From Eubacteriales bacterium (GTDB lineage: Bacteria; Bacillota; Clostridia; Saccharofermentanales; DTU023): a stretch of DNA of 64,000 nt. The notes under the pieces were generated by a model. The model was not told the DNA's origin. It saw only the letters and a list, made by a program, of their open reading frames with translations, and made no database searches. How positions within the stretch are numbered: position 1 is the first letter of the stretch; every line of letters begins with the position of its first letter. Shown piece after piece: positions 1-64,000 of the stretch. The translations under genes were made by a program, and so were the position numbers. The stretch is taken from contig JAUNVU010000001.1 of NCBI GenBank assembly GCA_030537525.1, forward strand, positions 74,142 through 138,141, in the 5' to 3' direction.

Positions 1-235
1 TGCCGCTATTAGCACTTTGGCGCAAACGGCAATCAGGACCTGTATAGAAGAACTGAAGTTAGTGGTGGATTATGAGCTAGACAGTGAGTCTGGCAAGATA
101 GTCTTGAAGCTCAAAGACAGACCTAAAATGCAGAGGCAGCTAGAAGATTACCATTTAATTCTCGCCAATACCCTTATTGGCATTAAGATGGCCCAAGAGG
201 CCTATCCAGACTTCATAAAGTGGGAAGTCAAGTAG
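1..235 (+). CDS. prp: Ribosomal-processing cysteine protease Prp, C-terminal part (5' end outside window)
   Basis: The frame is open from base 2, giving 77 residues that begin [11 protein letters not shown] and end at a TAG stop. In the Prp (YsxB) family the catalytic Cys lies directly before an AA(V/I)S segment, so the window seems to start just after that Cys codon. Prp removes the N-terminal extension of ribosomal protein L27 in Bacillota. The gene directly downstream, 10 nt away, is rpmA, whose product carries such an extension. The order (rplU)-prp-rpmA is standard; rplU would lie upstream. The identification rests on the conserved tail and the context. The catalytic His and Cys are not visible here. 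A TTG at 17 is an internal codon, not the start. Confidence 0.85.
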
Positions 236-245
236 GAGGACCACA

Positions 246-536
246 ATGATGATTTTTAAATTTGATATTCAGCTCTTAGCTAGTAAGAAGGGTGTCGGTT
301 CAACCAAGAACGGCCGTGACTCAGAGTCCAAGCGCTTAGGTGCCAAGCTCGGTGATGGTGAGTACTGCCTCGCAGGCAATATCATCTTCAGACAGCGTGG
401 AACTAAGATTCACCCAGGCAAGAATGTCGGCAAGGGCAAGGACGATACACTCTTTGCTAAGATTGATGGCCGGGTAGCTTATGAGCGTCTGGGTCGTGAC
501 AGAACTCAGGTCAGCGTCTACCCAGTAGCCGAATAG
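246..536 (+). CDS. rpmA: Ribosomal protein L27 with cleavable N-terminal extension
   Basis: This 96-residue protein has the L27 hallmark [15 protein letters not shown] followed by a typical L27 core. L27 reaches towards the peptidyl-transferase centre of the 50S subunit, so its mature N-terminus matters. Residues before ASKKG ([11 protein letters not shown]) form the Bacillota-type extension removed by Prp, with the expected cut after LL at about residue 11. The usual motif ends LQFF, and here it is IQLL, a conservative variant. AGGAGG at 234-239 lies 6 nt before the ATG at 246; a second ATG follows at 249 in the same frame. The gene is coupled to prp upstream, and a terminator follows at 560-589. 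Confidence 0.97.
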
Positions 537-559
537 TTACAAGTTCATGCTATTAACTG

Positions 560-2419
<1,860 letters not shown>

Positions 2420-2420
2420 A

Positions 2421-4298
2421 TTAGTCACTGCTGATTTTAAACTGTCCAGTATAAAAATCAAAGTAGCGACCGCGCTTAGCCATTAGCTGGTCGTGAGAGC
2501 CTTCTTCGATGATCTTGCCTTGCTCAATAACGATAATTCTATCTGCCTGTTTGATGGTTGATAGGCGATGGGCGACGACAAGAGCAGTGCGATCTTCAAG
2601 GATTTTTTCTATGGCAGTTTGGATCTTCTTTTCAGTTTCTGTATCAATGGATGAAGTTGCCTCGTCTAGGACGAAGAAACTTGGCTGTCTAATTATTGCT
2701 CGACAGAAAGAGACTAATTGCTTCTCGCCTGTGGAGAGTAAAGAGCCAAATTCACCAACTTCAGAGTTGAATCCCTTACTTCTTTGTTTGATGAAGTCAT
2801 CAGCACCGAGGAAACTCGCTGTTTCTGCCAACTCTTCATCAGTGGCCTCGAGTTTGCCATAGCGGATATTATCGGCAATAGTGCCCGAAAACAGTTGTGG
2901 AGTCTGTAGAACATAGCCTAAATTTTTGTAGATCCAGGCTTTTGGATAATTTCTATAGTCGATGCCGTCAAAGAGAATTTGACCTTCTTGAGGCTCATAG
3001 AAACGGCATGCAAGATTGACAATACTCGATTTACCAGCACCAGTTTCGCCAACTAGAGCAAGGGTTTCACCTGCCTCAATAGTCAAGTTGAAGTTTTCAA
3101 GAATTGGCTCATCTGGCATATAATAGAAACTGACATTCTTAAATTCTATTTTACCCTTAAACTCTGGCCAGGCCTCCTCACCTTCGCCGTCATTGGGACC
3201 AAAGCGCTCCAGAGCTTCGGGAGAATCATCTATTTCTACAGGCGCATCAAAAATATGGAAAATACGCTCAATAGCGGCTTGCGCTGATTGCAGTTCGAGC
3301 ATAGATTCTGCAATGGAGTTCAGTGGCCCCCACAGCCTAATGGTATAAAGTATTAGTGTTGCCAATACACCGATTGTCGCTTCGCCGTTGTTGACCAGTC
3401 TGATACCAACAAGAAGTAATAAGGAAGTGCTGAGTACCGAGAAGGAGCCGATAATAATTTGAAAAAGATAGTTAAGTTTGCTGACTTGAAGGTGTAAGCG
3501 CTTATTGTAGTTATTGAGGAAGCGAAACTCTTCCTCCATACGCTTCTCCAATTTTAATGTTTTTGCAGTTTCTAGTCCCATGATACTTTCGGAGTAGGCT
3601 GCAGTGATGGCAGAATTAATGCGTTTCATCTCCCGCTGCTTGATGAGCATCTTATGCTCGAAGCTCCTAAATAGGACAATGGCAAATGGCATGAAAACTA
3701 AAATGAGCAGGGACAGACGCCAATTCAGTAACAGCATGATAATTGACAAGATGATAACTGTGGAGAGTGACCACATCGCATTGGTTATTTCCCAGGCTAA
3801 TAGCTCTGTGACGTTGGTCACGTCATTAATTAAGCGAGAGAGAAGCCAGCCGACAGCAGTCTTATCGTAATACGAGAAGCTCAGTTTGTTTAATTTGTGG
3901 AAGCCTCGATCTCGTACATTATAGGCAATATCTGATTCCAAAACTCCACCACGTAACATAAATTCACGATCTAGAAAGCTGATAGCAAACACTATGACTA
4001 CGATCGCTAAGCCTATGTACGGCAGCAATTCAATTCTTCCTTCACCGATGACATTGTCAATACAGACGGTGATCAGAAGGGGCATGGCGTTATCCGCTAG
4101 AGAAAGTAGGACCATGATGATTAAAATCTTGATGTAGCGGCTAGGCTTGGCCTTGCCGAGAGCAAAGAAGCGTTGCCAGCTACTGATATTAAAATCCGCT
4201 TGCGCTTTATAATCCTCAACGGTAGACAGCGACTCTAAAAGCTCTTTCTCACGTTCGTTCAGGGCTAATTTTCTCTTATTATTGCTAGTTTCAAACAT
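2421..4298 (-). CDS. Heterodimeric ABC exporter subunit, transmembrane and ATPase domains (canonical Walker B)
   Basis: This 625-residue type IV ABC exporter half has an N-terminal cytosolic segment of about 55 residues, six predicted membrane helices (about 56-340) and a nucleotide-binding domain. Walker A GETGAGKSS lies near 418, the Q-loop LQTPQLF near 470, Walker B FFVLDEATSSID near 540, and the H-loop VAHRLST near 570. The signature is degenerate (LLSTGEKQ instead of LSGGQ), while the catalytic Glu after Walker B is present. Its partner shows the opposite pattern, as in BmrCD/LmrCD/TM287-288-type heterodimers. The substrate is unknown: a drug, lipid or peptide is possible. Its ATG shares an A with the partner's stop at 4298. 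Confidence 0.88.
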   Translation of the reverse strand: MFETSNNKRKLALNEREKELLESLSTVEDYKAQADFNISSWQRFFALGKAKPSRYIKILIIMVLLSLADNAMPLLITVCIDNVIGEGRIELLPYIGLAIVVIVFAISFLDREFMLRGGVLESDIAYNVRDRGFHKLNKLSFSYYDKTAVGWLLSRLINDVTNVTELLAWEITNAMWSLSTVIILSIIMLLLNWRLSLLILVFMPFAIVLFRSFEHKMLIKQREMKRINSAITAAYSESIMGLETAKTLKLEKRMEEEFRFLNNYNKRLHLQVSKLNYLFQIIIGSFSVLSTSLLLLVGIRLVNNGEATIGVLATLILYTIRLWGPLNSIAESMLELQSAQAAIERIFHIFDAPVEIDDSPEALERFGPNDGEGEEAWPEFKGKIEFKNVSFYYMPDEPILENFNLTIEAGETLALVGETGAGKSSIVNLACRFYEPQEGQILFDGIDYRNYPKAWIYKNLGYVLQTPQLFSGTIADNIRYGKLEATDEELAETASFLGADDFIKQRSKGFNSEVGEFGSLLSTGEKQLVSFCRAIIRQPSFFVLDEATSSIDTETEKKIQTAIEKILEDRTALVVAHRLSTIKQADRIIVIEQGKIIEEGSHDQLMAKRGRYFDFYTGQFKISSD

Positions 4299-6079
4299 TA
4301 TTGAGCCTCCTCCCAGTTCATCTGCATTTCATAGATGCGCTTGAATAGGCCGTCTTGTCTCATCAATTCCGAAGGTGTGGCAAAAGCCTCGATTTGTCCA
4401 TGATTCAGGATCAGTATCCTATCGCACTCCATTAAGGTGGAGACGCGATGTGAGACGATAATCGTCGTGAGGTTCTGCTGGCGCTTCTGGAGTTCATTGC
4501 GGATTTGCTTATCTGTCATGGGATCAACAGCTGAAAGAGAGTCGTCAAAGATTAATATCGGACAGCTCCTAATGAGACTTCTGGCAATAGCCAGACGCTG
4601 TTTCTGGCCTCCAGAGAGTGTAACTCCACGCTCCCCAACGAGGGTTTCGTAGCCCTGTTTAAATTGATTAATATCATTGTGCAGTCTCGCTGACTTTGCC
4701 GCTTGTTGGATTTCAGAGTCTACAGCATTGTCAACGGCGATAGCGATGTTCTTCTTAATGCTCCTAGAGAAAATGAAGGATTCTTGCAAAATTAAACCGA
4801 CTTCTTGCCTGAGCTGCTCACGGTCAAGCTCGTCTATAGGGATGTCATCAAAGTAGATAGTGCCACTGTCGGCATCATATATTTTTTGAAGCAGAAGGAG
4901 GAGAGATGATTTTCCGGAGGCAGTAGGACCAAGAATACCGATGTTCTCTCCAGCATTGATCGTGAAGTTGAGGTTTTTCAAGACAGTTTCATCACCATCG
5001 GGATAGCTGAAAGAAACGTTCTCAAAGCGGATATTACCTTTTAAATTCTTCTTTTGTAAATGGCTCTCATCTGCTTCCGCTTGGGCACCTAAGATCTCTT
5101 GAAGACGCTGCCAAGCCACTTTGACTGTACTAGTGGCAGTAATCGCTCTAGCGGCGATTCGCAGAGGCTTGATGACCTTATCAGAATAGAAGATGAAGAG
5201 CAAAAGAGTACCTGGGGTAATTGTTCCTCGATAGGCCATTAAACTGCCGAGGACAAGTATAATGCCAATTTCACCCTGGGTAATAATATCTAGCTCAAAC
5301 CAGAAATTGGCCATCTTGCGAAAGACGTCTAGACCATAGTTATAGAGGTATTGGTTTTTAGTCTTAAACTCTTTATATTCATAATCTTCACGGCCGAAGG
5401 CCTTGACCACGCGAATTCCTGTAATGGTCTCTTGCAGCCTGGCAGAGAGGTCGGCTTCAGCTTCTTCCCAGAGCTCCCAGGCCAGAAATCGTGAACGGTA
5501 GTAGCGAGTTGAAATGACGACAACCAAAGGAGCCAAGGCGAGGGGGATTAGCCCCAAGCGCCAGTCGAAGGAGAGCATGAGGATTGTAGCCATTAAGAGT
5601 GTAGTAACAGTCTGTAGAATGTGCATTATCTGACGATGGAAAAAATGGTTGATCTGTCTAACATCAGAAGTACAGCGCTGAATTAGATCACCCGTATCGA
5701 TCTGCTTGTGCCAGGCGACAGGAAGTAATTGCAGCTGCCTAAATAGAGCATTTCGCAGAGCCTCTGTACCAGTTTGTGCGAAGGTCGCAGCGCAGATATT
5801 TCTGAGATACATAATGCTTGCGCCAATTATGTACCGGATGATCATCAGGAGGCCAGGGATCCACAGTCTAGCAAGAAAGTATTCGCGGCCTAAGTTGTGG
5901 TAGATCTTAAGTAGGAAGCCTGGTAAAGCGGGTTCCTGGCCCAGTAAAACACCATCAACGGTAAAGGCCAGAATCATAGGCACTAGCATAGAAATCATGA
6001 CCCAGATGATAGTTAGGATACAGGCTAATATGAAGAGCCCTCTATATTTACTGTAATAATTTTTAAGTTTAACTTGCAT
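4298..6079 (-). CDS. Heterodimeric ABC exporter subunit, transmembrane and ATPase domains (Asp in place of catalytic Glu)
   Basis: This 593-residue protein has six predicted membrane helices (about 12-310) followed by a nucleotide-binding domain. Walker A GPTASGKSS is near 385, Q-loop LQESFIFS near 435, a canonical LSGGQKQRLAIARS near 488, Walker B ILIFDDSLSAVD near 513 and H-loop VSHRVST near 545. An Asp replaces the catalytic Glu, so its own ATP site should be poorly hydrolytic. The canonical signature would complete the partner's active site. It is the first gene of the minus-strand operon, followed by the second subunit (1-nt overlap) and the DUF4364-like gene. The start has AGGAG about 9 nt upstream. 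Confidence 0.88.
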   Translation of the reverse strand: MQVKLKNYYSKYRGLFILACILTIIWVMISMLVPMILAFTVDGVLLGQEPALPGFLLKIYHNLGREYFLARLWIPGLLMIIRYIIGASIMYLRNICAATFAQTGTEALRNALFRQLQLLPVAWHKQIDTGDLIQRCTSDVRQINHFFHRQIMHILQTVTTLLMATILMLSFDWRLGLIPLALAPLVVVISTRYYRSRFLAWELWEEAEADLSARLQETITGIRVVKAFGREDYEYKEFKTKNQYLYNYGLDVFRKMANFWFELDIITQGEIGIILVLGSLMAYRGTITPGTLLLFIFYSDKVIKPLRIAARAITATSTVKVAWQRLQEILGAQAEADESHLQKKNLKGNIRFENVSFSYPDGDETVLKNLNFTINAGENIGILGPTASGKSSLLLLLQKIYDADSGTIYFDDIPIDELDREQLRQEVGLILQESFIFSRSIKKNIAIAVDNAVDSEIQQAAKSARLHNDINQFKQGYETLVGERGVTLSGGQKQRLAIARSLIRSCPILIFDDSLSAVDPMTDKQIRNELQKRQQNLTTIIVSHRVSTLMECDRILILNHGQIEAFATPSELMRQDGLFKRIYEMQMNWEEAQ

Positions 6080-6125
6080 ACTCTTCTCCTAGCTTACGGT
6101 GAAGAGTATAGAGATTCAAATTGCT

Positions 6126-6158
6126 AGTTTTAGATACTTTTGTACCGTATAGGAAACT
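6126..6158. promoter_or_regulatory. Imperfect dyad in the divergent exporter/CvpA promoter region
   Basis: AGTTTTAGATAC (6126-6137) and GTATAGGAAACT (6147-6158) form an inverted repeat with a 9-nt spacer; 9 of 12 positions are complementary (outer AGTTT/AAACT and inner ATAC/GTAT). It lies between the divergent starts at 6079 and 6217. It could be an operator. No regulator is identified. Confidence 0.3.
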
Positions 6159-6175
6159 GCTTTTCTTTGCTCTTA

Positions 6176-6184
6176 TGCTATAAT
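6176..6184 (+). promoter_or_regulatory. Extended -10 promoter for the CvpA-like gene
   Basis: TGC-TATAAT at 6176-6184 is a perfect extended -10 element. No good -35 box is seen at the right distance, which extended -10 promoters can tolerate. It lies 33 nt before the start at 6217. Confidence 0.5.
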
Positions 6185-6216
6185 TCGAAAATGAGCGGGA
6201 AGGAGTAAAAATAAAA

Positions 6217-6894
6217 ATGATTATGGATTTAAGTCTAATCCTAATTTTGGCATTTTTTATTTACAGGGCCTTTCGGCGCGGTTGGCGCCATCAGACAGCC
6301 CTCTTTTTCAGCTCCATTCTTAGCGCAAGTCTGGCCATGGTGATAACTCCTGCTCTCAACGAAGTAACAGCTGCCTGGCTGAGTAAATTACAGCTTGGGC
6401 AAGCCTTTATAAGCAAGGTTCACGAACTAGAGTTTTCTGGATCTCAAAGTGGTTATCTAAAACTATTTATTGCGCTATTGGGAAAATCTGCAGGCATGGA
6501 CATAGATACCTCCTCCTTGCTTAATGAAAATTTAAAATTAGGGCAATTAAGTAATGCCAGTGGGCTGAATGCGCTTCTCACAAACTATCTTGCAAGCTGC
6601 ATTAGCTTCTTATTGCTCTTCTTCTTCACTCGATTAATTGTCTTATTATTTATCAAAATACTCAGCAGCGGACTTGATAAGGTAGAGGGCTTAGCAATAG
6701 CTAGACGTCTATTTGCAATACCACTGGGAATCATTAATTTCTCAGTCTTCCTCATGATCTTTGCCTTGATTGCTCCAGCTTTAGCGGTGGTCTGGCCACG
6801 CCTATCTACAATGTTTGACAATTCTTTTGCTCTACTTTTGATTTGGCGACTGAAGATCACACCTGCTCTCATGTCCTTAATTTTCACCAAATAA
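6217..6894 (+). CDS. CvpA-like membrane protein
   Basis: This 225-residue, strongly hydrophobic protein has about four predicted membrane helices (near 3-25, 30-50, 110-140 and 155-195). The first helix is followed by YRAFRRGWRHQTALFF, matching the Gly-x-Arg-(K/R)-Gly turn of CvpA family proteins. CvpA-like proteins are small inner-membrane proteins, named after colicin V production and of uncertain function. GGAAGGAG at 6198-6205 supports the ATG at 6217 rather than that at 6223. It has its own promoter and is followed by the groESL control region. The family call is reasonable but not certain. Confidence 0.6.
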   Translation: MIMDLSLILILAFFIYRAFRRGWRHQTALFFSSILSASLAMVITPALNEVTAAWLSKLQLGQAFISKVHELEFSGSQSGYLKLFIALLGKSAGMDIDTSSLLNENLKLGQLSNASGLNALLTNYLASCISFLLLFFFTRLIVLLFIKILSSGLDKVEGLAIARRLFAIPLGIINFSVFLMIFALIAPALAVVWPRLSTMFDNSFALLLIWRLKITPALMSLIFTK

Positions 6895-6934
6895 GCGACT
6901 TCAAAATTCTTCACAATTATGTCACTTCTTTAGC

Positions 6935-6963
6935 TTGACAAGGGTCATAGCTGCCCTTATTCT
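6935..6963 (+). promoter_or_regulatory. groESL promoter
   Basis: The -35 TTGACA (6935-6940) and -10 TATTCT (6958-6963) are 17 bp apart, a sigma-A type promoter. The expected transcription start is near 6970, at the left edge of the CIRCE repeat, the usual layout for HrcA repression. Confidence 0.8.
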
Positions 6964-6970
6964 GTGATAG

Positions 6971-6997
6971 CTAGCACTCTTCGACCAAGAGTGCTAA
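6971..6997. promoter_or_regulatory. CIRCE operator (HrcA binding site)
   Basis: The inverted repeat CTAGCACTC - 9 nt - GAGTGCTAA differs from the CIRCE consensus (TTAGCACTC-N9-GAGTGCTAA) only at the first base. It lies between the promoter and groES. HrcA represses class I heat-shock genes through this element; hrcA itself is not in the window. Confidence 0.96.
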
Positions 6998-7039
6998 AAA
7001 TTCACTGACTTCGTCAGTTATATGATCAGGAGGGTCTAA

Positions 7040-7330
7040 ATGAAAATTAAACCTTTAGCAGATCGCGTAGTAATTAAGATGCTAGAGACAGAAGAAACAA
7101 CCAAGGGTGGCATTGTTCTGCCAACCTCGGCCAAAGAGAAACCACAGGTAGCTGAGATCACGGCTGTTGGTCCAGGTGGTGTAGTAGATGGCAAAGATAT
7201 CATCATGGAAGTTGAAGTTGGCGACCATGTATTAATTTCTAAATATGCTGGCACAGAAGTTAAAATTGATGGCCAGGAATACACAATTCTCAGACAATCC
7301 GACATTTTAGCAATTGTTCAGAAGGACTAG
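7040..7330 (+). CDS. groES: Co-chaperonin GroES
   Basis: This 96-residue protein has the GroES fold motifs: [10 protein letters not shown] at the start, a mobile loop [12 protein letters not shown] at about 17-28 and a dome region VGPGGVV. It forms the heptameric lid on GroEL and is ATP-dependent with it. AGGAGG lies 9 nt before the ATG. It is followed 16 nt later by groEL in a bicistronic operon controlled by CIRCE/HrcA. Confidence 0.98.
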
Positions 7331-7343
7331 TATAAAGGAGTAG

Positions 7344-8966
<1,623 letters not shown>

Positions 8967-8990
8967 TAAGAGGAGCTCAAACTAGAAAAC

Positions 8991-9024
8991 AGAGCTGTCA
9001 CAAGAATTTGTGGCAGCTCTTTTT
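8991..9024 (+). terminator. Rho-independent terminator after groEL
   Basis: A 12-bp stem (8991-9002 with 9009-9020, one G.U pair) and a 6-nt loop are followed by five Ts at 9020-9024. It ends the groESL operon. Confidence 0.92.
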
Positions 9025-9083
9025 ATACCTAAGGCAATGACTATCAGTTATAATATTTGAAGATAGAAATAGCGAGGTAGAAA

Positions 9084-10232
9084 TTGGCAAATTCAAAGAG
9101 TACATTTGATCGGCTTATGCGGCAGCCTATTTTATTGTTGCTGATGGCTTTGATGGCAATAGCACTTGTCTTGCTCATTGTCTTTTTATGGCAGCTGCCG
9201 AGCTCTCGTGAGTATCAAGCAGACGTCAATAGTGAGGCAATTGATAGATTAGAGAAAGTTTTAAGTTTCTCCTATGATGAGACTAGAAATTTGGAATTAT
9301 CGGAGGAGAGAATCTTAGGTCTGCATGCCGATCACTTCCGTTTTATGAATTTAGATGGGATCGAACTTGGCGAAGAAAACCTTAATCTCAAGGAGCTTGG
9401 CTACAGAAAATTTAATTCTGGCCTGATTTTTGGAGATACTGCCGAAGCTGGTAATAATGTCTACTATTATGAGGCGGATAAGTTATGCTGGTCGAGTCCG
9501 CTTTCTGGTGTCTTTGCTGGTGCTGTGAAAGGCAAGGATGAGATTGCAGTTATCGATAATCCGGATAAGTCATACCCTTCCTTACATCTTCTGCGGCTTA
9601 CTGATGGAAATCGAATTTACAGCTTGAGTTTTGCCGAGTCTGGCTATATCAGCGATGTTCAGTTTACGCCTGACTTTCAGGCCTTGGACGTCCTCTTGAT
9701 CAACACGAAGAAGAATGAGTTGCAGGCGATTATCAAGCGCTATGATTTGCAAGGTGGTCAAATGAGCCAATACACACCTCTCACAAAGGGGCGATTTTAC
9801 CACAGTCTCGCTTACATGGGTTCGAAACTAGTCTTGGCCTCAGATGAAGCGATTTTACTGATTGATCGCGAGGCCGATGAAGCGGAAACTGAATTGAAGT
9901 ATGACGCTGTCTATAAGCTTATATCTAGAAATAATTCTGTTATAGCTTTGGTGCGAAAAGAGGCTGGGAGAGCTCAAGAGCTCGTAGAAATAACGCCTGA
10001 TGCAGGGGAGAAACAATTGCTCAAGCTGGACTCGAGAGTGCAGGTTATCAGCGAGCACAATACTCAACTCTTCATTGCAGCTGGTCGTAGACTCTATATA
10101 TACAATCTTGCCAGAGGTGAGATACAGGCTGAGGTCAAGCTTGGTGATGAGGCAATGGCACTAAGTTTTGGCAGCGATGGTATAGTCTATTTACTGACGG
10201 CGACTGGTGTTCACAAGTTAATTTTGTCCTAG
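9084..10232 (+). CDS. Membrane-anchored protein with repeat, probably propeller-like, extracytoplasmic domain
   Basis: This 382-residue protein starts at TTG with GAGGTAG upstream. Residues 1-12 are polar and basic, 14-37 form one strong membrane helix, and the remainder is soluble and rich in short beta-type blocks (for example YYYEADKLCWSS, SLHLLRLTDG, RLYIYNLARG). This resembles the repeating blades of DUF5711/WD40-like propellers found in clostridial membrane proteins. No catalytic motif is seen. It has a TATAAT -10 at 9049-9054, and the lipid kinase gene follows 12 nt after its stop, so the two are probably cotranscribed. Function unknown; a link to envelope lipid or wall metabolism is only suggested by the neighbour. 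Confidence 0.6.
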   Translation: MANSKSTFDRLMRQPILLLLMALMAIALVLLIVFLWQLPSSREYQADVNSEAIDRLEKVLSFSYDETRNLELSEERILGLHADHFRFMNLDGIELGEENLNLKELGYRKFNSGLIFGDTAEAGNNVYYYEADKLCWSSPLSGVFAGAVKGKDEIAVIDNPDKSYPSLHLLRLTDGNRIYSLSFAESGYISDVQFTPDFQALDVLLINTKKNELQAIIKRYDLQGGQMSQYTPLTKGRFYHSLAYMGSKLVLASDEAILLIDREADEAETELKYDAVYKLISRNNSVIALVRKEAGRAQELVEITPDAGEKQLLKLDSRVQVISEHNTQLFIAAGRRLYIYNLARGEIQAEVKLGDEAMALSFGSDGIVYLLTATGVHKLILS

Positions 10233-10244
10233 TTGGAGTATTAG

Positions 10245-11177
10245 ATGAAAATTAAGGCATTAATTAATCCAAACGCAGGTAGGCTGGGAATGGCCAATAG
10301 TTTAATTCGCGGCTTACAAGATTTTCAAAGGAATGGCTTGATCCGCACTCTTGAAATCATCCAGACCAAGTCGGAGGCTGACGCGAGATTTGAAGTTATA
10401 GGTTCCGATCATGCTGGCTTTGACTGCCTATTAGTAGCAGGTGGTGATGGTACTGTAAACAATGTAGTCAACGGTATTATGGAAGCAGGGCATAAAATTC
10501 CCTTGCTGATCTGTGCAGCAGGAACAGTCAATGACTTTGGCGTTGCCAATTCTCTGCCACAGGATATGCGCGAATTAGAAGAACTTCTAAAAAATCATAC
10601 AGTAATTCCTGTAGATGTCGGAGTCGCCAATGACAGACATTTTTTAAATGTTGCCGCTGGGGGCTTCTTGAGCGAAATTTCCTTCATTACTCCGCGGAAT
10701 ATGAAGATGGTTTTGGGCCAATTTGCCTACTATCTAACGGCAATTTTCAATATACAGCAGATTTTTACACCTTATCGAATTCGCATTCAAGGGGAAGACT
10801 TTGACATTGAAGATGATTTCTTATTCTTTACCTTCGGTAATTGTGAATCGGTAGGTGGATTTAGAAATCTGGTACCAGAGGCCGATGTTCAGGATGGTAA
10901 GTTCGACTTGCTCTGCCTCCGGGGCGACCCAGATTATCTGAAACCCAATATCATCCCGCTATTGATGGATGTTTTAAATGGCGAGCATCTATCACATCCA
11001 GCAATTTTCCATCGCCAGAGCAGTTTTTTACGAATTGAAAGTGAGCGGGAAATTATTGTTGATCTCGACGGAGAGGAAGGTCCGAAACTTCCAGTTAATA
11101 TAGAAGTTAAACCACGAGCACTGAATTTGCTTGTGCCGCGCAGCTCAATACCTGAAAGTAAATTAGAATTAGTATAA
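10245..11177 (+). CDS. Diacylglycerol/lipid kinase family protein (DagK/YegS type)
   Basis: This 310-residue protein begins KIKALINPNAG, the family's first motif, and has the nucleotide-binding loop VAGGDGTVNNVVNG at about 63-76. A later CAAGTVNDFG (about 92-101) matches the conserved G-T-x-N-D-x-(A/G) block. The C-terminal beta domain carries the VDLDGEEG motif near 270-277. Such enzymes phosphorylate diacylglycerol or related lipids at the membrane and in Bacillota recycle DAG from lipoteichoic acid synthesis. The exact substrate cannot be read from sequence. It lies between the membrane-anchored protein and the DtxR-type regulator. Confidence 0.88.
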   Translation: MKIKALINPNAGRLGMANSLIRGLQDFQRNGLIRTLEIIQTKSEADARFEVIGSDHAGFDCLLVAGGDGTVNNVVNGIMEAGHKIPLLICAAGTVNDFGVANSLPQDMRELEELLKNHTVIPVDVGVANDRHFLNVAAGGFLSEISFITPRNMKMVLGQFAYYLTAIFNIQQIFTPYRIRIQGEDFDIEDDFLFFTFGNCESVGGFRNLVPEADVQDGKFDLLCLRGDPDYLKPNIIPLLMDVLNGEHLSHPAIFHRQSSFLRIESEREIIVDLDGEEGPKLPVNIEVKPRALNLLVPRSSIPESKLELV

Positions 11178-11200
11178 GATATGCGAAGGAGGATGTAGAA

Positions 11201-11686
11201 ATGCGTAGACTACAAGAATCTGGTGAAAATTATCTGGAAAACATTCTGATCTTGGAGAAACGTTTAGGAAATGTACGCTCGGTAGACTTGGCTCGGGAAA
11301 TGGGCTTCTCTAAGCCCTCGGTTTCCAGAGCTATCCACCTACTGCAAGACAAAGGCTATCTACAAATGGTAGATGGTGGCTATCTTAAATTAACTGAGGC
11401 TGGGCGAGCGCTAGCAGAAATGATCTATGACCGACATATTTTCTTAACTCAATACCTGATGGGCCTAGGAGTGCCAGAAGAGATTGCTGCTGAGGACGCC
11501 TGTCGTATGGAGCATATAATTTCCGAAGAATCCATAGAGAGATTGCGACAGCATGTGACGTTTTGCACCTTTAAATGTCCAGCTGCGCGCTCCGATCGTC
11601 GCTTCTTCGACTTTAACGTCCAACGCTATATTGAAGAGTCACCAAATCCAGCTGAATTGCTAGTCGAAGCCCAAGACCAAGAGTAG
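11201..11686 (+). CDS. DtxR/MntR family metal-dependent transcriptional regulator
   Basis: This 161-residue protein has an N-terminal winged helix (MRRLQESGENYLENI, then VDLAREMGFSKPSVSRAI at about 27-44 as the HTH) and a DtxR dimerisation/metal domain with the helix AAEDACRMEHIISEESIERL near 98-117. Asp/Cys/Glu/His residues in that helix match metal-ligand positions of the family. An extra CTFKCPAARSDRRF segment follows. It probably senses Fe2+ or Mn2+. GGAGG lies upstream of the ATG. Its stop codon directly abuts that of the convergent ABC-F gene. Confidence 0.88.
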   Translation: MRRLQESGENYLENILILEKRLGNVRSVDLAREMGFSKPSVSRAIHLLQDKGYLQMVDGGYLKLTEAGRALAEMIYDRHIFLTQYLMGLGVPEEIAAEDACRMEHIISEESIERLRQHVTFCTFKCPAARSDRRFFDFNVQRYIEESPNPAELLVEAQDQE

Positions 11687-13648
11687 CTAATCCAGACTTT
11701 CTAGGATTTCAGCGAGTTTCAAGTAGAGTTCTTCAAGTTCTTCTTCATGGGCTTGTAAGAGGGCATAGTCATGGTAAATTTCGCTAGATTTAGCCGAGCT
11801 GAAAGTTTCTTCCATAAGCTCTTTTTTGAGATTAATCTTATCTAGTCTATCTAAAATTTCACGATCAATGCTTCTGGCCTTTGCCTTAAATTGTCTAAGC
11901 TCAGCTGGGCGCCTTAAAGATTTTGGCAAAAGCCCCAGCTCGGGGCAGAGTTTCAATTCGTTTTCTTTCCAGGATAGTTCAGTTGTGCCGTCCTCTATCA
12001 ACTTTTTTGGCTCAATAGTTTTAGTTTCACTTGGACTATCTCGTTCGGTATTTAGTAAGTGATCTCTATAATCATCCCAGGAATTGTAGTTTCTAAACTC
12101 CCCTTCCTTGAAGCCGATAACCCTGGCCTCTAATTTCTCAATAAAGTGCCTGTCGTGAGAAATTGTGAGGATAGCACCAGAGAAATTACTCAGAGCCTCT
12201 TCTAAAACTTCTTTTGACTTCAGATCCAGATGATTAGTAGGCTCATCTAAGACTAATAGGTCAGGTTTGGTCAGCAGTTTCAGCAGGAGTTTAAGTCTAC
12301 TGCGCTCTCCGCCAGAAAGCTCAATTAATTTTTTAAAAACCTCCTGATCGTAAAAGGCAAAGCGTGCCAGATATGATCTAGCTTCAGTTTCAGAGCTATT
12401 TGGAAAGTGTCTTAAAAACTCCTCGAGAATTGTTATTTGCTCATTATCAAAAAGCACATGTTGATCGAGAGTGGCGTATTTTAGCTTGTCGCCATATTTG
12501 ATTTCAGCGCTGGCCTCTGGTAGTTCTTCAAAAATCGCCTTGATGATAGAAGTCTTACCGCAGGCGTTGGGTCCCGCAATAACAATTCGCTCGCCGACTC
12601 TGACAACAAGATCTAGAGGAGAGAATAAGGGACCATTGCCGTAGTCTATTTTGAGTTCATCGACCTTTAAAAGAACGCGCTCACTCCGCTTGCCATCGAG
12701 TTCTCGTTTGACCTCGAAATTAATCTTGACCTCTGGCCGTTTAGAACGAGTTTCTAATTCCTGAATTTGCTGACTGAGCTTATCTACTCGTTTCTGGCGC
12801 GAGTGGTAGCCTGAGATATTACGATGTGAAAAAAGCGTTTGTGTAATCTCTTGTTCTTTTTTCAATTCCTGTTTCAGCTTGCTGATTTGAGTTCTAAGAG
12901 CGTCATTTTGAGTGTTCTCCCAGCTTAGTCTAGTGGAGTAGTTACCAGTTAATTTGTGTAGCCGATGTCCGACAATGCTTACTGTCGTAGTGGCCACCTT
13001 ATCAATTAAGTGTCGATCATGAGAGACGAAGATCAAGCTGCGATTGTAATTCTTCAAGTATTCTTCAAGCCACTCAACAGCAGCGATATCAAGATGATTT
13101 GAAGGTTCATCGAGGATTAAGACATCAGCTCTTGAAGAGAGGACTCTAGCTAGCTCAGCACGCATGCGCTCGCCACCTGATAAATTTTTCAGCGGCTCAG
13201 TCAGCTTAACTCTGGGCAGCCCGAGTCTCTCCGCATTAGCGTAAAACTCATCAAGTGCATCATAGGCGCCCAGACTATTGAATTTAGCAGTAGCCTGATC
13301 GTAGGCAGGGAGCAGCTGTGACTGGCCTGCGGCAATTAAATCGCTTAGTTCATGAATTTTGGCTTCAACGATTTTCGTTGGATGCAAGTCCAAGGCGCAA
13401 GACTCTAATATATCGGGATTGAGCTGTTGGGCGAGATACTCAAAGACAATATTGTTGGCCCATTTAACTGCAGGCTTAGCCTGATCGCCTGTTTCCTGTC
13501 CGACTAAAATCTTTAACAGAGTGGTCTTACCACTGCCATTTGATCCCAATATGGCGACTTTCTCGCCCTCGAGAATTTGCAGGCTCGCAGCTACGAAAAG
13601 AAGGCGGTCCCCATATGATTTGTACAGATTGTCAACTTCTAGAATCAC
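11687..13648 (-). CDS. ABC-F family ATPase
   Basis: This 653-residue soluble protein has two ABC domains and no membrane helices. The first has GSNGSGKTT near 36-44, LSGGERMRAELARVL near 158 and LILDEPSNHLD near 181. The second has GPNACGKTS near 357, LSGGERSRLKLLLKLL and LVLDEPTNHLD near 470. The linker (about 240-310) is charged and helical as in the P-site tRNA interaction motif. A C-terminal charged helical extension covers about 560-653. ABC-F proteins bind the ribosomal E site and either tune translation or protect from antibiotics. Subfamily assignment (house-keeping YdiF/YfmR-like or resistance type) is not possible here. Confidence 0.9.
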   Translation of the reverse strand: MILEVDNLYKSYGDRLLFVAASLQILEGEKVAILGSNGSGKTTLLKILVGQETGDQAKPAVKWANNIVFEYLAQQLNPDILESCALDLHPTKIVEAKIHELSDLIAAGQSQLLPAYDQATAKFNSLGAYDALDEFYANAERLGLPRVKLTEPLKNLSGGERMRAELARVLSSRADVLILDEPSNHLDIAAVEWLEEYLKNYNRSLIFVSHDRHLIDKVATTTVSIVGHRLHKLTGNYSTRLSWENTQNDALRTQISKLKQELKKEQEITQTLFSHRNISGYHSRQKRVDKLSQQIQELETRSKRPEVKINFEVKRELDGKRSERVLLKVDELKIDYGNGPLFSPLDLVVRVGERIVIAGPNACGKTSIIKAIFEELPEASAEIKYGDKLKYATLDQHVLFDNEQITILEEFLRHFPNSSETEARSYLARFAFYDQEVFKKLIELSGGERSRLKLLLKLLTKPDLLVLDEPTNHLDLKSKEVLEEALSNFSGAILTISHDRHFIEKLEARVIGFKEGEFRNYNSWDDYRDHLLNTERDSPSETKTIEPKKLIEDGTTELSWKENELKLCPELGLLPKSLRRPAELRQFKAKARSIDREILDRLDKINLKKELMEETFSSAKSSEIYHDYALLQAHEEELEELYLKLAEILESLD

Positions 13649-13706
13649 TGTCCCATCATAGTGGAAGCCAGAGAATTACTCAATCTTCAAATTTGGCGGC
13701 AAGGGC

Positions 13707-13735
13707 TTGCAGAGCAAATTCACTCGTGTTATCAT
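13707..13735 (+). promoter_or_regulatory. Promoter of tRNA-Gln
   Basis: TTGCAG (13707-13712) and TATCAT (13730-13735) are 17 bp apart, 22 nt before the tRNA. The region is also upstream of the divergent ABC-F gene at 13648. Confidence 0.55.
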
Positions 13736-13757
13736 TCAGTCTGTCGTCAAGACACAT

Positions 13758-13831
13758 AGCCGAATAGTGTAACGGTAGCACACCTGACTCTGACTCAGTT
13801 AGCCTAGGTTCGAATCCTAGTTCGGCTGCCA
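13758..13831 (+). tRNA. tRNA-Gln (anticodon CTG), CCA encoded
   Basis: The 7-bp acceptor AGCCGAA/TTCGGCT, D arm GTGT-AACGGTA-GCAC, anticodon loop CTCTGAC and T arm CTAGG-TTCGAAT-CCTAG are all present, followed by discriminator G and encoded CCA. The anticodon CTG reads the Gln codon CAG. The first pair of the anticodon stem is a C-T mismatch. A terminator follows 7 nt later, so the tRNA is transcribed alone. Confidence 0.92.
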
Positions 13832-13837
13832 AATGAG

Positions 13838-13867
13838 ACCCCAGTAGCTAAGCTTCTGGGGTTTTTG
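13838..13867 (+). terminator. Rho-independent terminator after tRNA-Gln
   Basis: A 7-bp stem (ACCCCAG at 13838-13844 with CTGGGGT at 13856-13862) is followed by a T-rich run. From here to 14039 there is only the symporter promoter and a small hairpin (CAGAGT/ACTCTG at 13994-14013) in its leader. Confidence 0.9.
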
Positions 13868-13952
13868 TTTTTTTATAGTCAACTTTTTATTTTTCTCTGA
13901 GATTATTAAATGGGGGATAGAGTGATAGAACACAAGAAGACTTGAAAGATTA

Positions 13953-13981
13953 TTGATTTGGCCAAGACAGCTTGCTAGAAT
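13953..13981 (+). promoter_or_regulatory. Promoter of the alanine-type symporter gene
   Basis: TTGATT (13953-13958) and TAGAAT (13976-13981) are 17 bp apart. The leader of about 50 nt contains the 6-bp hairpin at 13994-14013. Confidence 0.5.
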
Positions 13982-14039
13982 TTTAACAGACTTCAGAGTA
14001 CGTCTCGACTCTGAACAGGGGATAAGAAAGAGGTAAGAG

Positions 14040-15416
14040 ATGTTAGAATTCATCAATAGTATAGATAGCGTACTGGGTGGCATCATTCTAATTGTCATGC
14101 TATTTGGCTGCGGTATCTTCTTCACCATCGCCCTGAGAGGGGTTCAATTCCGCTATTTCTTCAAGGCCTTTAAATTAATGTTTACAGGCTCAGGACGTCA
14201 GGAAGAGGGAGGTCTGTCCTCATTCCAGGCTCTATCAACGGCAGTAGCGGCACAAGTTGGTACAGGTAATGTGGGAGGCGTGGCCACAGCCATTGCAACT
14301 GGTGGACCTGGTGCTATCTTCTGGATGTGGATAACTGCAATCCTTGGCATGCCAACGATTTTTGCTGAAGCTGTTCTTGCTCAGGCATATCGTCAGCGCA
14401 AGGATGGCATCCTAGTCGGTGGTCCCGCCTATTATATTTCCAGAGGTCTTGGGCAGAAGAACAGGACATTAGGTAAAGTACTGGCAGGTATTTTTGCTGT
14501 AGCAATCATCCTGGCCTTGGGTTTTGCTGGCAATATGGTGCAAGCTAACTCGATATCACTGGCCGTAAATAATTCATTTGGTATTCCCAAATGGGTAATT
14601 GGTGCCTTTCTCGCAATCTTAGCTGCGAGTATTTTTATTGGTGGTGTCAAGCGTATTGGCCGTTTTGCTGAACTCGTAGTCCCATTCATGGCAGTAGTCT
14701 ACATCATTGCTGCCATTGTACTTTTGTTTAAGTTTAGGACACATATAGGAACAGCTTTCGGAGAGATCATCCATGGTGCCTTTAACCCTACTGCCGCGGC
14801 AGGTGGTTTCGCTGGTGCTGTAGTGCGCCAGGCGATACGTCTAGGTGTGCAGCGTGGTCTATTCTCCAATGAAGCTGGTATGGGTTCAACTCCTCATGCT
14901 CACGCCGTGGCAAATGTCAATCACCCAGCCGAGCAGGGCTTAATTGCTTTCTGCGGTGTTTTCATCGACACAGTACTAATTTGTTCTGCTACCGCTTTGG
15001 CTATTTTGGTCACTGATTCATACAAGGTTGCAGGTCTTGAGAGTGTTGAGATCACTCAGAAGGCATTTGAAACTGGCTTCGGCACGATCGGTGCAAGCTT
15101 ATTGGCCATCTGCTTAACCTTCTTTGCCTTCACGACAATCATTGGCTGGTACTATTTCGGAGAGTCAAATATCGTTTATCTTTTCGGAAATAAGGGCTTA
15201 ATGCCATATCGTGTGCTCGTTATAGCGGCGATAGTCTTTGGTGCTATGACTAAGGTGGAATTGGTTTGGGCTCTAAACGCACTACTAAATAACCTAATGG
15301 TCTATCCAAACGTCATCGCGCTTGTGCTCCTTGCACCTATGGTCATCCATATTTACAAGGATTACAATAAGTGCCTCAAGAAGGGTATAGTTGATTTCAA
15401 TTACGAACAACAATAG
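14040..15416 (+). CDS. Sodium:alanine/glycine symporter family protein (AGCS/AlsT)
   Basis: This 458-residue integral membrane protein has about ten to eleven hydrophobic segments. It carries the AGCS signature region ALSTAVAAQVGTGNVGGVATAI (near 65-85) and downstream family blocks PAYYISRGLG and RGLFSNEAGMGSTPHAHA (near 278-295). AGCS carriers couple uptake of alanine, glycine or sometimes glutamine to Na+ or H+. The gene is monocistronic, with its own promoter and a terminator after it. The exact amino acid cannot be inferred. The SD is AGAGGT, 6 nt upstream. Confidence 0.93.
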   Translation: MLEFINSIDSVLGGIILIVMLFGCGIFFTIALRGVQFRYFFKAFKLMFTGSGRQEEGGLSSFQALSTAVAAQVGTGNVGGVATAIATGGPGAIFWMWITAILGMPTIFAEAVLAQAYRQRKDGILVGGPAYYISRGLGQKNRTLGKVLAGIFAVAIILALGFAGNMVQANSISLAVNNSFGIPKWVIGAFLAILAASIFIGGVKRIGRFAELVVPFMAVVYIIAAIVLLFKFRTHIGTAFGEIIHGAFNPTAAAGGFAGAVVRQAIRLGVQRGLFSNEAGMGSTPHAHAVANVNHPAEQGLIAFCGVFIDTVLICSATALAILVTDSYKVAGLESVEITQKAFETGFGTIGASLLAICLTFFAFTTIIGWYYFGESNIVYLFGNKGLMPYRVLVIAAIVFGAMTKVELVWALNALLNNLMVYPNVIALVLLAPMVIHIYKDYNKCLKKGIVDFNYEQQ

Positions 15417-15440
15417 CCTCCATTTTAATTAAGTGAAAGA

Positions 15441-15469
15441 GCCTGGCCCATATCCCCGCCAGGCTTTTC
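15441..15469 (+). terminator. Rho-independent terminator after the symporter gene
   Basis: GCCTGGC (15441-15447) pairs with GCCAGGC (15458-15464) and is followed by a T-rich tail. Confidence 0.88.
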
Positions 15470-15501
15470 TTTATTTGATAAACTAATGCTGGAGGTAGTT
15501 C

Positions 15502-16182
15502 ATGCAGAGAATATTTATAGTAGAAGACGACTTTGACTTAGCTGACGGAATGGCTGAATTTTTAATCAAGGAAGGCTATGCAGTTGACTATTGTCGCGAC
15601 TTCGAAAATGTTGAGAGGGCTGTCGATGAATTTTCACCAGACCTACTATTACTCGATTTAAATCTCCCTGAATTTACTGGCTATCATTGGTGTTCACAGC
15701 TTCGCTCTAAAAGTCAGATACCGATCATGATCATTTCGGGCAACACGGAAGATATCCGTCAAGAAATTGCCCTTGAATTAGGTGCTGATGACTATCTGGA
15801 GAAGCCGTTTTCTCTTTCTTTATTACTGGCAAAAGTTAAGGCCCTGCTGAGAAGAAGTTATGTTTACGAGTTAGGAGACAAGAAGACACTCTCACATCTT
15901 GGTTTAGAGCTTAATCTCGCAGCTGCCACAGTCGCCTACGAGGGTAGACAGGAGGAGTTATCTCAAAATGAATTGCGGATAATGGCCATGCTCTTAGAGG
16001 CGGCTGGTAATTATGTCAGCAGTGAGAAATTGGTTGAGTCTTTATGGGGTCAGAGTGATTTCGTTTCGGAAAATACTTTGGCTGTTAATATCTCAAGGAT
16101 TCGAAAGAAAATCTTGAAGCTTACCACGAATATCAGTGTGGTAAATCGCAAAGGAATAGGCTATGCAGTTCAGAGAGTGTAA
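15502..16182 (+). CDS. BceR-like response regulator (OmpR family)
   Basis: This 226-residue protein has a receiver domain (1-120) with acidic pocket residues VEDD at 7-10, the phosphoacceptor Asp52 in LLLLDLNLP and Lys101 in YLEKPF. The C-terminal winged helix (about 130-224) ends with the RKGIGYAV block of OmpR-type regulators. It is followed by a kinase with the intramembrane-sensing layout and a Bce-type transporter, so it should be the BceR counterpart. It is expected to bind a TnACA-N4-TGTnA box; one is found at 17161-17174. GGAGGTAG precedes the ATG. Confidence 0.93.
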   Translation: MQRIFIVEDDFDLADGMAEFLIKEGYAVDYCRDFENVERAVDEFSPDLLLLDLNLPEFTGYHWCSQLRSKSQIPIMIISGNTEDIRQEIALELGADDYLEKPFSLSLLLAKVKALLRRSYVYELGDKKTLSHLGLELNLAAATVAYEGRQEELSQNELRIMAMLLEAAGNYVSSEKLVESLWGQSDFVSENTLAVNISRIRKKILKLTTNISVVNRKGIGYAVQRV

Positions 16183-17188
16183 ATTTGAGCGAAAGAGATA
16201 TTTTAGAATGAGATCGGGCCTCATTGCTTTTCTATGTCTCTTAGGAGTGGTCTTTTATATTTTCCTCTGGATTCTGCGAGTCCCAAGCGAAGCGGCTATT
16301 TACTTCAGCTTGGTTTACTTGCTTTTTGCTGTTTTGTACATAGCAGTGGATTATTATCTTACGAGAAGACAGTATCTCGCGATAATGAATTTTTCGAAAG
16401 ATTTTAACTGGCAGCATCTGCAAAATATTCGAGCTATTGACAATCTCAATTTAGGGCTCCTCTATGAACTCTTATATGAGCGTGAAGCAAGACAGAAGGT
16501 AGTAGTAGAGGTCAAGGCAAATGAGCGGCGTTATCGAGATTACTTTAGCCTCTGGCTGCATCGAATCAAGAATCCTCTGGCTGTCTTGCGTATTCAAAAC
16601 GAATTACAGAGTAGTCCTCGTCAAGAGATCATTGAGCGCAATCTAATAGCAGTCGAACGTTACGTTGGCCTGGCTTTTGCCTATGTCAAGATGCAGGGAG
16701 CTGAAGATGATCTCGACTTACGTAATTTTGAATTAAAGGAGTTAGTAGAGTCAGTAATTAAGAGGCTTGCCGACTATCAGCAGATGCAAGCTGTGACTCT
16801 TAAGCTTAGTCTAGAACCCACAGCTGTGCTAGCTGACCAGAGCCGGCTCGCAGTCGCCCTCGAGGAATTTTTAAATAATGCCTATAAATACGGTCGTGGA
16901 GGACAAGTCGTGCTTGACTTGAAAAACTACATTTTAGAAATCTCCGATGAGGGCCCAGGGATGTCTGAAGTAGAAATGGAAAAAGTCGGACGCTTCGCTT
17001 ATAGTGCGGCAAAGATTGAAAAACAAAGCGAGTCTACGGGCTTAGGCTTATATTTGGCAAAAGTCTTCCTCAGCGACCTGAACGTCGGCTACGATCTGGG
17101 ACGTTCTGAGAGCGGCGGACTCAAGGTGACCTTGGATTTGAGCTCGCTTAAGGCCGATTCTTACAAGAATGTAAGTATTCACGACTGA
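16163..17188 (+). CDS. BceS-like intramembrane-sensing histidine kinase
   Basis: This protein of up to 341 residues has two predicted membrane helices (about 19-38 and 45-66) joined by only a few residues, so there is no extracellular sensor domain. This is the hallmark of BceS-type kinases, which read out their transporter's activity. The DHp H-box is WLHRIKNPL with His133. The ATPase domain has NNAYKYG (N box), DEGPGMS (G1) and STGLGLYL (G2). The ATG at 16163 has AAAGGA 7 nt upstream and overlaps the response regulator by 20 nt. ATG 16208 would give a 326-residue protein and is also plausible. Confidence 0.9.
   Translation: MQFRECKFERKRYFRMRSGLIAFLCLLGVVFYIFLWILRVPSEAAIYFSLVYLLFAVLYIAVDYYLTRRQYLAIMNFSKDFNWQHLQNIRAIDNLNLGLLYELLYEREARQKVVVEVKANERRYRDYFSLWLHRIKNPLAVLRIQNELQSSPRQEIIERNLIAVERYVGLAFAYVKMQGAEDDLDLRNFELKELVESVIKRLADYQQMQAVTLKLSLEPTAVLADQSRLAVALEEFLNNAYKYGRGGQVVLDLKNYILEISDEGPGMSEVEMEKVGRFAYSAAKIEKQSESTGLGLYLAKVFLSDLNVGYDLGRSESGGLKVTLDLSSLKADSYKNVSIHD
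17161..17174 (+). promoter_or_regulatory. Candidate BceR-type binding box (TTACA-N4-TGTAA)
   Basis: A perfect 5-bp inverted repeat TTACA-AGAA-TGTAA matches the TnACA-N4-TGTnA pattern described for BceR-like regulators. It lies in the last codons of the kinase gene, 101 nt before the transporter start, the place expected for a separate bceAB promoter. A possible -10 (TACAAT) is at 17229-17234. Confidence 0.6.
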
Positions 17189-17274
17189 TAGTCAGCTTAG
17201 ATAGAAGAATAAGGTTCTCCGCGGCTAATACAATAGGTGTAGATTAATTGCTAAGGCAGAGAAAGGATCTAGCC

Positions 17275-18036
17275 ATGGAGAATATTCTAGAACTAAGAGA
17301 AGTCCAAAAGGATTATAGAATACGAGGTCAGCAGAATGTGCTACCCGTCTTACGAGGTGTCAATTTAAGAGTCGCCCCTGGCGAATTCGTCGTCATCATG
17401 GGTGAGTCGGGTTCTGGTAAGACGACGCTTCTAAATATGGTCGCAACCCTCGACCAGCCAAGTGCTGGTCAGATCTTGTATGAAGGTAGCGACATTTCCA
17501 GACTGAATAATAGCGAACTTTCTACTTTTAGAAGGCAGAAGCTCGGTTTCGTCTTTCAAGATTACAACCTACTTGATCAATTTGATATCGCAGATAATAT
17601 ACGCCTTCCGATGATCCTTGAACGGATGGAGAGTGGTGAGCGTGAGCGCCGTCTACAGCACTTCATGCGGGCGCTGCGCATTGAAAATAAGGCGGACAAA
17701 TATCCCTACCAGCTATCTGGTGGTGAGCGTCAGAGAGTAGCCATTGCTCGCGCACTCGTGATGCAACCACTGCTCCTGCTGGCAGATGAGCCAACAGGCG
17801 CTCTAGATTCCCGCAATGCCGACCACCTATTAGAACTCTTCGAGGGTCTCAATAACAGCGGTCAAACTATTCTGATGGTTACGCACTCCATTAGAGCAGC
17901 AGCCCACGGTAAGCGCGCCTTGTTTTTAAAGGATGGCCGTATCTACTACGAGCTCTATAGAGGTAAGCAGTCAGTAAGTGAATTTAGAGAAAAGATTGCC
18001 GAAGCTATGGCTCTGCTCGACAGACAAGGAGTCTAG
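17275..18036 (+). CDS. Bce-type ABC transporter ATP-binding protein (BceA-like)
   Basis: This 253-residue ATPase has Walker A GESGSGKTT near 43-51, Q-loop VFQDYNLL, signature LSGGERQRVAIARAL near 143-157 and Walker B LLLLADEPTGALDS near 163-176. It is of the LolD/MacB type that pairs with FtsX-like permeases. With the next gene it should form the peptide-antibiotic sensor and resistance transporter read by the kinase upstream. ATG 17275 has GAAAGG about 8 nt upstream; an in-frame TTG at 17248 lacks an SD. Confidence 0.93.
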   Translation: MENILELREVQKDYRIRGQQNVLPVLRGVNLRVAPGEFVVIMGESGSGKTTLLNMVATLDQPSAGQILYEGSDISRLNNSELSTFRRQKLGFVFQDYNLLDQFDIADNIRLPMILERMESGERERRLQHFMRALRIENKADKYPYQLSGGERQRVAIARALVMQPLLLLADEPTGALDSRNADHLLELFEGLNNSGQTILMVTHSIRAAAHGKRALFLKDGRIYYELYRGKQSVSEFREKIAEAMALLDRQGV

Positions 18037-18037
18037 C

Positions 18038-20131
18038 ATGAGTAAGATTCGACTATATTTCAACCTGGCCAAGCGCAACTTCGCCGCCAATAAGCGCTTG
18101 AATGTGCCCTTGATCCTGGCAGCTTCGACTCTAATCCTGGTCTATGCCGTTTTAAACTCGAAGGTCGCCTCCTGGGACAGTGGCACACAGCGCCTCATCG
18201 CCACGCTTGGTAGCATTATCATTTTGGTATTTGCGTTTATTTTCATCAGCTTTGCTAGATCTTTCATCTTGAAACAGAGAAGTAAGGAGATGGGCCTCTA
18301 CGCCACCTTAGGTCTTGGCAAGGGTGAGTTCATTGCCATCTACTTCATCGAGCTAGTCTTTACCCTGATCTGCTCTCTCGTGGTCGGTATCTTGCTTGCC
18401 TTGCCGTCTATCCCACTGGCTAATTACCTCTTACAGAGGGTGGTAGACTTGCCATTGAAGCTCAGCTGGGGATTTTCAATGGACGTGGTTATCGAGATCA
18501 TCATCCGCTTTTCAATAGTCTTTGTCTTGGGCTTTATTCCAGAACTCAGAAAGTTACTCGTCTATACCCCGAAGCAGCTATTTGAACGGGATCAGCCAGT
18601 ATTTCGTGAGTTTAAAGGCAGACCAATCCTCTTCGTATTGGGAGTTGGCTTACTCGGTGGCGCCTACTATCTCTCATCAGTTATCGGAGATGCCGATAAG
18701 GATATAGTGATTGGTGCCTTTCTCTTCATGTTGGCAGTTATCATGGTCATCGTGGGTACTTATCTATTCTACTTAGCTGTAGTGCCAGCGGTGTTAAAAT
18801 TTCTGAAAAATCGCGATAGTTACTATCACAAGCCTGAAAACTTCATCAAGATCTCAGCCTTGTTATCGAGACTCGTAGCTCATGCGAGAGGCCTGGCTGA
18901 CATTACCATACTCTCCTGCATGATTCTTATGACCATGTTCGTCACAATTCACACCTTCCGGCAGCGACCCGAGGCCACTTGGTCAGAACTAGACGATCTA
19001 GGTTTATACTGCTACTCCTATGGTGTAAAAGGTGAGGAAGATCTAGAGGTAGATAGTCAGGCTCACAGGGCCTTGATGAAGGAAAAGGGCCTAGAGTTCT
19101 TGCTTAAACCGCAAGACAGTAAAAAGGCCGTTGAACTTACGAAAAACACTGTAGCCAAAGTCCACGACATTCCTGAATTTGAGGTCAAACCCCTAAACTC
19201 CCTGATTCTGAACGCCGAAGGCGAGAAGTTCTACCTAGTGCTAAATGAGGATTTAAACAAATTCTTCGGCGAACAGAAGTATCAAGGTTCAGGTTACTTT
19301 GGCAATTTCAGCACCCTCAAATTCCATACAAAAAAGTTTGCGAAAATTGCTAATCTGCAGGTAGCGGAGCTGGAGAGGCAGATACCAGATAGCAAGTCTT
19401 CATACGGCTTCGGTAAACTCTATCTCCATGTGCCGAAGGATCAGCTTGAGGAAACACTAGACCGCTTCTTGGCAGAAGGTCAGTTAGTGAATCAAATGGG
19501 CTTCAACACGGCGCTCAATATCGTACCAAAGTCGGCAACTGAGTTTAGCGTCGATGAGCTCAAGAGTATTCTGGGACAGCTCACTAATGAGGATATATCT
19601 GCCTGGCACAAGGCCTTACCAGGAGGGTATAGAATCTCTTCAATCTATCCCAACTCAGACAAGATTGACCATCACCAGATGAAGATCTATATGGCGGCTT
19701 TCCTCTATCTCGGTATTATCTGCTCACTGACCTTCTTTGTCGGCTTGTCCGTCATCAGTTGGTTCAAGCAGTATTCTGAGGCTGAAGTGGAGCGTTCAAG
19801 AGTGCAGATCATGGAAGAAATTGGTCTGCCAAAGAAGATCATCAGAAAATCGGTAAACAGCCAAATCTATTGGTTATTCCTGCTGCCACTATTTGTGGCC
19901 TATGTGCACTGCCTCTTTGGCTATTCTTACATCAAGCAACTGTTTAGCAAGATTTTCTATCTGACCGTTGACAATTACATTCTCAGAGGCTTGTGGCAGT
20001 CCTTCCTAATTGCTGCTGGTATCCTCTTTGTCGGCTATTTCTTAATCTACAAGCTGGCCACCAAAGCTTACTGGCGCAGTCTCCAGATCAACCGAGATCA
20101 GATTTTCGTCAAGAATTGGCGCGAACGCTAG
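18038..20131 (+). CDS. Bce-type ABC transporter permease (BceB-like, FtsX domains)
   Basis: This 697-residue permease has ten predicted membrane helices: about four near 15-170, then helices near 200-300, and three at the C-terminus (about 555-580, 620-645, 650-675). Between about 315 and 545 is a large extracytoplasmic domain without hydrophobic segments, as in BceB, which binds lipid-linked peptide complexes. FtsX-type segments flank it (FARSFILKQRSKEMGLYATLG early, EAEVERSRVQIMEEIG late). ATG 18038 lies one base after the BceA stop with AAGGAG 6 nt upstream. The likely ligand is a cell-wall-active peptide such as bacitracin, but specificity is not readable. Confidence 0.92.
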   Translation: MSKIRLYFNLAKRNFAANKRLNVPLILAASTLILVYAVLNSKVASWDSGTQRLIATLGSIIILVFAFIFISFARSFILKQRSKEMGLYATLGLGKGEFIAIYFIELVFTLICSLVVGILLALPSIPLANYLLQRVVDLPLKLSWGFSMDVVIEIIIRFSIVFVLGFIPELRKLLVYTPKQLFERDQPVFREFKGRPILFVLGVGLLGGAYYLSSVIGDADKDIVIGAFLFMLAVIMVIVGTYLFYLAVVPAVLKFLKNRDSYYHKPENFIKISALLSRLVAHARGLADITILSCMILMTMFVTIHTFRQRPEATWSELDDLGLYCYSYGVKGEEDLEVDSQAHRALMKEKGLEFLLKPQDSKKAVELTKNTVAKVHDIPEFEVKPLNSLILNAEGEKFYLVLNEDLNKFFGEQKYQGSGYFGNFSTLKFHTKKFAKIANLQVAELERQIPDSKSSYGFGKLYLHVPKDQLEETLDRFLAEGQLVNQMGFNTALNIVPKSATEFSVDELKSILGQLTNEDISAWHKALPGGYRISSIYPNSDKIDHHQMKIYMAAFLYLGIICSLTFFVGLSVISWFKQYSEAEVERSRVQIMEEIGLPKKIIRKSVNSQIYWLFLLPLFVAYVHCLFGYSYIKQLFSKIFYLTVDNYILRGLWQSFLIAAGILFVGYFLIYKLATKAYWRSLQINRDQIFVKNWRER

Positions 20132-20154
20132 GTCTTCAACAGAGTGTTAACTTA

Positions 20155-20183
20155 CTCCGCCTCCTGTAAAATAGGAGGCGGAG
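20155..20183 (+). promoter_or_regulatory. 11-bp GC-rich hairpin containing the rsmE Shine-Dalgarno
   Basis: CTCCGCCTCCT (20155-20165) pairs perfectly with AGGAGGCGGAG (20173-20183) around a 7-nt loop. The right arm holds AGGAGG and most of the overlapping GGAGG that would serve rsmE translation from 20191. The hairpin could sequester that SD. It could also work as a weak terminator for the permease gene, since GTTTCTT follows. Confidence 0.7.
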
Positions 20184-20190
20184 GTTTCTT

Positions 20191-20949
20191 CTGCCGAAAT
20201 TTTTCTATGCCGAAGTTTTAAGCCCAGGAGCTGTATTCCGGCTGTCGGGCGAGAATGATTTAAGCCACCTACAGAAGGCCAGGCGGATTTCGGAGGGCTC
20301 GCTGATCGAAGTCTACGATGCTGCTGGCTCATTGTGGCAGGCCAAATGCCTCGAGACAGTACCCGCCCAGTTCATAGAGTTAAGGGCAGAGGAGAGGCTT
20401 AGGGTAGTGTCAGAAGCCAAGATCAGACTAAGTCTCTATCAGGCCTTGCCACAGGGTAGTAAGTTCGACTTAGTATTGGAACTGGCAGGTAGTTATGGGG
20501 CTGCAAATGTTGTGCCAATAATCACTGAAAAATCTCTATTTAAGATGCCAAATAGGGATATAAGTGGCAAGTACAGTCGCTGGCAGAAGATCTTGGAAGC
20601 TCAGTCTAAGCAGACGGGGCGTGCTACGGTGACAGAGCTTTTGCCAATTTGTGATTTGGCAAACCTGGCAAAAGCCGAACTTGATCATGACCTTATGATC
20701 TTTGGCCACTTCTCACCAGAGGCTGCAAGTCTTCGCAATTATTTGGCAGAGCATAAGGAGCGAATTAACGAATCAGCAAGCCTATCTATGGGTCTATTTG
20801 TCGGCCCTGAAAGTGGGTTTACGCAGGCTGAGGCGGAGTTGCTGAAGAAGCTTGGGGCTACTGAAGTGAGCTTTGGGCCTAGAGTTTTGAGAAGTGAGTT
20901 GGCTGCTAGCTTTGTACTCGCCAGTTTAACTTATCTCGAACTCATTTAA
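20191..20949 (+). CDS. rsmE: 16S rRNA (uracil-1498-N3) methyltransferase RsmE, apparent CTG start
   Basis: The C-terminal SPOUT domain is clear: LFVGPESGFTQAEAELL and FGPRVLRSELAASF form the SAM-binding knot. The frame stays open upstream to 20170, and translation from 20191 begins with PKFFYAE, matching the PUA-like N-terminus of RsmE (usually MPRFFV or similar). There is no ATG, GTG or TTG in frame before a TTG at 20332, which would delete that domain. A CTG at 20191 with GGAGG 6 nt upstream is therefore the best start, giving 252 residues, the normal family length. RsmE methylates U1498 of the 30S decoding region. The SD lies within a hairpin. Confidence 0.85.
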   Translation: MPKFFYAEVLSPGAVFRLSGENDLSHLQKARRISEGSLIEVYDAAGSLWQAKCLETVPAQFIELRAEERLRVVSEAKIRLSLYQALPQGSKFDLVLELAGSYGAANVVPIITEKSLFKMPNRDISGKYSRWQKILEAQSKQTGRATVTELLPICDLANLAKAELDHDLMIFGHFSPEAASLRNYLAEHKERINESASLSMGLFVGPESGFTQAEAELLKKLGATEVSFGPRVLRSELAASFVLASLTYLELI

Positions 20950-20950
20950 T

Positions 20951-20979
20951 TTGCCGATCTCGCCCTCTAAATGTATAAT
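20951..20979 (+). promoter_or_regulatory. Promoter of hisS
   Basis: TTGCCG (20951-20956) and TATAAT (20974-20979) are 17 bp apart. The leader is only about 24 nt long and leaves no room for a T-box. Confidence 0.7.
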
Positions 20980-21008
20980 TTATAAATTGAGCAAGAAGGA
21001 GGTAGCAT

Positions 21009-22280
21009 ATGCAGATCAAGGCTCCTAAAGGTTGCCGCGATATCTATGGAGTTGAGGCTGGCCAACTGCAATATCTCGAGCGCGTGTATTACGATTTGGC
21101 CAAGAAATTTGGCTTCCAAGAGATCCGAGTTCCGACCTTCGAACAGACTGAGCTGTTTCAGCGCGGTGTCGGAGAAACTACGGATATAGTTAATAAAGAA
21201 ATGTACACTTTCGAGGACAAGGGTGGTCGGTCCATGACTTTGCGGCCAGAAGGGACGGCACCTGTTGTCAGGGCCTATCTTGAGCATGGCATGGCTAATT
21301 TGCCTTCTCCGCTCAAGCTGTTTTACAGCATGAATGTCTTTCGCTATGAGCGTCCGCAGAAGGGTAGATATAGGGAATTCCAGCAATTCGGCATGGAATT
21401 AATCGGGGCTAGTGGTGCTTTGGCTGAGGCCGAGATACTGAGTTTTCTCGATAGTTTTTTCAAGAAGCTTGGACTAGTTGACTATCAGCTGGCCTTAAAT
21501 TCACTCGGTTGCAATGCATGCCGTAGTGCATATAACGAGAAACTTAAAGATTATCTGGTGGAACACAGTTCAGAGCTCTGTCCAGACTGTGTAGGAAGGT
21601 CTCAGCGTAACCCACTACGCTGCTTGGATTGCAAGAATCCGAATTGTGCGCCTGTTTTAAATTCGGCTCCACTACCAGCAGATTTGCTATGTTCAGATTG
21701 CCAGGCAGAATTTACTAAACTTCTTGCGGCCCTAGATCAATTGGGTATCAATTATTATTTGGCGCCACGTCTGGTTCGCGGCCTAGATTATTACACTGGG
21801 ACGGTTTTCGAATTTCAATCTGATAAGCTCGGAGCACAGACAGCAATACTTGGTGGTGGTCGCTACGATAAGCTTATTGCTGAGCTTGGAGGTGAGCCAA
21901 CGCCTGCTGTAGGTTATGCCTTTGGGGTCGAGCGGCTTAGGTTGGAGTTAGAAGCTGGCGGGCTTTTGCCAGAGTTTCAGCCAAGAGCTGATCTCTCTAT
22001 TGTCTCGTTTGCAGATACAGGAGTTGAAGCACTTGTGCTAGCTAATAATTTGCGAGCTGCAGGGCTGGTCGTGGACTGTGATTTAATGGGCCGGAGTTTC
22101 AAGGCTCAGATGAAGCAGGCCAATCGTCAGGGAGCGAGATATCTTCTGGTGCTCGGAACAGATGAATTGCAGGCCGAAGAGGTCGAAATTAAGCGTCTTT
22201 CGGATGGCAGTACTGCAATGGTGTTGAAATCAGAAATTACTAAATATATAAAGCAGTCGGAGGAAGCAAATGGCAGATAG
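21009..22280 (+). CDS. hisS: Histidyl-tRNA synthetase
   Basis: This 423-residue class II synthetase starts KAPKGCRDI. Motif 2 is in GRYREFQQFGME, the histidine-specific motifs are LVRGLDYYTGTVFEF (about 255-270) and the motif 3 region GVERLRLEL. A Cys-rich insertion (C-x2-C pairs near 171-240) matches that of many HisRS. The C-terminal anticodon-binding domain spans about 325-415. AGGAGG precedes the ATG. The last 11 nt overlap aspS, so the two are co-translated. Confidence 0.97.
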   Translation: MQIKAPKGCRDIYGVEAGQLQYLERVYYDLAKKFGFQEIRVPTFEQTELFQRGVGETTDIVNKEMYTFEDKGGRSMTLRPEGTAPVVRAYLEHGMANLPSPLKLFYSMNVFRYERPQKGRYREFQQFGMELIGASGALAEAEILSFLDSFFKKLGLVDYQLALNSLGCNACRSAYNEKLKDYLVEHSSELCPDCVGRSQRNPLRCLDCKNPNCAPVLNSAPLPADLLCSDCQAEFTKLLAALDQLGINYYLAPRLVRGLDYYTGTVFEFQSDKLGAQTAILGGGRYDKLIAELGGEPTPAVGYAFGVERLRLELEAGGLLPEFQPRADLSIVSFADTGVEALVLANNLRAAGLVVDCDLMGRSFKAQMKQANRQGARYLLVLGTDELQAEEVEIKRLSDGSTAMVLKSEITKYIKQSEEANGR

Positions 22281-24054
22281 AAAATGGCGTCGAACGCAAA
22301 GGGTTGCAGAAGTAAGTGAACAGGATCTAGGTAAAGAGCTCTGTCTCATGGGTTGGTGTGCCAGACAGCGAGATCTTGGCAATATCGTCTTCATCGTCTT
22401 GCGAGATCGTTCTGGGGAATTGCAGCTGGTATTTGATGAGGAAGCTGGTGATGGACTAGTTGAGCAAGCCAAGGCACTGCGCAGTGAGTATGTCATAGGT
22501 GTCAAGGGTGTTTTACGAGAGCGTGAGTCAGCAAATCCAGACATGCCTACTGGTAAGTGGGAGCTTGCCGTAAAAGATCTCATCGTCTACTCGAAGGCCG
22601 AGACACCGCCGTTTTATATCGAGGACACTGATAATTCGCGGGAGTCCTTGCATCTAGAATATCGCTATTTGGATCTAAGACGTCCGAAGATGCGGGACAA
22701 AATGATCTTCCGTCATAAATTTAATAAATTCACTAGAGACTGGTTTGATGCTGAGGGCTTCTTGGAAATTGAGACACCTTATCTGGTCAAGTCGACGCCA
22801 GAGGGTGCTAGAGATTATCTTGTACCATCGAGAGTTCATCAGGGAAAGTTCTTCGCCTTGCCGCAGTCACCACAGATTTTGAAGCAGATTTTAATGGTTT
22901 CAGGCTTTGACCGCTATATGCAATTGGCCCGCTGCTTCCGTGATGAGGACTTGAGGGCTGATCGACAGCCAGAATTTACCCAGATTGATGCAGAAATGAG
23001 TTTTGTGGATCAAGAGGATGTATTCGATGTAGTTGAGCGTTATTTTCACGACCTCTTTAAAGAACTTCTGGATTACGATATTCAGCTGCCAGTACAGCGT
23101 ATGACCTATGCAGATGCCATGCGAGATTATGGTACAGATAAGCCAGACCTGCGCTTTGATTTGAAATTAGTTGATATCACGGAGCTAGTGCAGGACACTG
23201 ATTTTAGAGTGCTGTCGGCTAATACCAAGCCAGGACACCGAGTAGTAGCGATCAAGGTCTCGGGAGCTGAATTCTCGAGGAGAGAAATTGATAAGTTGAC
23301 GGAGGTAGTTAGAACTTACGGTGCTAAGGGCTTGTTGTGGATTCAGAAGACAGCTGCTGAGCTGCGCTCTTCATTCAGCAAGCAGGTGACTCCTGAACTA
23401 CTCGGCTCCATCGCCGAGAAAATGCTTGTACAGGAAGGTGATTATATTTTCATTGTTGGTGATGAAGACCTAGTGGCCAGTCGAGCGCTTGGTCAGCTGA
23501 GGCTTGAACTAGCGAAGCAATTAGAGCTGATTCCTGAAAATACTTGGGCACCGCTCTGGGTCATTGATTTCCCAATGTTTGAATACGATGATGAACTAGA
23601 GGCCTATGTGCCAGCTCACCACCCATTTACATCACCTCTGCCAGAAGATCGTGACAAATTGCGTACAGAACCTGAGAATTGTCGAGCTCAGAGTTATGAT
23701 TTCGTCTTGAATGGCAATGAATTATTGAGTGGTTCGATCCGAATTCATGACGCCGATTTGCAGCACGAGATCTTCGACTTATTAGGCATGTCTGAAGAGG
23801 AAATTCAGAAACGCTTCGGCTTCCTAATTAAAGCCTTCCGCTATGGTGTGCCACCACATGGCGGTTTCGCTATAGGGCTCGACCGCCTCGTCATGCTGAT
23901 GACAAACTCGGATAGTATTCGAGATATTATAGCCTTCCCGAAGGTGCAAAATTCTGCTTGTTTGATGAGTGAAGCCCCTAGTAGCGTGCCTGAAGCCGAT
24001 ATTGAAGCGCTTGGCCTGGAGCTAAAAGAAGCAGCCAAAGAGGATAAGAAATAG
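22270..24054 (+). CDS. aspS: Aspartyl-tRNA synthetase
   Basis: This 594-residue protein has an N-terminal OB-fold anticodon domain (about 1-105), class II motif 1 near 150-175, motif 2 CFRDEDLRADRQPEFTQID near 220-238, the bacterial GAD insertion (about 300-400) and motif 3 GFAIGLDRLVMLM near 530. Whether it charges only tRNA-Asp or also tRNA-Asn cannot be decided here. It overlaps hisS by 11 nt, a common Bacillota pair. GGAGG lies upstream of the ATG inside hisS. Confidence 0.97.
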   Translation: MADRKWRRTQRVAEVSEQDLGKELCLMGWCARQRDLGNIVFIVLRDRSGELQLVFDEEAGDGLVEQAKALRSEYVIGVKGVLRERESANPDMPTGKWELAVKDLIVYSKAETPPFYIEDTDNSRESLHLEYRYLDLRRPKMRDKMIFRHKFNKFTRDWFDAEGFLEIETPYLVKSTPEGARDYLVPSRVHQGKFFALPQSPQILKQILMVSGFDRYMQLARCFRDEDLRADRQPEFTQIDAEMSFVDQEDVFDVVERYFHDLFKELLDYDIQLPVQRMTYADAMRDYGTDKPDLRFDLKLVDITELVQDTDFRVLSANTKPGHRVVAIKVSGAEFSRREIDKLTEVVRTYGAKGLLWIQKTAAELRSSFSKQVTPELLGSIAEKMLVQEGDYIFIVGDEDLVASRALGQLRLELAKQLELIPENTWAPLWVIDFPMFEYDDELEAYVPAHHPFTSPLPEDRDKLRTEPENCRAQSYDFVLNGNELLSGSIRIHDADLQHEIFDLLGMSEEEIQKRFGFLIKAFRYGVPPHGGFAIGLDRLVMLMTNSDSIRDIIAFPKVQNSACLMSEAPSSVPEADIEALGLELKEAAKEDKK

Positions 24055-24669
24055 ATGCCAGATCAATTTGTTGAACATACCGAGCAAGAGCAGCTAAAAA
24101 AGCCACAAAAGAATTGGCAAAAAGAGCTTTGGGAATGGTTTAAGATAATAGTAATCGCCCTTTTGCTCGGGCTCTTCTTGAGATACTTCGTCGTGCAAAG
24201 AAATGTGGTACAAGGTAATTCTATGTATCCAAATCTCCAAGATCGAGATCGCGTCTTCGTAGAGCTTGTGACTAAGCATTTTGCTGGTTTCAACCATGGC
24301 GATATTGTGACTATTAAAACGGAGCAAGTGCCGGGCTATGAGTCATATAAAGCAGAAGGCGAGGAGGCACCACGGCTGATCAAGAGAGTTATAGGCTGCC
24401 CAGGTGATCACATCCGCATTAAAGACGGTTTTATCTATGTCAATGACATCAAATTAAGTGAGAGCTATATTGCCAGCGATCTTGTTACTGAGCCTTTCGA
24501 TTCACGTTATGTCGATGTAACTTTGGCCGAGGATGAGTATTATGTCCTCGGTGACAACCGCAATCACAGCCGTGACTCCAGAAGTTTCGGACCAGTTCAC
24601 AAGTCTGATATTGTTGGTAAATTATGGTTTAGAGTATACCCCTATGAGAATTTTGGTAAGGTAGAGTAG
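24055..24669 (+). CDS. lepB: Type I signal peptidase
   Basis: This 204-residue protein has one N-terminal membrane helix (about 29-47) and the S26 boxes: catalytic Ser56 in GNSMYPN, the Lys110 general base in RLIKRVIG and the YYVLGDNRNHSRDSR box near 161-175. It removes signal peptides outside the membrane. Its ATG directly follows the aspS stop, so it is coupled to aspS and precedes lepA, the usual lep arrangement. Confidence 0.95.
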   Translation: MPDQFVEHTEQEQLKKPQKNWQKELWEWFKIIVIALLLGLFLRYFVVQRNVVQGNSMYPNLQDRDRVFVELVTKHFAGFNHGDIVTIKTEQVPGYESYKAEGEEAPRLIKRVIGCPGDHIRIKDGFIYVNDIKLSESYIASDLVTEPFDSRYVDVTLAEDEYYVLGDNRNHSRDSRSFGPVHKSDIVGKLWFRVYPYENFGKVE

Positions 24670-24684
24670 TATTGGAGATATTTA

Positions 24685-26499
24685 ATGACTGAACAAGCCA
24701 TTGATAGAATTAGAAATTTCTGCATAGTTGCGCATATCGATCATGGTAAGTCGACCTTGGCCGACTGTCTGATTGAGGCTACAGGTCATCTGGCCTCGCG
24801 TGAAATGCATGATCAGGTACTGGACAATATGGATCTAGAACGTGAGCGCGGTATTACGATCAAGGCGCAAGCGGTGAGATTGAATTATCGAGCCCAGGAC
24901 GGGCAAGATTACGTCCTGAACTTGATTGACACGCCTGGACATGTCGATTTTAACTATGAGGTATCAAGATCTCTTGCGGCCTGTGATGGTGCAATCCTGG
25001 TAGTGGATGCAGCACAAGGCGTTGAGGCTCAGACACTTGCCAATGCTTATCTAGCCATTGATGCAGATCTTGAGATTTTACCTGTTATTAATAAAATTGA
25101 CCTGCCAGCTGCAGACCCTGATATGGCAAGAGAAGAGATAGAAGAAGTCATAGGTATTGAGGCCCAGAATGCTCCGGCTATCTCAGCTAAGGAGAAATTA
25201 AATATACCTGATGTCTTAGAAGCTATAGTGCATAAATTGCCTTCGCCAGATGTCGATCGTGACGCACCACTGCAAGCATTAATTTTCGATTCCCAATATG
25301 ATAGCTACAAGGGAGTCATTGTACACGTCAATCTCAAGGCCGGCAGTCTGAGACGAGGTGAGGCCATACGCTTCATGAATACTGGCGCTGAATATGAAGT
25401 CGTCGAACTAGGCTATTTCACGGCGGCTGGGCTATCACCTCAAGAAAAATTGCTAGCAGGTGATGTTGGTTATATTACGGCCGCGATCAAGGAAATCCGT
25501 GATAGTCGTGTCGGTGACACCGTTACTTCGATTGAGAAGCCAGCTGCAGAAGCTCTACCAGGTTATAAGCCAGTTAAGCAGATGGTTTTCTGCGGTATTT
25601 ATCCCGTGGACGGTGGTGATTATGAGGCGCTGCGTGAAGCGCTCGAAAAAGTTCAGCTAAATGATGCTGCCTTGGATTTCCAACCTGAGACTTCTGCAGC
25701 TCTGGGTTTTGGCTTCCGCTGTGGCTTCCTGGGTTTGTTGCACTATGAGATAATCCAAGAGCGCCTTGAACGGGAGTTTCAGCTTAACCTGATATCAACT
25801 GCTCCCTCGGTAGTTTACAGACTCTTGATGAGTGATGGTGAAGAAGTAGAGTTAGACAATCCAACTAATCTACCGCCAGTAGAGGAAATAGAAGCCATGT
25901 ATGAGCCTATAGTCAAGGCGACTATCATGACACCTAAAGACTACGTCGGCAATCTCATGGAACTATGCCAAGAGCGTCGTGGTGTCTTTATTGATATGCA
26001 ATATCTCGACAAGACGAGAGTTGCGCTAAGCTATGAGATGCCCTTAAATGAAATTATTTACGATTTCTTTGATGCCTTGAAATCTCGCTCAAGAGGTTAT
26101 GCCTCCTTGGACTATGAGTTCTATGAATACCGTGCTTCTGATCTAGTAAAACTGGATATTCTAATTCATGGTAAGATCGTTGATGCCCTTAGTTTCATCA
26201 TTCATAGAGACAAGGCTTATGCCAGAGCAAGAGTGATCTGTGAGAAACTCAAGGACAATATTCCACGACATCAGTTCGAGGTGCCAATACAGGCAGCCAT
26301 TGGTGGCAAGATCATTGCAAGAGAAACTATTAGAGCATTTCGTAAAGACGTTTTGGCGAAGTGCTATGGTGGTGACATCAGCCGAAAGAAGAAGTTGCTT
26401 GAAAAGCAGAAAGAAGGAAAGAAGCGGATGCGCTCTGTAGGTGCTGTAGAAGTCCCACAGGAAGCCTTCATGAGCGTTTTGAAGCTAAGCGAAGACTAA
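24685..26499 (+). CDS. lepA: Elongation factor 4 (LepA)
   Basis: This 604-residue translational GTPase has G1 AHIDHGKST near 16-24, G3 DTPGHVDF near 82-89 and G4 NKID near 136-139, followed by EF-G-like domains II, III and V and the LepA-specific C-terminal domain (about 490-600, ending [15 protein letters not shown]). LepA acts on stalled or initiating ribosomes. The start follows lepB by 15 nt. Confidence 0.97.
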
Positions 26500-26515
26500 A
26501 GTCTAAAATTAACCC

Positions 26516-26543
26516 TTGTCTGAGCTCGAACTTGTGCTATACT
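26516..26543 (+). promoter_or_regulatory. Promoter of tRNA-Leu
   Basis: TTGTCT (26516-26521) and TATACT (26538-26543) are 16 bp apart, with TGC directly before the -10. The leader contains a 5-bp hairpin CCGAG-TTCGA-CTCGG at 26556-26570. Confidence 0.65.
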
Positions 26544-26578
26544 ACTTGAGGATTTCCGAGTTCGACTCGGCTTTATAT

Positions 26579-26663
26579 GCGGACGTGGTGGAATTGGCAG
26601 ACACGCTGGATTTAGGTTCCAGTGCCGCGAGGCATGCAGGTTCGACTCCTGTCGTCCGCACCA
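26579..26663 (+). tRNA. tRNA-Leu (anticodon TAG), CCA encoded
   Basis: A class II tRNA with acceptor GCGGACG/CGTCCGC, D loop AATTGGCAGAC, anticodon stem CTGGA with loop TTTAGGT, a long variable arm (TGCCGCGAGGCA) and T arm CAGGTTCGACTCCTG. Discriminator A is followed by CCA. Anticodon TAG reads CTA and other CTN Leu codons. No terminator separates it from the regulator gene starting 20 nt later. Confidence 0.95.
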
Positions 26664-26682
26664 ATTTACAAGGAGCTTGTCA

Positions 26683-27426
26683 ATGCGGAAAACTTGCGAG
26701 ATTATGGCAGATACGGCCCTCTTCAGAGGGATTAACAGCGAAATTTTTCGAGCGAGTTGCGAACATACCGAAATCCATAACTATTCGAAATCTGAAGTAG
26801 TTGCAAGAGAAGGTGATCCCTGTACTGGCCTAGGTATTGTTGTCGAAGGACAATTGGCACTTCAGAAATATTCGAGCTCGGGCGAGAATTCAACCCTGTC
26901 TATACTGGGTGCTGGCCAGAGCTTTGGCCAAGAACTTATTTTCTCATCGCGAAGAAGATATAATTTCTCGCTTGAAGCTTTGAATCAATGCAAGCTGATT
27001 TTAGTTCCACGAGAAGACATTCTGGCCATGATAGCAAAGAGCCCTCAGCTCTTAATTAATTTCTTACAGACTTTATCTGATGAGTTGAGACATAGAGAAG
27101 AACATATTCACCTGCTTTCCCAACGCACACTTCGTCAGAAGATTTCATGCTACCTATTAGAGCTTTACAGGAAGCAGTTAGCTGATGAGGGTGAGACTTT
27201 TAGAACACAGGCTCAGCTTCTTAAGACGGCTTCAGTAGAGTTGCCAGTATCAAAGGAAATCGCCTCGCGTCTATTAGCAATTCCTAGACCTTCATTTTCA
27301 AGAGAGTTAATTTCGATGGAAAAAGACGGATTGGTCAAGGTCGCTGGAAGAGTGATTTGGCTATTAGATTTGAAGGGACTAGAGAGTGGTATCTTAAGTG
27401 ATGACGATGATGAGGATGAGGAATAG
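26683..27426 (+). CDS. Crp/Fnr family transcriptional regulator
   Basis: This 247-residue protein has a cyclic-nucleotide-type jelly-roll (about 15-125, with VVAREGDPCTGLGIVVEGQ), a dimer helix and a C-terminal HTH (VSKEIASRLLAIPRPSFSRELISM near 190-213). There is no Fnr-type N-terminal Cys cluster. The effector is unknown. It ends in a run of acidic residues (DDDDEDEE). ATG 26683 has AAGGAG 7 nt upstream. It lies 20 nt after tRNA-Leu and is probably read from the tRNA promoter. A terminator follows at 27469. Confidence 0.85.
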   Translation: MRKTCEIMADTALFRGINSEIFRASCEHTEIHNYSKSEVVAREGDPCTGLGIVVEGQLALQKYSSSGENSTLSILGAGQSFGQELIFSSRRRYNFSLEALNQCKLILVPREDILAMIAKSPQLLINFLQTLSDELRHREEHIHLLSQRTLRQKISCYLLELYRKQLADEGETFRTQAQLLKTASVELPVSKEIASRLLAIPRPSFSRELISMEKDGLVKVAGRVIWLLDLKGLESGILSDDDDEDEE

Positions 27427-27468
27427 ATCAGAGTTCAAATTCTAAATTATTGATGTCAGACTAATAAA

Positions 27469-27507
27469 TGTAGCTTTTATCTTGAGATATAAAAGCTGCA
27501 TTTTTTC
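27469..27507 (+). terminator. Rho-independent terminator after the Crp/Fnr gene
   Basis: TGTAGCTTTTAT (27469-27480) pairs with ATAAAAGCTGCA (27489-27500) with one wobble pair and is followed by six Ts and a T-rich run. Confidence 0.9.
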
Positions 27508-27523
27508 TTTTTATTGCCTTTAA

Positions 27524-27600
27524 TTGGATTATAGGACGATTATAATTTATACTTAAGTTATTATAAACTTTAAGTAGTGTCGGGGCATTGTGATCCCGAC
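27524..27600 (+). promoter_or_regulatory. fhs promoter region with dyad and leader hairpin
   Basis: A likely promoter is TTGGAT (27524-27529) - 18 bp - TATACT (27548-27553); a TATAAT also lies at 27541. Overlapping and just after the -10 is an imperfect dyad, ACTTAAGTT (27551-27559) with AACTTTAAGT (27566-27575). A 6-bp hairpin GTCGGG/CCCGAC at 27579-27600 stands directly before the SD (AAAAGGAG). The dyad could be an operator; no known riboswitch is recognised. Confidence 0.4.
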
Positions 27601-27617
27601 AGGGAAAAGGAGTAATT

Positions 27618-29294
27618 ATGTCCTATAAGACCGATATCGAAATTGCCCAAGAGGCGAAGTTGAAGCCGATCGATGAGATTGCCAAGAATGCAGGTATTGA
27701 TACTGCAATGCTCGAACACTATGGCCCATACAAGGCTAAGATTTCACTAGATGCCCTCAAGGGTGAGCAGAAGCGCGGTAAGTTAATTCTGACCACAGCA
27801 ATCACACCGACACCAGCAGGTGAAGGTAAGACTACTACCACCATTGGGGTTGCTGATGGCTTGCGTCGCTTAGGCAAGAACTCTGCTGTCGCTCTGCGCG
27901 AACCATCACTAGGTCCCGTCTTCGGTGTCAAGGGCGGTGCGGCTGGTGGCGGCTATGCACAGGTCATCCCCATGGAAGATCTGAACTTACACTTTACTGG
28001 TGACTTCCATGCCATCGGTGCAGCAAACAACCTCCTAGCTGCAATGCTAGATAACCACATTCACCAGGGAAATGCCCTGAATATTGATACCCGTTCAATC
28101 ATCTGGCGCCGCTGCGTAGATATGAACGATAGACAGTTGAGAAATGTTGTCGATGGTCTGGGTAAACGCGGTGATGGCGTAGTCCGTGAAGACGGTTTCG
28201 ATATCACTGTTGCTTCAGAAGTAATGGCAGTTTTCTGCCTCGCAACTTCAATGGCAGATCTGAAGAAGCGACTTGGAAATATCATCGTTGCCTATAACAT
28301 GGAGGGTCAGCCCGTCACAGCACATGATCTCAAGGCTGAGGGTGCTATGACTGCATTGCTCAAGGATGCCTTGAAACCAAATATCATCCAGACTCTAGAG
28401 GGAACACCAGCCTTTGTACATGGTGGGCCATTCGCTAATATTGCCCACGGCTGTAACTCAGTTCTAGCAACTACGATGGCCCTAACTCACGCCGAATACA
28501 CAGTAACAGAAGGTGGCTTTGGTGCTGACCTTGGTGCTGAGAAGTTCCTCGACATCAAGTGCCGTAAAGCGGGCTTAAATCCAGACGCAGTAGTCCTAGT
28601 AGCCACAGTCAGAGCATTGAAGATGCACGGTGGCAAGGATAAGAAGGATCTGAAAGGTGAGGATCTTGAAGCCCTAGAACGCGGCATGCCAAACCTGCTT
28701 CGTCACGTTGATAATATGCTCAACGTCTTCGGTAAGAAGGTAGTTGTAGCGATCAACCGCTTCCCGGATGATAGTGAAGCTGAGCTAGAGCTAATTCGCA
28801 AGCTCTGCAATGAGTCAGGCGTCGATGTTGCTCTATCAGAAGTCTGGGCCAAAGGCGGTGAAGGCGGAATGGAAGTTGCTCAGAAAGTTATTGAGCTCTG
28901 TGAAAATGGCGAGAAGTCTGAGCAGAAGTTCGCCTACGAACTCGACCAACCAATCGCCAAGAAGATCGAAGATCTGGCAAAGAACGTCTATAGAGCTGAC
29001 GGTGTTGAGTTTACTCCGCTTGCCAAGAAGGCCATGAAGCGTGCTGAGGACTTGGGTTACGGAGATCTGCCAATTTGCATGGCAAAAACTCAGTACTCTT
29101 TTTCTGATGACCCCAAGGCTCTTGGTGCACCAGAGAACTTTACCATTACGGTTAGAAATATCAGACTGTCTGCAGGTGCAGGCTTCATCGTTGCTTTGAC
29201 TGGTGAGATCATGACCATGCCAGGCCTACCTAGAATCCCATCTGCTGAAAATATTGATGTCACAGAAGACGGTGTCATTACTGGTTTATTCTAA
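27618..29294 (+). CDS. fhs: Formate-tetrahydrofolate ligase
   Basis: This 558-residue protein is full-length for the family. It has the P-loop [13 protein letters not shown] near 65-77, [22 protein letters not shown] near 95-116 and the C-terminal [21 protein letters not shown] block. It makes 10-formyl-THF from formate, THF and ATP, feeding purine and formyl-Met synthesis or the methyl branch of acetogenic C1 metabolism. It is monocistronic, with a hairpin terminator after it. Confidence 0.98.
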
Positions 29295-29315
29295 AGTCTA
29301 ATTTCAGATAAGATG

Positions 29316-29343
29316 AGCGGAGGCCAGTAGGCCTCCGCTTTCA
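29316..29343 (+). terminator. Terminator hairpin after fhs
   Basis: A 10-bp perfect stem AGCGGAGGCC/GGCCTCCGCT (29316-29325 with 29330-29339) with a 4-nt loop. The T tail is short (TTTC), so termination may be incomplete. Confidence 0.75.
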
Positions 29344-29371
29344 TAATCTCTTAGAGGGAAAGGGTGTTTTC

Positions 29372-30550
29372 ATGAAGCAAGTAGAACTAAATGCCAGAAT
29401 TAAGCAGCTGGTCGACTTATATAACTGTCCAGTAGCAGTTTATGATAGCTCTGGACAGCTAGTTCAGTCTGAAGGGAAACCTGATGTAGGTTGGCCCGAG
29501 ACTGAAGCCATAATGAAGTTCATTGAAGGGGAAAAAACAGCAGCCGAAGTCAATTATTTTCTTGCTCTTAAACCAGAGGAAGTAGATGAAAACTCACTAA
29601 TCGTTTTGTTACCTATAAGTTCTGCGCCAAGGGAGCGCGAGCTCAAGATGCTAGAACTATGGCTTCACGATGTACTATTAGTTGAAGAGAACGCCAAGGA
29701 GCAAGTCGCCTTCTTGAAAAATGTCTTGCTAGAAAATGAACTACCAGGTGATGTGCCTCTGAAAGCTAGAACTCTGAAAATTGATCTCTATAGGCCTCGC
29801 AGAGCTATACTGCTACGGATGCCTGGTGCCGATCAAGCAGATGTCACTAAGCTTCTCAAAAATTTCTTCCCGAATAGCTACGAAAATTATTTCATTCCCA
29901 TGGATGAGCACAATCATTTAATCATCTTCGATAGCGAAAATCTTGGTACTGGTTTTGAGCGAGGCTCTACGGGCAGTGAGAAGTATCAGAAGGCTTTAGA
30001 TAGATTACTGCACTCACTAATCACCTATCTTGAGGACTTTAAAGATGTTGATGCACGTCTTGGAATAGGCTTGCTCACGGATGAGATCAAAGATATCTCC
30101 CGTTCCTATAGAGAGGCCTCACTGGCACTAAAGGTCGGTGGTATTTTTGCCGCTGACAAGAGTGTCATGAGGTATGACCAACTGGGTCTAGGTAGACTAA
30201 TTTATCAATTGCCGCCAACCTTATGTGAATTGTTCTTAACTGAGGTATTCCAACCCTACACTTACGAGCAATTAGATCAAGAAACTCTCAACACCATTGA
30301 CAAATTTTTCGAAAACAATTTGAATGGTTCGGAAACTTCGCGTAAACTATTTGTCCATCGAAATACCTTGGTCTACAGATTAGACAAGGTCGAGAAGATT
30401 ACAGGATTAGATTTGCGTAATTTTGACGATGCTGTACTCTTTAAACTGGCCGAGATGGTAAGGCAATATCTCTATGCGCTTGAGCAGGAGAATTCGCACT
30501 TAAACAGAATGAGCACAAGTAAACGTCGAACGAGGAAAGAGCTTGATTGA
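29372..30550 (+). CDS. PucR/CdaR-type transcriptional regulator
   Basis: This 392-residue protein has an N-terminal sensor-like region (1-130, starting VELNARIKQLVDLYNCPVAVYD), a middle GGDEF-like CdaR region (about 130-280) and a C-terminal PucR-type HTH near 310-375 (NTIDKFFENNLNGSETSRKL, then FVHRNTLVYRLDKVEKITG). Such regulators usually respond to small metabolites. It overlaps ftsE by 8 nt, an arrangement that suggests co-expression with the division module. It may control other genes. Confidence 0.85.
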   Translation: MKQVELNARIKQLVDLYNCPVAVYDSSGQLVQSEGKPDVGWPETEAIMKFIEGEKTAAEVNYFLALKPEEVDENSLIVLLPISSAPRERELKMLELWLHDVLLVEENAKEQVAFLKNVLLENELPGDVPLKARTLKIDLYRPRRAILLRMPGADQADVTKLLKNFFPNSYENYFIPMDEHNHLIIFDSENLGTGFERGSTGSEKYQKALDRLLHSLITYLEDFKDVDARLGIGLLTDEIKDISRSYREASLALKVGGIFAADKSVMRYDQLGLGRLIYQLPPTLCELFLTEVFQPYTYEQLDQETLNTIDKFFENNLNGSETSRKLFVHRNTLVYRLDKVEKITGLDLRNFDDAVLFKLAEMVRQYLYALEQENSHLNRMSTSKRRTRKELD

Positions 30551-31571
30551 ATTTAGACATGTTTCAAAGATCTACAAGAAGCGGATACCCGCACTAGACG
30601 ATGTAAGCTTTCGTATAGAAGCGGGAGAATTTGTCTTCTTGGTAGGTGAGAGTGGAGCAGGTAAATCCACACTAATTAAATTACTAACCTGTGAAGAGAG
30701 GCCCAGCAGAGGAAGGGTTATCTTGGATAACTTCAATGTATCTAGGATGCGCCGACAGCTAGTGCCTTTTTTACGTAGAAGATTTGGCATGATTTTTCAA
30801 GATTTTAGATTAATAGAATCTAAAACCGTAGCTGAAAATGTGGCCTTTGCCATGCAGATTGTTGGTGCGCCGAAAGAAGTAATTCAACGACGTGTGCCTA
30901 TGGTCTTATCTGTTGTTGGTTTGAAGGATCGGATGGATGCCTATCCCAGCGAACTATCTGGTGGTGAGGCCCAGCGTGTGGGTATAGCCCGTGCGATGAT
31001 CAACAACCCTCGTCTCATTTTGGCGGATGAGCCGACGGGCAACCTTGATCCTGCTAATAGCGAAGCGATTATGGCGCTCCTAGAAGAGATCAATCGAGTA
31101 GGCACTACAGTCATTGCCTGCACCCATGACGTCGCTCTAGTGGACAAGATGAAGAAGCGAGTAATCGAGCTCAGAAACGGTAGAGTGGTTCGAGATGAGC
31201 AGCGCGCAGGCTATATGGATAGTAGTATTATCCCGAGTCCGCGTGAACTCGCTGAAATGGATAGGCTCATTGAGAGTTCTGGCCCAACAACAGTCGATGA
31301 TACTGACCTAGATGAAGAGAAGCAGGATAGCATGGCTGAATTCAATAAAATGCGTGATAAATTGCTAGAAGATCAAGAGCGTAGGCGCAATCGTGAATCG
31401 CTGGCAGAACGCATTGCAAGAATGCGCAAGGAGTTGGATTTAGAAATTGCTGCTATGACAGAGATTTTGCCAGATTACAAGGATGAGTCAGGTAAGGCGA
31501 CGGCTGAGAAGGTCGCTCCTGAGTCAAAAGAGCAGACAGAAGTTATAGAAGAGAGTGGCGAAGATGAGTAG
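30543..31571 (+). CDS. ftsE: Cell division ATP-binding protein FtsE with C-terminal extension
   Basis: The first 220 residues are a typical FtsE ATPase: Walker A GESGAGKST near 36-44, Q-loop IFQDFRLI, signature LSGGEAQRVGIARAM near 138-152 and Walker B LILADEPTGNLDP near 158-170. FtsEX transmits ATP hydrolysis to periplasmic or extracellular wall hydrolases at division. The protein is 342 residues long, about 110 more than usual; the extra tail is charged and helical (RERIARMRKEL-like) and ends acidic. The TTG start has GAGGAAAG upstream and overlaps the regulator stop. Confidence 0.95.
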   Translation: MIEFRHVSKIYKKRIPALDDVSFRIEAGEFVFLVGESGAGKSTLIKLLTCEERPSRGRVILDNFNVSRMRRQLVPFLRRRFGMIFQDFRLIESKTVAENVAFAMQIVGAPKEVIQRRVPMVLSVVGLKDRMDAYPSELSGGEAQRVGIARAMINNPRLILADEPTGNLDPANSEAIMALLEEINRVGTTVIACTHDVALVDKMKKRVIELRNGRVVRDEQRAGYMDSSIIPSPRELAEMDRLIESSGPTTVDDTDLDEEKQDSMAEFNKMRDKLLEDQERRRNRESLAERIARMRKELDLEIAAMTEILPDYKDESGKATAEKVAPESKEQTEVIEESGEDE

Positions 31572-32469
31572 AGGACAATTAAAGTCTAAGGGTCTTCGCT
31601 ATGCCTTTAAAGATGGCTTTGTCAGCCTAAGAAGGCACCCTTTGATTCTTCTGGCATCGATTACCACAATGACCTTGATGCTATACTTGCTATCGATTTT
31701 TATGGCTTTTGCACTCAATGTCGTTCATTTGATTAATATTGCCGGACAGCAACCGCCGATTGAGATTCAGTTTCAACAGACAGCTACCCCGGGTGACGTA
31801 GCTGCTATGGAGCAACGACTTGCTTCCGATAAGCGGGTTTTGGAGAAAAATGTCAGTGACCCAGAAGCCAATTTTATTCGCTTCAAGAAGCAAATGGGTG
31901 AAGAAGAACTCTATGCTGACTTTGACTATCATCAGTACATACCGTACACCATACAAGTCCGACTTGAAGATCCAGCTGAAGGTGCGGCATTTAAAGAAGA
32001 ATATTCCGTGTTGCCTGGTGTGCGAGAAATTTTGATGGAAGATCAGTTGATGGGCTTCCTACAGAAGGCCATCCGCTCAGTCTCTTTGGCAACTAGTTTG
32101 GTTTTCATCGCGCTAGCTATCATCTCTTGTTTTATTATTGCCAATATGGTTCGTGTAGCTATTCTTTCGCGTTCTGTTGAGATCTCGATTATGAAGTACA
32201 TGGGGGCGACTAACCTATACATCCGGATTCCATTTGTCGTCGAGGGGATTGTCGTAGGCATAGTCTCGGCAATTCTCGCTATAATTCTTGGTTTCTTTAC
32301 TTACGAGACTCTCTTGCTGAGATTTGATCCCAATCTGGCGACTTCGGACTTTCATCTTCTGACGCATGGTAAAATTTTGCCTGCCATGGCTGCGATCTCT
32401 TTTACTGTTGGCATTCTCCTTGGCGGGATTAGCTCTGGTGCCTCTGTTAGGAAGCATATTCAGGTTTAA
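31564..32469 (+). CDS. ftsX: Cell division protein FtsX
   Basis: This 301-residue protein has an N-terminal cytosolic segment (LRYAFKDGFVSLRRHP), a membrane helix near 27-55, an extracytoplasmic domain (about 60-170) and three C-terminal helices near 175-200, 225-250 and 275-295. This is the FtsX layout. ATG 31564 overlaps the ftsE stop by 8 nt (ATGAGTAG). The upstream in-frame GTG at 31555 is less likely. FtsX couples FtsE to the M23 hydrolase encoded next. Confidence 0.95.
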   Translation: MSRGQLKSKGLRYAFKDGFVSLRRHPLILLASITTMTLMLYLLSIFMAFALNVVHLINIAGQQPPIEIQFQQTATPGDVAAMEQRLASDKRVLEKNVSDPEANFIRFKKQMGEEELYADFDYHQYIPYTIQVRLEDPAEGAAFKEEYSVLPGVREILMEDQLMGFLQKAIRSVSLATSLVFIALAIISCFIIANMVRVAILSRSVEISIMKYMGATNLYIRIPFVVEGIVVGIVSAILAIILGFFTYETLLLRFDPNLATSDFHLLTHGKILPAMAAISFTVGILLGGISSGASVRKHIQV

Positions 32470-32470
32470 A

Positions 32471-33664
32471 ATGAAGCAGATAATCAAGAAAATTTCTAGT
32501 TTTTTACTTGCTGTTGTTCTCTTGTTCGGGCTGTTTTCTACAGCTTTTGTTCAGAGACGAGAAGTTCTTGCAGATGATCCCTGGTCTAAGATTCTGGAAA
32601 TCAAGAAAGAGCAAGAGGCACTAGCGGCTAATCGTGAGGCTTTGGCCGCTGAATTATCCGTGCTTGAGGATGAGGAAGCATTAAAGACTTCACAATATGC
32701 ATGGATTTTGGAACGCAGCGAAGTAGAGCGTGAAAAATATCTCAAGCGAGTAAATCAGTTGTACAGGGTCTATTTAAATATGGAGTCTGTCAAGGCATCT
32801 CTTGCTCAGGCTATAGAGATGTTTGAAGCGAAGAAGCAGCAATATGGGGAACGCATAGGAACTATGTTTCGTATGCAGCAGAAATCACTGCTCGAATTAT
32901 TTTTAGAAGCTGATACCCTTGAAGGTTTCTTCACCACAATCAAGTTTATGAAGATAGTCAATGCGGCAGATGCGGAGGCTCTGGCATCTCTGTCCAAAGC
33001 TGCTGAGAATTTGGAACAACAGAAGGAGCTTGAGGCTGGGAAGTACCAAGAAATGTCCGCTATGGTAGATGTGCTAGAGGCCGATATTCTCGCCATGCAA
33101 AAAGAGGTCGATGCGGCAGCGGCAGAAGCTACGGCAGCTCAAATAGAACTGATGAACAAAATAGATACCATGAGCTCCTACAATGCTCTTGAAGAGGAGC
33201 TTAAAGGCCAGTTGCAAGAATACGAACTGGCATTGCGTAATATGCAACATCAGAATATTGCCTTATCCTTTAATGGTATTTTGGGCTGGCCTTGTCCAGG
33301 GTATAGCGCCATAACTTCGGGTTTTGGGCCGCGCTATATACCGTCGATTGGTTTAAACGATTTTCATACTGGTCTTGATATGGCAGCACCAGTTGGTACA
33401 CCTGTCTATGCAGCTTCGGGTGGCTACGTTTACTTCGCTTCATACGGAAATATCTCTGGTAATACGGTGCGGATTGATCACGGTGACGGTCTACATACTC
33501 TTTACTGCCATCTTTCGGGTTTTAATTGCTATGTTGGACAGATGGTCAATGCAGGTGACTTGATTGGCTATGTTGGTTTAACGGGTTTGACGACTGGCCC
33601 TCACTTACATTTCCAAGTTGAGGTCAATGGCGTTGCGGTTGATCCAACTATTTACCTGTATTAG
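32471..33664 (+). CDS. M23 peptidase with coiled coil, FtsEX-linked murein hydrolase (EnvC/PcsB-like)
   Basis: This 397-residue protein has a signal peptide (1-35, cut near VLA-DDPW), a long coiled-coil region (about 40-265) and a LytM/M23 domain (about 285-397) with the zinc ligands in FHTGLDMAAP and GPHLHFQV. The order coiled coil then M23 matches EnvC-type hydrolases or activators that dock on FtsX. Both zinc motifs are intact, so it is probably an active endopeptidase rather than a degenerate activator. The ATG lies one base after the ftsX stop. Confidence 0.92.
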   Translation: MKQIIKKISSFLLAVVLLFGLFSTAFVQRREVLADDPWSKILEIKKEQEALAANREALAAELSVLEDEEALKTSQYAWILERSEVEREKYLKRVNQLYRVYLNMESVKASLAQAIEMFEAKKQQYGERIGTMFRMQQKSLLELFLEADTLEGFFTTIKFMKIVNAADAEALASLSKAAENLEQQKELEAGKYQEMSAMVDVLEADILAMQKEVDAAAAEATAAQIELMNKIDTMSSYNALEEELKGQLQEYELALRNMQHQNIALSFNGILGWPCPGYSAITSGFGPRYIPSIGLNDFHTGLDMAAPVGTPVYAASGGYVYFASYGNISGNTVRIDHGDGLHTLYCHLSGFNCYVGQMVNAGDLIGYVGLTGLTTGPHLHFQVEVNGVAVDPTIYLY

Positions 33665-33725
33665 TTTCCAAGAGCTTTTACTTGGTCTATGATGGTTTTA
33701 TATTTAGCTGTTAGGAGTTAGGTTT

Positions 33726-35129
33726 ATGTACGAAAGAAATAATCAGGAGCTTCAAACTCCAGAAATTAAGGTAGAGAAGAAGTCCGTACTTGGGGGCAAG
33801 TTAATTAAAATTTTAGCTTTATGCTTGGCAACAGCCTTGATCGTTGCTGCCGTTTTACCTAGTGCTTTTCCCTATGAGGGGGCCACAATTTGTGCCAATC
33901 CCAGTCATGATAGTAAGCTCGAGAACTCTGGAAAGCAGTCTAAGAGCAAGCAGATTAAAGACTTTGGAGATATTTGGGAACAATTTGACGGCCACCCTTT
34001 AGAAGAGGTTTTCAAGGGCAAGACCGATGAAGATACCTATAGATCGCTCGGCCGTCTTCTTGATGTCTACAGCTTAATTAAAGATGATTACTACAAGGAT
34101 CTAAGTGATAAGGAACTCTTGGATATTATGTTGAAAGGTCTCTGCAATGAGCAGGATTCACAATACACCTTCTACTTATCTCCTGAAGAAAATGAACGAG
34201 TGAATGAGTCCAATAGTGGAGAGTATTCAGGTATTGGTGCCATAGTTCAGATGAAGGATAACTATTTCCAGATCTCAGATCTTGTTGATGACTCTCCTGC
34301 AGCTCAATCAGGACTGAGGATTGGTGATCAATTCCTCAAGGTTGATGAAGAAGACGTTACTTCATTTGCCGATGTTCAGCAGTTAGCGGCGGCAGTACGA
34401 GGACCAGAGGGCACTAAGGTAGTTCTGACCATGTTCAGACCAACAGATAAGAAAGAATATGAGTTTAAGATTGAGCGCAAGAAGATTACCAATGCCAACT
34501 TGCGATCTGAATTATTGCAAGATAGTGTTGGCTATATTAGAATCGTGCAGTTTAATCAGGGTGTAGCAAAGAATTTCATCTCCGCCCTCAATGATCTGCA
34601 AAAGCAGGGTATGGAGCATCTGGTAATCGATTTGCGAAATAATCCGGGCGGCTATGTCAGCGAGGTCACGAGTATTTTAGATTACATGTTGCCTAAGGGC
34701 CTATTGGCTACGGCTAAAGGTCGTCGCGATGGCGAAGAGTTTTCTGAAGAATGGACAGCCAATAGTGCGGCCAAGATCCCTAATTCGCTCGATATCTATG
34801 TACTGGTAAACGAAAATAGTGCCTCGGCCTCAGAATTATTGTCGGGAGTTATGCAGTATTACGAGAGAGCAACGATTATCGGTAGAACTACCTGGGGTAA
34901 GGGCGTGGGCAGCATTAGCTTCGACCTTGATGATGGCTCAGGTGTGCAGATCACGAATTTCCACTACTACTTGCCAAATGGCGTCTGTATTCAGGATATC
35001 GGTATAACACCTGATATTGAAGTCGAAACTCCTGAAGAAATACAGGGCTTAACCATTTCCCAGATTCCAGAAGGTGAAGATGTGGACCTCAATCGTGCAT
35101 TGAGTGAGATGGGAGTATTAGATGATTAA
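33726..35129 (+). CDS. ctpA: S41 family C-terminal processing protease
   Basis: This 467-residue protein has an N-terminal membrane helix or signal (about 26-46), a PDZ domain (about 165-245, SGIGAIVQMKDN then GLRIGDQFLKVD) and an S41 domain (about 260-430). The catalytic Ser lies in NSASASELLSG and the Lys about 25 residues later in TTWGKGVG. CtpA/CtpB-like proteases process extracytoplasmic proteins and are often next to ftsEX-envC. The gene follows the M23 gene by 61 nt and overlaps trpS by 8 nt. Confidence 0.93.
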   Translation: MYERNNQELQTPEIKVEKKSVLGGKLIKILALCLATALIVAAVLPSAFPYEGATICANPSHDSKLENSGKQSKSKQIKDFGDIWEQFDGHPLEEVFKGKTDEDTYRSLGRLLDVYSLIKDDYYKDLSDKELLDIMLKGLCNEQDSQYTFYLSPEENERVNESNSGEYSGIGAIVQMKDNYFQISDLVDDSPAAQSGLRIGDQFLKVDEEDVTSFADVQQLAAAVRGPEGTKVVLTMFRPTDKKEYEFKIERKKITNANLRSELLQDSVGYIRIVQFNQGVAKNFISALNDLQKQGMEHLVIDLRNNPGGYVSEVTSILDYMLPKGLLATAKGRRDGEEFSEEWTANSAAKIPNSLDIYVLVNENSASASELLSGVMQYYERATIIGRTTWGKGVGSISFDLDDGSGVQITNFHYYLPNGVCIQDIGITPDIEVETPEEIQGLTISQIPEGEDVDLNRALSEMGVLDD

Positions 35130-36147
35130 GGCAGGAATGCGCAAAGAAGTTGTTTTAACGGGTGATAGACCTAGTGGAAGATTGCATATTGGTCACTATG
35201 CAGGTAGCATAGTGAATCGGCTCAAGTTGCAAGATGAATATGCAGAAAGCTATATCATGATTGCAGACTATCAGGCCTATACAGACCACTCTGATAAACC
35301 AGAATTAGTCAGAGAGTCAATAATCCAGTTGATGATTGACTATCTAGCAGTCGGCCTGTCGCCTGAAAAGAACTGTATCTTCATCCAATCTCTGATACCT
35401 GAGCTCTGCGAATTAAGTATGATTTACAACAATTTCGTTACCCTGGCTCGCTTAAAGCGAAATCCTACAGTGAAGACAGAGATGCAGGCTAAAGGCTATG
35501 GCGATACTGTACCAGTTGGTTTTTTAACTTATCCTATCTCACAGACGGCAGATATCACTGCCTTCAAGGCAGAGCTTGTACCTGTTGGCGAAGATCAGCT
35601 CCCAATGTTGGAGCAGTGCAATGATATTGTACGCAATATTAGAAACAGCTATGGTTCTAATGTTTTGAAAGAGTGTAAGCCCTTGCTCTCTAATGCCAGA
35701 AGACTGCCTGGTACAGATGGACAGGCTAAGATGGGCAAGTCTCTTGGTAATTGTATCTACTTATCGGATTCAGCAGACACTGTACGGGAGAAAGTAATGG
35801 GAATGTTTACAGATCCCAACCATTTGCGAGTAGAGGATCCTGGTAAGGTGGAGGGTAATCCTGTATTTACCTACTTGACCGCCTTTGACCCAAATCAAGG
35901 GGAGCTGGAAGAATGGAAGGCCTGGTATCAGAGAGGCGGTCTGGGTGATGTTAAAGTTAAGAGAAGACTCATTGATGTCTTAAATGCCCTTTTGGATCCC
36001 GTTAGAAAGAAGAGAGCGGAACTAGAAAAAGAAGAGGCGGAATTGTGGCAGTTGCTCTTCAAAGGAAGTGAGCAGGCCAGGAAAGTCGCAATAGAAACTT
36101 TGAGTGAATTGAAAAGTGATCTGGGGCTTGATTACCGCCAAAAATAA
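35122..36147 (+). CDS. trpS: Tryptophanyl-tRNA synthetase
   Basis: This 341-residue class I synthetase has the HIGH-type motif SGRLHIGHYAGS near 17-28 and the KMSKS-type loop AKMGKSLGN near 199-207 (KMGKS, a known variant). The central EDQ region LVPVGEDQLPMLE supports Trp specificity. ATG 35122 has GGGAG 7 nt upstream and overlaps the protease stop; ATG 35137 is an alternative. A terminator and the S10 promoter follow. Confidence 0.95.
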   Translation: MIKAGMRKEVVLTGDRPSGRLHIGHYAGSIVNRLKLQDEYAESYIMIADYQAYTDHSDKPELVRESIIQLMIDYLAVGLSPEKNCIFIQSLIPELCELSMIYNNFVTLARLKRNPTVKTEMQAKGYGDTVPVGFLTYPISQTADITAFKAELVPVGEDQLPMLEQCNDIVRNIRNSYGSNVLKECKPLLSNARRLPGTDGQAKMGKSLGNCIYLSDSADTVREKVMGMFTDPNHLRVEDPGKVEGNPVFTYLTAFDPNQGELEEWKAWYQRGGLGDVKVKRRLIDVLNALLDPVRKKRAELEKEEAELWQLLFKGSEQARKVAIETLSELKSDLGLDYRQK

Positions 36148-36167
36148 AGAATTTCAAGAAATCTTCG

Positions 36168-36197
36168 AAAAGGGCTTGCCATAAGCCCTTTTCTTTG
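36168..36197 (+). terminator. Rho-independent terminator after trpS
   Basis: AAAAGGGCTT (36168-36177) pairs with AAGCCCTTTT (36183-36192), a 10-bp stem with a 5-nt loop and T-rich tail. The S10 promoter -35 begins inside it. Confidence 0.92.
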
Positions 36198-36204
36198 TTA
36201 TATT
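36176..36204 (+). promoter_or_regulatory. Promoter of the S10-spc ribosomal-protein operon
   Basis: TTGCCA (36176-36181) and TATATT (36199-36204) are 17 bp apart. The -35 occupies the loop of the trpS terminator. Transcription should start near 36211. Confidence 0.6.
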
Positions 36205-36210
36205 CCATTA

Positions 36211-36455
36211 TGTTGTTTCCACGAGAAACAGAGGCTTTGACCTCCGAGATTGCCGTTAGGCCTGCTGCGTAGGCTTCGCGGGTAACTCGGATCGAGCAAG
36301 TCGACACAAGATAGTCGGCGCTAAATAACGCGGCATGACAGGCGGCAAACCCGACGCAGGTCTCCGTAGTAGAGCAGGCGAGCGGGTTTTAAAATGTTCA
36401 AGCATGAAACGCCTGGTAGCGTTGTTTAGATGCAGCATGACAGGAGGTTATACTC
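36211..36455 (+). promoter_or_regulatory. Structured leader of the S10 operon
   Basis: The 308 bases between trpS and rpsJ hold no gene; after the terminator and promoter, about 245 nt form a leader with several stems. Visible pairs are GAGG/CCTC (36231-36234 with 36241-36244), CCGAG/CTCGG around 36244-36295, AAACCCG/CGGGTTT (36347-36353 with 36383-36389) and AACGC/GCGTT (36408-36412 with 36419-36423). ACCTCC at 36240-36245 could pair with the SD GGAGGT at 36443-36448. GCATGACAGG occurs twice, at 36333 and 36435. An autoregulatory leader is likely by analogy with other S10 operons, but no known class is recognised. Confidence 0.55.
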
Positions 36456-36767
36456 ATGGCTGTTAACCAAAAAATTCGCATCAGACTAAAGGCTTTCGAT
36501 CACCAGATACTGGACGAGAGTGCTTCACGCATTGTGGAGACTGCTAAACGCAGCGGAGCCGTAGTCAGCGGCCCGATCCCTCTGCCAACTGAGAAGGAAA
36601 TCGTGACCATTCTACGCTCCCCACATAAGCACAAGGATGCACGTGAACAGTTTGAATGTCGTACCCACAAGCGCTTAATCGACATCCTGGCTCCCAGCAC
36701 GAGGACCATGGAAGCTCTGATGAAGTTGGAGATGCCAGCAGGCGTCAATATCGAGCTCAAGATCTAA
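36456..36767 (+). CDS. rpsJ: Ribosomal protein S10
   Basis: This 103-residue protein has the S10 core: [11 protein letters not shown] at the start, [15 protein letters not shown] near 36-50 and the loop [19 protein letters not shown] near 62-80. It sits in the 30S head and also acts with NusB in antitermination. It is the first gene of the S10 operon, with AGGAGG 8 nt before the ATG, behind a structured leader. Confidence 0.98.
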
Positions 36768-36782
36768 TAGCGCAAAGCTCAT

Positions 36783-36798
36783 GTTCACCTAGGTGAAC
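36783..36798. repeat. 16-bp perfect palindrome between rpsJ and rplC
   Basis: GTTCACCTAGGTGAAC is its own reverse complement. In RNA it would form a 6-bp hairpin with a CUAG loop. There is no T tract, so it is not a terminator. Confidence 0.6.
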
Positions 36799-36816
36799 CA
36801 ATAAGCAGGAGGTTTT

Positions 36817-37443
36817 ATGAACAAGTTTATGCTCGGCCGCAAGGCGGGAATGACTCAGATCTTCGACGAAGAGGGTCTCGCAGTACCCGTAACGGTAATT
36901 GATTGCGGTCCAGTGGTTGTCTTACAGAATAAGACAGTCGAAAAAGAAGGATACCAAGCGACCAGAGTCGCCTACGAGCCATATAAGAAGGGTAATAAAC
37001 CCGCTCGTGGAGAGTATGAGAAAATCAATATTGAACCACATCGCATTAGCCGTGAGTTCCGCGATACAGATACCTTCGAACTAGGCCAGGAAATCAAGGT
37101 CGATGAGATGTTCGCTGCTGGCGATCAGATCGACGTGATTGGCACTTCTAAAGGTAAGGGAACTGCTGGCCCAATGCGCAGACATGGCTTCTCACGTGGT
37201 CGCGAGACACACGGTTCGAAGTTCCACAGATCTGCAGGCTCAATGGGCTCATCGGCAACTCCAGGCAAGGTCAAGAAGGGCAAGAAGATGCCAGGTAGAC
37301 TCGGCTATACCCAAGTTACCGTACAGAATCTGCGAGTCGTCGAAGTCGATGGAGAGCGTAATTTGCTCTTAGTCAAGGGTGCAGTCCCAGGCCCGCGTGG
37401 TGGCCTTCTTGAGATCTCCACCTCTGTAAAGTGCAAGAAGTAG
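36817..37443 (+). CDS. rplC: Ribosomal protein L3
   Basis: This 208-residue protein has the bacterial L3 features: start KFMLGRKAGMTQIFDEEG, the central MRRHGFSRGRETHGSKFHRSAGSMG loop near 127-150 and the KMPGRLG turn near 160. The loop reaches the peptidyl-transferase centre. AGGAGG precedes the ATG. L3 nucleates 50S assembly. Confidence 0.98.
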   Translation: MNKFMLGRKAGMTQIFDEEGLAVPVTVIDCGPVVVLQNKTVEKEGYQATRVAYEPYKKGNKPARGEYEKINIEPHRISREFRDTDTFELGQEIKVDEMFAAGDQIDVIGTSKGKGTAGPMRRHGFSRGRETHGSKFHRSAGSMGSSATPGKVKKGKKMPGRLGYTQVTVQNLRVVEVDGERNLLLVKGAVPGPRGGLLEISTSVKCKK

Positions 37444-37454
37444 GAGGCTAGATA

Positions 37455-38075
37455 ATGAAAGTTAACGTCTATAATTTCGCTGGCCAGACCGTAGATAGCA
37501 TTGAGTTAAATGATCAGATCTTTGGCATTGAGCCCAATTTAGATCTATTACACAGGGTTGTCGTCTGGCAGAACAATAACGAACGTCAAGGTACGGTAAA
37601 AACCAAGACCCGTGCTGAGGTACGTGGTGGTGGTAGGAAGCCGTGGCGCCAGAAGGGCACCGGTCGAGCTCGTCAAGGCTCCATCCGTTCGCCTCAATGG
37701 GTTGGCGGTGGTCTAGCCTTCGGCCCGCGTCCCCGCTGTTACCGTACACGTCTTAACAAGAAAATGCGCCGCCTAGCCCTGAAGTCAGCTCTTTCAAGCC
37801 TGGCTCAGTCTCAGTCAATTTTCGTCCTTGATGAACTCAAGCTCAACGAAGCCAAGACTCGAGAGATGGCTAAGCTTTTAAAGAATCTTGAACTAAATGG
37901 CAATGCCATCTTAGTCATGGAAGAGAAGAATGAGGACGTATTACGTGCCGCTCGTAATATTCCAGGCTTGAAACTCTGCCCTGTCAACACCTTGAATGTC
38001 CGTGATCTATTGAAGTACGGCAACTTGGTTGTGACTCGTGCAGCTGTTCAGCAAATAGAGGAGGTATACGCATAA
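37455..38075 (+). CDS. rplD: Ribosomal protein L4
   Basis: This 206-residue protein has the L4 core with the exit-tunnel loop [28 protein letters not shown] near 51-77. In proteobacteria L4 represses its own S10 operon. Whether it does so here is not known. The stop overlaps the rplW start by one base. Confidence 0.98.
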
Positions 38076-38431
38076 TGAATCCACGTGACATCATTATCGA
38101 ACCACTAATTACCGAACGTTCAGCTATGCAGGCTGCAGAAGGCAAGTATACCTTCCGTGTGGCTAAGAATGCTGGTAAGCCAGCCATTCGCCAGGCTTGT
38201 GAAGAGCTTTTCGACGTCAAGGTTTTGAAAGTCAATACCGTCAACGTTAGAGGTAAGAAGAAGCGTCAAGGTTATACCCAAGGCCGCACCGCTTCATGGA
38301 AGAAGGCAGTGGTTACCATTGATCTAAATCCAGAAGCCAGCACCTACCTCGAAAAGGGCGGCAAGACAACACAAGAGCGCAAGAAGTATAAGACTGAAAT
38401 CGAAGCCTTTGGCTTAAGTCATATCGCTTAG
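38075..38431 (+). CDS. rplW: Ribosomal protein L23
   Basis: This 118-residue protein has the L23 pattern: [21 protein letters not shown] at the start, [21 protein letters not shown] in the middle. It is about 20 residues longer than usual at the C-terminus ([14 protein letters not shown] end). L23 lies at the tunnel exit and binds trigger factor and SRP. Confidence 0.97.
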
Positions 38432-38452
38432 TGCGGAGAAAGGAAGGAAATT

Positions 38453-39280
38453 ATGTCTAAATCATTTAAACCAACCTCTCCCGCCATTCGCCAAATGACT
38501 GTTGCTGATTTTTCAAAGATTAGTAAGAAGGCGCCAGAAAAGGCTCTTTTGAAATCAAGAAAGCAGAAAGCAGGCCGTAACCACTACGGTAGAATCACAG
38601 TCAGACATCGCGGTGGCGGCAACAGACGCCATATCAGACAAATCGACTGGCTGCGCAAGAAGGATGATGTGCCAGCTAAGGTTGCGGCAATCGAATATGA
38701 TCCCAACCGCAGTGCGCGTATTGCCCTACTCCATTATGCAGATGGGGCCAAGTCTTACATCCTCGCCCCAGAGGGTCTAGAAGTTGGTATGTCAGTGCTT
38801 TCAGGCGATGCTGTTGATCCAGTAGTTGGTAACGCAATGCCACTCAGGAGTATTCCCGTTGGCTCAACTGTACACAATGTTGAGATGCAGCCAGGTCAGG
38901 GCGCCAAAATTGTCCGCTCAGCCGGTACGGGTGCGCAATTAATGGCTAAGGAAGGCCGCTATGCTCAACTCAGATTGCCTTCAGGTGAATATCGTCTCAT
39001 TTTGCAGGACTGCCGCGCGACTATTGGTTGGGTTGGCAATAGCGAACATGAGAATATCACCATCGGTAAGGCTGGTCGCAAGCGTCATCTAGGTCGTCGT
39101 CCGCATGTCCGTGGTAAGGCCATGAACCCAGTCGATCACCCGCATGGTGGTGGTGAGGGTAGAAACCCAATTGGTATGCCGTCACCTTTGACTCCTTGGG
39201 GCAAGCCAACCCTTGGCAAGAAGACACGTAAGAAGAACAAGCTTTCGAACCGCTTTATCGTCCGCAGACGTAAGAAATAA
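38453..39280 (+). CDS. rplB: Ribosomal protein L2
   Basis: This 275-residue protein has canonical L2 motifs: [29 protein letters not shown] near 42-54 and the C-terminal [17 protein letters not shown] near 223-239, with the His needed near the peptidyl-transferase centre. AAAGGAAGG precedes the ATG. Confidence 0.98.
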
Positions 39281-39291
39281 GGAGACCTAAT

Positions 39292-39573
39292 ATGAGTCGT
39301 TCAACAAAAAAAGGTTATTACGTTCAAGAGGCACTGATGAAGAGAATAGAGGCCATGAATGAGAAAAATGAGCACAAGGTAATAAAGACCTGGTCACGCT
39401 CATCTACAATCTTCCCAGAGATGGTTGGCCATACTATTGCAGTGCATGATGGACGCAAACATGTTCCCGTTTATATCACCGAGGAGATGGTTGGTCATAA
39501 GCTTGGTGAATTTGCACCAACTCGCTTATTCCGTAGCCATGCTCGCTCAGAGAAATCAGCTTCGGCTCGCTAG
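39292..39573 (+). CDS. rpsS: Ribosomal protein S19
   Basis: This 93-residue protein has the S19 core: [42 protein letters not shown]. It sits in the 30S head next to S13. It follows rplB by 11 nt with AAGGAG. Confidence 0.98.
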
Positions 39574-39584
39574 GAGGTTTTGTA

Positions 39585-40073
39585 GTGAAGACTAAGGTAT
39601 ATTCTAAGCAAGAGCTCCAGGAGAGGCGCGAAGAGATTCTGGCAGCCTACAGGGCTCCTCATAAGAAAAATAAGAAGCTGCGCGTTCTCACTAAGAAAGA
39701 ACGCAAGGAGCTTGGCATCGGCAAAGATTGTGGCAAGGCATCAATTAAGTATGTACGTATTGCACCCTCTAAGGTAAATATTGTCGCCAAGCTGATTCGC
39801 GGCAAAGATCTGCGCGAAGCCAAGGCCATTCTGCAGTATACTCCCAAGGCCGCAGCACCGGTGCTACTCAAGCTCCTGAACTCTGCAGCTGCAAATGCAG
39901 TCAACAATAATGAGCTCAATGAGGACGCTCTCTTTGTATCAGAGCTGACAATCGGTCCAGGTCCTACCATGAAGCGTTGGTTGCCACGTGGTAAGGGTTC
40001 TGCAACCCCTATCCTCAAGCGCTCCAGCAGAATTTGGGTCGTCCTGCGCGAACGTGAAGAAGGAGATAAGTAA
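39585..40073 (+). CDS. rplV: Ribosomal protein L22 with N-terminal extension
   Basis: The L22 core runs from about residue 50 ([15 protein letters not shown]) to the hairpin tip [25 protein letters not shown] that lines the exit tunnel. The 162-residue protein is about 50 longer than usual L22 because of a basic, helical N-terminal extension (1-48). The GTG start has AGGAGG upstream and no nearer start lies before the core, so the extension looks real. The stop overlaps rpsC by one base. Confidence 0.95.
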
Positions 40074-40759
40074 TGGGTCAGAAAATTAATCCGCATGGCA
40101 TGAGAGTCGGCATCATTAAAGATTGGGATGCTCGCTGGTATGCAGATAAGAAAAATTTCGCAACTTTTTTAGTCGAAGATGTCAAGATCAGAGACTACAT
40201 CAAAAAGCAGACAGAACGTGCTGGTGTTTCTAGAATTGAAATTGAGCGCGAAGGTGAAGATAAGTGTGTAGTAACGATCTCAACAGCCAAACCTGGTATG
40301 ATCATCGGTCGTCAGGGGTCAGAGATTGAGGCACTTAAGAAGAAGCTAAACCACATGTTTAAGCGCAACTTCTTCATCAACGTTAAAGAGATTAAGCAGC
40401 CAGATTGTGAAGCTCAGCTAGTTGCTGAAGGTATTGCACGTCAGCTCGAAGAGCGAGTCTCCTTCAGAAGAGCCATCAAGCAGGCCATCGGCCGTGCCAT
40501 GAAGCAAGGTGTTAAGGGCATCAAATGTATGACTTCTGGTCGTCTCGGTGGTGCTGATATAGCACGATCTGAGAGTTACCACGAGGGCACCATCCCTCTG
40601 CATACCTTAAGAGCTGATATCGATTACGGCTTTGCTGAAGCGGCAACTACCTATGGCCGTATTGGTGTGAAGGTCTGGATTTACAAGGGTGAGGTTCTGC
40701 CTGCTGCGAAGACTGAGCAGAAGAAGAGAGATAGGAGGAACGACAATGTTAATGCCTAA
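40073..40759 (+). CDS. rpsC: Ribosomal protein S3
   Basis: This 228-residue protein has start [13 protein letters not shown], a KH domain with [15 protein letters not shown] near 77-91 and the C-terminal [19 protein letters not shown] near 153-171. S3 forms part of the mRNA entry site. It overlaps rplV by one base and rplP by 14 nt. Confidence 0.98.
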
Positions 40760-41324
40760 ACGCGTCAAATATCGTCGTCAGCATCGTGGCCGCATGAAGG
40801 GTAAGGCCAGCAGAGGTAATTTTGTTGCCTACGGCCAGTACGGTCTACAGGCGCTTGAGCCAAGCTGGATTACAGCAAATCAAATTGAAGCAGCCCGTGT
40901 TGCGATAAACCGTTATCTCCGTCGTGGTGGTACAGTCTGGATTAAGATATTCCCAGATAAATCAGTATCTAAAAAACCAGCTGAAACCAGAATGGGTTCA
41001 GGTAAGGGTTCACCAGACTACTGGGTAGCAGTAGTTAAACCAGGTCGAGTATTATTTGAACTTGCTGGTATCCCTGAGAAAACGGCAAAGGAGGCCTTCC
41101 GCCTTGCGATGCATAAACTTCCTGTTAAATGCAAATTTGTTCGTTCAGATCGTAAGCTGACGAAGGAAGAATATGAGCGCTTCGCCGAGGTGCAGGCTGA
41201 TGTCGTTGAAAGCCTCGAAGCTGCTGATGAGCAGTTAGCCGAACAGCTTGCTGCTGAAGAAGCCGAAACTGAAGGCGCTGAAGAGCCAGTAGCTGAAGCA
41301 GAGGAGGGTGCAGATGAAAATTAA
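40746..41324 (+). CDS. rplP: Ribosomal protein L16 with acidic C-terminal tail
   Basis: Residues 1-135 are typical L16 ([17 protein letters not shown] start, [21 protein letters not shown] near 80-100). L16 helps place the A-site tRNA and is a late-assembling 50S protein. The protein is 192 residues instead of about 140. The extra residues, about 137-192, are acidic and Ala-rich ([23 protein letters not shown] region). ATG 40746 with GGAGG upstream is preferred over the earlier start inside rpsC. It overlaps rpmC by 11 nt. Confidence 0.96.
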
Positions 41325-41517
41325 TGAATTACGTGAAAAGAGCCCATCTGAATTGAATGAGGAGCTGCGTGAACTCAAGGAAGAGTTATTTAAATTACGT
41401 TTCCGTCACGCAACCAGACAGCTGGATAATCCTTTACAGCTTAAAGAAGTTAAACGCCAGATCGCCAGAGTTAAGACAATTCTGCGCGAACAAGAATTAG
41501 CAGAGAAGGTGAGGTAG
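41314..41517 (+). CDS. rpmC: Ribosomal protein L29
   Basis: This 67-residue two-helix protein has [29 protein letters not shown], the L29 pattern. L29 lies at the tunnel exit. The ATG at 41314 has AGGAGG at 41302-41307 inside the tail of rplP. A GTG at 41308 overlaps that SD and is rejected. Confidence 0.97.
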
Positions 41518-41521
41518 CTAA

Positions 41522-41782
41522 ATGGCAGTAGAACGTGCACTGCGTAAGAGCAGAACAGGCATTGTGACCTCGGACAAGATGGATAAGACGGTAGTCGTCT
41601 CTATCACAGAACACGTCCGTCATCCTCTGTATAAGAAGTATATTAAGCGCAGCATTAAGCTCAAGGCGCACGATGAGAATAACGAGTGTGGAATCGGTGA
41701 TACCGTGAGAATCATGGAAACACGTCCGCTCTCCAAGGATAAATGCTGGCGCGTAGTCCGCATCATCGAGAAGGCCAAATAG
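41522..41782 (+). CDS. rpsQ: Ribosomal protein S17
   Basis: This 86-residue OB-fold protein has [16 protein letters not shown] and [19 protein letters not shown], typical S17 blocks. It binds 16S rRNA helix 11 and 20. It lies 4 nt after rpmC. Confidence 0.98.
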
Positions 41783-41796
41783 AGAAGGAGTAAGGT

Positions 41797-42165
41797 ATGA
41801 TTCAAGTTGAAAGCAATTTAAAATCAGCTGACAATACTGGTGCTCGTCGTCTCTATTGCATCAAGGTTCTGGGCGGCTCAGGCAGACGCTATGCCAATAT
41901 TGGTGACGTCATCGTCTGCTCTGTAAAAGAAGCAACGCCCGGTGGTGTAGTTAAGAAGGGCGACGTAGTCAGAGCAGTTGTAGTAAGAACTAAGAAGGGC
42001 GTTAGAAGACGAGATGGCTCTAGCATTCGCTTTGATGAGAATGCCGCAGTTATTCTCAAGGAAGATGGTACCCCACAAGGCACCCGTATCTTTGGCCCAA
42101 TCGCTCGTGAGCTCCGTGAGAAGAATTATATGAAGATTCTGTCTTTGGCGCCCGAGGTTCTGTAG
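41797..42165 (+). CDS. rplN: Ribosomal protein L14
   Basis: This 122-residue protein starts [27 protein letters not shown] and ends [20 protein letters not shown], standard L14. It sits at the subunit interface and contacts L19. AGAAGGAG precedes the ATG. Confidence 0.98.
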
Positions 42166-42176
42166 GAGGATAAGAG

Positions 42177-42518
42177 ATGAAAGTACATGTAAAAGTAAAC
42201 GACAACGTCTATGTCCTCTCAGGTAAGGACAAGGGCAAGAGCGGCAAGGTTTTAAGAGTCGTTCCAGAGAAAAATAGAGTGTTTGTCGAAGGTGTCAACA
42301 TCGTTACCAAACACAAGCGACCTGATCAGCGCAATAATACTGGTGGCATTATTCACCAGGAGGCCTCAATTAATGCCAGTAATGTCATGCTGGTTTGCCC
42401 CAAGTGCAAGCGACCAGCCAAGACTGGCCGAAAATTTAACACTGAGGGTGAGAAGGTACGCTACTGTAAGGCATGCGATGCAACTATCGATGTTATTAAC
42501 AGAGCTAAGAACAGGTAG
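42177..42518 (+). CDS. rplX: Ribosomal protein L24
   Basis: This 113-residue protein has a KOW motif ([20 protein letters not shown]) and the L24 C-terminal domain with a CPKCKRPAK...RYCKAC zinc-ribbon-like pair of CxxC motifs. L24 starts 50S assembly. AGGAGG precedes the ATG. Confidence 0.97.
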
Positions 42519-42526
42519 GAGGAAGT

Positions 42527-43066
42527 ATGAATCGCTTACGTGAAAAATATCAAAATGAAGTAGCTTCAGCTCTTCAGGAGAAATTCTCCTACAAGTCGCC
42601 AATGCAGATTCCCAAACTCGAGAAAATTGTTTTGAACATGGGTGTAAACGATGCGCAAGAGAATTCTAAGGCTATAGAAAACTCTGTAAGAGATCTCGGT
42701 GTGATCACAGGTCAGAAGGCCATTGTCACCAAGGCAAAGAAGTCTATTGCAAACTTCCGTGTTCGTGAAGGCATGAATGTCGGCTGTAAGGTAACCCTGC
42801 GAGGAGACAGAATGTATGAGTTCCTCGACAAGCTGATTTCTATTTCTCTGCCACGAGTTCGTGACTTCAGAGGTTGTAACCCAAATTCATTTGATGGTCG
42901 CGGTAACTACGCGATGGGTGCTAAAGAACAGCTGATCTTTCCTGAAATCGACTACGATAGCATCGACAAGATTCGTGGTATGGATATCGTAATTGTTACT
43001 ACTGCTAGCAATGACGAAGAAGCACGCGCACTGCTTGAGCTACTCGGCATGCCATTCAGAAAGTAG
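42527..43066 (+). CDS. rplE: Ribosomal protein L5
   Basis: This 179-residue protein has [20 protein letters not shown], the L5 pattern, and the C-terminal block [24 protein letters not shown]5 binds 5S rRNA and P-site tRNA. AGGAGG precedes the ATG. Confidence 0.98.
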
Positions 43067-43077
43067 AGGAGGCAAAA

Positions 43078-43263
43078 ATGGCTAAAAAATCGATGATCGT
43101 CAAGGCCAATAGGCCTCAGAAATTCTCAACTCGCAGACATAACAGATGTCAGCTATGTGGTCGTCCACATGCTTTTATTCGCAAGTATGGCATCTGCAGA
43201 CTCTGTTTCCGCGAACTAGCACACAAGGGTCAGATCCCTGGTGTCCGCAAGGCAAGCTGGTAG
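43078..43263 (+). CDS. rpsZ: Ribosomal protein S14, zinc-binding type (type Z)
   Basis: This 61-residue short S14 has two CxxC motifs (CQLCGRP and CRLCFRE near 24-43) that bind zinc, and the C-terminal end [11 protein letters not shown]. This short zinc form is typical of many Bacillota. AGAGGAGG precedes the ATG. Confidence 0.98.
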
Positions 43264-43278
43264 AAAAGGAGTAAGATC

Positions 43279-43677
43279 ATGCAAATTACTGATCCTATCG
43301 CAGATATGCTGACTCGTATTCGCAATGCTGGCCGCGCTGGTCATGAGACCTGCACGGTACCTGCTTCGAATCTCAAACGCGAGATTGCGCGCATTCTCAA
43401 GGCTGAAGGCTTTATCACAGACTACAGCGAAGAGGAAGATAACAAGCAAGGCATCATTACTATTGAGCTGAAATATATGGAACACTTAAAGCCTGTAATC
43501 GCAGGCCTTAAGCGAATCTCGAAGCCTGGTCTTCGGGTCTATGCTGCAGCTAACGAACTCCCAGAAGTACTCGGTGGTCTGGGCATCGCCATCATTTCGA
43601 CCTCGAAAGGTCTAATGACAGACAAGGAAGCACGTAAGGCCGGAGTCGGTGGAGAAGTGCTAGCTTTCGTCTGGTAA
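43279..43677 (+). CDS. rpsH: Ribosomal protein S8
   Basis: This 132-residue protein has [19 protein letters not shown] and the C-terminal block [32 protein letters not shown]8 is a primary 16S binder and in enterobacteria represses the spc operon. An S8-type mRNA site was not searched. AAAGGAG precedes the ATG. Confidence 0.98.
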
Positions 43678-43688
43678 TACTCTGAAAA

Positions 43689-43702
43689 GGCAGCATGCTG
43701 CC
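43689..43702. repeat. 14-bp perfect palindrome between rpsH and rplF
   Basis: GGCAGCATGCTGCC is its own reverse complement, forming a 5-bp hairpin with a CATG loop in RNA. No T tract follows directly. It is the second intercistronic palindrome in this operon. Confidence 0.55.
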
Positions 43703-43728
43703 AAAATCTTAAGAGCAAAGGAGAAATT

Positions 43729-44271
43729 ATGTCCCGAATTGGTAAAAAACCGATCACCATCCCAGCTGGAGTAGAAGTTAAGCTCCAGGATGGCGTTATG
43801 GAGGTCAAGAAAGGACAGATCGTAGTCACTGAGAAGATTCACCCCGATATGCAGGTGCAGATTGAAAACAATGTCATTACGGTCTCACGTCCATCAGATT
43901 CCAAGCTTCACAGATCACTCCACGGTCTAACTAGAAGCCTAATCAATAATATGGTAGTTGGCGTTAATGAGAGCTTTAAGAAGGTTCTTGAAGTCAACGG
44001 TATTGGTTATCGTGCGGCCCTCGAAGGCACTGAGCTAGTTCTCACTGTTGGACTGTCGCATCCCGTCAGGATTCCACAGCCAGAGGGTATCACATTCGAA
44101 GTACCTAAACAGAGCCAGATCATCGTATCTGGAGCTAATAAGCAAGTCGTCGGTGAAACAGCCGCGAAAATCCGTGCAGTGCGTCCACCAGAGCCTTATA
44201 AGGGTAAGGGTATCAAGTATGATTACGAGACTATCCGCCTTAAGGAAGGCAAGACTGGTGCAGCTAAATAG
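43729..44271 (+). CDS. rplF: Ribosomal protein L6
   Basis: This 180-residue protein has two similar L6 domains, starting SRIGKKPITIPAGVEV and ending RPPEPYKGKGIKYDYETIRLKEGK. It lies near the sarcin-ricin loop. AAAGGAG precedes the ATG. Confidence 0.98.
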   Translation: MSRIGKKPITIPAGVEVKLQDGVMEVKKGQIVVTEKIHPDMQVQIENNVITVSRPSDSKLHRSLHGLTRSLINNMVVGVNESFKKVLEVNGIGYRAALEGTELVLTVGLSHPVRIPQPEGITFEVPKQSQIIVSGANKQVVGETAAKIRAVRPPEPYKGKGIKYDYETIRLKEGKTGAAK

Positions 44272-44286
44272 GGGGCGTGAATAGAT

Positions 44287-44646
44287 ATGATTAAGAAAGT
44301 TTCAAGAAATTTAATCCGTCGGCGTAAGCACGCCCGTACTCGCAAGTTCATGAGCGGTACACCAGAGCGTCCTCGTTTGACAGTATTTCGTAGCAACAAG
44401 CATGTATACGCTCAGATCATAGATGATTTGAATGCTAAGACTTTAGTTGCAGCCTCCAGTCTGGAGAAAGAAATTAATGCGAAGACTAATAATCTGGAAA
44501 CGGCTGCCAAAGTCGGTAAATTATTGGCAGAACGTGCTGTTGCCCAGGGTATTGAAGAGGTAGTGTTCGACCGTTCAGGTTATATCTACCATGGACGTAT
44601 TGCCGCTCTCGCAGAAGCCTGCCGAGAAGCTGGTCTGAAATTTTAG
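44287..44646 (+). CDS. rplR: Ribosomal protein L18
   Basis: This 119-residue protein has [24 protein letters not shown] and [26 protein letters not shown], standard L18. L18 binds 5S rRNA with L5. The sequence before the ATG (GGGGGCG) provides the SD. Confidence 0.98.
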
Positions 44647-44660
44647 TGAGGAGGCACGAT

Positions 44661-45251
44661 ATGGCAGAGCTAGAGAGAAAAGATCTACAAGAAGAAAATC
44701 GTGAGCAGCGTGGCCGTGGCCGTCGTGGCCGTGGTGAGCGTAGAGGTCGTGATCGCGATCGTCGCGAACGCCCAGATGACAAGTTTAAGGAACGCGTTAT
44801 TCACATAGGTCGTGTCGCCAAGACAGTTAAGGGTGGTCGTAACTTCCGCTTTACCGCACTAGTTATTGTCGGTGATGGTGAAGGTCAGGTCGGTAAGGGC
44901 CTTGGAAAGGCAGCTGAGATACCCGATGCAATTCGCAAGGGAATTGAAGATGCAAAGAAGAATTTAGTTAAAGTTCCAATTTCAGGCACGACTATACCTC
45001 ACCCAGTTACTGGTCACTTCGGTGCTGGACGAGTCATGCTAAGACCTGCACCAGAAGGTACAGGTGTTATTGCAGGTGGTCCAGTGCGTGCAATTTGTGA
45101 ATTAGCAGGCCTATCTGACATTGTTACCAAGTCACTTGGTACTTCCAATGCTAACAATATGGCTAATGCTGCAATTGAGGGTCTTAAGAGTCTCAATTCA
45201 CCCGAGATGGTTGCCAGAAAACGTGGCAAATCCGTCGAGGAAATCATCTAG
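44661..45251 (+). CDS. rpsE: Ribosomal protein S5 with Arg/Gly-rich N-terminal extension
   Basis: The S5 core begins near residue 42 ([23 protein letters not shown]) and carries the S5 double-stranded RNA-binding and C-terminal domains ([15 protein letters not shown]). S5 acts in decoding accuracy. The 196-residue protein is about 30 longer than usual because of a charged N-terminus containing [23 protein letters not shown] 44661 has AGGAGG 10 nt upstream. The GTG at 44646 overlaps the rplR stop and is rejected. Confidence 0.96.
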
Positions 45252-45259
45252 GAGGAAGC

Positions 45260-45448
45260 ATGGCACAGATTAAAATTACCCTAGTACGCAGCCTGAGCGG
45301 TCGTAAACCCTTGCACATTAAGGTTTGCAAAGCTCTGGGTCTAAATAAGATCCATGATTTCACCATTCAGGAAGACAATCCTGCAACACGCGGCCAGATT
45401 GCTAAAGTAGTGCATCTAGTTGAAGTTGCAGATGTTGAAGGAGCGTAA
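45260..45448 (+). CDS. rpmD: Ribosomal protein L30
   Basis: This 62-residue protein has [28 protein letters not shown] and [15 protein letters not shown], the bacterial L30 pattern. AGGAGG precedes the ATG. Confidence 0.97.
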
Positions 45449-45449
45449 G

Positions 45450-45899
45450 ATGAAATTAAATGAATTAAAACCAACGAAGGGCTCCCGCCCTAAGGCCTGG
45501 CGTAAGGGGCGTGGTCCTGGCTCAGGCAATGGTAAGACAGCTGGTCGCGGTCATAAAGGCCAGAAGGCCAGATCTGGTGGTGGTGTCAGACCTCAGTTTG
45601 AGGGTGGTCAGATGCCTTTATTCCGCAGGATGCCAAAGCGCGGCTTTAACAATAAGCGTTTTGCCAAGGTCTACGCCGAAATCAACGTTGAAGATCTCAA
45701 TAGATTCAACGATGGCGATGTCGTCGACGTACAAATGATCCATGATCAGCGCGTCTTGAGCATTCCCAAGGTAAACGATGGTATTAAGATCCTCGGCCGT
45801 GGCGAGCTCAACCGTAAATTAACCGTTCGTGCAGCTGCCTTTACAAAATCGGCCAAAGAGAAAATTGAAGCGGCCGGAGGCACTGTAGAGGAGGTGTAA
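45450..45899 (+). CDS. rplO: Ribosomal protein L15
   Basis: This 149-residue protein starts [13 protein letters not shown] and has the Gly/Arg-rich [26 protein letters not shown] block near 19-44 of L15. ATG 45450 lies one base after the rpmD stop with AAGGAG upstream. L15 is an early to mid 50S assembly protein. Confidence 0.97.
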
Positions 45900-45902
45900 T
45901 CC

Positions 45903-47201
45903 ATGGGTTCCATGTTTAAAACCCTGAGAAACGCTTTCCGCATTGATGACTTGCGCAAGAGAATTGTCTTTACATTCTTTGCCATGTTGATCTACCGCCT
46001 GGGTGCTGCAGTACCAGTCCCAGGCATTAGCGCAACAGCTTTTGCCGCTTTATTCCAACGCTTCGGACAGTTGGGTCAGTTCCTGCAGATTATCTCTGGA
46101 ACAGGTGGATTCCGAGCAGTATCGATATTCTCGCTAGGTATCCAGCCATACATCAACGCATCTATTATCATGCAGTTGTTGACCGTAGCTATACCTTATC
46201 TTGAGAGATTGTCCAAAGAGGGAGAGGTTGGTCGTAAAAAGATCCAACGCATCACCCGCTATGTGACGATCGGTATCGCTCTATTTATGTCCACCATGTA
46301 TTGGACTTATACACGCGAGGCTGCTTCACAGGTCATTCCAGTATGGCTCAGCGCCTTGATCGTCATCGGTAGCTTTACTGCAGGATCAGCTTTTATCATG
46401 TGGCTTGGTGAGCAGATTAATGACAAGGGTATCGGCAACGGTATCTCTGTACTCATCTTCATAGGTATTGTTTCGAGACTGCCTTCGATGCTTCAAGCCC
46501 TTTATTATTCATTCCTCAATTGGCAGGCGATGAAGAACAGTGTATTGGCTATTTTGCTGACACTTCTCGTTGTAGTCGTTTTTGTCGGAATCATTGCTCT
46601 TGTCGTCTATATTCAGAGTGCAGAGCGCAAGATTCCAGTACAGTACGCCAAGCGTGTTGTCGGTCGTAAGATTTACGGTGGTCAGGCTTCATACTTGCCA
46701 ATTAAGGTCAATCAATCTGGTGTTCTCCCTGTCATTTTCGCCCTACAGTTGATGATTATGCCATCGCTTTTGATCAATCTATTTGGCGGTACGGGTAAGG
46801 TTGCACAGTGGTTCAACACCTTCAACGAAAATCCGCTTTACTATCTGTTCTATGGATTGTTCATCATTGGCTTCACTTTCTTTTACTCCTCGATTAACTT
46901 TAATCCACAGGATATAGCCAATAACATCCAGAAGAACGGTGGCTTCATCCCAGGAATACGTCCAGGTCGTCCAACCGTCGACTTCATCCGCGGTACGGCG
47001 CACAGACTGACCTGGTTTGAATCAGTATTCCTTGTCTTCATTGTATTACTACCAAGTTTCCTCAGCCTGGTGACGAAAACTTCATCGGCATTGTGGTTTG
47101 GCGGTACGGGTGTCTTGATTGTCGTCGGTGTCGCGATGGACATCGTGAATCAGTTAGAGGCACAGATGCTAATGCGTCACTACAAGGGATTCCTAGACTA
47201 G
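45903..47201 (+). CDS. secY: Protein translocase subunit SecY
   Basis: This 432-residue protein has ten predicted membrane helices, the plug region PGISATAFAALFQ after TM1 and the loop NGISVLIFIGIVSRLPS near 185-200. SecY forms the channel for secreted and membrane proteins. It is the last gene of the S10-spc run; a terminator follows. AGGAGG precedes the ATG. Confidence 0.98.
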   Translation: MGSMFKTLRNAFRIDDLRKRIVFTFFAMLIYRLGAAVPVPGISATAFAALFQRFGQLGQFLQIISGTGGFRAVSIFSLGIQPYINASIIMQLLTVAIPYLERLSKEGEVGRKKIQRITRYVTIGIALFMSTMYWTYTREAASQVIPVWLSALIVIGSFTAGSAFIMWLGEQINDKGIGNGISVLIFIGIVSRLPSMLQALYYSFLNWQAMKNSVLAILLTLLVVVVFVGIIALVVYIQSAERKIPVQYAKRVVGRKIYGGQASYLPIKVNQSGVLPVIFALQLMIMPSLLINLFGGTGKVAQWFNTFNENPLYYLFYGLFIIGFTFFYSSINFNPQDIANNIQKNGGFIPGIRPGRPTVDFIRGTAHRLTWFESVFLVFIVLLPSFLSLVTKTSSALWFGGTGVLIVVGVAMDIVNQLEAQMLMRHYKGFLD

Positions 47202-47208
47202 GAACCTC

Positions 47209-47236
47209 AACCCCGAGCAATGCTCGGGGTTTTTTC
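47209..47236 (+). terminator. Rho-independent terminator after secY
   Basis: CCCCGAGC (47211-47218) pairs with GCTCGGGG (47222-47229), followed by six or more Ts. It ends the S10-spc superoperon, so adk and map are not part of it here. Confidence 0.93.
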
Positions 47237-47248
47237 TTAGGAGAAACT

Positions 47249-48487
47249 ATGAATATTAGTTCAGACTATAAGTTGGCAAATGTGCAGGCCCTGATTCAAG
47301 AGCTAGAGCCAAAATATCTAAGTACAGAAGTGGCATTAAAGATAGTTGCCAACTACCGTTTTTTTCATCAGCTACCAGAGCCTGCTTGGACAGAGCTAAA
47401 GACAAGGAGGGCTATTAAGGAACGTTTGGAAACTTACGCTCATGTTGAGATTTTGTTTGACTATGAGCCTGGGCTTCTTGCTAGAATTGTCAATCCCAGT
47501 GCAAAGTTGAAAATTCTTTATAGAGCTGACATCGATGCCTTGCCAATAAAAGAGGAGACGGGGCTTGACTTCGCCTCGAAAAATGACGCTATGCATGCTT
47601 GCGGTCACGATGGTCACATCTCTGTTGCCTTGGCTTTGGTAGAGACTATTGCCAGTAATCCTGAAAATTTTTCTAAAGATATCGAGTATTATTTTATCTT
47701 CCAAGCCTCTGAAGAAAATTTGCCCTCTGGTGCGAAAACTCTTATAGAAGATCGCCTATTGGCGAAATTTGGACCATATGAATTAATACTTGGATCTCAT
47801 TTTACACCACAGATAATGGCGGGACAGATTGGTGTTTTACCAAGCGGTCCAGCAACCACGGCTAATGGTTTTTTTAAGGTAAGTATAGAAGGTATATCAG
47901 CACACTCATCACAACCACAAAATGGCAATAACCCGATTCTAATTGCCTGCCAATTGGTTGAGGCTTGGGAACGATTCGCTTTGAATGGCTTTGATCCCAA
48001 GGAATATAGGGTTATGACTATTTGTCAACTGAACTCCGGAACGGTGCAGAATCAAATTCCAGCAAGGGCAGAGGTAGCTGGCAGCATTAGAGTATTGAAT
48101 TCTGAAACAGAAGAGAAGCTGATCACTGGTATGGCAAGACTTGCCAAGGGTATTGCGGTCACTAATGACGCCGAGATAAGCTTTAGATATCAGCCAGGTC
48201 ACCCCGCTGTTCATAACGACTCTAGGATTCGAGAAAAAATCATAGCTTATCTTGAGTCGAATAGTGCTAGTCACGAGTTTATTCTAGAGGATTTCTGGTC
48301 TGCATCAGAGGACTTCTCTTATTATCAAGAGCTAGCTCCTGTTTACTATATCCACCTAGGTTCTGCTAAAGATTCTGAGGCCATGAAATATTCCAATCAT
48401 CATCCGAAGTTTCTAATTGATCCAAAGGGTTTGATCATGGCTGCAGAATTTTGGGCTGGCTTTCTCGCGAATTTAGATTTGTCTTAA
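47249..48487 (+). CDS. M20 family amidohydrolase
   Basis: This 412-residue metal-dependent peptidase-like enzyme has the M20D motifs: YRADIDALPIKEE near 91-103, HACGHDGH near 114-121, SEENLPSGAK near 155-164 and the lid domain region NGFFKVSIEGISAHSSQPQNG near 207-227. The pattern resembles hippurate hydrolase or N-acyl amino acid deacylases. The substrate is unknown. ATG 47249 has TAGGAG 6 nt upstream. It is not part of the secY operon, being behind the terminator, though readthrough is possible. Confidence 0.85.
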   Translation: MNISSDYKLANVQALIQELEPKYLSTEVALKIVANYRFFHQLPEPAWTELKTRRAIKERLETYAHVEILFDYEPGLLARIVNPSAKLKILYRADIDALPIKEETGLDFASKNDAMHACGHDGHISVALALVETIASNPENFSKDIEYYFIFQASEENLPSGAKTLIEDRLLAKFGPYELILGSHFTPQIMAGQIGVLPSGPATTANGFFKVSIEGISAHSSQPQNGNNPILIACQLVEAWERFALNGFDPKEYRVMTICQLNSGTVQNQIPARAEVAGSIRVLNSETEEKLITGMARLAKGIAVTNDAEISFRYQPGHPAVHNDSRIREKIIAYLESNSASHEFILEDFWSASEDFSYYQELAPVYYIHLGSAKDSEAMKYSNHHPKFLIDPKGLIMAAEFWAGFLANLDLS

Positions 48488-48525
48488 ATTCTCTGGCATA
48501 GCTAGTCAAGTTTAACGTGTTTTTG

Positions 48526-48604
48526 TATAATGTACTAAAGAGGCTGCTTTTTAATAAGCGAAGCCAAGCACGCTAGGTGCAAGGAAGGAACAGGTGAACT
48601 ATAT
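48526..48604 (+). promoter_or_regulatory. Promoter -10 and structured leader of the small P-loop gene
   Basis: TATAAT at 48526-48531 has no clear -35. The leader of about 65 nt has a stem GGCTGCTT/AAGCGAAGCC (about 48542-48568, one bulge) and a second small stem GCAC/GTGC near 48570-48582. GGAAGGAA lies 15 or more nt from the ATG, farther than usual. No RNA family is recognised. Confidence 0.35.
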
Positions 48605-49024
48605 ATGATTGATGTAGTCGTTGGCCCCAAAGGTAGTGGTAAGACAGCAAAGTTGGTAGCAGAGATTACCAAACACGCAGATGAACAAGAGAATAATATT
48701 GTTTGTATCGAATATGGTAGACGATTTGATCGTCAGATTCCTTATCAGGTAAGATTGATTGATATTACGGAGTATCCAGTTAATTCATATCGCGAACTAT
48801 TATCCTTCATAGCTGGTATTACTGCCAAGGACTACGATATAACCAGAATCTATATAGATAGTATTTATAAGGTTGCCAGTGAATCAGATCCTGATAAGTT
48901 AGATCAGTTTGTGAAAGAATTATCTGAATTTGCTGAGCAGATCGAGGTAGCTTTTACAATCACCATTTCTGATGAAGTTGAGAATCTTCCAGATACTGTC
49001 GTCAAGAATATGCGGCAGATCTAA
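48605..49024 (+). CDS. Small P-loop protein of unknown function
   Basis: This 139-residue protein begins MIDVVVGPKGSGKTAKLV, with a Walker A (GPKGSGKT) near 7-14. Further on, YDITRIYIDSIYKVA near 78-92 could be a Walker B-type strand (RIYIDS), after which the sequence is acidic. It lacks the extended domains of a kinase or AAA protein. It has its own promoter region and a strong terminator. I do not recognise a named family. It could be a small nucleotide-binding adaptor. Confidence 0.6.
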   Translation: MIDVVVGPKGSGKTAKLVAEITKHADEQENNIVCIEYGRRFDRQIPYQVRLIDITEYPVNSYRELLSFIAGITAKDYDITRIYIDSIYKVASESDPDKLDQFVKELSEFAEQIEVAFTITISDEVENLPDTVVKNMRQI

Positions 49025-49044
49025 TTAAAGAGAACTGACTATAG

Positions 49045-49071
49045 GCGCATCGTTAACGGTGCGCTTTTTTT
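49045..49071 (+). terminator. Rho-independent terminator after the P-loop gene
   Basis: GCGCATCG pairs with CGGTGCGC (one G.U) around TTAA, followed by seven Ts at 49065-49071. The 177 nt to alaS show only a TATAAT at 49203-49208 and no T-box. Confidence 0.92.
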
Positions 49072-49248
49072 AAGTGTGCAGTGTTATTTTCTTTGCTTTG
49101 AAAAGTCACTATTTAGCACCCATATTCAAAATAGCTAGATAGTACAAAATTAAGCAGTTTTACAGGAAAGAAGGCCGTATGATACTTAAGAGAACTTTGA
49201 GTTATAATAAGGAGAAGTTTTCTAAGAAATCAGGTAAAGGTAAGAGAA

Positions 49249-51894
49249 ATGCAGAAATTAGGTCTGAACGAAATTAGAGAGAAGTTTTTAAACTTTTTTG
49301 AGAGTAAGGATCACTTGGTATTGCCAAGTTTTTCCTTAGTTCCAAAGGATGATCCATCAATATTATTGAATAATGCAGGCATGACGCCGATGAAGAAGTG
49401 GTTCACTAGAGAAGAGGAACCACCTAGTCTCCGGATTGCGACTTGTCAGAAGTGTATTCGCACACCTGATATTGACAATGTCGGTTACACCGCGAGGCAC
49501 GGCACTTTCTTTGAGATGCTTGGCAACTTTTCTTTTAATGATTACTTTAAAGAAGATGCAATTAAGTGGGCTTGGGAATTTGTTCATGAAGTGCTGGAAA
49601 TTCCCTACGAGCGCCTGGCTGTCAGCGTCTATGAATCGGATGATGAAGCTTATGACATCTGGCACGATATCATGGGCTTGCCAGCTGAGAAGATCTTTAG
49701 ACTCGGCAAGGAGGATAATTTCTGGGAACATGGTGTAGGTCCCTGTGGTCCTTGTTCTGAGATCTTTGTCGACCGTGGCGAAGAACATGGCTGTGGTAAG
49801 CCAAATTGCGAAGTTGGTTGCGAATGTGACCGCTTCGTAGAGGTTTGGAACTTGGTCTTCACCCAGTTTAAGCGTCTAGAAGATGGAAGCTATGAAGAAC
49901 TGAGCTCGAAAAACATCGATACTGGTGCAGGTCTTGAGCGTTTTGCAATGGTCATGCAAGACGTAGATAACCTTTTTGAAGTAGATACTGTACGAGCGAT
50001 TATTGATGCAGTAGCAAAGAAGGCCAAGCGAAAGTATCACAATAACGATAGCACTGATGTTTCCTTGCGAGTTGTCACCGACCATATCAGGTCGACAGTA
50101 TTTATGCTGGCTGACGGTGTCAGGCCTAGTAATGAGGGTAGGGGCTATGTTTTGCGACGCTTGATCAGACGAGCTGCAGCAAGGGGTCTTTTGCTAGATA
50201 TCAGTGAGCCCTTCCTTTGTGATATTGCGGAGGTGGCGATTAAACTTTCGAAATCGGCTTATCCAGAGCTTGAGGATCGCAAAAAAGAGATCTTAAAAGA
50301 ACTTGCTGCTGAGGAGCAATCATTCAGGAATGCGGTAGAGCATGCTCTGCCTAGCCTTAAAGAACTTATTGCCACAGCTAAGGAGAAGCATGAACCGATC
50401 CCTGGTAGCGAGCTTTTTAAATTACACGACAGCTACGGCCTGCCCATCGATCTTTCTGGCGAGATCGCAGAAAATTATGGTGTGCAAATTGACCGAGCAG
50501 GTTTCGACGAAGCAATGGCTCGCCAAAAAGAGAGAGCACGTCGAAATCACTTAGATAATCTTTCTTCAGCTTGGACAAGCATGGTTTTGCCAGCTGCGGT
50601 TCAGCAGTCTAATAAGACAAAATTCCTAGGCTACGATGAAGAATTGATTGCCACAGAGGCAAAGTTGCAATTTATCTTGGAGCAAGTAGATGATGAGCTA
50701 GTTGAAAGGGAGAAGACAGAGCCAAACAAGCAGTACTATTTAATTTTCGATGAGACTCCATTCTATGCCGAAGCCGGAGGTCAGATTGGTGATACAGGTG
50801 AGATCTTGGCTAAAGATCAATTGGTAGCAGAAGTTCAGGATTGCCAGAAGAAGAATGGCTACTACCTACACCAGACTTTTGCCGTTGGAGAGTTAATTAG
50901 AGGTCAGCAATATACCTTAGCCATTCACGCTCAGAGGCGTCTAGACATCATGCGTAATCATACTGCGACTCACCTCCTGCATGCAGCTTTGCGACAAATT
51001 CTCGGACCAGAAGCAGAGCAAAGAGGCTCACTTGTCCATCCAGACTACCTCCGCTTTGACTTCAGTTCTAGGCGAGGTCTAACTCCTGAAGAATTGGGAG
51101 CGGTTGAGGATCTTGTCAACGAAGAGATTCTCAAGAATACAGACATTCATACGGAAGAAATGCCACTAGAAGATGCCCTAGAGATGGGTGCCTTGGCTCT
51201 GTTTGGAGAAAAATATGATTCGCTGGTCAGGGTAATGAAGGTTGCGGATTTCTCGGTGGAACTCTGCGGCGGTACCCACCTTGACAACTCAGCAAAGACT
51301 GGTTTATTCCACATTCTCTCTGAAAATGGTATCGCTTCTGGCGTACGCCGTATTTTCGCTGTGACTGGCGAGAAAGCTCTCGACTACAAGCGCGAGCAAC
51401 GCGAGCAAAATAGGACTATCTCAGCGCTATTGGGTGTAAGAGAGAGCGATATATGTAGAAAACTAGAAGAGCTAGTCCAGGAGAAGGTTGAATTAGAAAA
51501 GCAGTATAAGAAATTAAAACAGGCACAAAATAAGGATCTCGGTCTGAGTCTTTTAGACGATATCCAAGAAATCAAAGGCTTGAAGGTGTTGCTAGCTCCA
51601 GTTGAGGATCTAGCCGCGAAGGAGCTGCGCGAACTCTCAGACCAATTGGTACAAAGAGGTGAGCTAGACTTCTTGCTTTTAGTCTCCGCAATTGATGGCA
51701 AAGTTCTCTTGCTGGCCAAAGCCTCGAATTCCGCTATTGATTCTGGATATAAGGCAGGCGAATTAGTTCGCATGGCAGCACAGGAACTCGGCGGTTCGGG
51801 CGGAGGGAAGCCAGATTATGCACAGGCGGGAGGCAAGAACCCGAAGGCCATTCCAGAAGCCATAGCCAAGGTTAGATCTGCCTTGGAAGCCTAG
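49249..51894 (+). CDS. alaS: Alanyl-tRNA synthetase
   Basis: This 881-residue protein has the class II catalytic domain (NNAGMTPMKKWF early, GAGLERF near 226), the editing domain with zinc ligands HTATHLLH and CGGTHL near 566 and 670, a coiled-coil region (about 720-765) and the C-Ala domain ending GGSGGGKPDYAQAGG near 845-860. Length is normal. It charges tRNA-Ala and clears Ser and Gly errors. No T-box is seen upstream. Confidence 0.98.
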   Translation: MQKLGLNEIREKFLNFFESKDHLVLPSFSLVPKDDPSILLNNAGMTPMKKWFTREEEPPSLRIATCQKCIRTPDIDNVGYTARHGTFFEMLGNFSFNDYFKEDAIKWAWEFVHEVLEIPYERLAVSVYESDDEAYDIWHDIMGLPAEKIFRLGKEDNFWEHGVGPCGPCSEIFVDRGEEHGCGKPNCEVGCECDRFVEVWNLVFTQFKRLEDGSYEELSSKNIDTGAGLERFAMVMQDVDNLFEVDTVRAIIDAVAKKAKRKYHNNDSTDVSLRVVTDHIRSTVFMLADGVRPSNEGRGYVLRRLIRRAAARGLLLDISEPFLCDIAEVAIKLSKSAYPELEDRKKEILKELAAEEQSFRNAVEHALPSLKELIATAKEKHEPIPGSELFKLHDSYGLPIDLSGEIAENYGVQIDRAGFDEAMARQKERARRNHLDNLSSAWTSMVLPAAVQQSNKTKFLGYDEELIATEAKLQFILEQVDDELVEREKTEPNKQYYLIFDETPFYAEAGGQIGDTGEILAKDQLVAEVQDCQKKNGYYLHQTFAVGELIRGQQYTLAIHAQRRLDIMRNHTATHLLHAALRQILGPEAEQRGSLVHPDYLRFDFSSRRGLTPEELGAVEDLVNEEILKNTDIHTEEMPLEDALEMGALALFGEKYDSLVRVMKVADFSVELCGGTHLDNSAKTGLFHILSENGIASGVRRIFAVTGEKALDYKREQREQNRTISALLGVRESDICRKLEELVQEKVELEKQYKKLKQAQNKDLGLSLLDDIQEIKGLKVLLAPVEDLAAKELRELSDQLVQRGELDFLLLVSAIDGKVLLLAKASNSAIDSGYKAGELVRMAAQELGGSGGGKPDYAQAGGKNPKAIPEAIAKVRSALEA

Positions 51895-51904
51895 GGAGGA
51901 GCAT

Positions 51905-52261
51905 ATGACAGACTGTATCTTCTGTAAGATTATCAAGGGTGAGATTCCCTCAGAAAGGGTTTATGAGGGTAAAACTCTCATTGCTATTAGAGATATTAAT
52001 CCTATGAAGCCGACACATGTACTCTTTATGCCAAGAGACCATGTGAAGGATGTGTTAGGACTTGCCTCATGGGACCACGCCCCCGCCTTTCAAGCTGAGT
52101 TAAATCAGGCGATCGCTGAAGTGGTTGCCGTCGAAGGCATTGAGAATAGCGGCTTCTCGCTGATTACGAATTGTGGAAGTGACGGTGGTCAGACTGTCTT
52201 CCACCTCCATTTCCATTTGATGGGTGGATCGCCTATAGAGTGGGCGAAGTTGGCTCAATAA
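51905..52261 (+). CDS. HIT family protein (histidine triad hydrolase)
   Basis: This 118-residue protein has CIFCKIIKGEIPSE at the start and the histidine triad HLHFHLMGG near 99-107. It is a Hint-type nucleotide-phosphoramidate hydrolase. It follows alaS by 10 nt with GGAGGAG, so it is probably cotranscribed. The physiological substrate is unknown. Confidence 0.95.
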   Translation: MTDCIFCKIIKGEIPSERVYEGKTLIAIRDINPMKPTHVLFMPRDHVKDVLGLASWDHAPAFQAELNQAIAEVVAVEGIENSGFSLITNCGSDGGQTVFHLHFHLMGGSPIEWAKLAQ

Positions 52262-52262
52262 C

Positions 52263-52291
52263 TTGACATAGAAGGCAATGCTTCATAGAAT
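52263..52291 (+). promoter_or_regulatory. Promoter of rpsU
   Basis: TTGACA (52263-52268) and TAGAAT (52286-52291) are 17 bp apart, immediately after the HIT gene stop. The leader has a hairpin GTTGC-TAT-GCAAC at 52316-52328. Confidence 0.8.
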
Positions 52292-52357
52292 AATCAGGTA
52301 CTATTTTGCCAGTGGGTTGCTATGCAACATATACTCACAAGGAGGGGAGGGATAAAG

Positions 52358-52531
52358 ATGACAGAGATTAGGGTTAAAGAAAATGAAACTCTCGACAGTG
52401 CTCTAAGACGCTTTAAGCGTTCCTGCGCCCGCTCCGGAATTCTCGCAGAGGTGAGGAAACGTGAGTACTATGAGAAGCCTAGCGTGAAGCGCAAGAAGAA
52501 GGCAGAAGCAGCCAGAAAACGTAAGCGCTAA
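52358..52531 (+). CDS. rpsU: Ribosomal protein S21
   Basis: This 57-residue basic protein has [25 protein letters not shown] and a C-terminal Lys/Arg-rich helix. S21 lies near the anti-Shine-Dalgarno of 16S rRNA. ATG 52358 has GGAGG upstream; an in-frame ATG at 52322 sits in the hairpin region without an SD. Confidence 0.97.
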
Positions 52532-52555
52532 GATTTTCATACTTAGATTAGATAG

Positions 52556-52596
52556 GGGAATTTGCGAATTTGGCAAATTCCCTTTATTATTTTTTA
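52556..52596 (+). terminator. Rho-independent terminator after rpsU
   Basis: A 10-bp perfect stem GGGAATTTGC/GCAAATTCCC (52556-52565 with 52573-52582) is followed by a T-rich tail. Confidence 0.9.
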
Positions 52597-52655
52597 TAAG
52601 AAGCACGAAGGTGAATGTCGTGTAAGCATGATTGTGCATAAGAATAGAGGATTAT

Positions 52656-54731
52656 ATGACTTGGAGCCCATGGATAAGAAAAGAGTGGAAACCTCTGTAT
52701 GAGCGAGGAGAGAGCGTTGCTTTGTCCGAACTGCTTAGAGATTATGAATTTGATGAAAATGCTCCAGACGGAGATCCTAGAAATTACAGTTTAGTAGATT
52801 TACCTGATCCCTATCTATTTAATGATATGAGTAGAGCAGTTGACCTGGTGTCTGAGATTATAGATAAGCAGGGTCGAATTATAATTTTTGGGGACTACGA
52901 TGCTGACGGACTCTGCTCTTCGGCGGTGCTTGGCAGGTTTTTAAGAAATCGTGGTGTTGATTACTCAATAATGATTCCTGATCGGCTTACGGATGGTTAT
53001 GGCATTAGTGAGCGACACGTGACCGAATGTATTGCGAGAGAAGCCGACTTGCTTATTACGGTTGATTGCGGGATTACAGCTATTGATGAGGTAGCGGAAT
53101 TAAGAGCGGCAGGTATAAATGTAATTGTCACCGACCACCATCGCTGTTCAGATGAATTGCCTGCTGCAAATTGCGTAATTAACCCCCAGTGTCCCGATGA
53201 GAGATACCCATTCAAGGACTTGGCTGGGGTTGGCGTTGCCTTTAACTTGGTTTGGGCTCTGGCCAGTAGATTGGGTATACGTGATTTTGACTTAGACTGT
53301 TATTTGACATTAGTGGCTCTCGGTACCATAGCAGATGCCATGCCCGTCAGATCGGTCAATCGTATCTTGATAAATGCTGGATTAAAAGTTTTTCGAGAGA
53401 AGGCGCCACTAGCTCTCCGACGTCTAGTCGAGAAGTTGAGCAGCTCCGAGGAACTTGATGCCCGTTTTATTGCCTTTAGCATAGCACCAAGATTAAATGC
53501 AGCTGGTCGTCTTGCCGATATTAAACCCGCCTTAGACTTGCTGTTTTGTGAAGATGAATTTGAGGCGAAAGCGATTATTGAACAATTAGAAAAATTAAAT
53601 CTCAATCGCCGGCAGATTGAGGGCAGGATGCTCAGTGAAGCCAATAGATTACTTGCCGACAATCCTGGAATTTCGGCACGAGATATTATAGTATTGGCAG
53701 GTGATGACTGGCATATTGGGGTAATCGGCATCGTTGCAGCCAGATTAGTTGATAGTCTAAAGAAGCCAGTGATTTTATTGAGCAAGTCAGAAGATGGCTT
53801 GATGAGAGCTTCGGGCCGGGCGCCGGAGGGTTATAACTTACACGCTATAATTGCTCGCCATGCTGGCTTATTAGAGGCCTTTGGTGGTCATGAGGCGGCT
53901 TGTGGATTCTCAGTTCACGAAAGGAATTTTTTGAAACTTGATGAGGAATTAGCTGAGGAGAAGCTAGAGCTTATTAGCAGTTTTGAGGAAGAGTACTTTA
54001 CCGAGTTATTTAGTCATGACATCAGAGATGAGACAGTTGAATTAATTGAATCCTACGGGCCTTTTGGGCATGGCCATGAAGAACTCGTATTTGCTATTCG
54101 TAATATCTGTCTCAGTAATTTGAGGCCTTTAAGCGCTGGTCGTCATCTATCTTGTCAGATCTGCTTTGACGATGGTATTAAATTAAATGGCATTGCCTTC
54201 GTTAGAGGAGACATGATCAGATTGCTGCAAAGCCAGCAACCAACGGCAATCTATGGCTCTCTAGTCTTCAATCACTTTAGAGGCAAGAGGAATCTTCAGT
54301 TCAAAATTTTAGACATCCTCTTTTCTGAAGACGAAGAATTTTTAAATCGCCATATCGCAAGTGAGGCCGCCTATGAAGAAGGTGCAAGCCTAGATGAACT
54401 AAGAGAGAAGTTTGGTGAAGGTCTAGTCGATTTAGATCCCGTCCTGATCAAGGAGTTCTTCATCTTCATCCAGCAGCAATTACCCTATGCTGAGCCCGTT
54501 GACCTCAGTAGATTAAGGTTACTATATTACTGGTTTTGGCAGAAAGACTACGATGAATTTACCCATGCCAGACTATTAGAGTTATTTGCAGATGCTGGCC
54601 TGCTCACAGTGAAATTCATGGAGCCAGGGCGTTTCTTGATTGGACTGGCAACAGAGCCGGAAGAGCGAGTCAAGCTATCTGAGACCAGGGCTTGGCAAGA
54701 CTTCGTCAGAGCTGGTTTAATTAATGAGTAA
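52656..54731 (+). CDS. recJ: Single-stranded-DNA exonuclease RecJ
   Basis: This 691-residue protein has the DHH domain with IFGDYDADGLCSSAVLGRF near 74-92 and VTDHHRC near 154-160, the DHHA1 domain with SGRAPEGYNLHAIIARH and GGHEAACGF near 385-420 and an OB fold, then a C-terminal extension (about 565-691). RecJ degrades 5' single strands in repair and recombination. ATG 52656 has AGAGG upstream; an in-frame GTG at 52632 is less likely. Confidence 0.95.
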   Translation: MTWSPWIRKEWKPLYERGESVALSELLRDYEFDENAPDGDPRNYSLVDLPDPYLFNDMSRAVDLVSEIIDKQGRIIIFGDYDADGLCSSAVLGRFLRNRGVDYSIMIPDRLTDGYGISERHVTECIAREADLLITVDCGITAIDEVAELRAAGINVIVTDHHRCSDELPAANCVINPQCPDERYPFKDLAGVGVAFNLVWALASRLGIRDFDLDCYLTLVALGTIADAMPVRSVNRILINAGLKVFREKAPLALRRLVEKLSSSEELDARFIAFSIAPRLNAAGRLADIKPALDLLFCEDEFEAKAIIEQLEKLNLNRRQIEGRMLSEANRLLADNPGISARDIIVLAGDDWHIGVIGIVAARLVDSLKKPVILLSKSEDGLMRASGRAPEGYNLHAIIARHAGLLEAFGGHEAACGFSVHERNFLKLDEELAEEKLELISSFEEEYFTELFSHDIRDETVELIESYGPFGHGHEELVFAIRNICLSNLRPLSAGRHLSCQICFDDGIKLNGIAFVRGDMIRLLQSQQPTAIYGSLVFNHFRGKRNLQFKILDILFSEDEEFLNRHIASEAAYEEGASLDELREKFGEGLVDLDPVLIKEFFIFIQQQLPYAEPVDLSRLRLLYYWFWQKDYDEFTHARLLELFADAGLLTVKFMEPGRFLIGLATEPEERVKLSETRAWQDFVRAGLINE

Positions 54732-54761
54732 ATAGTAAAATCTCTGAAAGAATAGTAAAAT
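54731..54761 (+). repeat. Two 11-bp direct repeats before rel
   Basis: AATAGTAAAAT occurs at 54731-54741 and 54751-54761, a spacing of exactly 20 bp, close to two helix turns. Both lie in the short recJ-rel gap. Confidence 0.6.
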
Positions 54762-54767
54762 AAAGAA

Positions 54768-57155
54768 ATGGTAGTAAATAGCTCAAATTTAAAACGTGAG
54801 AAGATAGGACTGAGGGCTGAATTCAAGGACCCTAGTCAGGCTAAGGCAAGAACATTTGAGAAATGTGATCAGCAGAGTCTCGCGCGCCAAGTTGTTAAGA
54901 TTGCCGAAGAGTACAGGCGTTACAGCAAGGATGATGATCTGAAGGAGATTTACCAGGCTTATGAATATGCCAGGGAGAAGCACAAGGGTCAGAAACGGGC
55001 CAATGGCCAGCCATATATCATCCATCCAATTGCTGTGGCTGCTATATTATTAGAAATTGAAGTCGATAAAGATACTTTAAAGGCAGCTTTTTTGCACGAT
55101 GTAGTGGAGGATTGTGACGTAACCCTTGATGATATAGCGGAGCACTTTGGAGATGCCACTGCCAAGTTGGTTGACGGCGTAACCAAATTATCTAAATTAG
55201 CTTACTCCTCAAAGGAAGAACTACAAGCTCAAAACTTCCGTAAGATGTTCCTCGCCATGGCAAAGGACATCAGGGTCGTTTTGATTAAGTTGGCCGACCG
55301 CCTTCATAATATGCGCACGATGAGCTTCAAGGAGCCGCATAAGCAGGTTGAGAAGTCACGTGAGACGCTCGATATCTATGCACCTCTAGCTCATCGTTTG
55401 GGTATCTATAAGATCAAGTGGGAGCTAGAAGATCTTTGCTTACGCTTCTTAGAGTCGGAAGCTTATTACGAATTGGTCGGGGCAATTGCTCAGAAACGTT
55501 CTCTGCGCGAGAGTTTTCTCGAAAATATTGTCATTCAATTGACAGAGGCTATAAATAGTCTCGGCTTGAGAGCCGAGATTGAGGGCAGACCCAAGCATTT
55601 TTATTCCATTTATCGGAAGATGAAGAGTCAGAATAAGGGAATTGATGAAATCTATGATCTATTTGCTACCAGGATCATTGTCCCTTCAGTTGCTGATTGC
55701 TATGCCGTCTTGGGTCTAGTGCATGAATTGTATAAGCCTATGCCAGGTAGATTCAAAGATTATATTGCCATGCCTAAGCCCAATATGTATCAATCTCTAC
55801 ACTCTACAGTTATTGGTCCCAATGGCGTGCCATTTGAGGTTCAAATTAGGACTTTCGACATGCATAGAACTGCTGAATACGGCATAGCTGCTCATTGGCG
55901 GTATAAAGAGGGTAAGAGCGACAAGCCTGCCAACGCCGCCATCGAATCAAAGCTAACCTGGTTGAGACAGTTGCTCGAGTGGCAGAAAGATATGTCAGGG
56001 CCTGATGAATTTATGGAGAGCTTGCGCCAGGGTCTGATCGAAGATGAGGTCTTCGTTTTCACGCCTAGAGGAGAGGTTAAACCCCTACCTATGGGGGCTA
56101 ATCCTATCGACTTTGCCTATGCCATTCACTCTGATGTTGGACATCATATGTCAGGCGCTAAGGTCAATGGTCGCCAAGTGCCCTTGAACTACGTTTTAGC
56201 CAATGGTGATATTGTTGAAATTATCACGACGGAGAAGATGAATGGGCCATCACTCGACTGGTTGAAAATTGTCAAATCTTCTAATGCCAAGTCTAAGATC
56301 AGGGCGTGGCATAAGAAGAGCCAGCGCGAAGATAATATCCATCGCGGTAAGCATGACTTGGAAGAAGAGATCAAGAAACAGGGCTTCGAGCCAGGAAAAC
56401 TCTTGCAAAAACAGTTCTATGAGCCAATAGTTAAACGTTATAGCTTCTCGAGTATCGAAGATATATATGCGGCCATCGGCTATAGAGGTATTTCAGTAAA
56501 TCGTATTTATCCAGCTTTGAGAGATCGTTATCTGATAAGTCTCAGTGATGAGGAGCGCTCTAAATTAGGATACCGCCTCAATCCTAATGGCCAAATTGTT
56601 AAACTGGCAAAGGGCGGGATTCAAGTCGAAGATCTCAAGTCTGGCGAACGCAAGGAACATAGGGAGCCGAAGCGCAAGAGCAGCTCTTGCGGCGTTGACG
56701 TTGTAGGGTTGGATAATGCACTGGTCAAATTAGCTAACTGTTGTAGCCCAGTTAAGGGAGATCCAATTATCGGTTTTATCACTAGGGGTTCAGGTGTTAC
56801 GGTTCACCGCACTAGTTGCAGCAATATCCGTCGCTTATTAGAGCTTGCCAATCGCTCGGAGAAAGATGCAGAGCGTGCAGCCCGTCTAATTGATGTGTAT
56901 TGGAGTGGTGACGAGGATATTAGCTTCGATGTCAGAATAAGCATCATCTGTTATGACCGACCAGGTCTCTTTGCCGAAGTCTCGAATGCAATAGCTGAAG
57001 AGAGGGTAACGATCATTTCCGGTCAGCTAAATTCCGCAAAAGATGTCACGGCTTCTCTAGACTTGACGATAAAAGTAAATGCGCACCGACAACTCGATAG
57101 AATCGTCGGGCGCATCAAGACAATAGATGGTGTAATTAGTGTGCGCCGTGTCTAG
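54768..57155 (+). CDS. rel: Bifunctional (p)ppGpp synthetase/hydrolase Rel
   Basis: This 795-residue protein has an HD hydrolase domain (HDVVEDCDVTLDDIAEHFG near 110-128, ADRLHNMRTM near 178-187), a synthetase domain with GRFKDYIAMPKPNMYQSLHST near 325-345, a TGS domain (about 430-490) and a C-terminal zinc-finger/ACT region (HRTSCSNI near 680; ACT near 720-795). The RFKD motif is that of bifunctional Rel, in place of the EFDD of RelA. It both makes and destroys (p)ppGpp. The start SD is weak. It converges with RNase J. Confidence 0.97.
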   Translation: MVVNSSNLKREKIGLRAEFKDPSQAKARTFEKCDQQSLARQVVKIAEEYRRYSKDDDLKEIYQAYEYAREKHKGQKRANGQPYIIHPIAVAAILLEIEVDKDTLKAAFLHDVVEDCDVTLDDIAEHFGDATAKLVDGVTKLSKLAYSSKEELQAQNFRKMFLAMAKDIRVVLIKLADRLHNMRTMSFKEPHKQVEKSRETLDIYAPLAHRLGIYKIKWELEDLCLRFLESEAYYELVGAIAQKRSLRESFLENIVIQLTEAINSLGLRAEIEGRPKHFYSIYRKMKSQNKGIDEIYDLFATRIIVPSVADCYAVLGLVHELYKPMPGRFKDYIAMPKPNMYQSLHSTVIGPNGVPFEVQIRTFDMHRTAEYGIAAHWRYKEGKSDKPANAAIESKLTWLRQLLEWQKDMSGPDEFMESLRQGLIEDEVFVFTPRGEVKPLPMGANPIDFAYAIHSDVGHHMSGAKVNGRQVPLNYVLANGDIVEIITTEKMNGPSLDWLKIVKSSNAKSKIRAWHKKSQREDNIHRGKHDLEEEIKKQGFEPGKLLQKQFYEPIVKRYSFSSIEDIYAAIGYRGISVNRIYPALRDRYLISLSDEERSKLGYRLNPNGQIVKLAKGGIQVEDLKSGERKEHREPKRKSSSCGVDVVGLDNALVKLANCCSPVKGDPIIGFITRGSGVTVHRTSCSNIRRLLELANRSEKDAERAARLIDVYWSGDEDISFDVRISIICYDRPGLFAEVSNAIAEERVTIISGQLNSAKDVTASLDLTIKVNAHRQLDRIVGRIKTIDGVISVRRV

Positions 57156-57165
57156 GCCTCTGCCA

Positions 57166-58902
57166 TTATACTTCAACTACATGAATTAGAACTATGGGTG
57201 AGCGCTTCGTCTTCTGGCGAATAAGCCCTTTAAGATCGTGCTTTAACTTCCCTTGCTTGAGCTTCAAGCGGAGTTGATCCCCCTTGTGCTCTTTAGCAAA
57301 GCGCTGGATAATTTCGTTAAGGTCTTTTAAAACCTTATCTTGATCATCTTCATAGATGAAGCCTAGCATCTCGATTTGAGCTGGTCCAACGAGGCGCTGT
57401 TGCTTATTATCCATAGTAAGAACTATTGAAAGTAGCCCGTCTTCAGCAAGCAGGCGCCGTTCACGAAGTACGTCAGCATCGATATCACCAACTCCAAGGC
57501 CATCGATGAGAATGCTGCCAGCATTGACAAAGTCAGTAACAGCACCGTGATCCTCGCCTAGGGTTAAGACATCACCATTAGACATGAGAAAAATGTTTTC
57601 GGCAGGAATACCAGTTTCTTTGGCCAATTGTCCGTGCTTATACATATGTCTAAATTCGCCGTGATTTGGTACGAAATACTTGGGCTTCAAAAGGTTCAAG
57701 ATCAGTTGTAGCTCGCCTCTGTACGCATGTCCAGAGACGTGGATATCCGCTAGTCGATGATAGATAACCTCTGCGCCACACAAGTAGAGGTCGTTGATCA
57801 TTGAGTAGATAGCAGACTCGTTCCCAGGGATCATAGAAGAAGATAGGAAGACAGTATCACCAGCTTGAATTTCAACCTGTCTGTGCTCGTTGTGAGCAAT
57901 CCTACTCAAGGCGGCCATTGGCTCACCTTGTGTGCCAGTCATGATAATAAGAATCTCTTCTGGCTTCAACTTCAAAAGATCATCAAGATCAACCATGGTT
58001 TCAGGTTTGTACTTTAAATAACCAAGAGAATTGGCAGCTTCGAAGACCTTGCGCATTGAAAAACCAAGTAGCCCGACCTTCCTATTGTGGAGCTCGGCAG
58101 CTTCGATAATCTGCTGTAGACGAAAGACGTTAGAGGCGAAGGTGGCGACGAAGATACGGCCGTCAACATCGGCAAATAGCTTGCCTAGTGATTCACCTAC
58201 CATGCTCTCGGATGGCGTGAATCCAGGGTGTTCGACATTGGTCGACTCACCGATATAAGCAGTTAATCCTGAGCTGCCGATTTCTGCTAGGCGGTTAAGA
58301 TCAATGGGGTCACCATGTACGGGATCCCAGTCGAGCTTGAAGTCGCCTGAGTGATAGACGGATCCAGCTGGAGATTGCACATAGATGCCTGAGGCATCGG
58401 CTATTGAATGATTGACATGGACAAATTCAACCTTGAACTTGCCTGCACGGATAGTCTCGCCAGTTTTTACGATATTAAGTCTGTCGACATTCTCATCGGC
58501 AAAAGCCCGGTTACTGCCTCGCTGTCTGTCAAAGAGTTTTTCCTTGACTAACTTCATTGTCAGGGGCAGGCCGTATACGGGACAGTCCACATTTTGCATC
58601 AACCAGGTGATGGCACCGATATGATCTTCGTGTCCGTGCGTTAGGAATATCCCACGAACCTTGTCTCTATTATGCTTAACGAAGCTAAAGTCAGGGATTA
58701 CGAGGTCGATACCAAGCATCTCATCTGCGGGGAAACCGAGACCTGAGTCTATAATCATTAGATCATCCTGATAGCGCAACACACATATATTCTTGCCTAT
58801 CTCACGCCAGCCACCTAGTGCTATAATCTGCAATTTATCGAAATCTTCGGTAAGTTCATTATTTCTTATCAATTCAATATCGCTCTTTTTTGATTTGCTC
58901 AT
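57166..58902 (-). CDS. rnj: Ribonuclease J
   Basis: This 578-residue protein has the metallo-beta-lactamase core with THGHEDHIGAI (HxHxDH) near 88-98, other metal ligands in NHSIADASG and SGDFKLD, the beta-CASP domain (TGTQGEPMAAL near 325) and the C-terminal region. RNase J is a 5'-3' exonuclease and endonuclease central to Bacillota mRNA decay. Its stop is 10 nt from that of the convergent rel gene. Its promoter has TATAAT (minus strand; ATTATA at 58947-58952 on plus). J1 or J2 identity is not assignable. Confidence 0.95.
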   Translation of the reverse strand: MSKSKKSDIELIRNNELTEDFDKLQIIALGGWREIGKNICVLRYQDDLMIIDSGLGFPADEMLGIDLVIPDFSFVKHNRDKVRGIFLTHGHEDHIGAITWLMQNVDCPVYGLPLTMKLVKEKLFDRQRGSNRAFADENVDRLNIVKTGETIRAGKFKVEFVHVNHSIADASGIYVQSPAGSVYHSGDFKLDWDPVHGDPIDLNRLAEIGSSGLTAYIGESTNVEHPGFTPSESMVGESLGKLFADVDGRIFVATFASNVFRLQQIIEAAELHNRKVGLLGFSMRKVFEAANSLGYLKYKPETMVDLDDLLKLKPEEILIIMTGTQGEPMAALSRIAHNEHRQVEIQAGDTVFLSSSMIPGNESAIYSMINDLYLCGAEVIYHRLADIHVSGHAYRGELQLILNLLKPKYFVPNHGEFRHMYKHGQLAKETGIPAENIFLMSNGDVLTLGEDHGAVTDFVNAGSILIDGLGVGDIDADVLRERRLLAEDGLLSIVLTMDNKQQRLVGPAQIEMLGFIYEDDQDKVLKDLNEIIQRFAKEHKGDQLRLKLKQGKLKHDLKGLIRQKTKRSPIVLIHVVEV

Positions 58903-59027
58903 TATTTGCTCCTTGGCATTTACATTATTACCTTATAGATACGATCATTATAGCAAATGCTCGTTTCTGCAAGTAAAATATTGAGAAACCTTGCCAGAGC
59001 AAGTTTTATCATGCTAAGATTGTCAAG

Positions 59028-59063
59028 CGCTAGGGTCTATTGACCTCTGTACCGAAGCTAGCG
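59028..59063 (+). promoter_or_regulatory. Structured leader of rpsT
   Basis: CGCTAG (59028-59033) pairs with CTAGCG (59058-59063). Inside is GGTC-TATT-GACC (59034-59045). The ACCTC at 59043-59047 could alternatively pair with the SD GAGGT at 59075-59079. An upstream hairpin CTTGC-CAGA-GCAAG lies at 58990-59003. S20 is known to regulate its own mRNA in E. coli. Regulation here is inferred. Confidence 0.5.
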
Positions 59064-59084
59064 ACAAAACCAGGGAGGTAAAGA

Positions 59085-59348
59085 ATGCCAAATATTAAAT
59101 CAGCAATTAAGCGCGTCAGCAATAGTCAGCAGAAGGCTAAGTTCAACAAGCACGCTAAGAGCTCGCTGAGAACCGCAATTAAGAAAGGCGAAAAGGCCAT
59201 CGAAGAGGCTTCCGACCAGGCAGCTAAGCTGGTACAGGAGACGCAGATTAAGCTCGATAAGGCAGTGGGCAAGGGCCTAGTTCACAAGAACAAGGCAGCA
59301 CGTAAGAAGTCACGACTAGCCAAGAAGCTTAATGAAATGACTAAGTAA
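59085..59348 (+). CDS. rpsT: Ribosomal protein S20
   Basis: This 87-residue basic helical protein has PNIKSAIKRV and KNKAARKKSRLAKKLNE, typical S20 blocks. S20 binds 16S rRNA early. GGGAGG precedes the ATG. It is monocistronic, with a terminator at 59356. Confidence 0.98.
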   Translation: MPNIKSAIKRVSNSQQKAKFNKHAKSSLRTAIKKGEKAIEEASDQAAKLVQETQIKLDKAVGKGLVHKNKAARKKSRLAKKLNEMTK

Positions 59349-59355
59349 GCCATGG

Positions 59356-59380
59356 GCGTCGCTCGAGCGGCGCTTTTTTT
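59356..59380 (+). terminator. Rho-independent terminator after rpsT
   Basis: GCGTCGCT (59356-59363) pairs with AGCGGCGC (59366-59373) with a G.U pair, then seven Ts. The stem is nearly palindromic with a very small loop. Confidence 0.88.
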
Positions 59381-59408
59381 ATGCAGTAGTGCTTGAATTT
59401 CTCTCTTC

Positions 59409-59437
59409 TTGGAGCTTTAATAGTGACGGTTTATACT
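59409..59437 (+). promoter_or_regulatory. Promoter of adk-map-infA
   Basis: TTGGAG (59409-59414) and TATACT (59432-59437) are 17 bp apart. An operon start here fits the terminator after rpsT just before it. Confidence 0.55.
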
Positions 59438-59481
59438 TAAATATAAGATCGTGTAAACTAGAGGCGATGAGGAGGTGTCCG

Positions 59482-60144
59482 ATGGACAAGATCAATAATT
59501 TAGTGTTGTTAGGGCCACCGGGTGCGGGTAAAGGTTCTGTTGCGAAACTTCTGACTGAATCCTTGAATTTGCCGCATATATCTACGGGGGCGATATTTCG
59601 TGAAGAGATTAAAGGTGAGACCGATCTAGGAAAAGAGGCCCAAGCATATATGCAAAAGGGCGATTTAGTTCCAGATAGTTTGACTAATCAGATCGTCGTC
59701 AGGAGATTATCTAAGGCTGACTGTCAGAACGGCTTTATCCTGGATGGTTATCCCAGATCAGTTGAGCAGGCGAGAGTGCTCTCTGAATTATTGGACGACC
59801 AGGGTAGGAAGTTACGAGCAGCTCTACTGATTTGGGCAGATGAAGAAGTGATTATCAACAGATTGTCAAAGCGACATCTTTGTGCGGATTGTGGTAGAGA
59901 TTATAATCTTGACCCAGCTGAGATAGAGGCCGAATCTCTAAAATGTGCTTGCGGTGGCGAGTTAACTCGAAGAAGAGACGATGATCCAACAGCCATCAGG
60001 AAACGGCTGAAGATTTATAACGACAATAGCAAACCACTTCTCGATTACTTTGAAGCCAGAGATTTATTAATCAAGGTGGTCAACGAGGATGATGGTCTGC
60101 AAGATACTGTTGAGGAAATTCTTCACAAGTTGAATACCAAGTAA
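59482..60144 (+). CDS. adk: Adenylate kinase
   Basis: This 220-residue protein has the P-loop LGPPGAGKGSVA near 10-21, DGYPRSVEQA near 88-97 and a LID with CADCGRDYN and CACGGELTRRRDD near 132-170. The first cysteine pair is CxxC, the second CxC, so zinc binding may use a slightly altered loop. Adk equilibrates ATP, ADP and AMP. ATG 59482 has AGGAGG 7 nt upstream. It heads adk-map-KOW-infA. Confidence 0.97.
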   Translation: MDKINNLVLLGPPGAGKGSVAKLLTESLNLPHISTGAIFREEIKGETDLGKEAQAYMQKGDLVPDSLTNQIVVRRLSKADCQNGFILDGYPRSVEQARVLSELLDDQGRKLRAALLIWADEEVIINRLSKRHLCADCGRDYNLDPAEIEAESLKCACGGELTRRRDDDPTAIRKRLKIYNDNSKPLLDYFEARDLLIKVVNEDDGLQDTVEEILHKLNTK

Positions 60145-60157
60145 GAGAAGGATAATA

Positions 60158-60970
60158 ATGATTTATATAAAAACAGATGCCGAAATTGAGAAGATGAAGC
60201 TTGCAGGTAAGATAACAGCAGCGGTCTTCGATGCTGTCGAACCTCATATCAAACCAGGTATCAGCACAGCTGAATTGGATAAGATTGCTTACAAGACGAT
60301 AGTTGAGGCCGGAGCAAAGCCAGCTTTTCTGGGTTATGGTGAACCGCCTTTTCCTGGGACGGCCTGTATCTCATTAAATGATGAGGTCGTTCACGGCATC
60401 CCGAGTGAGAAGCGAATTCTTGCAGATGGTGATATTGTCTCTGTTGATGTTGGAGCAGTTATCGATGGTTTTTATGGTGATGCCTGCCGCACTTTTACTT
60501 GCGGCAACGTCAGTGATGAGGCCAAGGATCTTATTAGAACTTGCGAGGATTCTTTCTGGTTGGCCATTAGAGAAGCAAGGATCGGCAATAGAATCGGAGA
60601 TATATCAGCTACAGTCCAGGAATTTGTCGAATCTAAAGGTTACGGCATAGTCAGAGAGCTAACTGGGCATGGAATTGGCAGACATTTGCACGAAGACCCT
60701 GATCTCTTAAACTATGGTCGAAGAGGGCGAGGAGCTAGACTTGTCAAGGGCATGTGTTTGGCGCTGGAGCCTATGATTACTCAAGGTAGTTATGATATTA
60801 AGCTACTTTCAGATCAGTGGACGATTTCAACCCGTGACGGTAAGCTCTCAGCACATTATGAAAATAGCTTCGCAATTTTGGAGGATGGGCCATACATTCT
60901 CACATGTCCAGGTTTCGAACGTCCTTTGGCAGCTGATTTCAAACAGCCTAAATCTTACTCTGATCGTTAA
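60158..60970 (+). CDS. map: Methionine aminopeptidase
   Basis: This 270-residue type I enzyme has the metal ligands in VDVGAVIDGFYGDACRTF (Asp pair), the TGHGIGRHLHEDP His, LEPMI and the HYENSFAILEDG Glu. It removes the initiator Met. It follows adk by 13 nt with AGAAGG, the usual order in Bacillota. Confidence 0.97.
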   Translation: MIYIKTDAEIEKMKLAGKITAAVFDAVEPHIKPGISTAELDKIAYKTIVEAGAKPAFLGYGEPPFPGTACISLNDEVVHGIPSEKRILADGDIVSVDVGAVIDGFYGDACRTFTCGNVSDEAKDLIRTCEDSFWLAIREARIGNRIGDISATVQEFVESKGYGIVRELTGHGIGRHLHEDPDLLNYGRRGRGARLVKGMCLALEPMITQGSYDIKLLSDQWTISTRDGKLSAHYENSFAILEDGPYILTCPGFERPLAADFKQPKSYSDR

Positions 60971-60987
60971 TCAACAGGGGTTTACAC

Positions 60988-61317
60988 TTGAGTTCAGGAC
61001 AAGATGCTGTTAAAATGTCGAGTGGAGCCTATTGGCTCGGCGCCCTAGTACGTTCTGAGGCAGGACACGATACAGGCCGAATCTACCTAGTTATTGGGTA
61101 CGATTTGAATGAGTATACACAACGGCTATACTTGGTTGATGGAAAGTATCGTAAATATCTCGAGCCGAAGGCGAAGAACCCTAAACAGCTGACTTTTCTA
61201 GAACAGGTCCTTGATGATCGAGGATTCCAAGATTTACTGGAAGAGGATCTAGAATCAGGAGCCCGAGATAGGGAAGTCAGGAGGCTAATTAAGTCATACA
61301 AGAAGGAGAATGCATAG
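60988..61317 (+). CDS. KOW-domain RNA-binding protein (L14e-like)
   Basis: This 109-residue protein has LGALVRSEAGHDTGRIYLVIGYD, a KOW/L14e-like fold, then a charged tail. Small KOW proteins in this position, between map and infA, are common in Bacillota and are of unknown function. The start is probably TTG 60988 with AGGGG upstream; an ATG at 61015 lacks an SD. The infA gene follows after 3 nt. Confidence 0.75.
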   Translation: MSSGQDAVKMSSGAYWLGALVRSEAGHDTGRIYLVIGYDLNEYTQRLYLVDGKYRKYLEPKAKNPKQLTFLEQVLDDRGFQDLLEEDLESGARDREVRRLIKSYKKENA

Positions 61318-61320
61318 AAC

Positions 61321-61539
61321 TTGGCAAAAGAAGATTTAATTGAAGTAAAGGGTGTAGTAGTTGAAACTCTACCCAACACCATCTTCATCGTTCGTCTAGA
61401 AAACGGTCATGAAGTACAAGCTCATTTGAGTGGTAAATTGCGTCAGCACTACATTAAGATTTTGACTGGCGATCATGTCACCCTGGAGCTCTCTCCATAC
61501 GACCTCACCAAGGGAAGAATTACCTGGCGTTCTAAATAA
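61321..61539 (+). CDS. infA: Translation initiation factor IF-1
   Basis: This 72-residue OB-fold protein has [38 protein letters not shown] and [10 protein letters not shown], standard IF-1. The start is TTG. The best upstream SD (AAGGAG) is about 13 nt away, longer than usual, and the gene probably relies on coupling to the KOW gene. IF-1 binds the 30S A site. Confidence 0.97.
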
Positions 61540-61544
61540 AACGC

Positions 61545-61572
61545 TTGCATAATTCTAGAAAAATGCTATAAT
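61545..61572 (+). promoter_or_regulatory. Promoter of the rpmJ-rpsM-rpsK-rpoA-rplQ operon
   Basis: TTGCAT (61545-61550) and TATAAT (61567-61572) are 16 bp apart, with TGC directly before the -10 (extended -10). Transcription should start near 61579. Confidence 0.8.
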
Positions 61573-61585
61573 ACCCTAGTATGTC

Positions 61586-61618
61586 TAAAAAAGGGGCGAT
61601 TAAACTAGCCCTTTTTTA
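61586..61618 (+). terminator. Terminator or attenuator hairpin between the promoter and rpmJ
   Basis: TAAAAAAGGGGC (61586-61597) pairs with GCCCTTTTTTA (61608-61618), one bulged G, with a 10-nt loop and a six-T tract. It begins about 8 nt after the predicted start of the rpmJ transcript, so it may attenuate that transcript, or it may just end the infA mRNA. Confidence 0.75.
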
Positions 61619-61669
61619 GCTGTCAATTAGCCCAAAACTGACTTGATGTTAGGCAGAAAGGAGCAGTAG

Positions 61670-61783
61670 ATGAAAGTTAGACCATCCGTTAAACCAATTT
61701 GCGAGAAGTGTCGCGTTATTAAGCGTCACGGTCGGGTCATGGTGATTTGCTCTGATCCGAAACACAAGCAGCGCCAGGGCTAG
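61670..61783 (+). CDS. rpmJ: Ribosomal protein L36
   Basis: This 37-residue protein reads [20 protein letters not shown] and continues with [13 protein letters not shown]. It has the zinc ligands CEKC, Cys and His of zinc-type L36. AAAGGAG lies 7 nt upstream of the ATG. It is too short for many gene finders but has an intact family pattern. Confidence 0.98.
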
Positions 61784-61908
61784 TCTCTGACGCTACTTTC
61801 TTTTTGCCGGCTCGGGAAGCGGCTGGCCCCGAAGAGGGCACTTTCCCCGGCAAGCCATTTTTTATATATAGACAGGACAAATTTATTTAGGCACAGGAGG
61901 TGCAATTA
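61784..61908 (+). promoter_or_regulatory. rpmJ-rpsM leader with long imperfect hairpin
   Basis: TTGCCGG (61804-61810) pairs with CCGGCAA (61847-61853), inside which GGGAA/TTCCC and GCCC/GGGC pairs extend the structure. It is followed within a few bases by ATTTTTTATATA. It resembles a terminator or an autoregulatory leader for rpsM, such as that bound by S4 in other bacteria. No class is recognised. Confidence 0.6.
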
Positions 61909-62277
61909 ATGGCACGTATTGCCGGGGTAGACTTACCCAATGAAAAGAGGGTTGAAATAGGCCTGACCTATATCTTTGGTATCGGCCGCACAACCTCTAA
62001 TCAAATTTTAGAGAAGACTGGTATCAATCCAGACACAAGAGTTAAGGATCTCAGTGAAGAAGAGATTACTAAGATCAGAGAGATCATTGACAATGAATAT
62101 CACGTTGAGGGTGACCTGAGAAGAGAGGTTGCCATGAACATCAAACGCCTGACCGAGATTGGCTGCTATAGAGGCCGCCGTCATCGTATGGGTCTACCTG
62201 TAAGAGGTCAGCGCACCAAGACCAACGCCAGGACACGTAAGGGTCCGAAGCGCACCATGGCCAAGAAGCGCAAGTAG
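61909..62277 (+). CDS. rpsM: Ribosomal protein S13
   Basis: This 122-residue protein has [25 protein letters not shown] and a C-terminal Lys/Arg-rich tail [16 protein letters not shown]13 lies in the 30S head and contacts S19. ATG 61909 has AGGAGG 8 nt upstream; the GTG at 61900 falls inside that SD. Confidence 0.98.
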
Positions 62278-62287
62278 GAGGTATTAG

Positions 62288-62698
62288 ATGTCTAAGGTTA
62301 AACGTGGTAAGGGTCGCGCAGCAGCGAGACCTCGTAGAAGAGATCGTAAGATGGTGGAGAAGGGCCAGGTCCATATCCACTCAACATTTAATAATACAAT
62401 TGTCACTATTACTGACTTGCAGGGTAATGCCATTTCATGGTCATCAGCAGGTGTGCAGGGAATGAAGGGCTCCCGTAAGGGAACACCATTTGCCGCTCAG
62501 CTATCAGCAGAACAGGCTGCCAAGACTGCTGCCGATCATGGCATGAAGTACGTAGAAGTATACGTACGTGGCCCAGGCTCAGGTCGTGAATCTGCTATTC
62601 GTGCACTCCAGACCGCTGGTCTTGAGGTGACAATGATTCGCGACGTTACACCCCTGCCGCATAATGGCTGTCGCCCACCGAAGCGCAGAAGAGTTTAG
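62288..62698 (+). CDS. rpsK: Ribosomal protein S11
   Basis: This 136-residue protein has [30 protein letters not shown] and ends [16 protein letters not shown], standard S11. It sits in the 30S platform. AGGAGG precedes the ATG. rpoA follows; rpsD, often next in this operon, is absent. Confidence 0.98.
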
Positions 62699-62732
62699 TA
62701 GTACCGCTTTTGATAGACCAGAGGAGGCTTAA

Positions 62733-63692
62733 ATGATCGAATCGATCGTACCGCAAATAGAATGTCTGGAAATTAATGATAATAAGAGCAAGGCTGTGTA
62801 CAGTGTCGAGCCCTTAGAACGTGGCTACGCCACAACTTTGGGTAACGCCCTGCGTCGAGTTCTCTTGTCCTCTCTTCCAGGTTATGCTGTAACCGCTATA
62901 AGAGTCGAATCTGTCTACCATGAATTTTCGACTATACCTGGAGTAATCGAGGATATGACCGAGATTATTCTGAATGTTAAGGATCTCAGGACCAAACTCA
63001 ATGTTCCAGGTCCCAAGTCGGTCTACATCTCCAGTGAAGAGGGCTATGAGGGCGTATTAACTGCTGGTGACATCGTTCATGATGACGAGGTCGAAATCAT
63101 CAACAAGGACTTGCCAATCGCCACTTTGAATGGCAGCGGCAGACTGTTCATGGAAATGACGATCTCTGCCGGCGTTGGCTATAATAGTGCAGAGCGTAAT
63201 AAGTGGCCCAATCAGCCAATTGGTGTCATTCCCATCGATTCAATTTTCAATCCAGTTCGTAGAGTAAACTTCCGTGTTGAAGATACTCGTGTCGGTCAGT
63301 TTACAGATTTTGACAAGCTGATCATTGAATTGGAGACCGATGGTACAATGACTTGTGGTGATGCTATTAACTATGCTGCTAAGCACCTAATTGAGCGCTT
63401 CCAGATCTTTACGGAATTCAGCACTGATCTTAAACCGCAACAGGTTATGGAAGAAGAAGCTCAAGCCGAAGTCAGCGGCCTAATGGCCAGCCCAATCGAA
63501 GATCTTGACTTTTCAGTTCGTACTTATAACTGTCTCAAGCGTGCCAATATCAATACCATTGGTGACCTGGTTGCCAAGACAGAAGAAGACATGATGAAGG
63601 TCAGAAATCTCGGGAAGAAATCACTGGAAGAAGTGGTATCTAAACTTAATGACAATAACCTAAGCCTAGCAGACTCTATAGATGAGATCTAG
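62733..63692 (+). CDS. rpoA: RNA polymerase alpha subunit
   Basis: This 319-residue protein has the dimerisation NTD (LEPLERGYATTLGNALRRVLLSSLPG near 25-50) and the CTD (CLKRANINTIGDLVAKTEEDMMKVRNLGKKSLEEV near 268-302) that contacts UP elements and activators. AGAGGAGG precedes the ATG. It is followed by rplQ. Confidence 0.98.
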   Translation: MIESIVPQIECLEINDNKSKAVYSVEPLERGYATTLGNALRRVLLSSLPGYAVTAIRVESVYHEFSTIPGVIEDMTEIILNVKDLRTKLNVPGPKSVYISSEEGYEGVLTAGDIVHDDEVEIINKDLPIATLNGSGRLFMEMTISAGVGYNSAERNKWPNQPIGVIPIDSIFNPVRRVNFRVEDTRVGQFTDFDKLIIELETDGTMTCGDAINYAAKHLIERFQIFTEFSTDLKPQQVMEEEAQAEVSGLMASPIEDLDFSVRTYNCLKRANINTIGDLVAKTEEDMMKVRNLGKKSLEEVVSKLNDNNLSLADSIDEI

Positions 63693-63716
63693 GCCTGTAA
63701 ATATTAGGAGGAAATG

Positions 63717-64000
63717 ATGTCTGGATATAGACAGTTATCCCGTCCCAGCAGCCAGCGCAAGGCGCTTTTAAGACAACAGCTAACCACTCTGCTGGTAAAC
63801 GGAGAAGTCAAGACAACTAAAACCCGTGCACTCGAGGTACAGAGAATGGCCGAGAAGTTAATCGGACTTGCCGTACGAGAGCACGAGAATTTTGAAGAAA
63901 TAGAAGTTACCAAGTCACAAGCTAAGTTAGATGCTAAAGGTCGTAAGCTCTTGCAGACGGCAACATCTAAGGCAGGCAATAAATATGATAAGGTTGAGCG
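63717..64000 (+). CDS. rplQ: Ribosomal protein L17, N-terminal part (3' end outside window)
   Basis: The open frame reads SGYRQLSRPSSQRKALLRQQ and then LVNGEVKTTKTRALEVQRMAEKLI, the L17 pattern, and runs off the end. ATG 63717 has AGGAGG 5 nt upstream; an ATG at 63714 in the same frame is only 2 nt away from that SD. L17 lies near the tunnel exit. It closes the alpha operon. Confidence 0.95.
   Translation, partial: MSGYRQLSRPSSQRKALLRQQLTTLLVNGEVKTTKTRALEVQRMAEKLIGLAVREHENFEEIEVTKSQAKLDAKGRKLLQTATSKAGNKYDKVE

Follow-up and report, generated by a model that had tools for sequence, protein, structure and literature searches.

An apparent CTG start codon for rsmE, with its Shine–Dalgarno sequence in the arm of a terminator-like hairpin

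The window, by which we mean the whole 64,000-nucleotide stretch of DNA analysed, carries rsmE between an ABC transporter permease gene and hisS (Table 1). The order ABC ATPase–permease–rsmE–hisS–aspS is kept in a congener, the one other genome of the genus compared (JAUNVR010000003.1, loci L003 and L022). Between the permease and rsmE lies a hairpin with the arms CTCCGCCTCCT (20155-20165) and AGGAGGCGGAG (20173-20183) around the loop GTAAAAT (20166-20172), beginning 23 nt after the permease stop codon (TAG, 20129-20131). The nearest in-frame stop codon upstream of rsmE is TAA at 20167-20169, and the codons that follow it are AAT AGG AGG CGG AGG TTT CTT CTG CCG.

Table 1. Features at the rsmE locus, in positions of the window.
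Feature	Position	Strand	Basis or remark
Upstream ABC transporter permease ORF	17978..20131	+	ORF list; same gene and order in the congener (L022)
Perfect 11-bp hairpin; most likely intrinsic terminator of the permease operon	20155..20183	+	23 nt after stop, T-rich tail
Loop sequence TAAAAT, possible -10 box	20167..20172	+	Weak, no good -35 box; inferred
AGGAGG, SD-like, in the hairpin 3' arm	20173..20178	+	Sequence; 12 nt before CTG
GGAGG, SD-like	20180..20184	+	CTG follows after 6 nt; last G one base past the perfect stem, other four bases in the 3' arm
rsmE, predicted 16S rRNA m3U1498 methyltransferase	20191..20949	+	252 codons plus stop; PF04452, TIGR00046, RsmE structures
CTG, inferred rsmE start codon	20191..20193	+	Aligns with orthologue ATG; sole such case in orthologue census
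TTG, first usual in-frame start of rsmE	20332..20334	+	Would cost 47 residues of the PUA-like domain
hisS, downstream of rsmE	21009..22280	+	ORF list; same order in the congener

Read from the CTG, the rsmE product matched PF04452 (E 8.8e-31; 107.2 bits against a cut-off of 23.9) and TIGR00046 (116.7 bits against a cut-off of 41) in profile searches. Its SPOUT methyltransferase domain is thus above the cut-off, and by these domain matches it is a predicted member of the RsmE family. The N-terminal PUA-like domain is complete only if the protein starts at CTG 20191, as judged from the alignment and from an AlphaFold2 model (mean pLDDT 81.9): in the model, residues 1-47 form three strands (3-5, 15-18 and 38-42) and one helix (21-30) of the N-terminal domain, all of which precede residue 48, the one encoded by TTG 20332. 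The best PDB matches of the model are RsmE-family structures over the full length; their TM-scores are modest, near 0.6, perhaps owing to a different placement of the two domains. The alignment with E. coli RsmE begins at residue 2, and E207, K91 and R234 are kept as the counterparts, in our own alignment, of Lpg2936 Glu198, Arg93 and Arg225, with lysine (K91) where Lpg2936 has Arg93. Domains, motifs and fold are common to the window's RsmE and to family members such as E. coli RsmE (4e8b), Lpg2936 (5o95) and Thermus TTHA0657, from which it differs in its start codon and in having GPESG for GPEGG.

Neither the sequence nor the ORF list has an ATG, GTG or TTG in the rsmE frame between the stop at 20167 and TTG 20332. 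The congener's RsmE, 37-38% identical to the window's, begins ATG CCA AAG TTT TTT and aligns gap-free with CTG CCG AAA TTT TTC in the window, so that MPKFFIADLL faces LPKFFYAEVL. At the level of the order, all 26 parsed RsmE loci (26/26) have ATG directly before a [PTVS]R-x-F-like motif (PK in the congener); three further loci (L011, L013 and L018) have ATG at the codon aligned with CTG 20191, four (L014-L017) have it two codons upstream of that position, and none of the loci compared starts near residue 48. In a ten-sequence alignment P2, F4, F5, H26, R32, G36 and D43 are invariant, and all seven lie upstream of TTG 20332. Because same-genus and order-level proteins have ATG at the motif, no homologue compared starts near residue 48 and the N-terminal residues are invariant, CTG 20191 should be the point where the RsmE protein begins, with (M)PKFFYAEVLSPGAVFR as the N-terminus expected after an initiator methionine. 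TTG 20332 is excluded for an intact protein, since the invariant residues and several structural elements lie upstream of it. The 6-nt spacing between GGAGG and the CTG is good. The locus thus has what defines a non-canonical CTG start: no usable ATG, GTG or TTG, a conserved N-terminus that begins at the CTG, and an SD at a proper distance. The congener has ATG in place of the CTG and so does not lend the support, helpful though not strictly required, of the same codon in another species. Taken alone, we regard a CTG start of rsmE as likely.

The preliminary description had proposed that translation upstream of TTG 20332 restores the PUA-like N-terminus of RsmE, which the invariant residues and the model bear out, and that only CTG 20191 is a plausible initiator, which is probably right. 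Two checks that it had suggested, whether related RsmE proteins are conserved from the CTG onward and whether close relatives use ATG at the same place, came out in its favour in the alignments, and homologues starting near the TTG, which it had named as a refutation, did not turn up among the loci compared. Three other starts were considered and set aside: ATG 20207, which is in the wrong frame and gives MPKF followed by a stop; a -1 shift at the same ATG, which would yield MPKFLSPG and is ruled out by the gap-free alignment with the congener as far as FYAEVLSPG; and a start further upstream, as in the MSLPR-type homologues (L014-L017), for which the frame upstream of the CTG runs into the stop at 20167 without a usual start.

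We then compared starts across 727 kb of the window's genome and 1.07 Mb of the congener, taken as stretches, with 411 non-overlapping reciprocal-best ORFs as the comparison set. About 185 orthologue starts pair two ordinary start codons. Only at rsmE does an ATG start of the congener align with a non-canonical codon that lacks any usual start for tens of codons around it; the remaining mismatches concern internal codons or have an ordinary start close by, and most other candidates were alignments that extend past an ordinary ATG into overlapping sequence upstream of it. CTG starts are rare, as the preliminary description had said: between close relatives, only 2 of 61,358 ancestral AUG starts had switched to CUG (PMC5622118), and a real ATG-to-CTG switch is therefore rare, yet possible over the larger distance here. 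CUG initiation complexes are also less stable (PMC11497404). Established non-canonical starts include ATT/ATC in infC, which encodes IF3 and is subject to IF3 autoregulation, and GTC in Streptomyces sigR (PMC5472188). Like rsmE here, infC is a conserved translation-machinery gene with a start that IF3 should disfavour, but it has a non-canonical start in many bacteria, whereas the rsmE CTG has been seen in a single genome; sigR shares with rsmE a start missed by ordinary start-codon sets and low expected translation, but its start, unlike that of rsmE, is conserved across Streptomyces, and it has been tested experimentally. In the congener, the conserved N-terminus of infC (L149) has no ATG, GTG or TTG nearby, and an AAGGAGG lies ahead of ATT/ATC, consistent with the classic case of IF3 autoregulation; non-standard starts therefore occur in the genus. 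No infC was found in the window's genome, the assembly of which is incomplete.

Two other genes of the window's genome appear to be interrupted. A D-alanyl-D-alanine carboxypeptidase-like gene (L043; contig C14, about 6145-7796) has an in-frame TGA right after the signal peptide (...SASPKAYG*GPRPTD...) with an intact frame downstream, which may be a recent nonsense mutation, an error or a case of readthrough. A D-2-hydroxyacid dehydrogenase gene (L027; contig C9, 28222-29158) has an in-frame TAA where the congener has Trp, lacks its N-terminus and is pseudogene-like.

The CTG could be explained by a single base, A to C, that is wrong or polymorphic: the true base at 20191 would be A, giving an ATG start, and the CTG would come from a mistake in the consensus or from a minority strain, the assembly being metagenome-like. 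With 28 contigs and 69% completeness the assembly is fragmented, and it has apparent nonsense lesions in two other genes; one of these, with TAA at a Trp position and the N-terminus missing, nevertheless has the look of a real pseudogene and not of a read error, and screening for lesions gave no frame-shifted orthologue pairs in the window's genome. We consider such an error or variant unlikely. A different possibility is that rsmE is dying after the loss of its start, an event so recent that the frame is still open. Among the 38 genomes of the family, PF04452 was detected in both members of the window's genus and in none of the other 36, a pattern that points to loss of m3U1498 methylation in the latter; the enzyme is therefore dispensable in that family, and this keeps a dying rsmE in play, as do the pseudogene-like lesions elsewhere in the genome and the lowered expression to be expected of both a CTG and a buried SD. 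However, the 252 codons are intact and the motif residues kept, and rsmE decays no faster than its orthologue in the congener: 42 of 78 outgroup-invariant columns are broken in the window's RsmE versus 40 of 78 in the congener's, so these conserved columns give no sign of relaxed selection. Moreover, as non-canonical starts go, a CTG behind a strong SD is one of the milder outcomes, which also argues against decay, and we hold this second alternative to be quite unlikely.

The preliminary description had placed AGGAGG and an overlapping GGAGG in the right arm of a perfect 11-bp stem, and the sequence confirms this, with the last G of GGAGG beyond the stem. The hairpin has a predicted energy of -23.3 kcal/mol, the surrounding region (20132-20230) has a folding z of -4.2 relative to shuffles, and perfect stems of at least 11 bp with loops of 3-10 nt number 2 in the window compared to 3 in 20 shuffles together; the hairpin is therefore not a chance feature. 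It has the GC-rich stem (8 of 11 pairs are G-C) and the T-rich tract shortly after a stop codon that define an intrinsic (Rho-independent) terminator, with 5 T in the 8 nt that follow (GTTTCTTC) and an interrupted T tract (GTTTCTTCTG). Such strong hairpins are ordinary in the window's genome, in which 61 with stems of at least 8 bp occur 0-90 nt after an orthologue stop codon, at a median distance of about 23 nt, and the commonest T count in the next 8 nt is 5, equal to that upstream of rsmE. An E. coli terminator 28 bp after a stop codon gave about 90% termination (PMC4824070), so a distance of 23 nt should suffice. A predicted terminator of the upstream permease operon, whose 3' arm incidentally provides the SD of rsmE, is hence the more likely nature of the hairpin. 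The congener has a different terminator-like hairpin (-25.1 kcal/mol) between the two genes, some 80 nt ahead of the rsmE ATG.

In the predicted folding of RNA reading through from the permease, the first four positions of GGAGG are paired with a probability >0.98, and opening 20173-20193 costs 23.7 kcal/mol, compared to 7.3 kcal/mol at the congener's site; translation of rsmE from such RNA would therefore be blocked, whereas in a transcript from 20179 the cost falls to 8.7 kcal/mol, similar to the congener. These values, and the fact that rsmE is the only case found in the window's genome of an SD in a 3' arm before a credible gene start, are what might be expected of a hairpin that exists to sequester the SD and regulate rsmE translation. 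Against this stand its terminator-like position and tail, its lack of conservation in the congener, the 23 nt to the upstream stop codon, which leave no room for a switching leader, and a stability far too high for graded control without a helper, and a regulatory purpose is decidedly improbable. Among 141 hairpins of the window's genome and 240 of the congener (727 kb and 1.07 Mb), no other SD lay in a 3' arm before a credible gene start, two further pattern matches having TTG starts that looked spurious; this is therefore not a regulatory device used repeatedly here. Riboswitch-type hairpins also join termination with SD sequestration and so resemble the one upstream of rsmE, in which a single hairpin overlaps terminator function and SD, but the latter has no upstream aptamer or antiterminator and appears to belong to the preceding operon. 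A riboswitch, structured leader or known RNA family was discarded, as there was no Rfam match at E up to 1 and only 23 nt separate the upstream stop from the hairpin. Of the low, structure-controlled expression put forward in the preliminary description, the block to read-through translation is upheld by predicted folding; the hairpin as a device for controlling rsmE is not.

We thus lean towards a CTG start that has replaced the ancestral ATG at the same codon, together with a hairpin that is an intrinsic terminator of the preceding permease gene and whose 3' arm doubles as the SD of rsmE. Translation from CTG 20191 would probably be weak and would depend on the strong SD AGGAGGCGGAGG ending 6 nt upstream. 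In RNA reading through from the permease this SD would be locked and translation nearly nil, probably as a by-product of the hairpin, and productive rsmE mRNA would probably have its 5' end within the hairpin or immediately downstream of it, with the loop TAAAAT as a possible promoter element. A promoter at TAAAAT, possible but weak, would leave the hairpin out of the rsmE mRNA; near rsmE no promoter-like site, TAAAAT included, reached 9 of 12 matches. So understood, rsmE is a further case of known kinds, namely rare non-canonical starts and a terminator overlapping a neighbour's signal, with a ribosome-binding site that, if this is true, is shared with the neighbouring terminator and insulates the gene from read-through translation. 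Annotation limited to ATG, GTG and TTG would place the rsmE start at TTG 20332, losing 47 residues of the RNA-binding domain, or would report a truncated gene. Conserved bacterial genes with well-supported CTG starts are few, so that a case which can be compared with an unambiguous ATG orthologue has value for tests of start-codon evolution and of annotation.

RsmE methylates U1498, near the initiation (P) site of the ribosome. It is conceivable, though very improbable, that the CTG lets initiation fidelity set RsmE levels, through IF3 or through unmethylated 30S subunits should these be more CUG-tolerant, with the upstream terminator insulating the gene; if true, this would be infC-like feedback for an rRNA methylase. 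Finally, 20191-20222 contains a near-repeat, CTGCCGAAATTTTTCT and ATGCCGAAGTTTTAAG, whose second copy is the out-of-frame ATG mini-ORF (MPKF, stop) and resembles the RsmE N-terminus, probably by coincidence.
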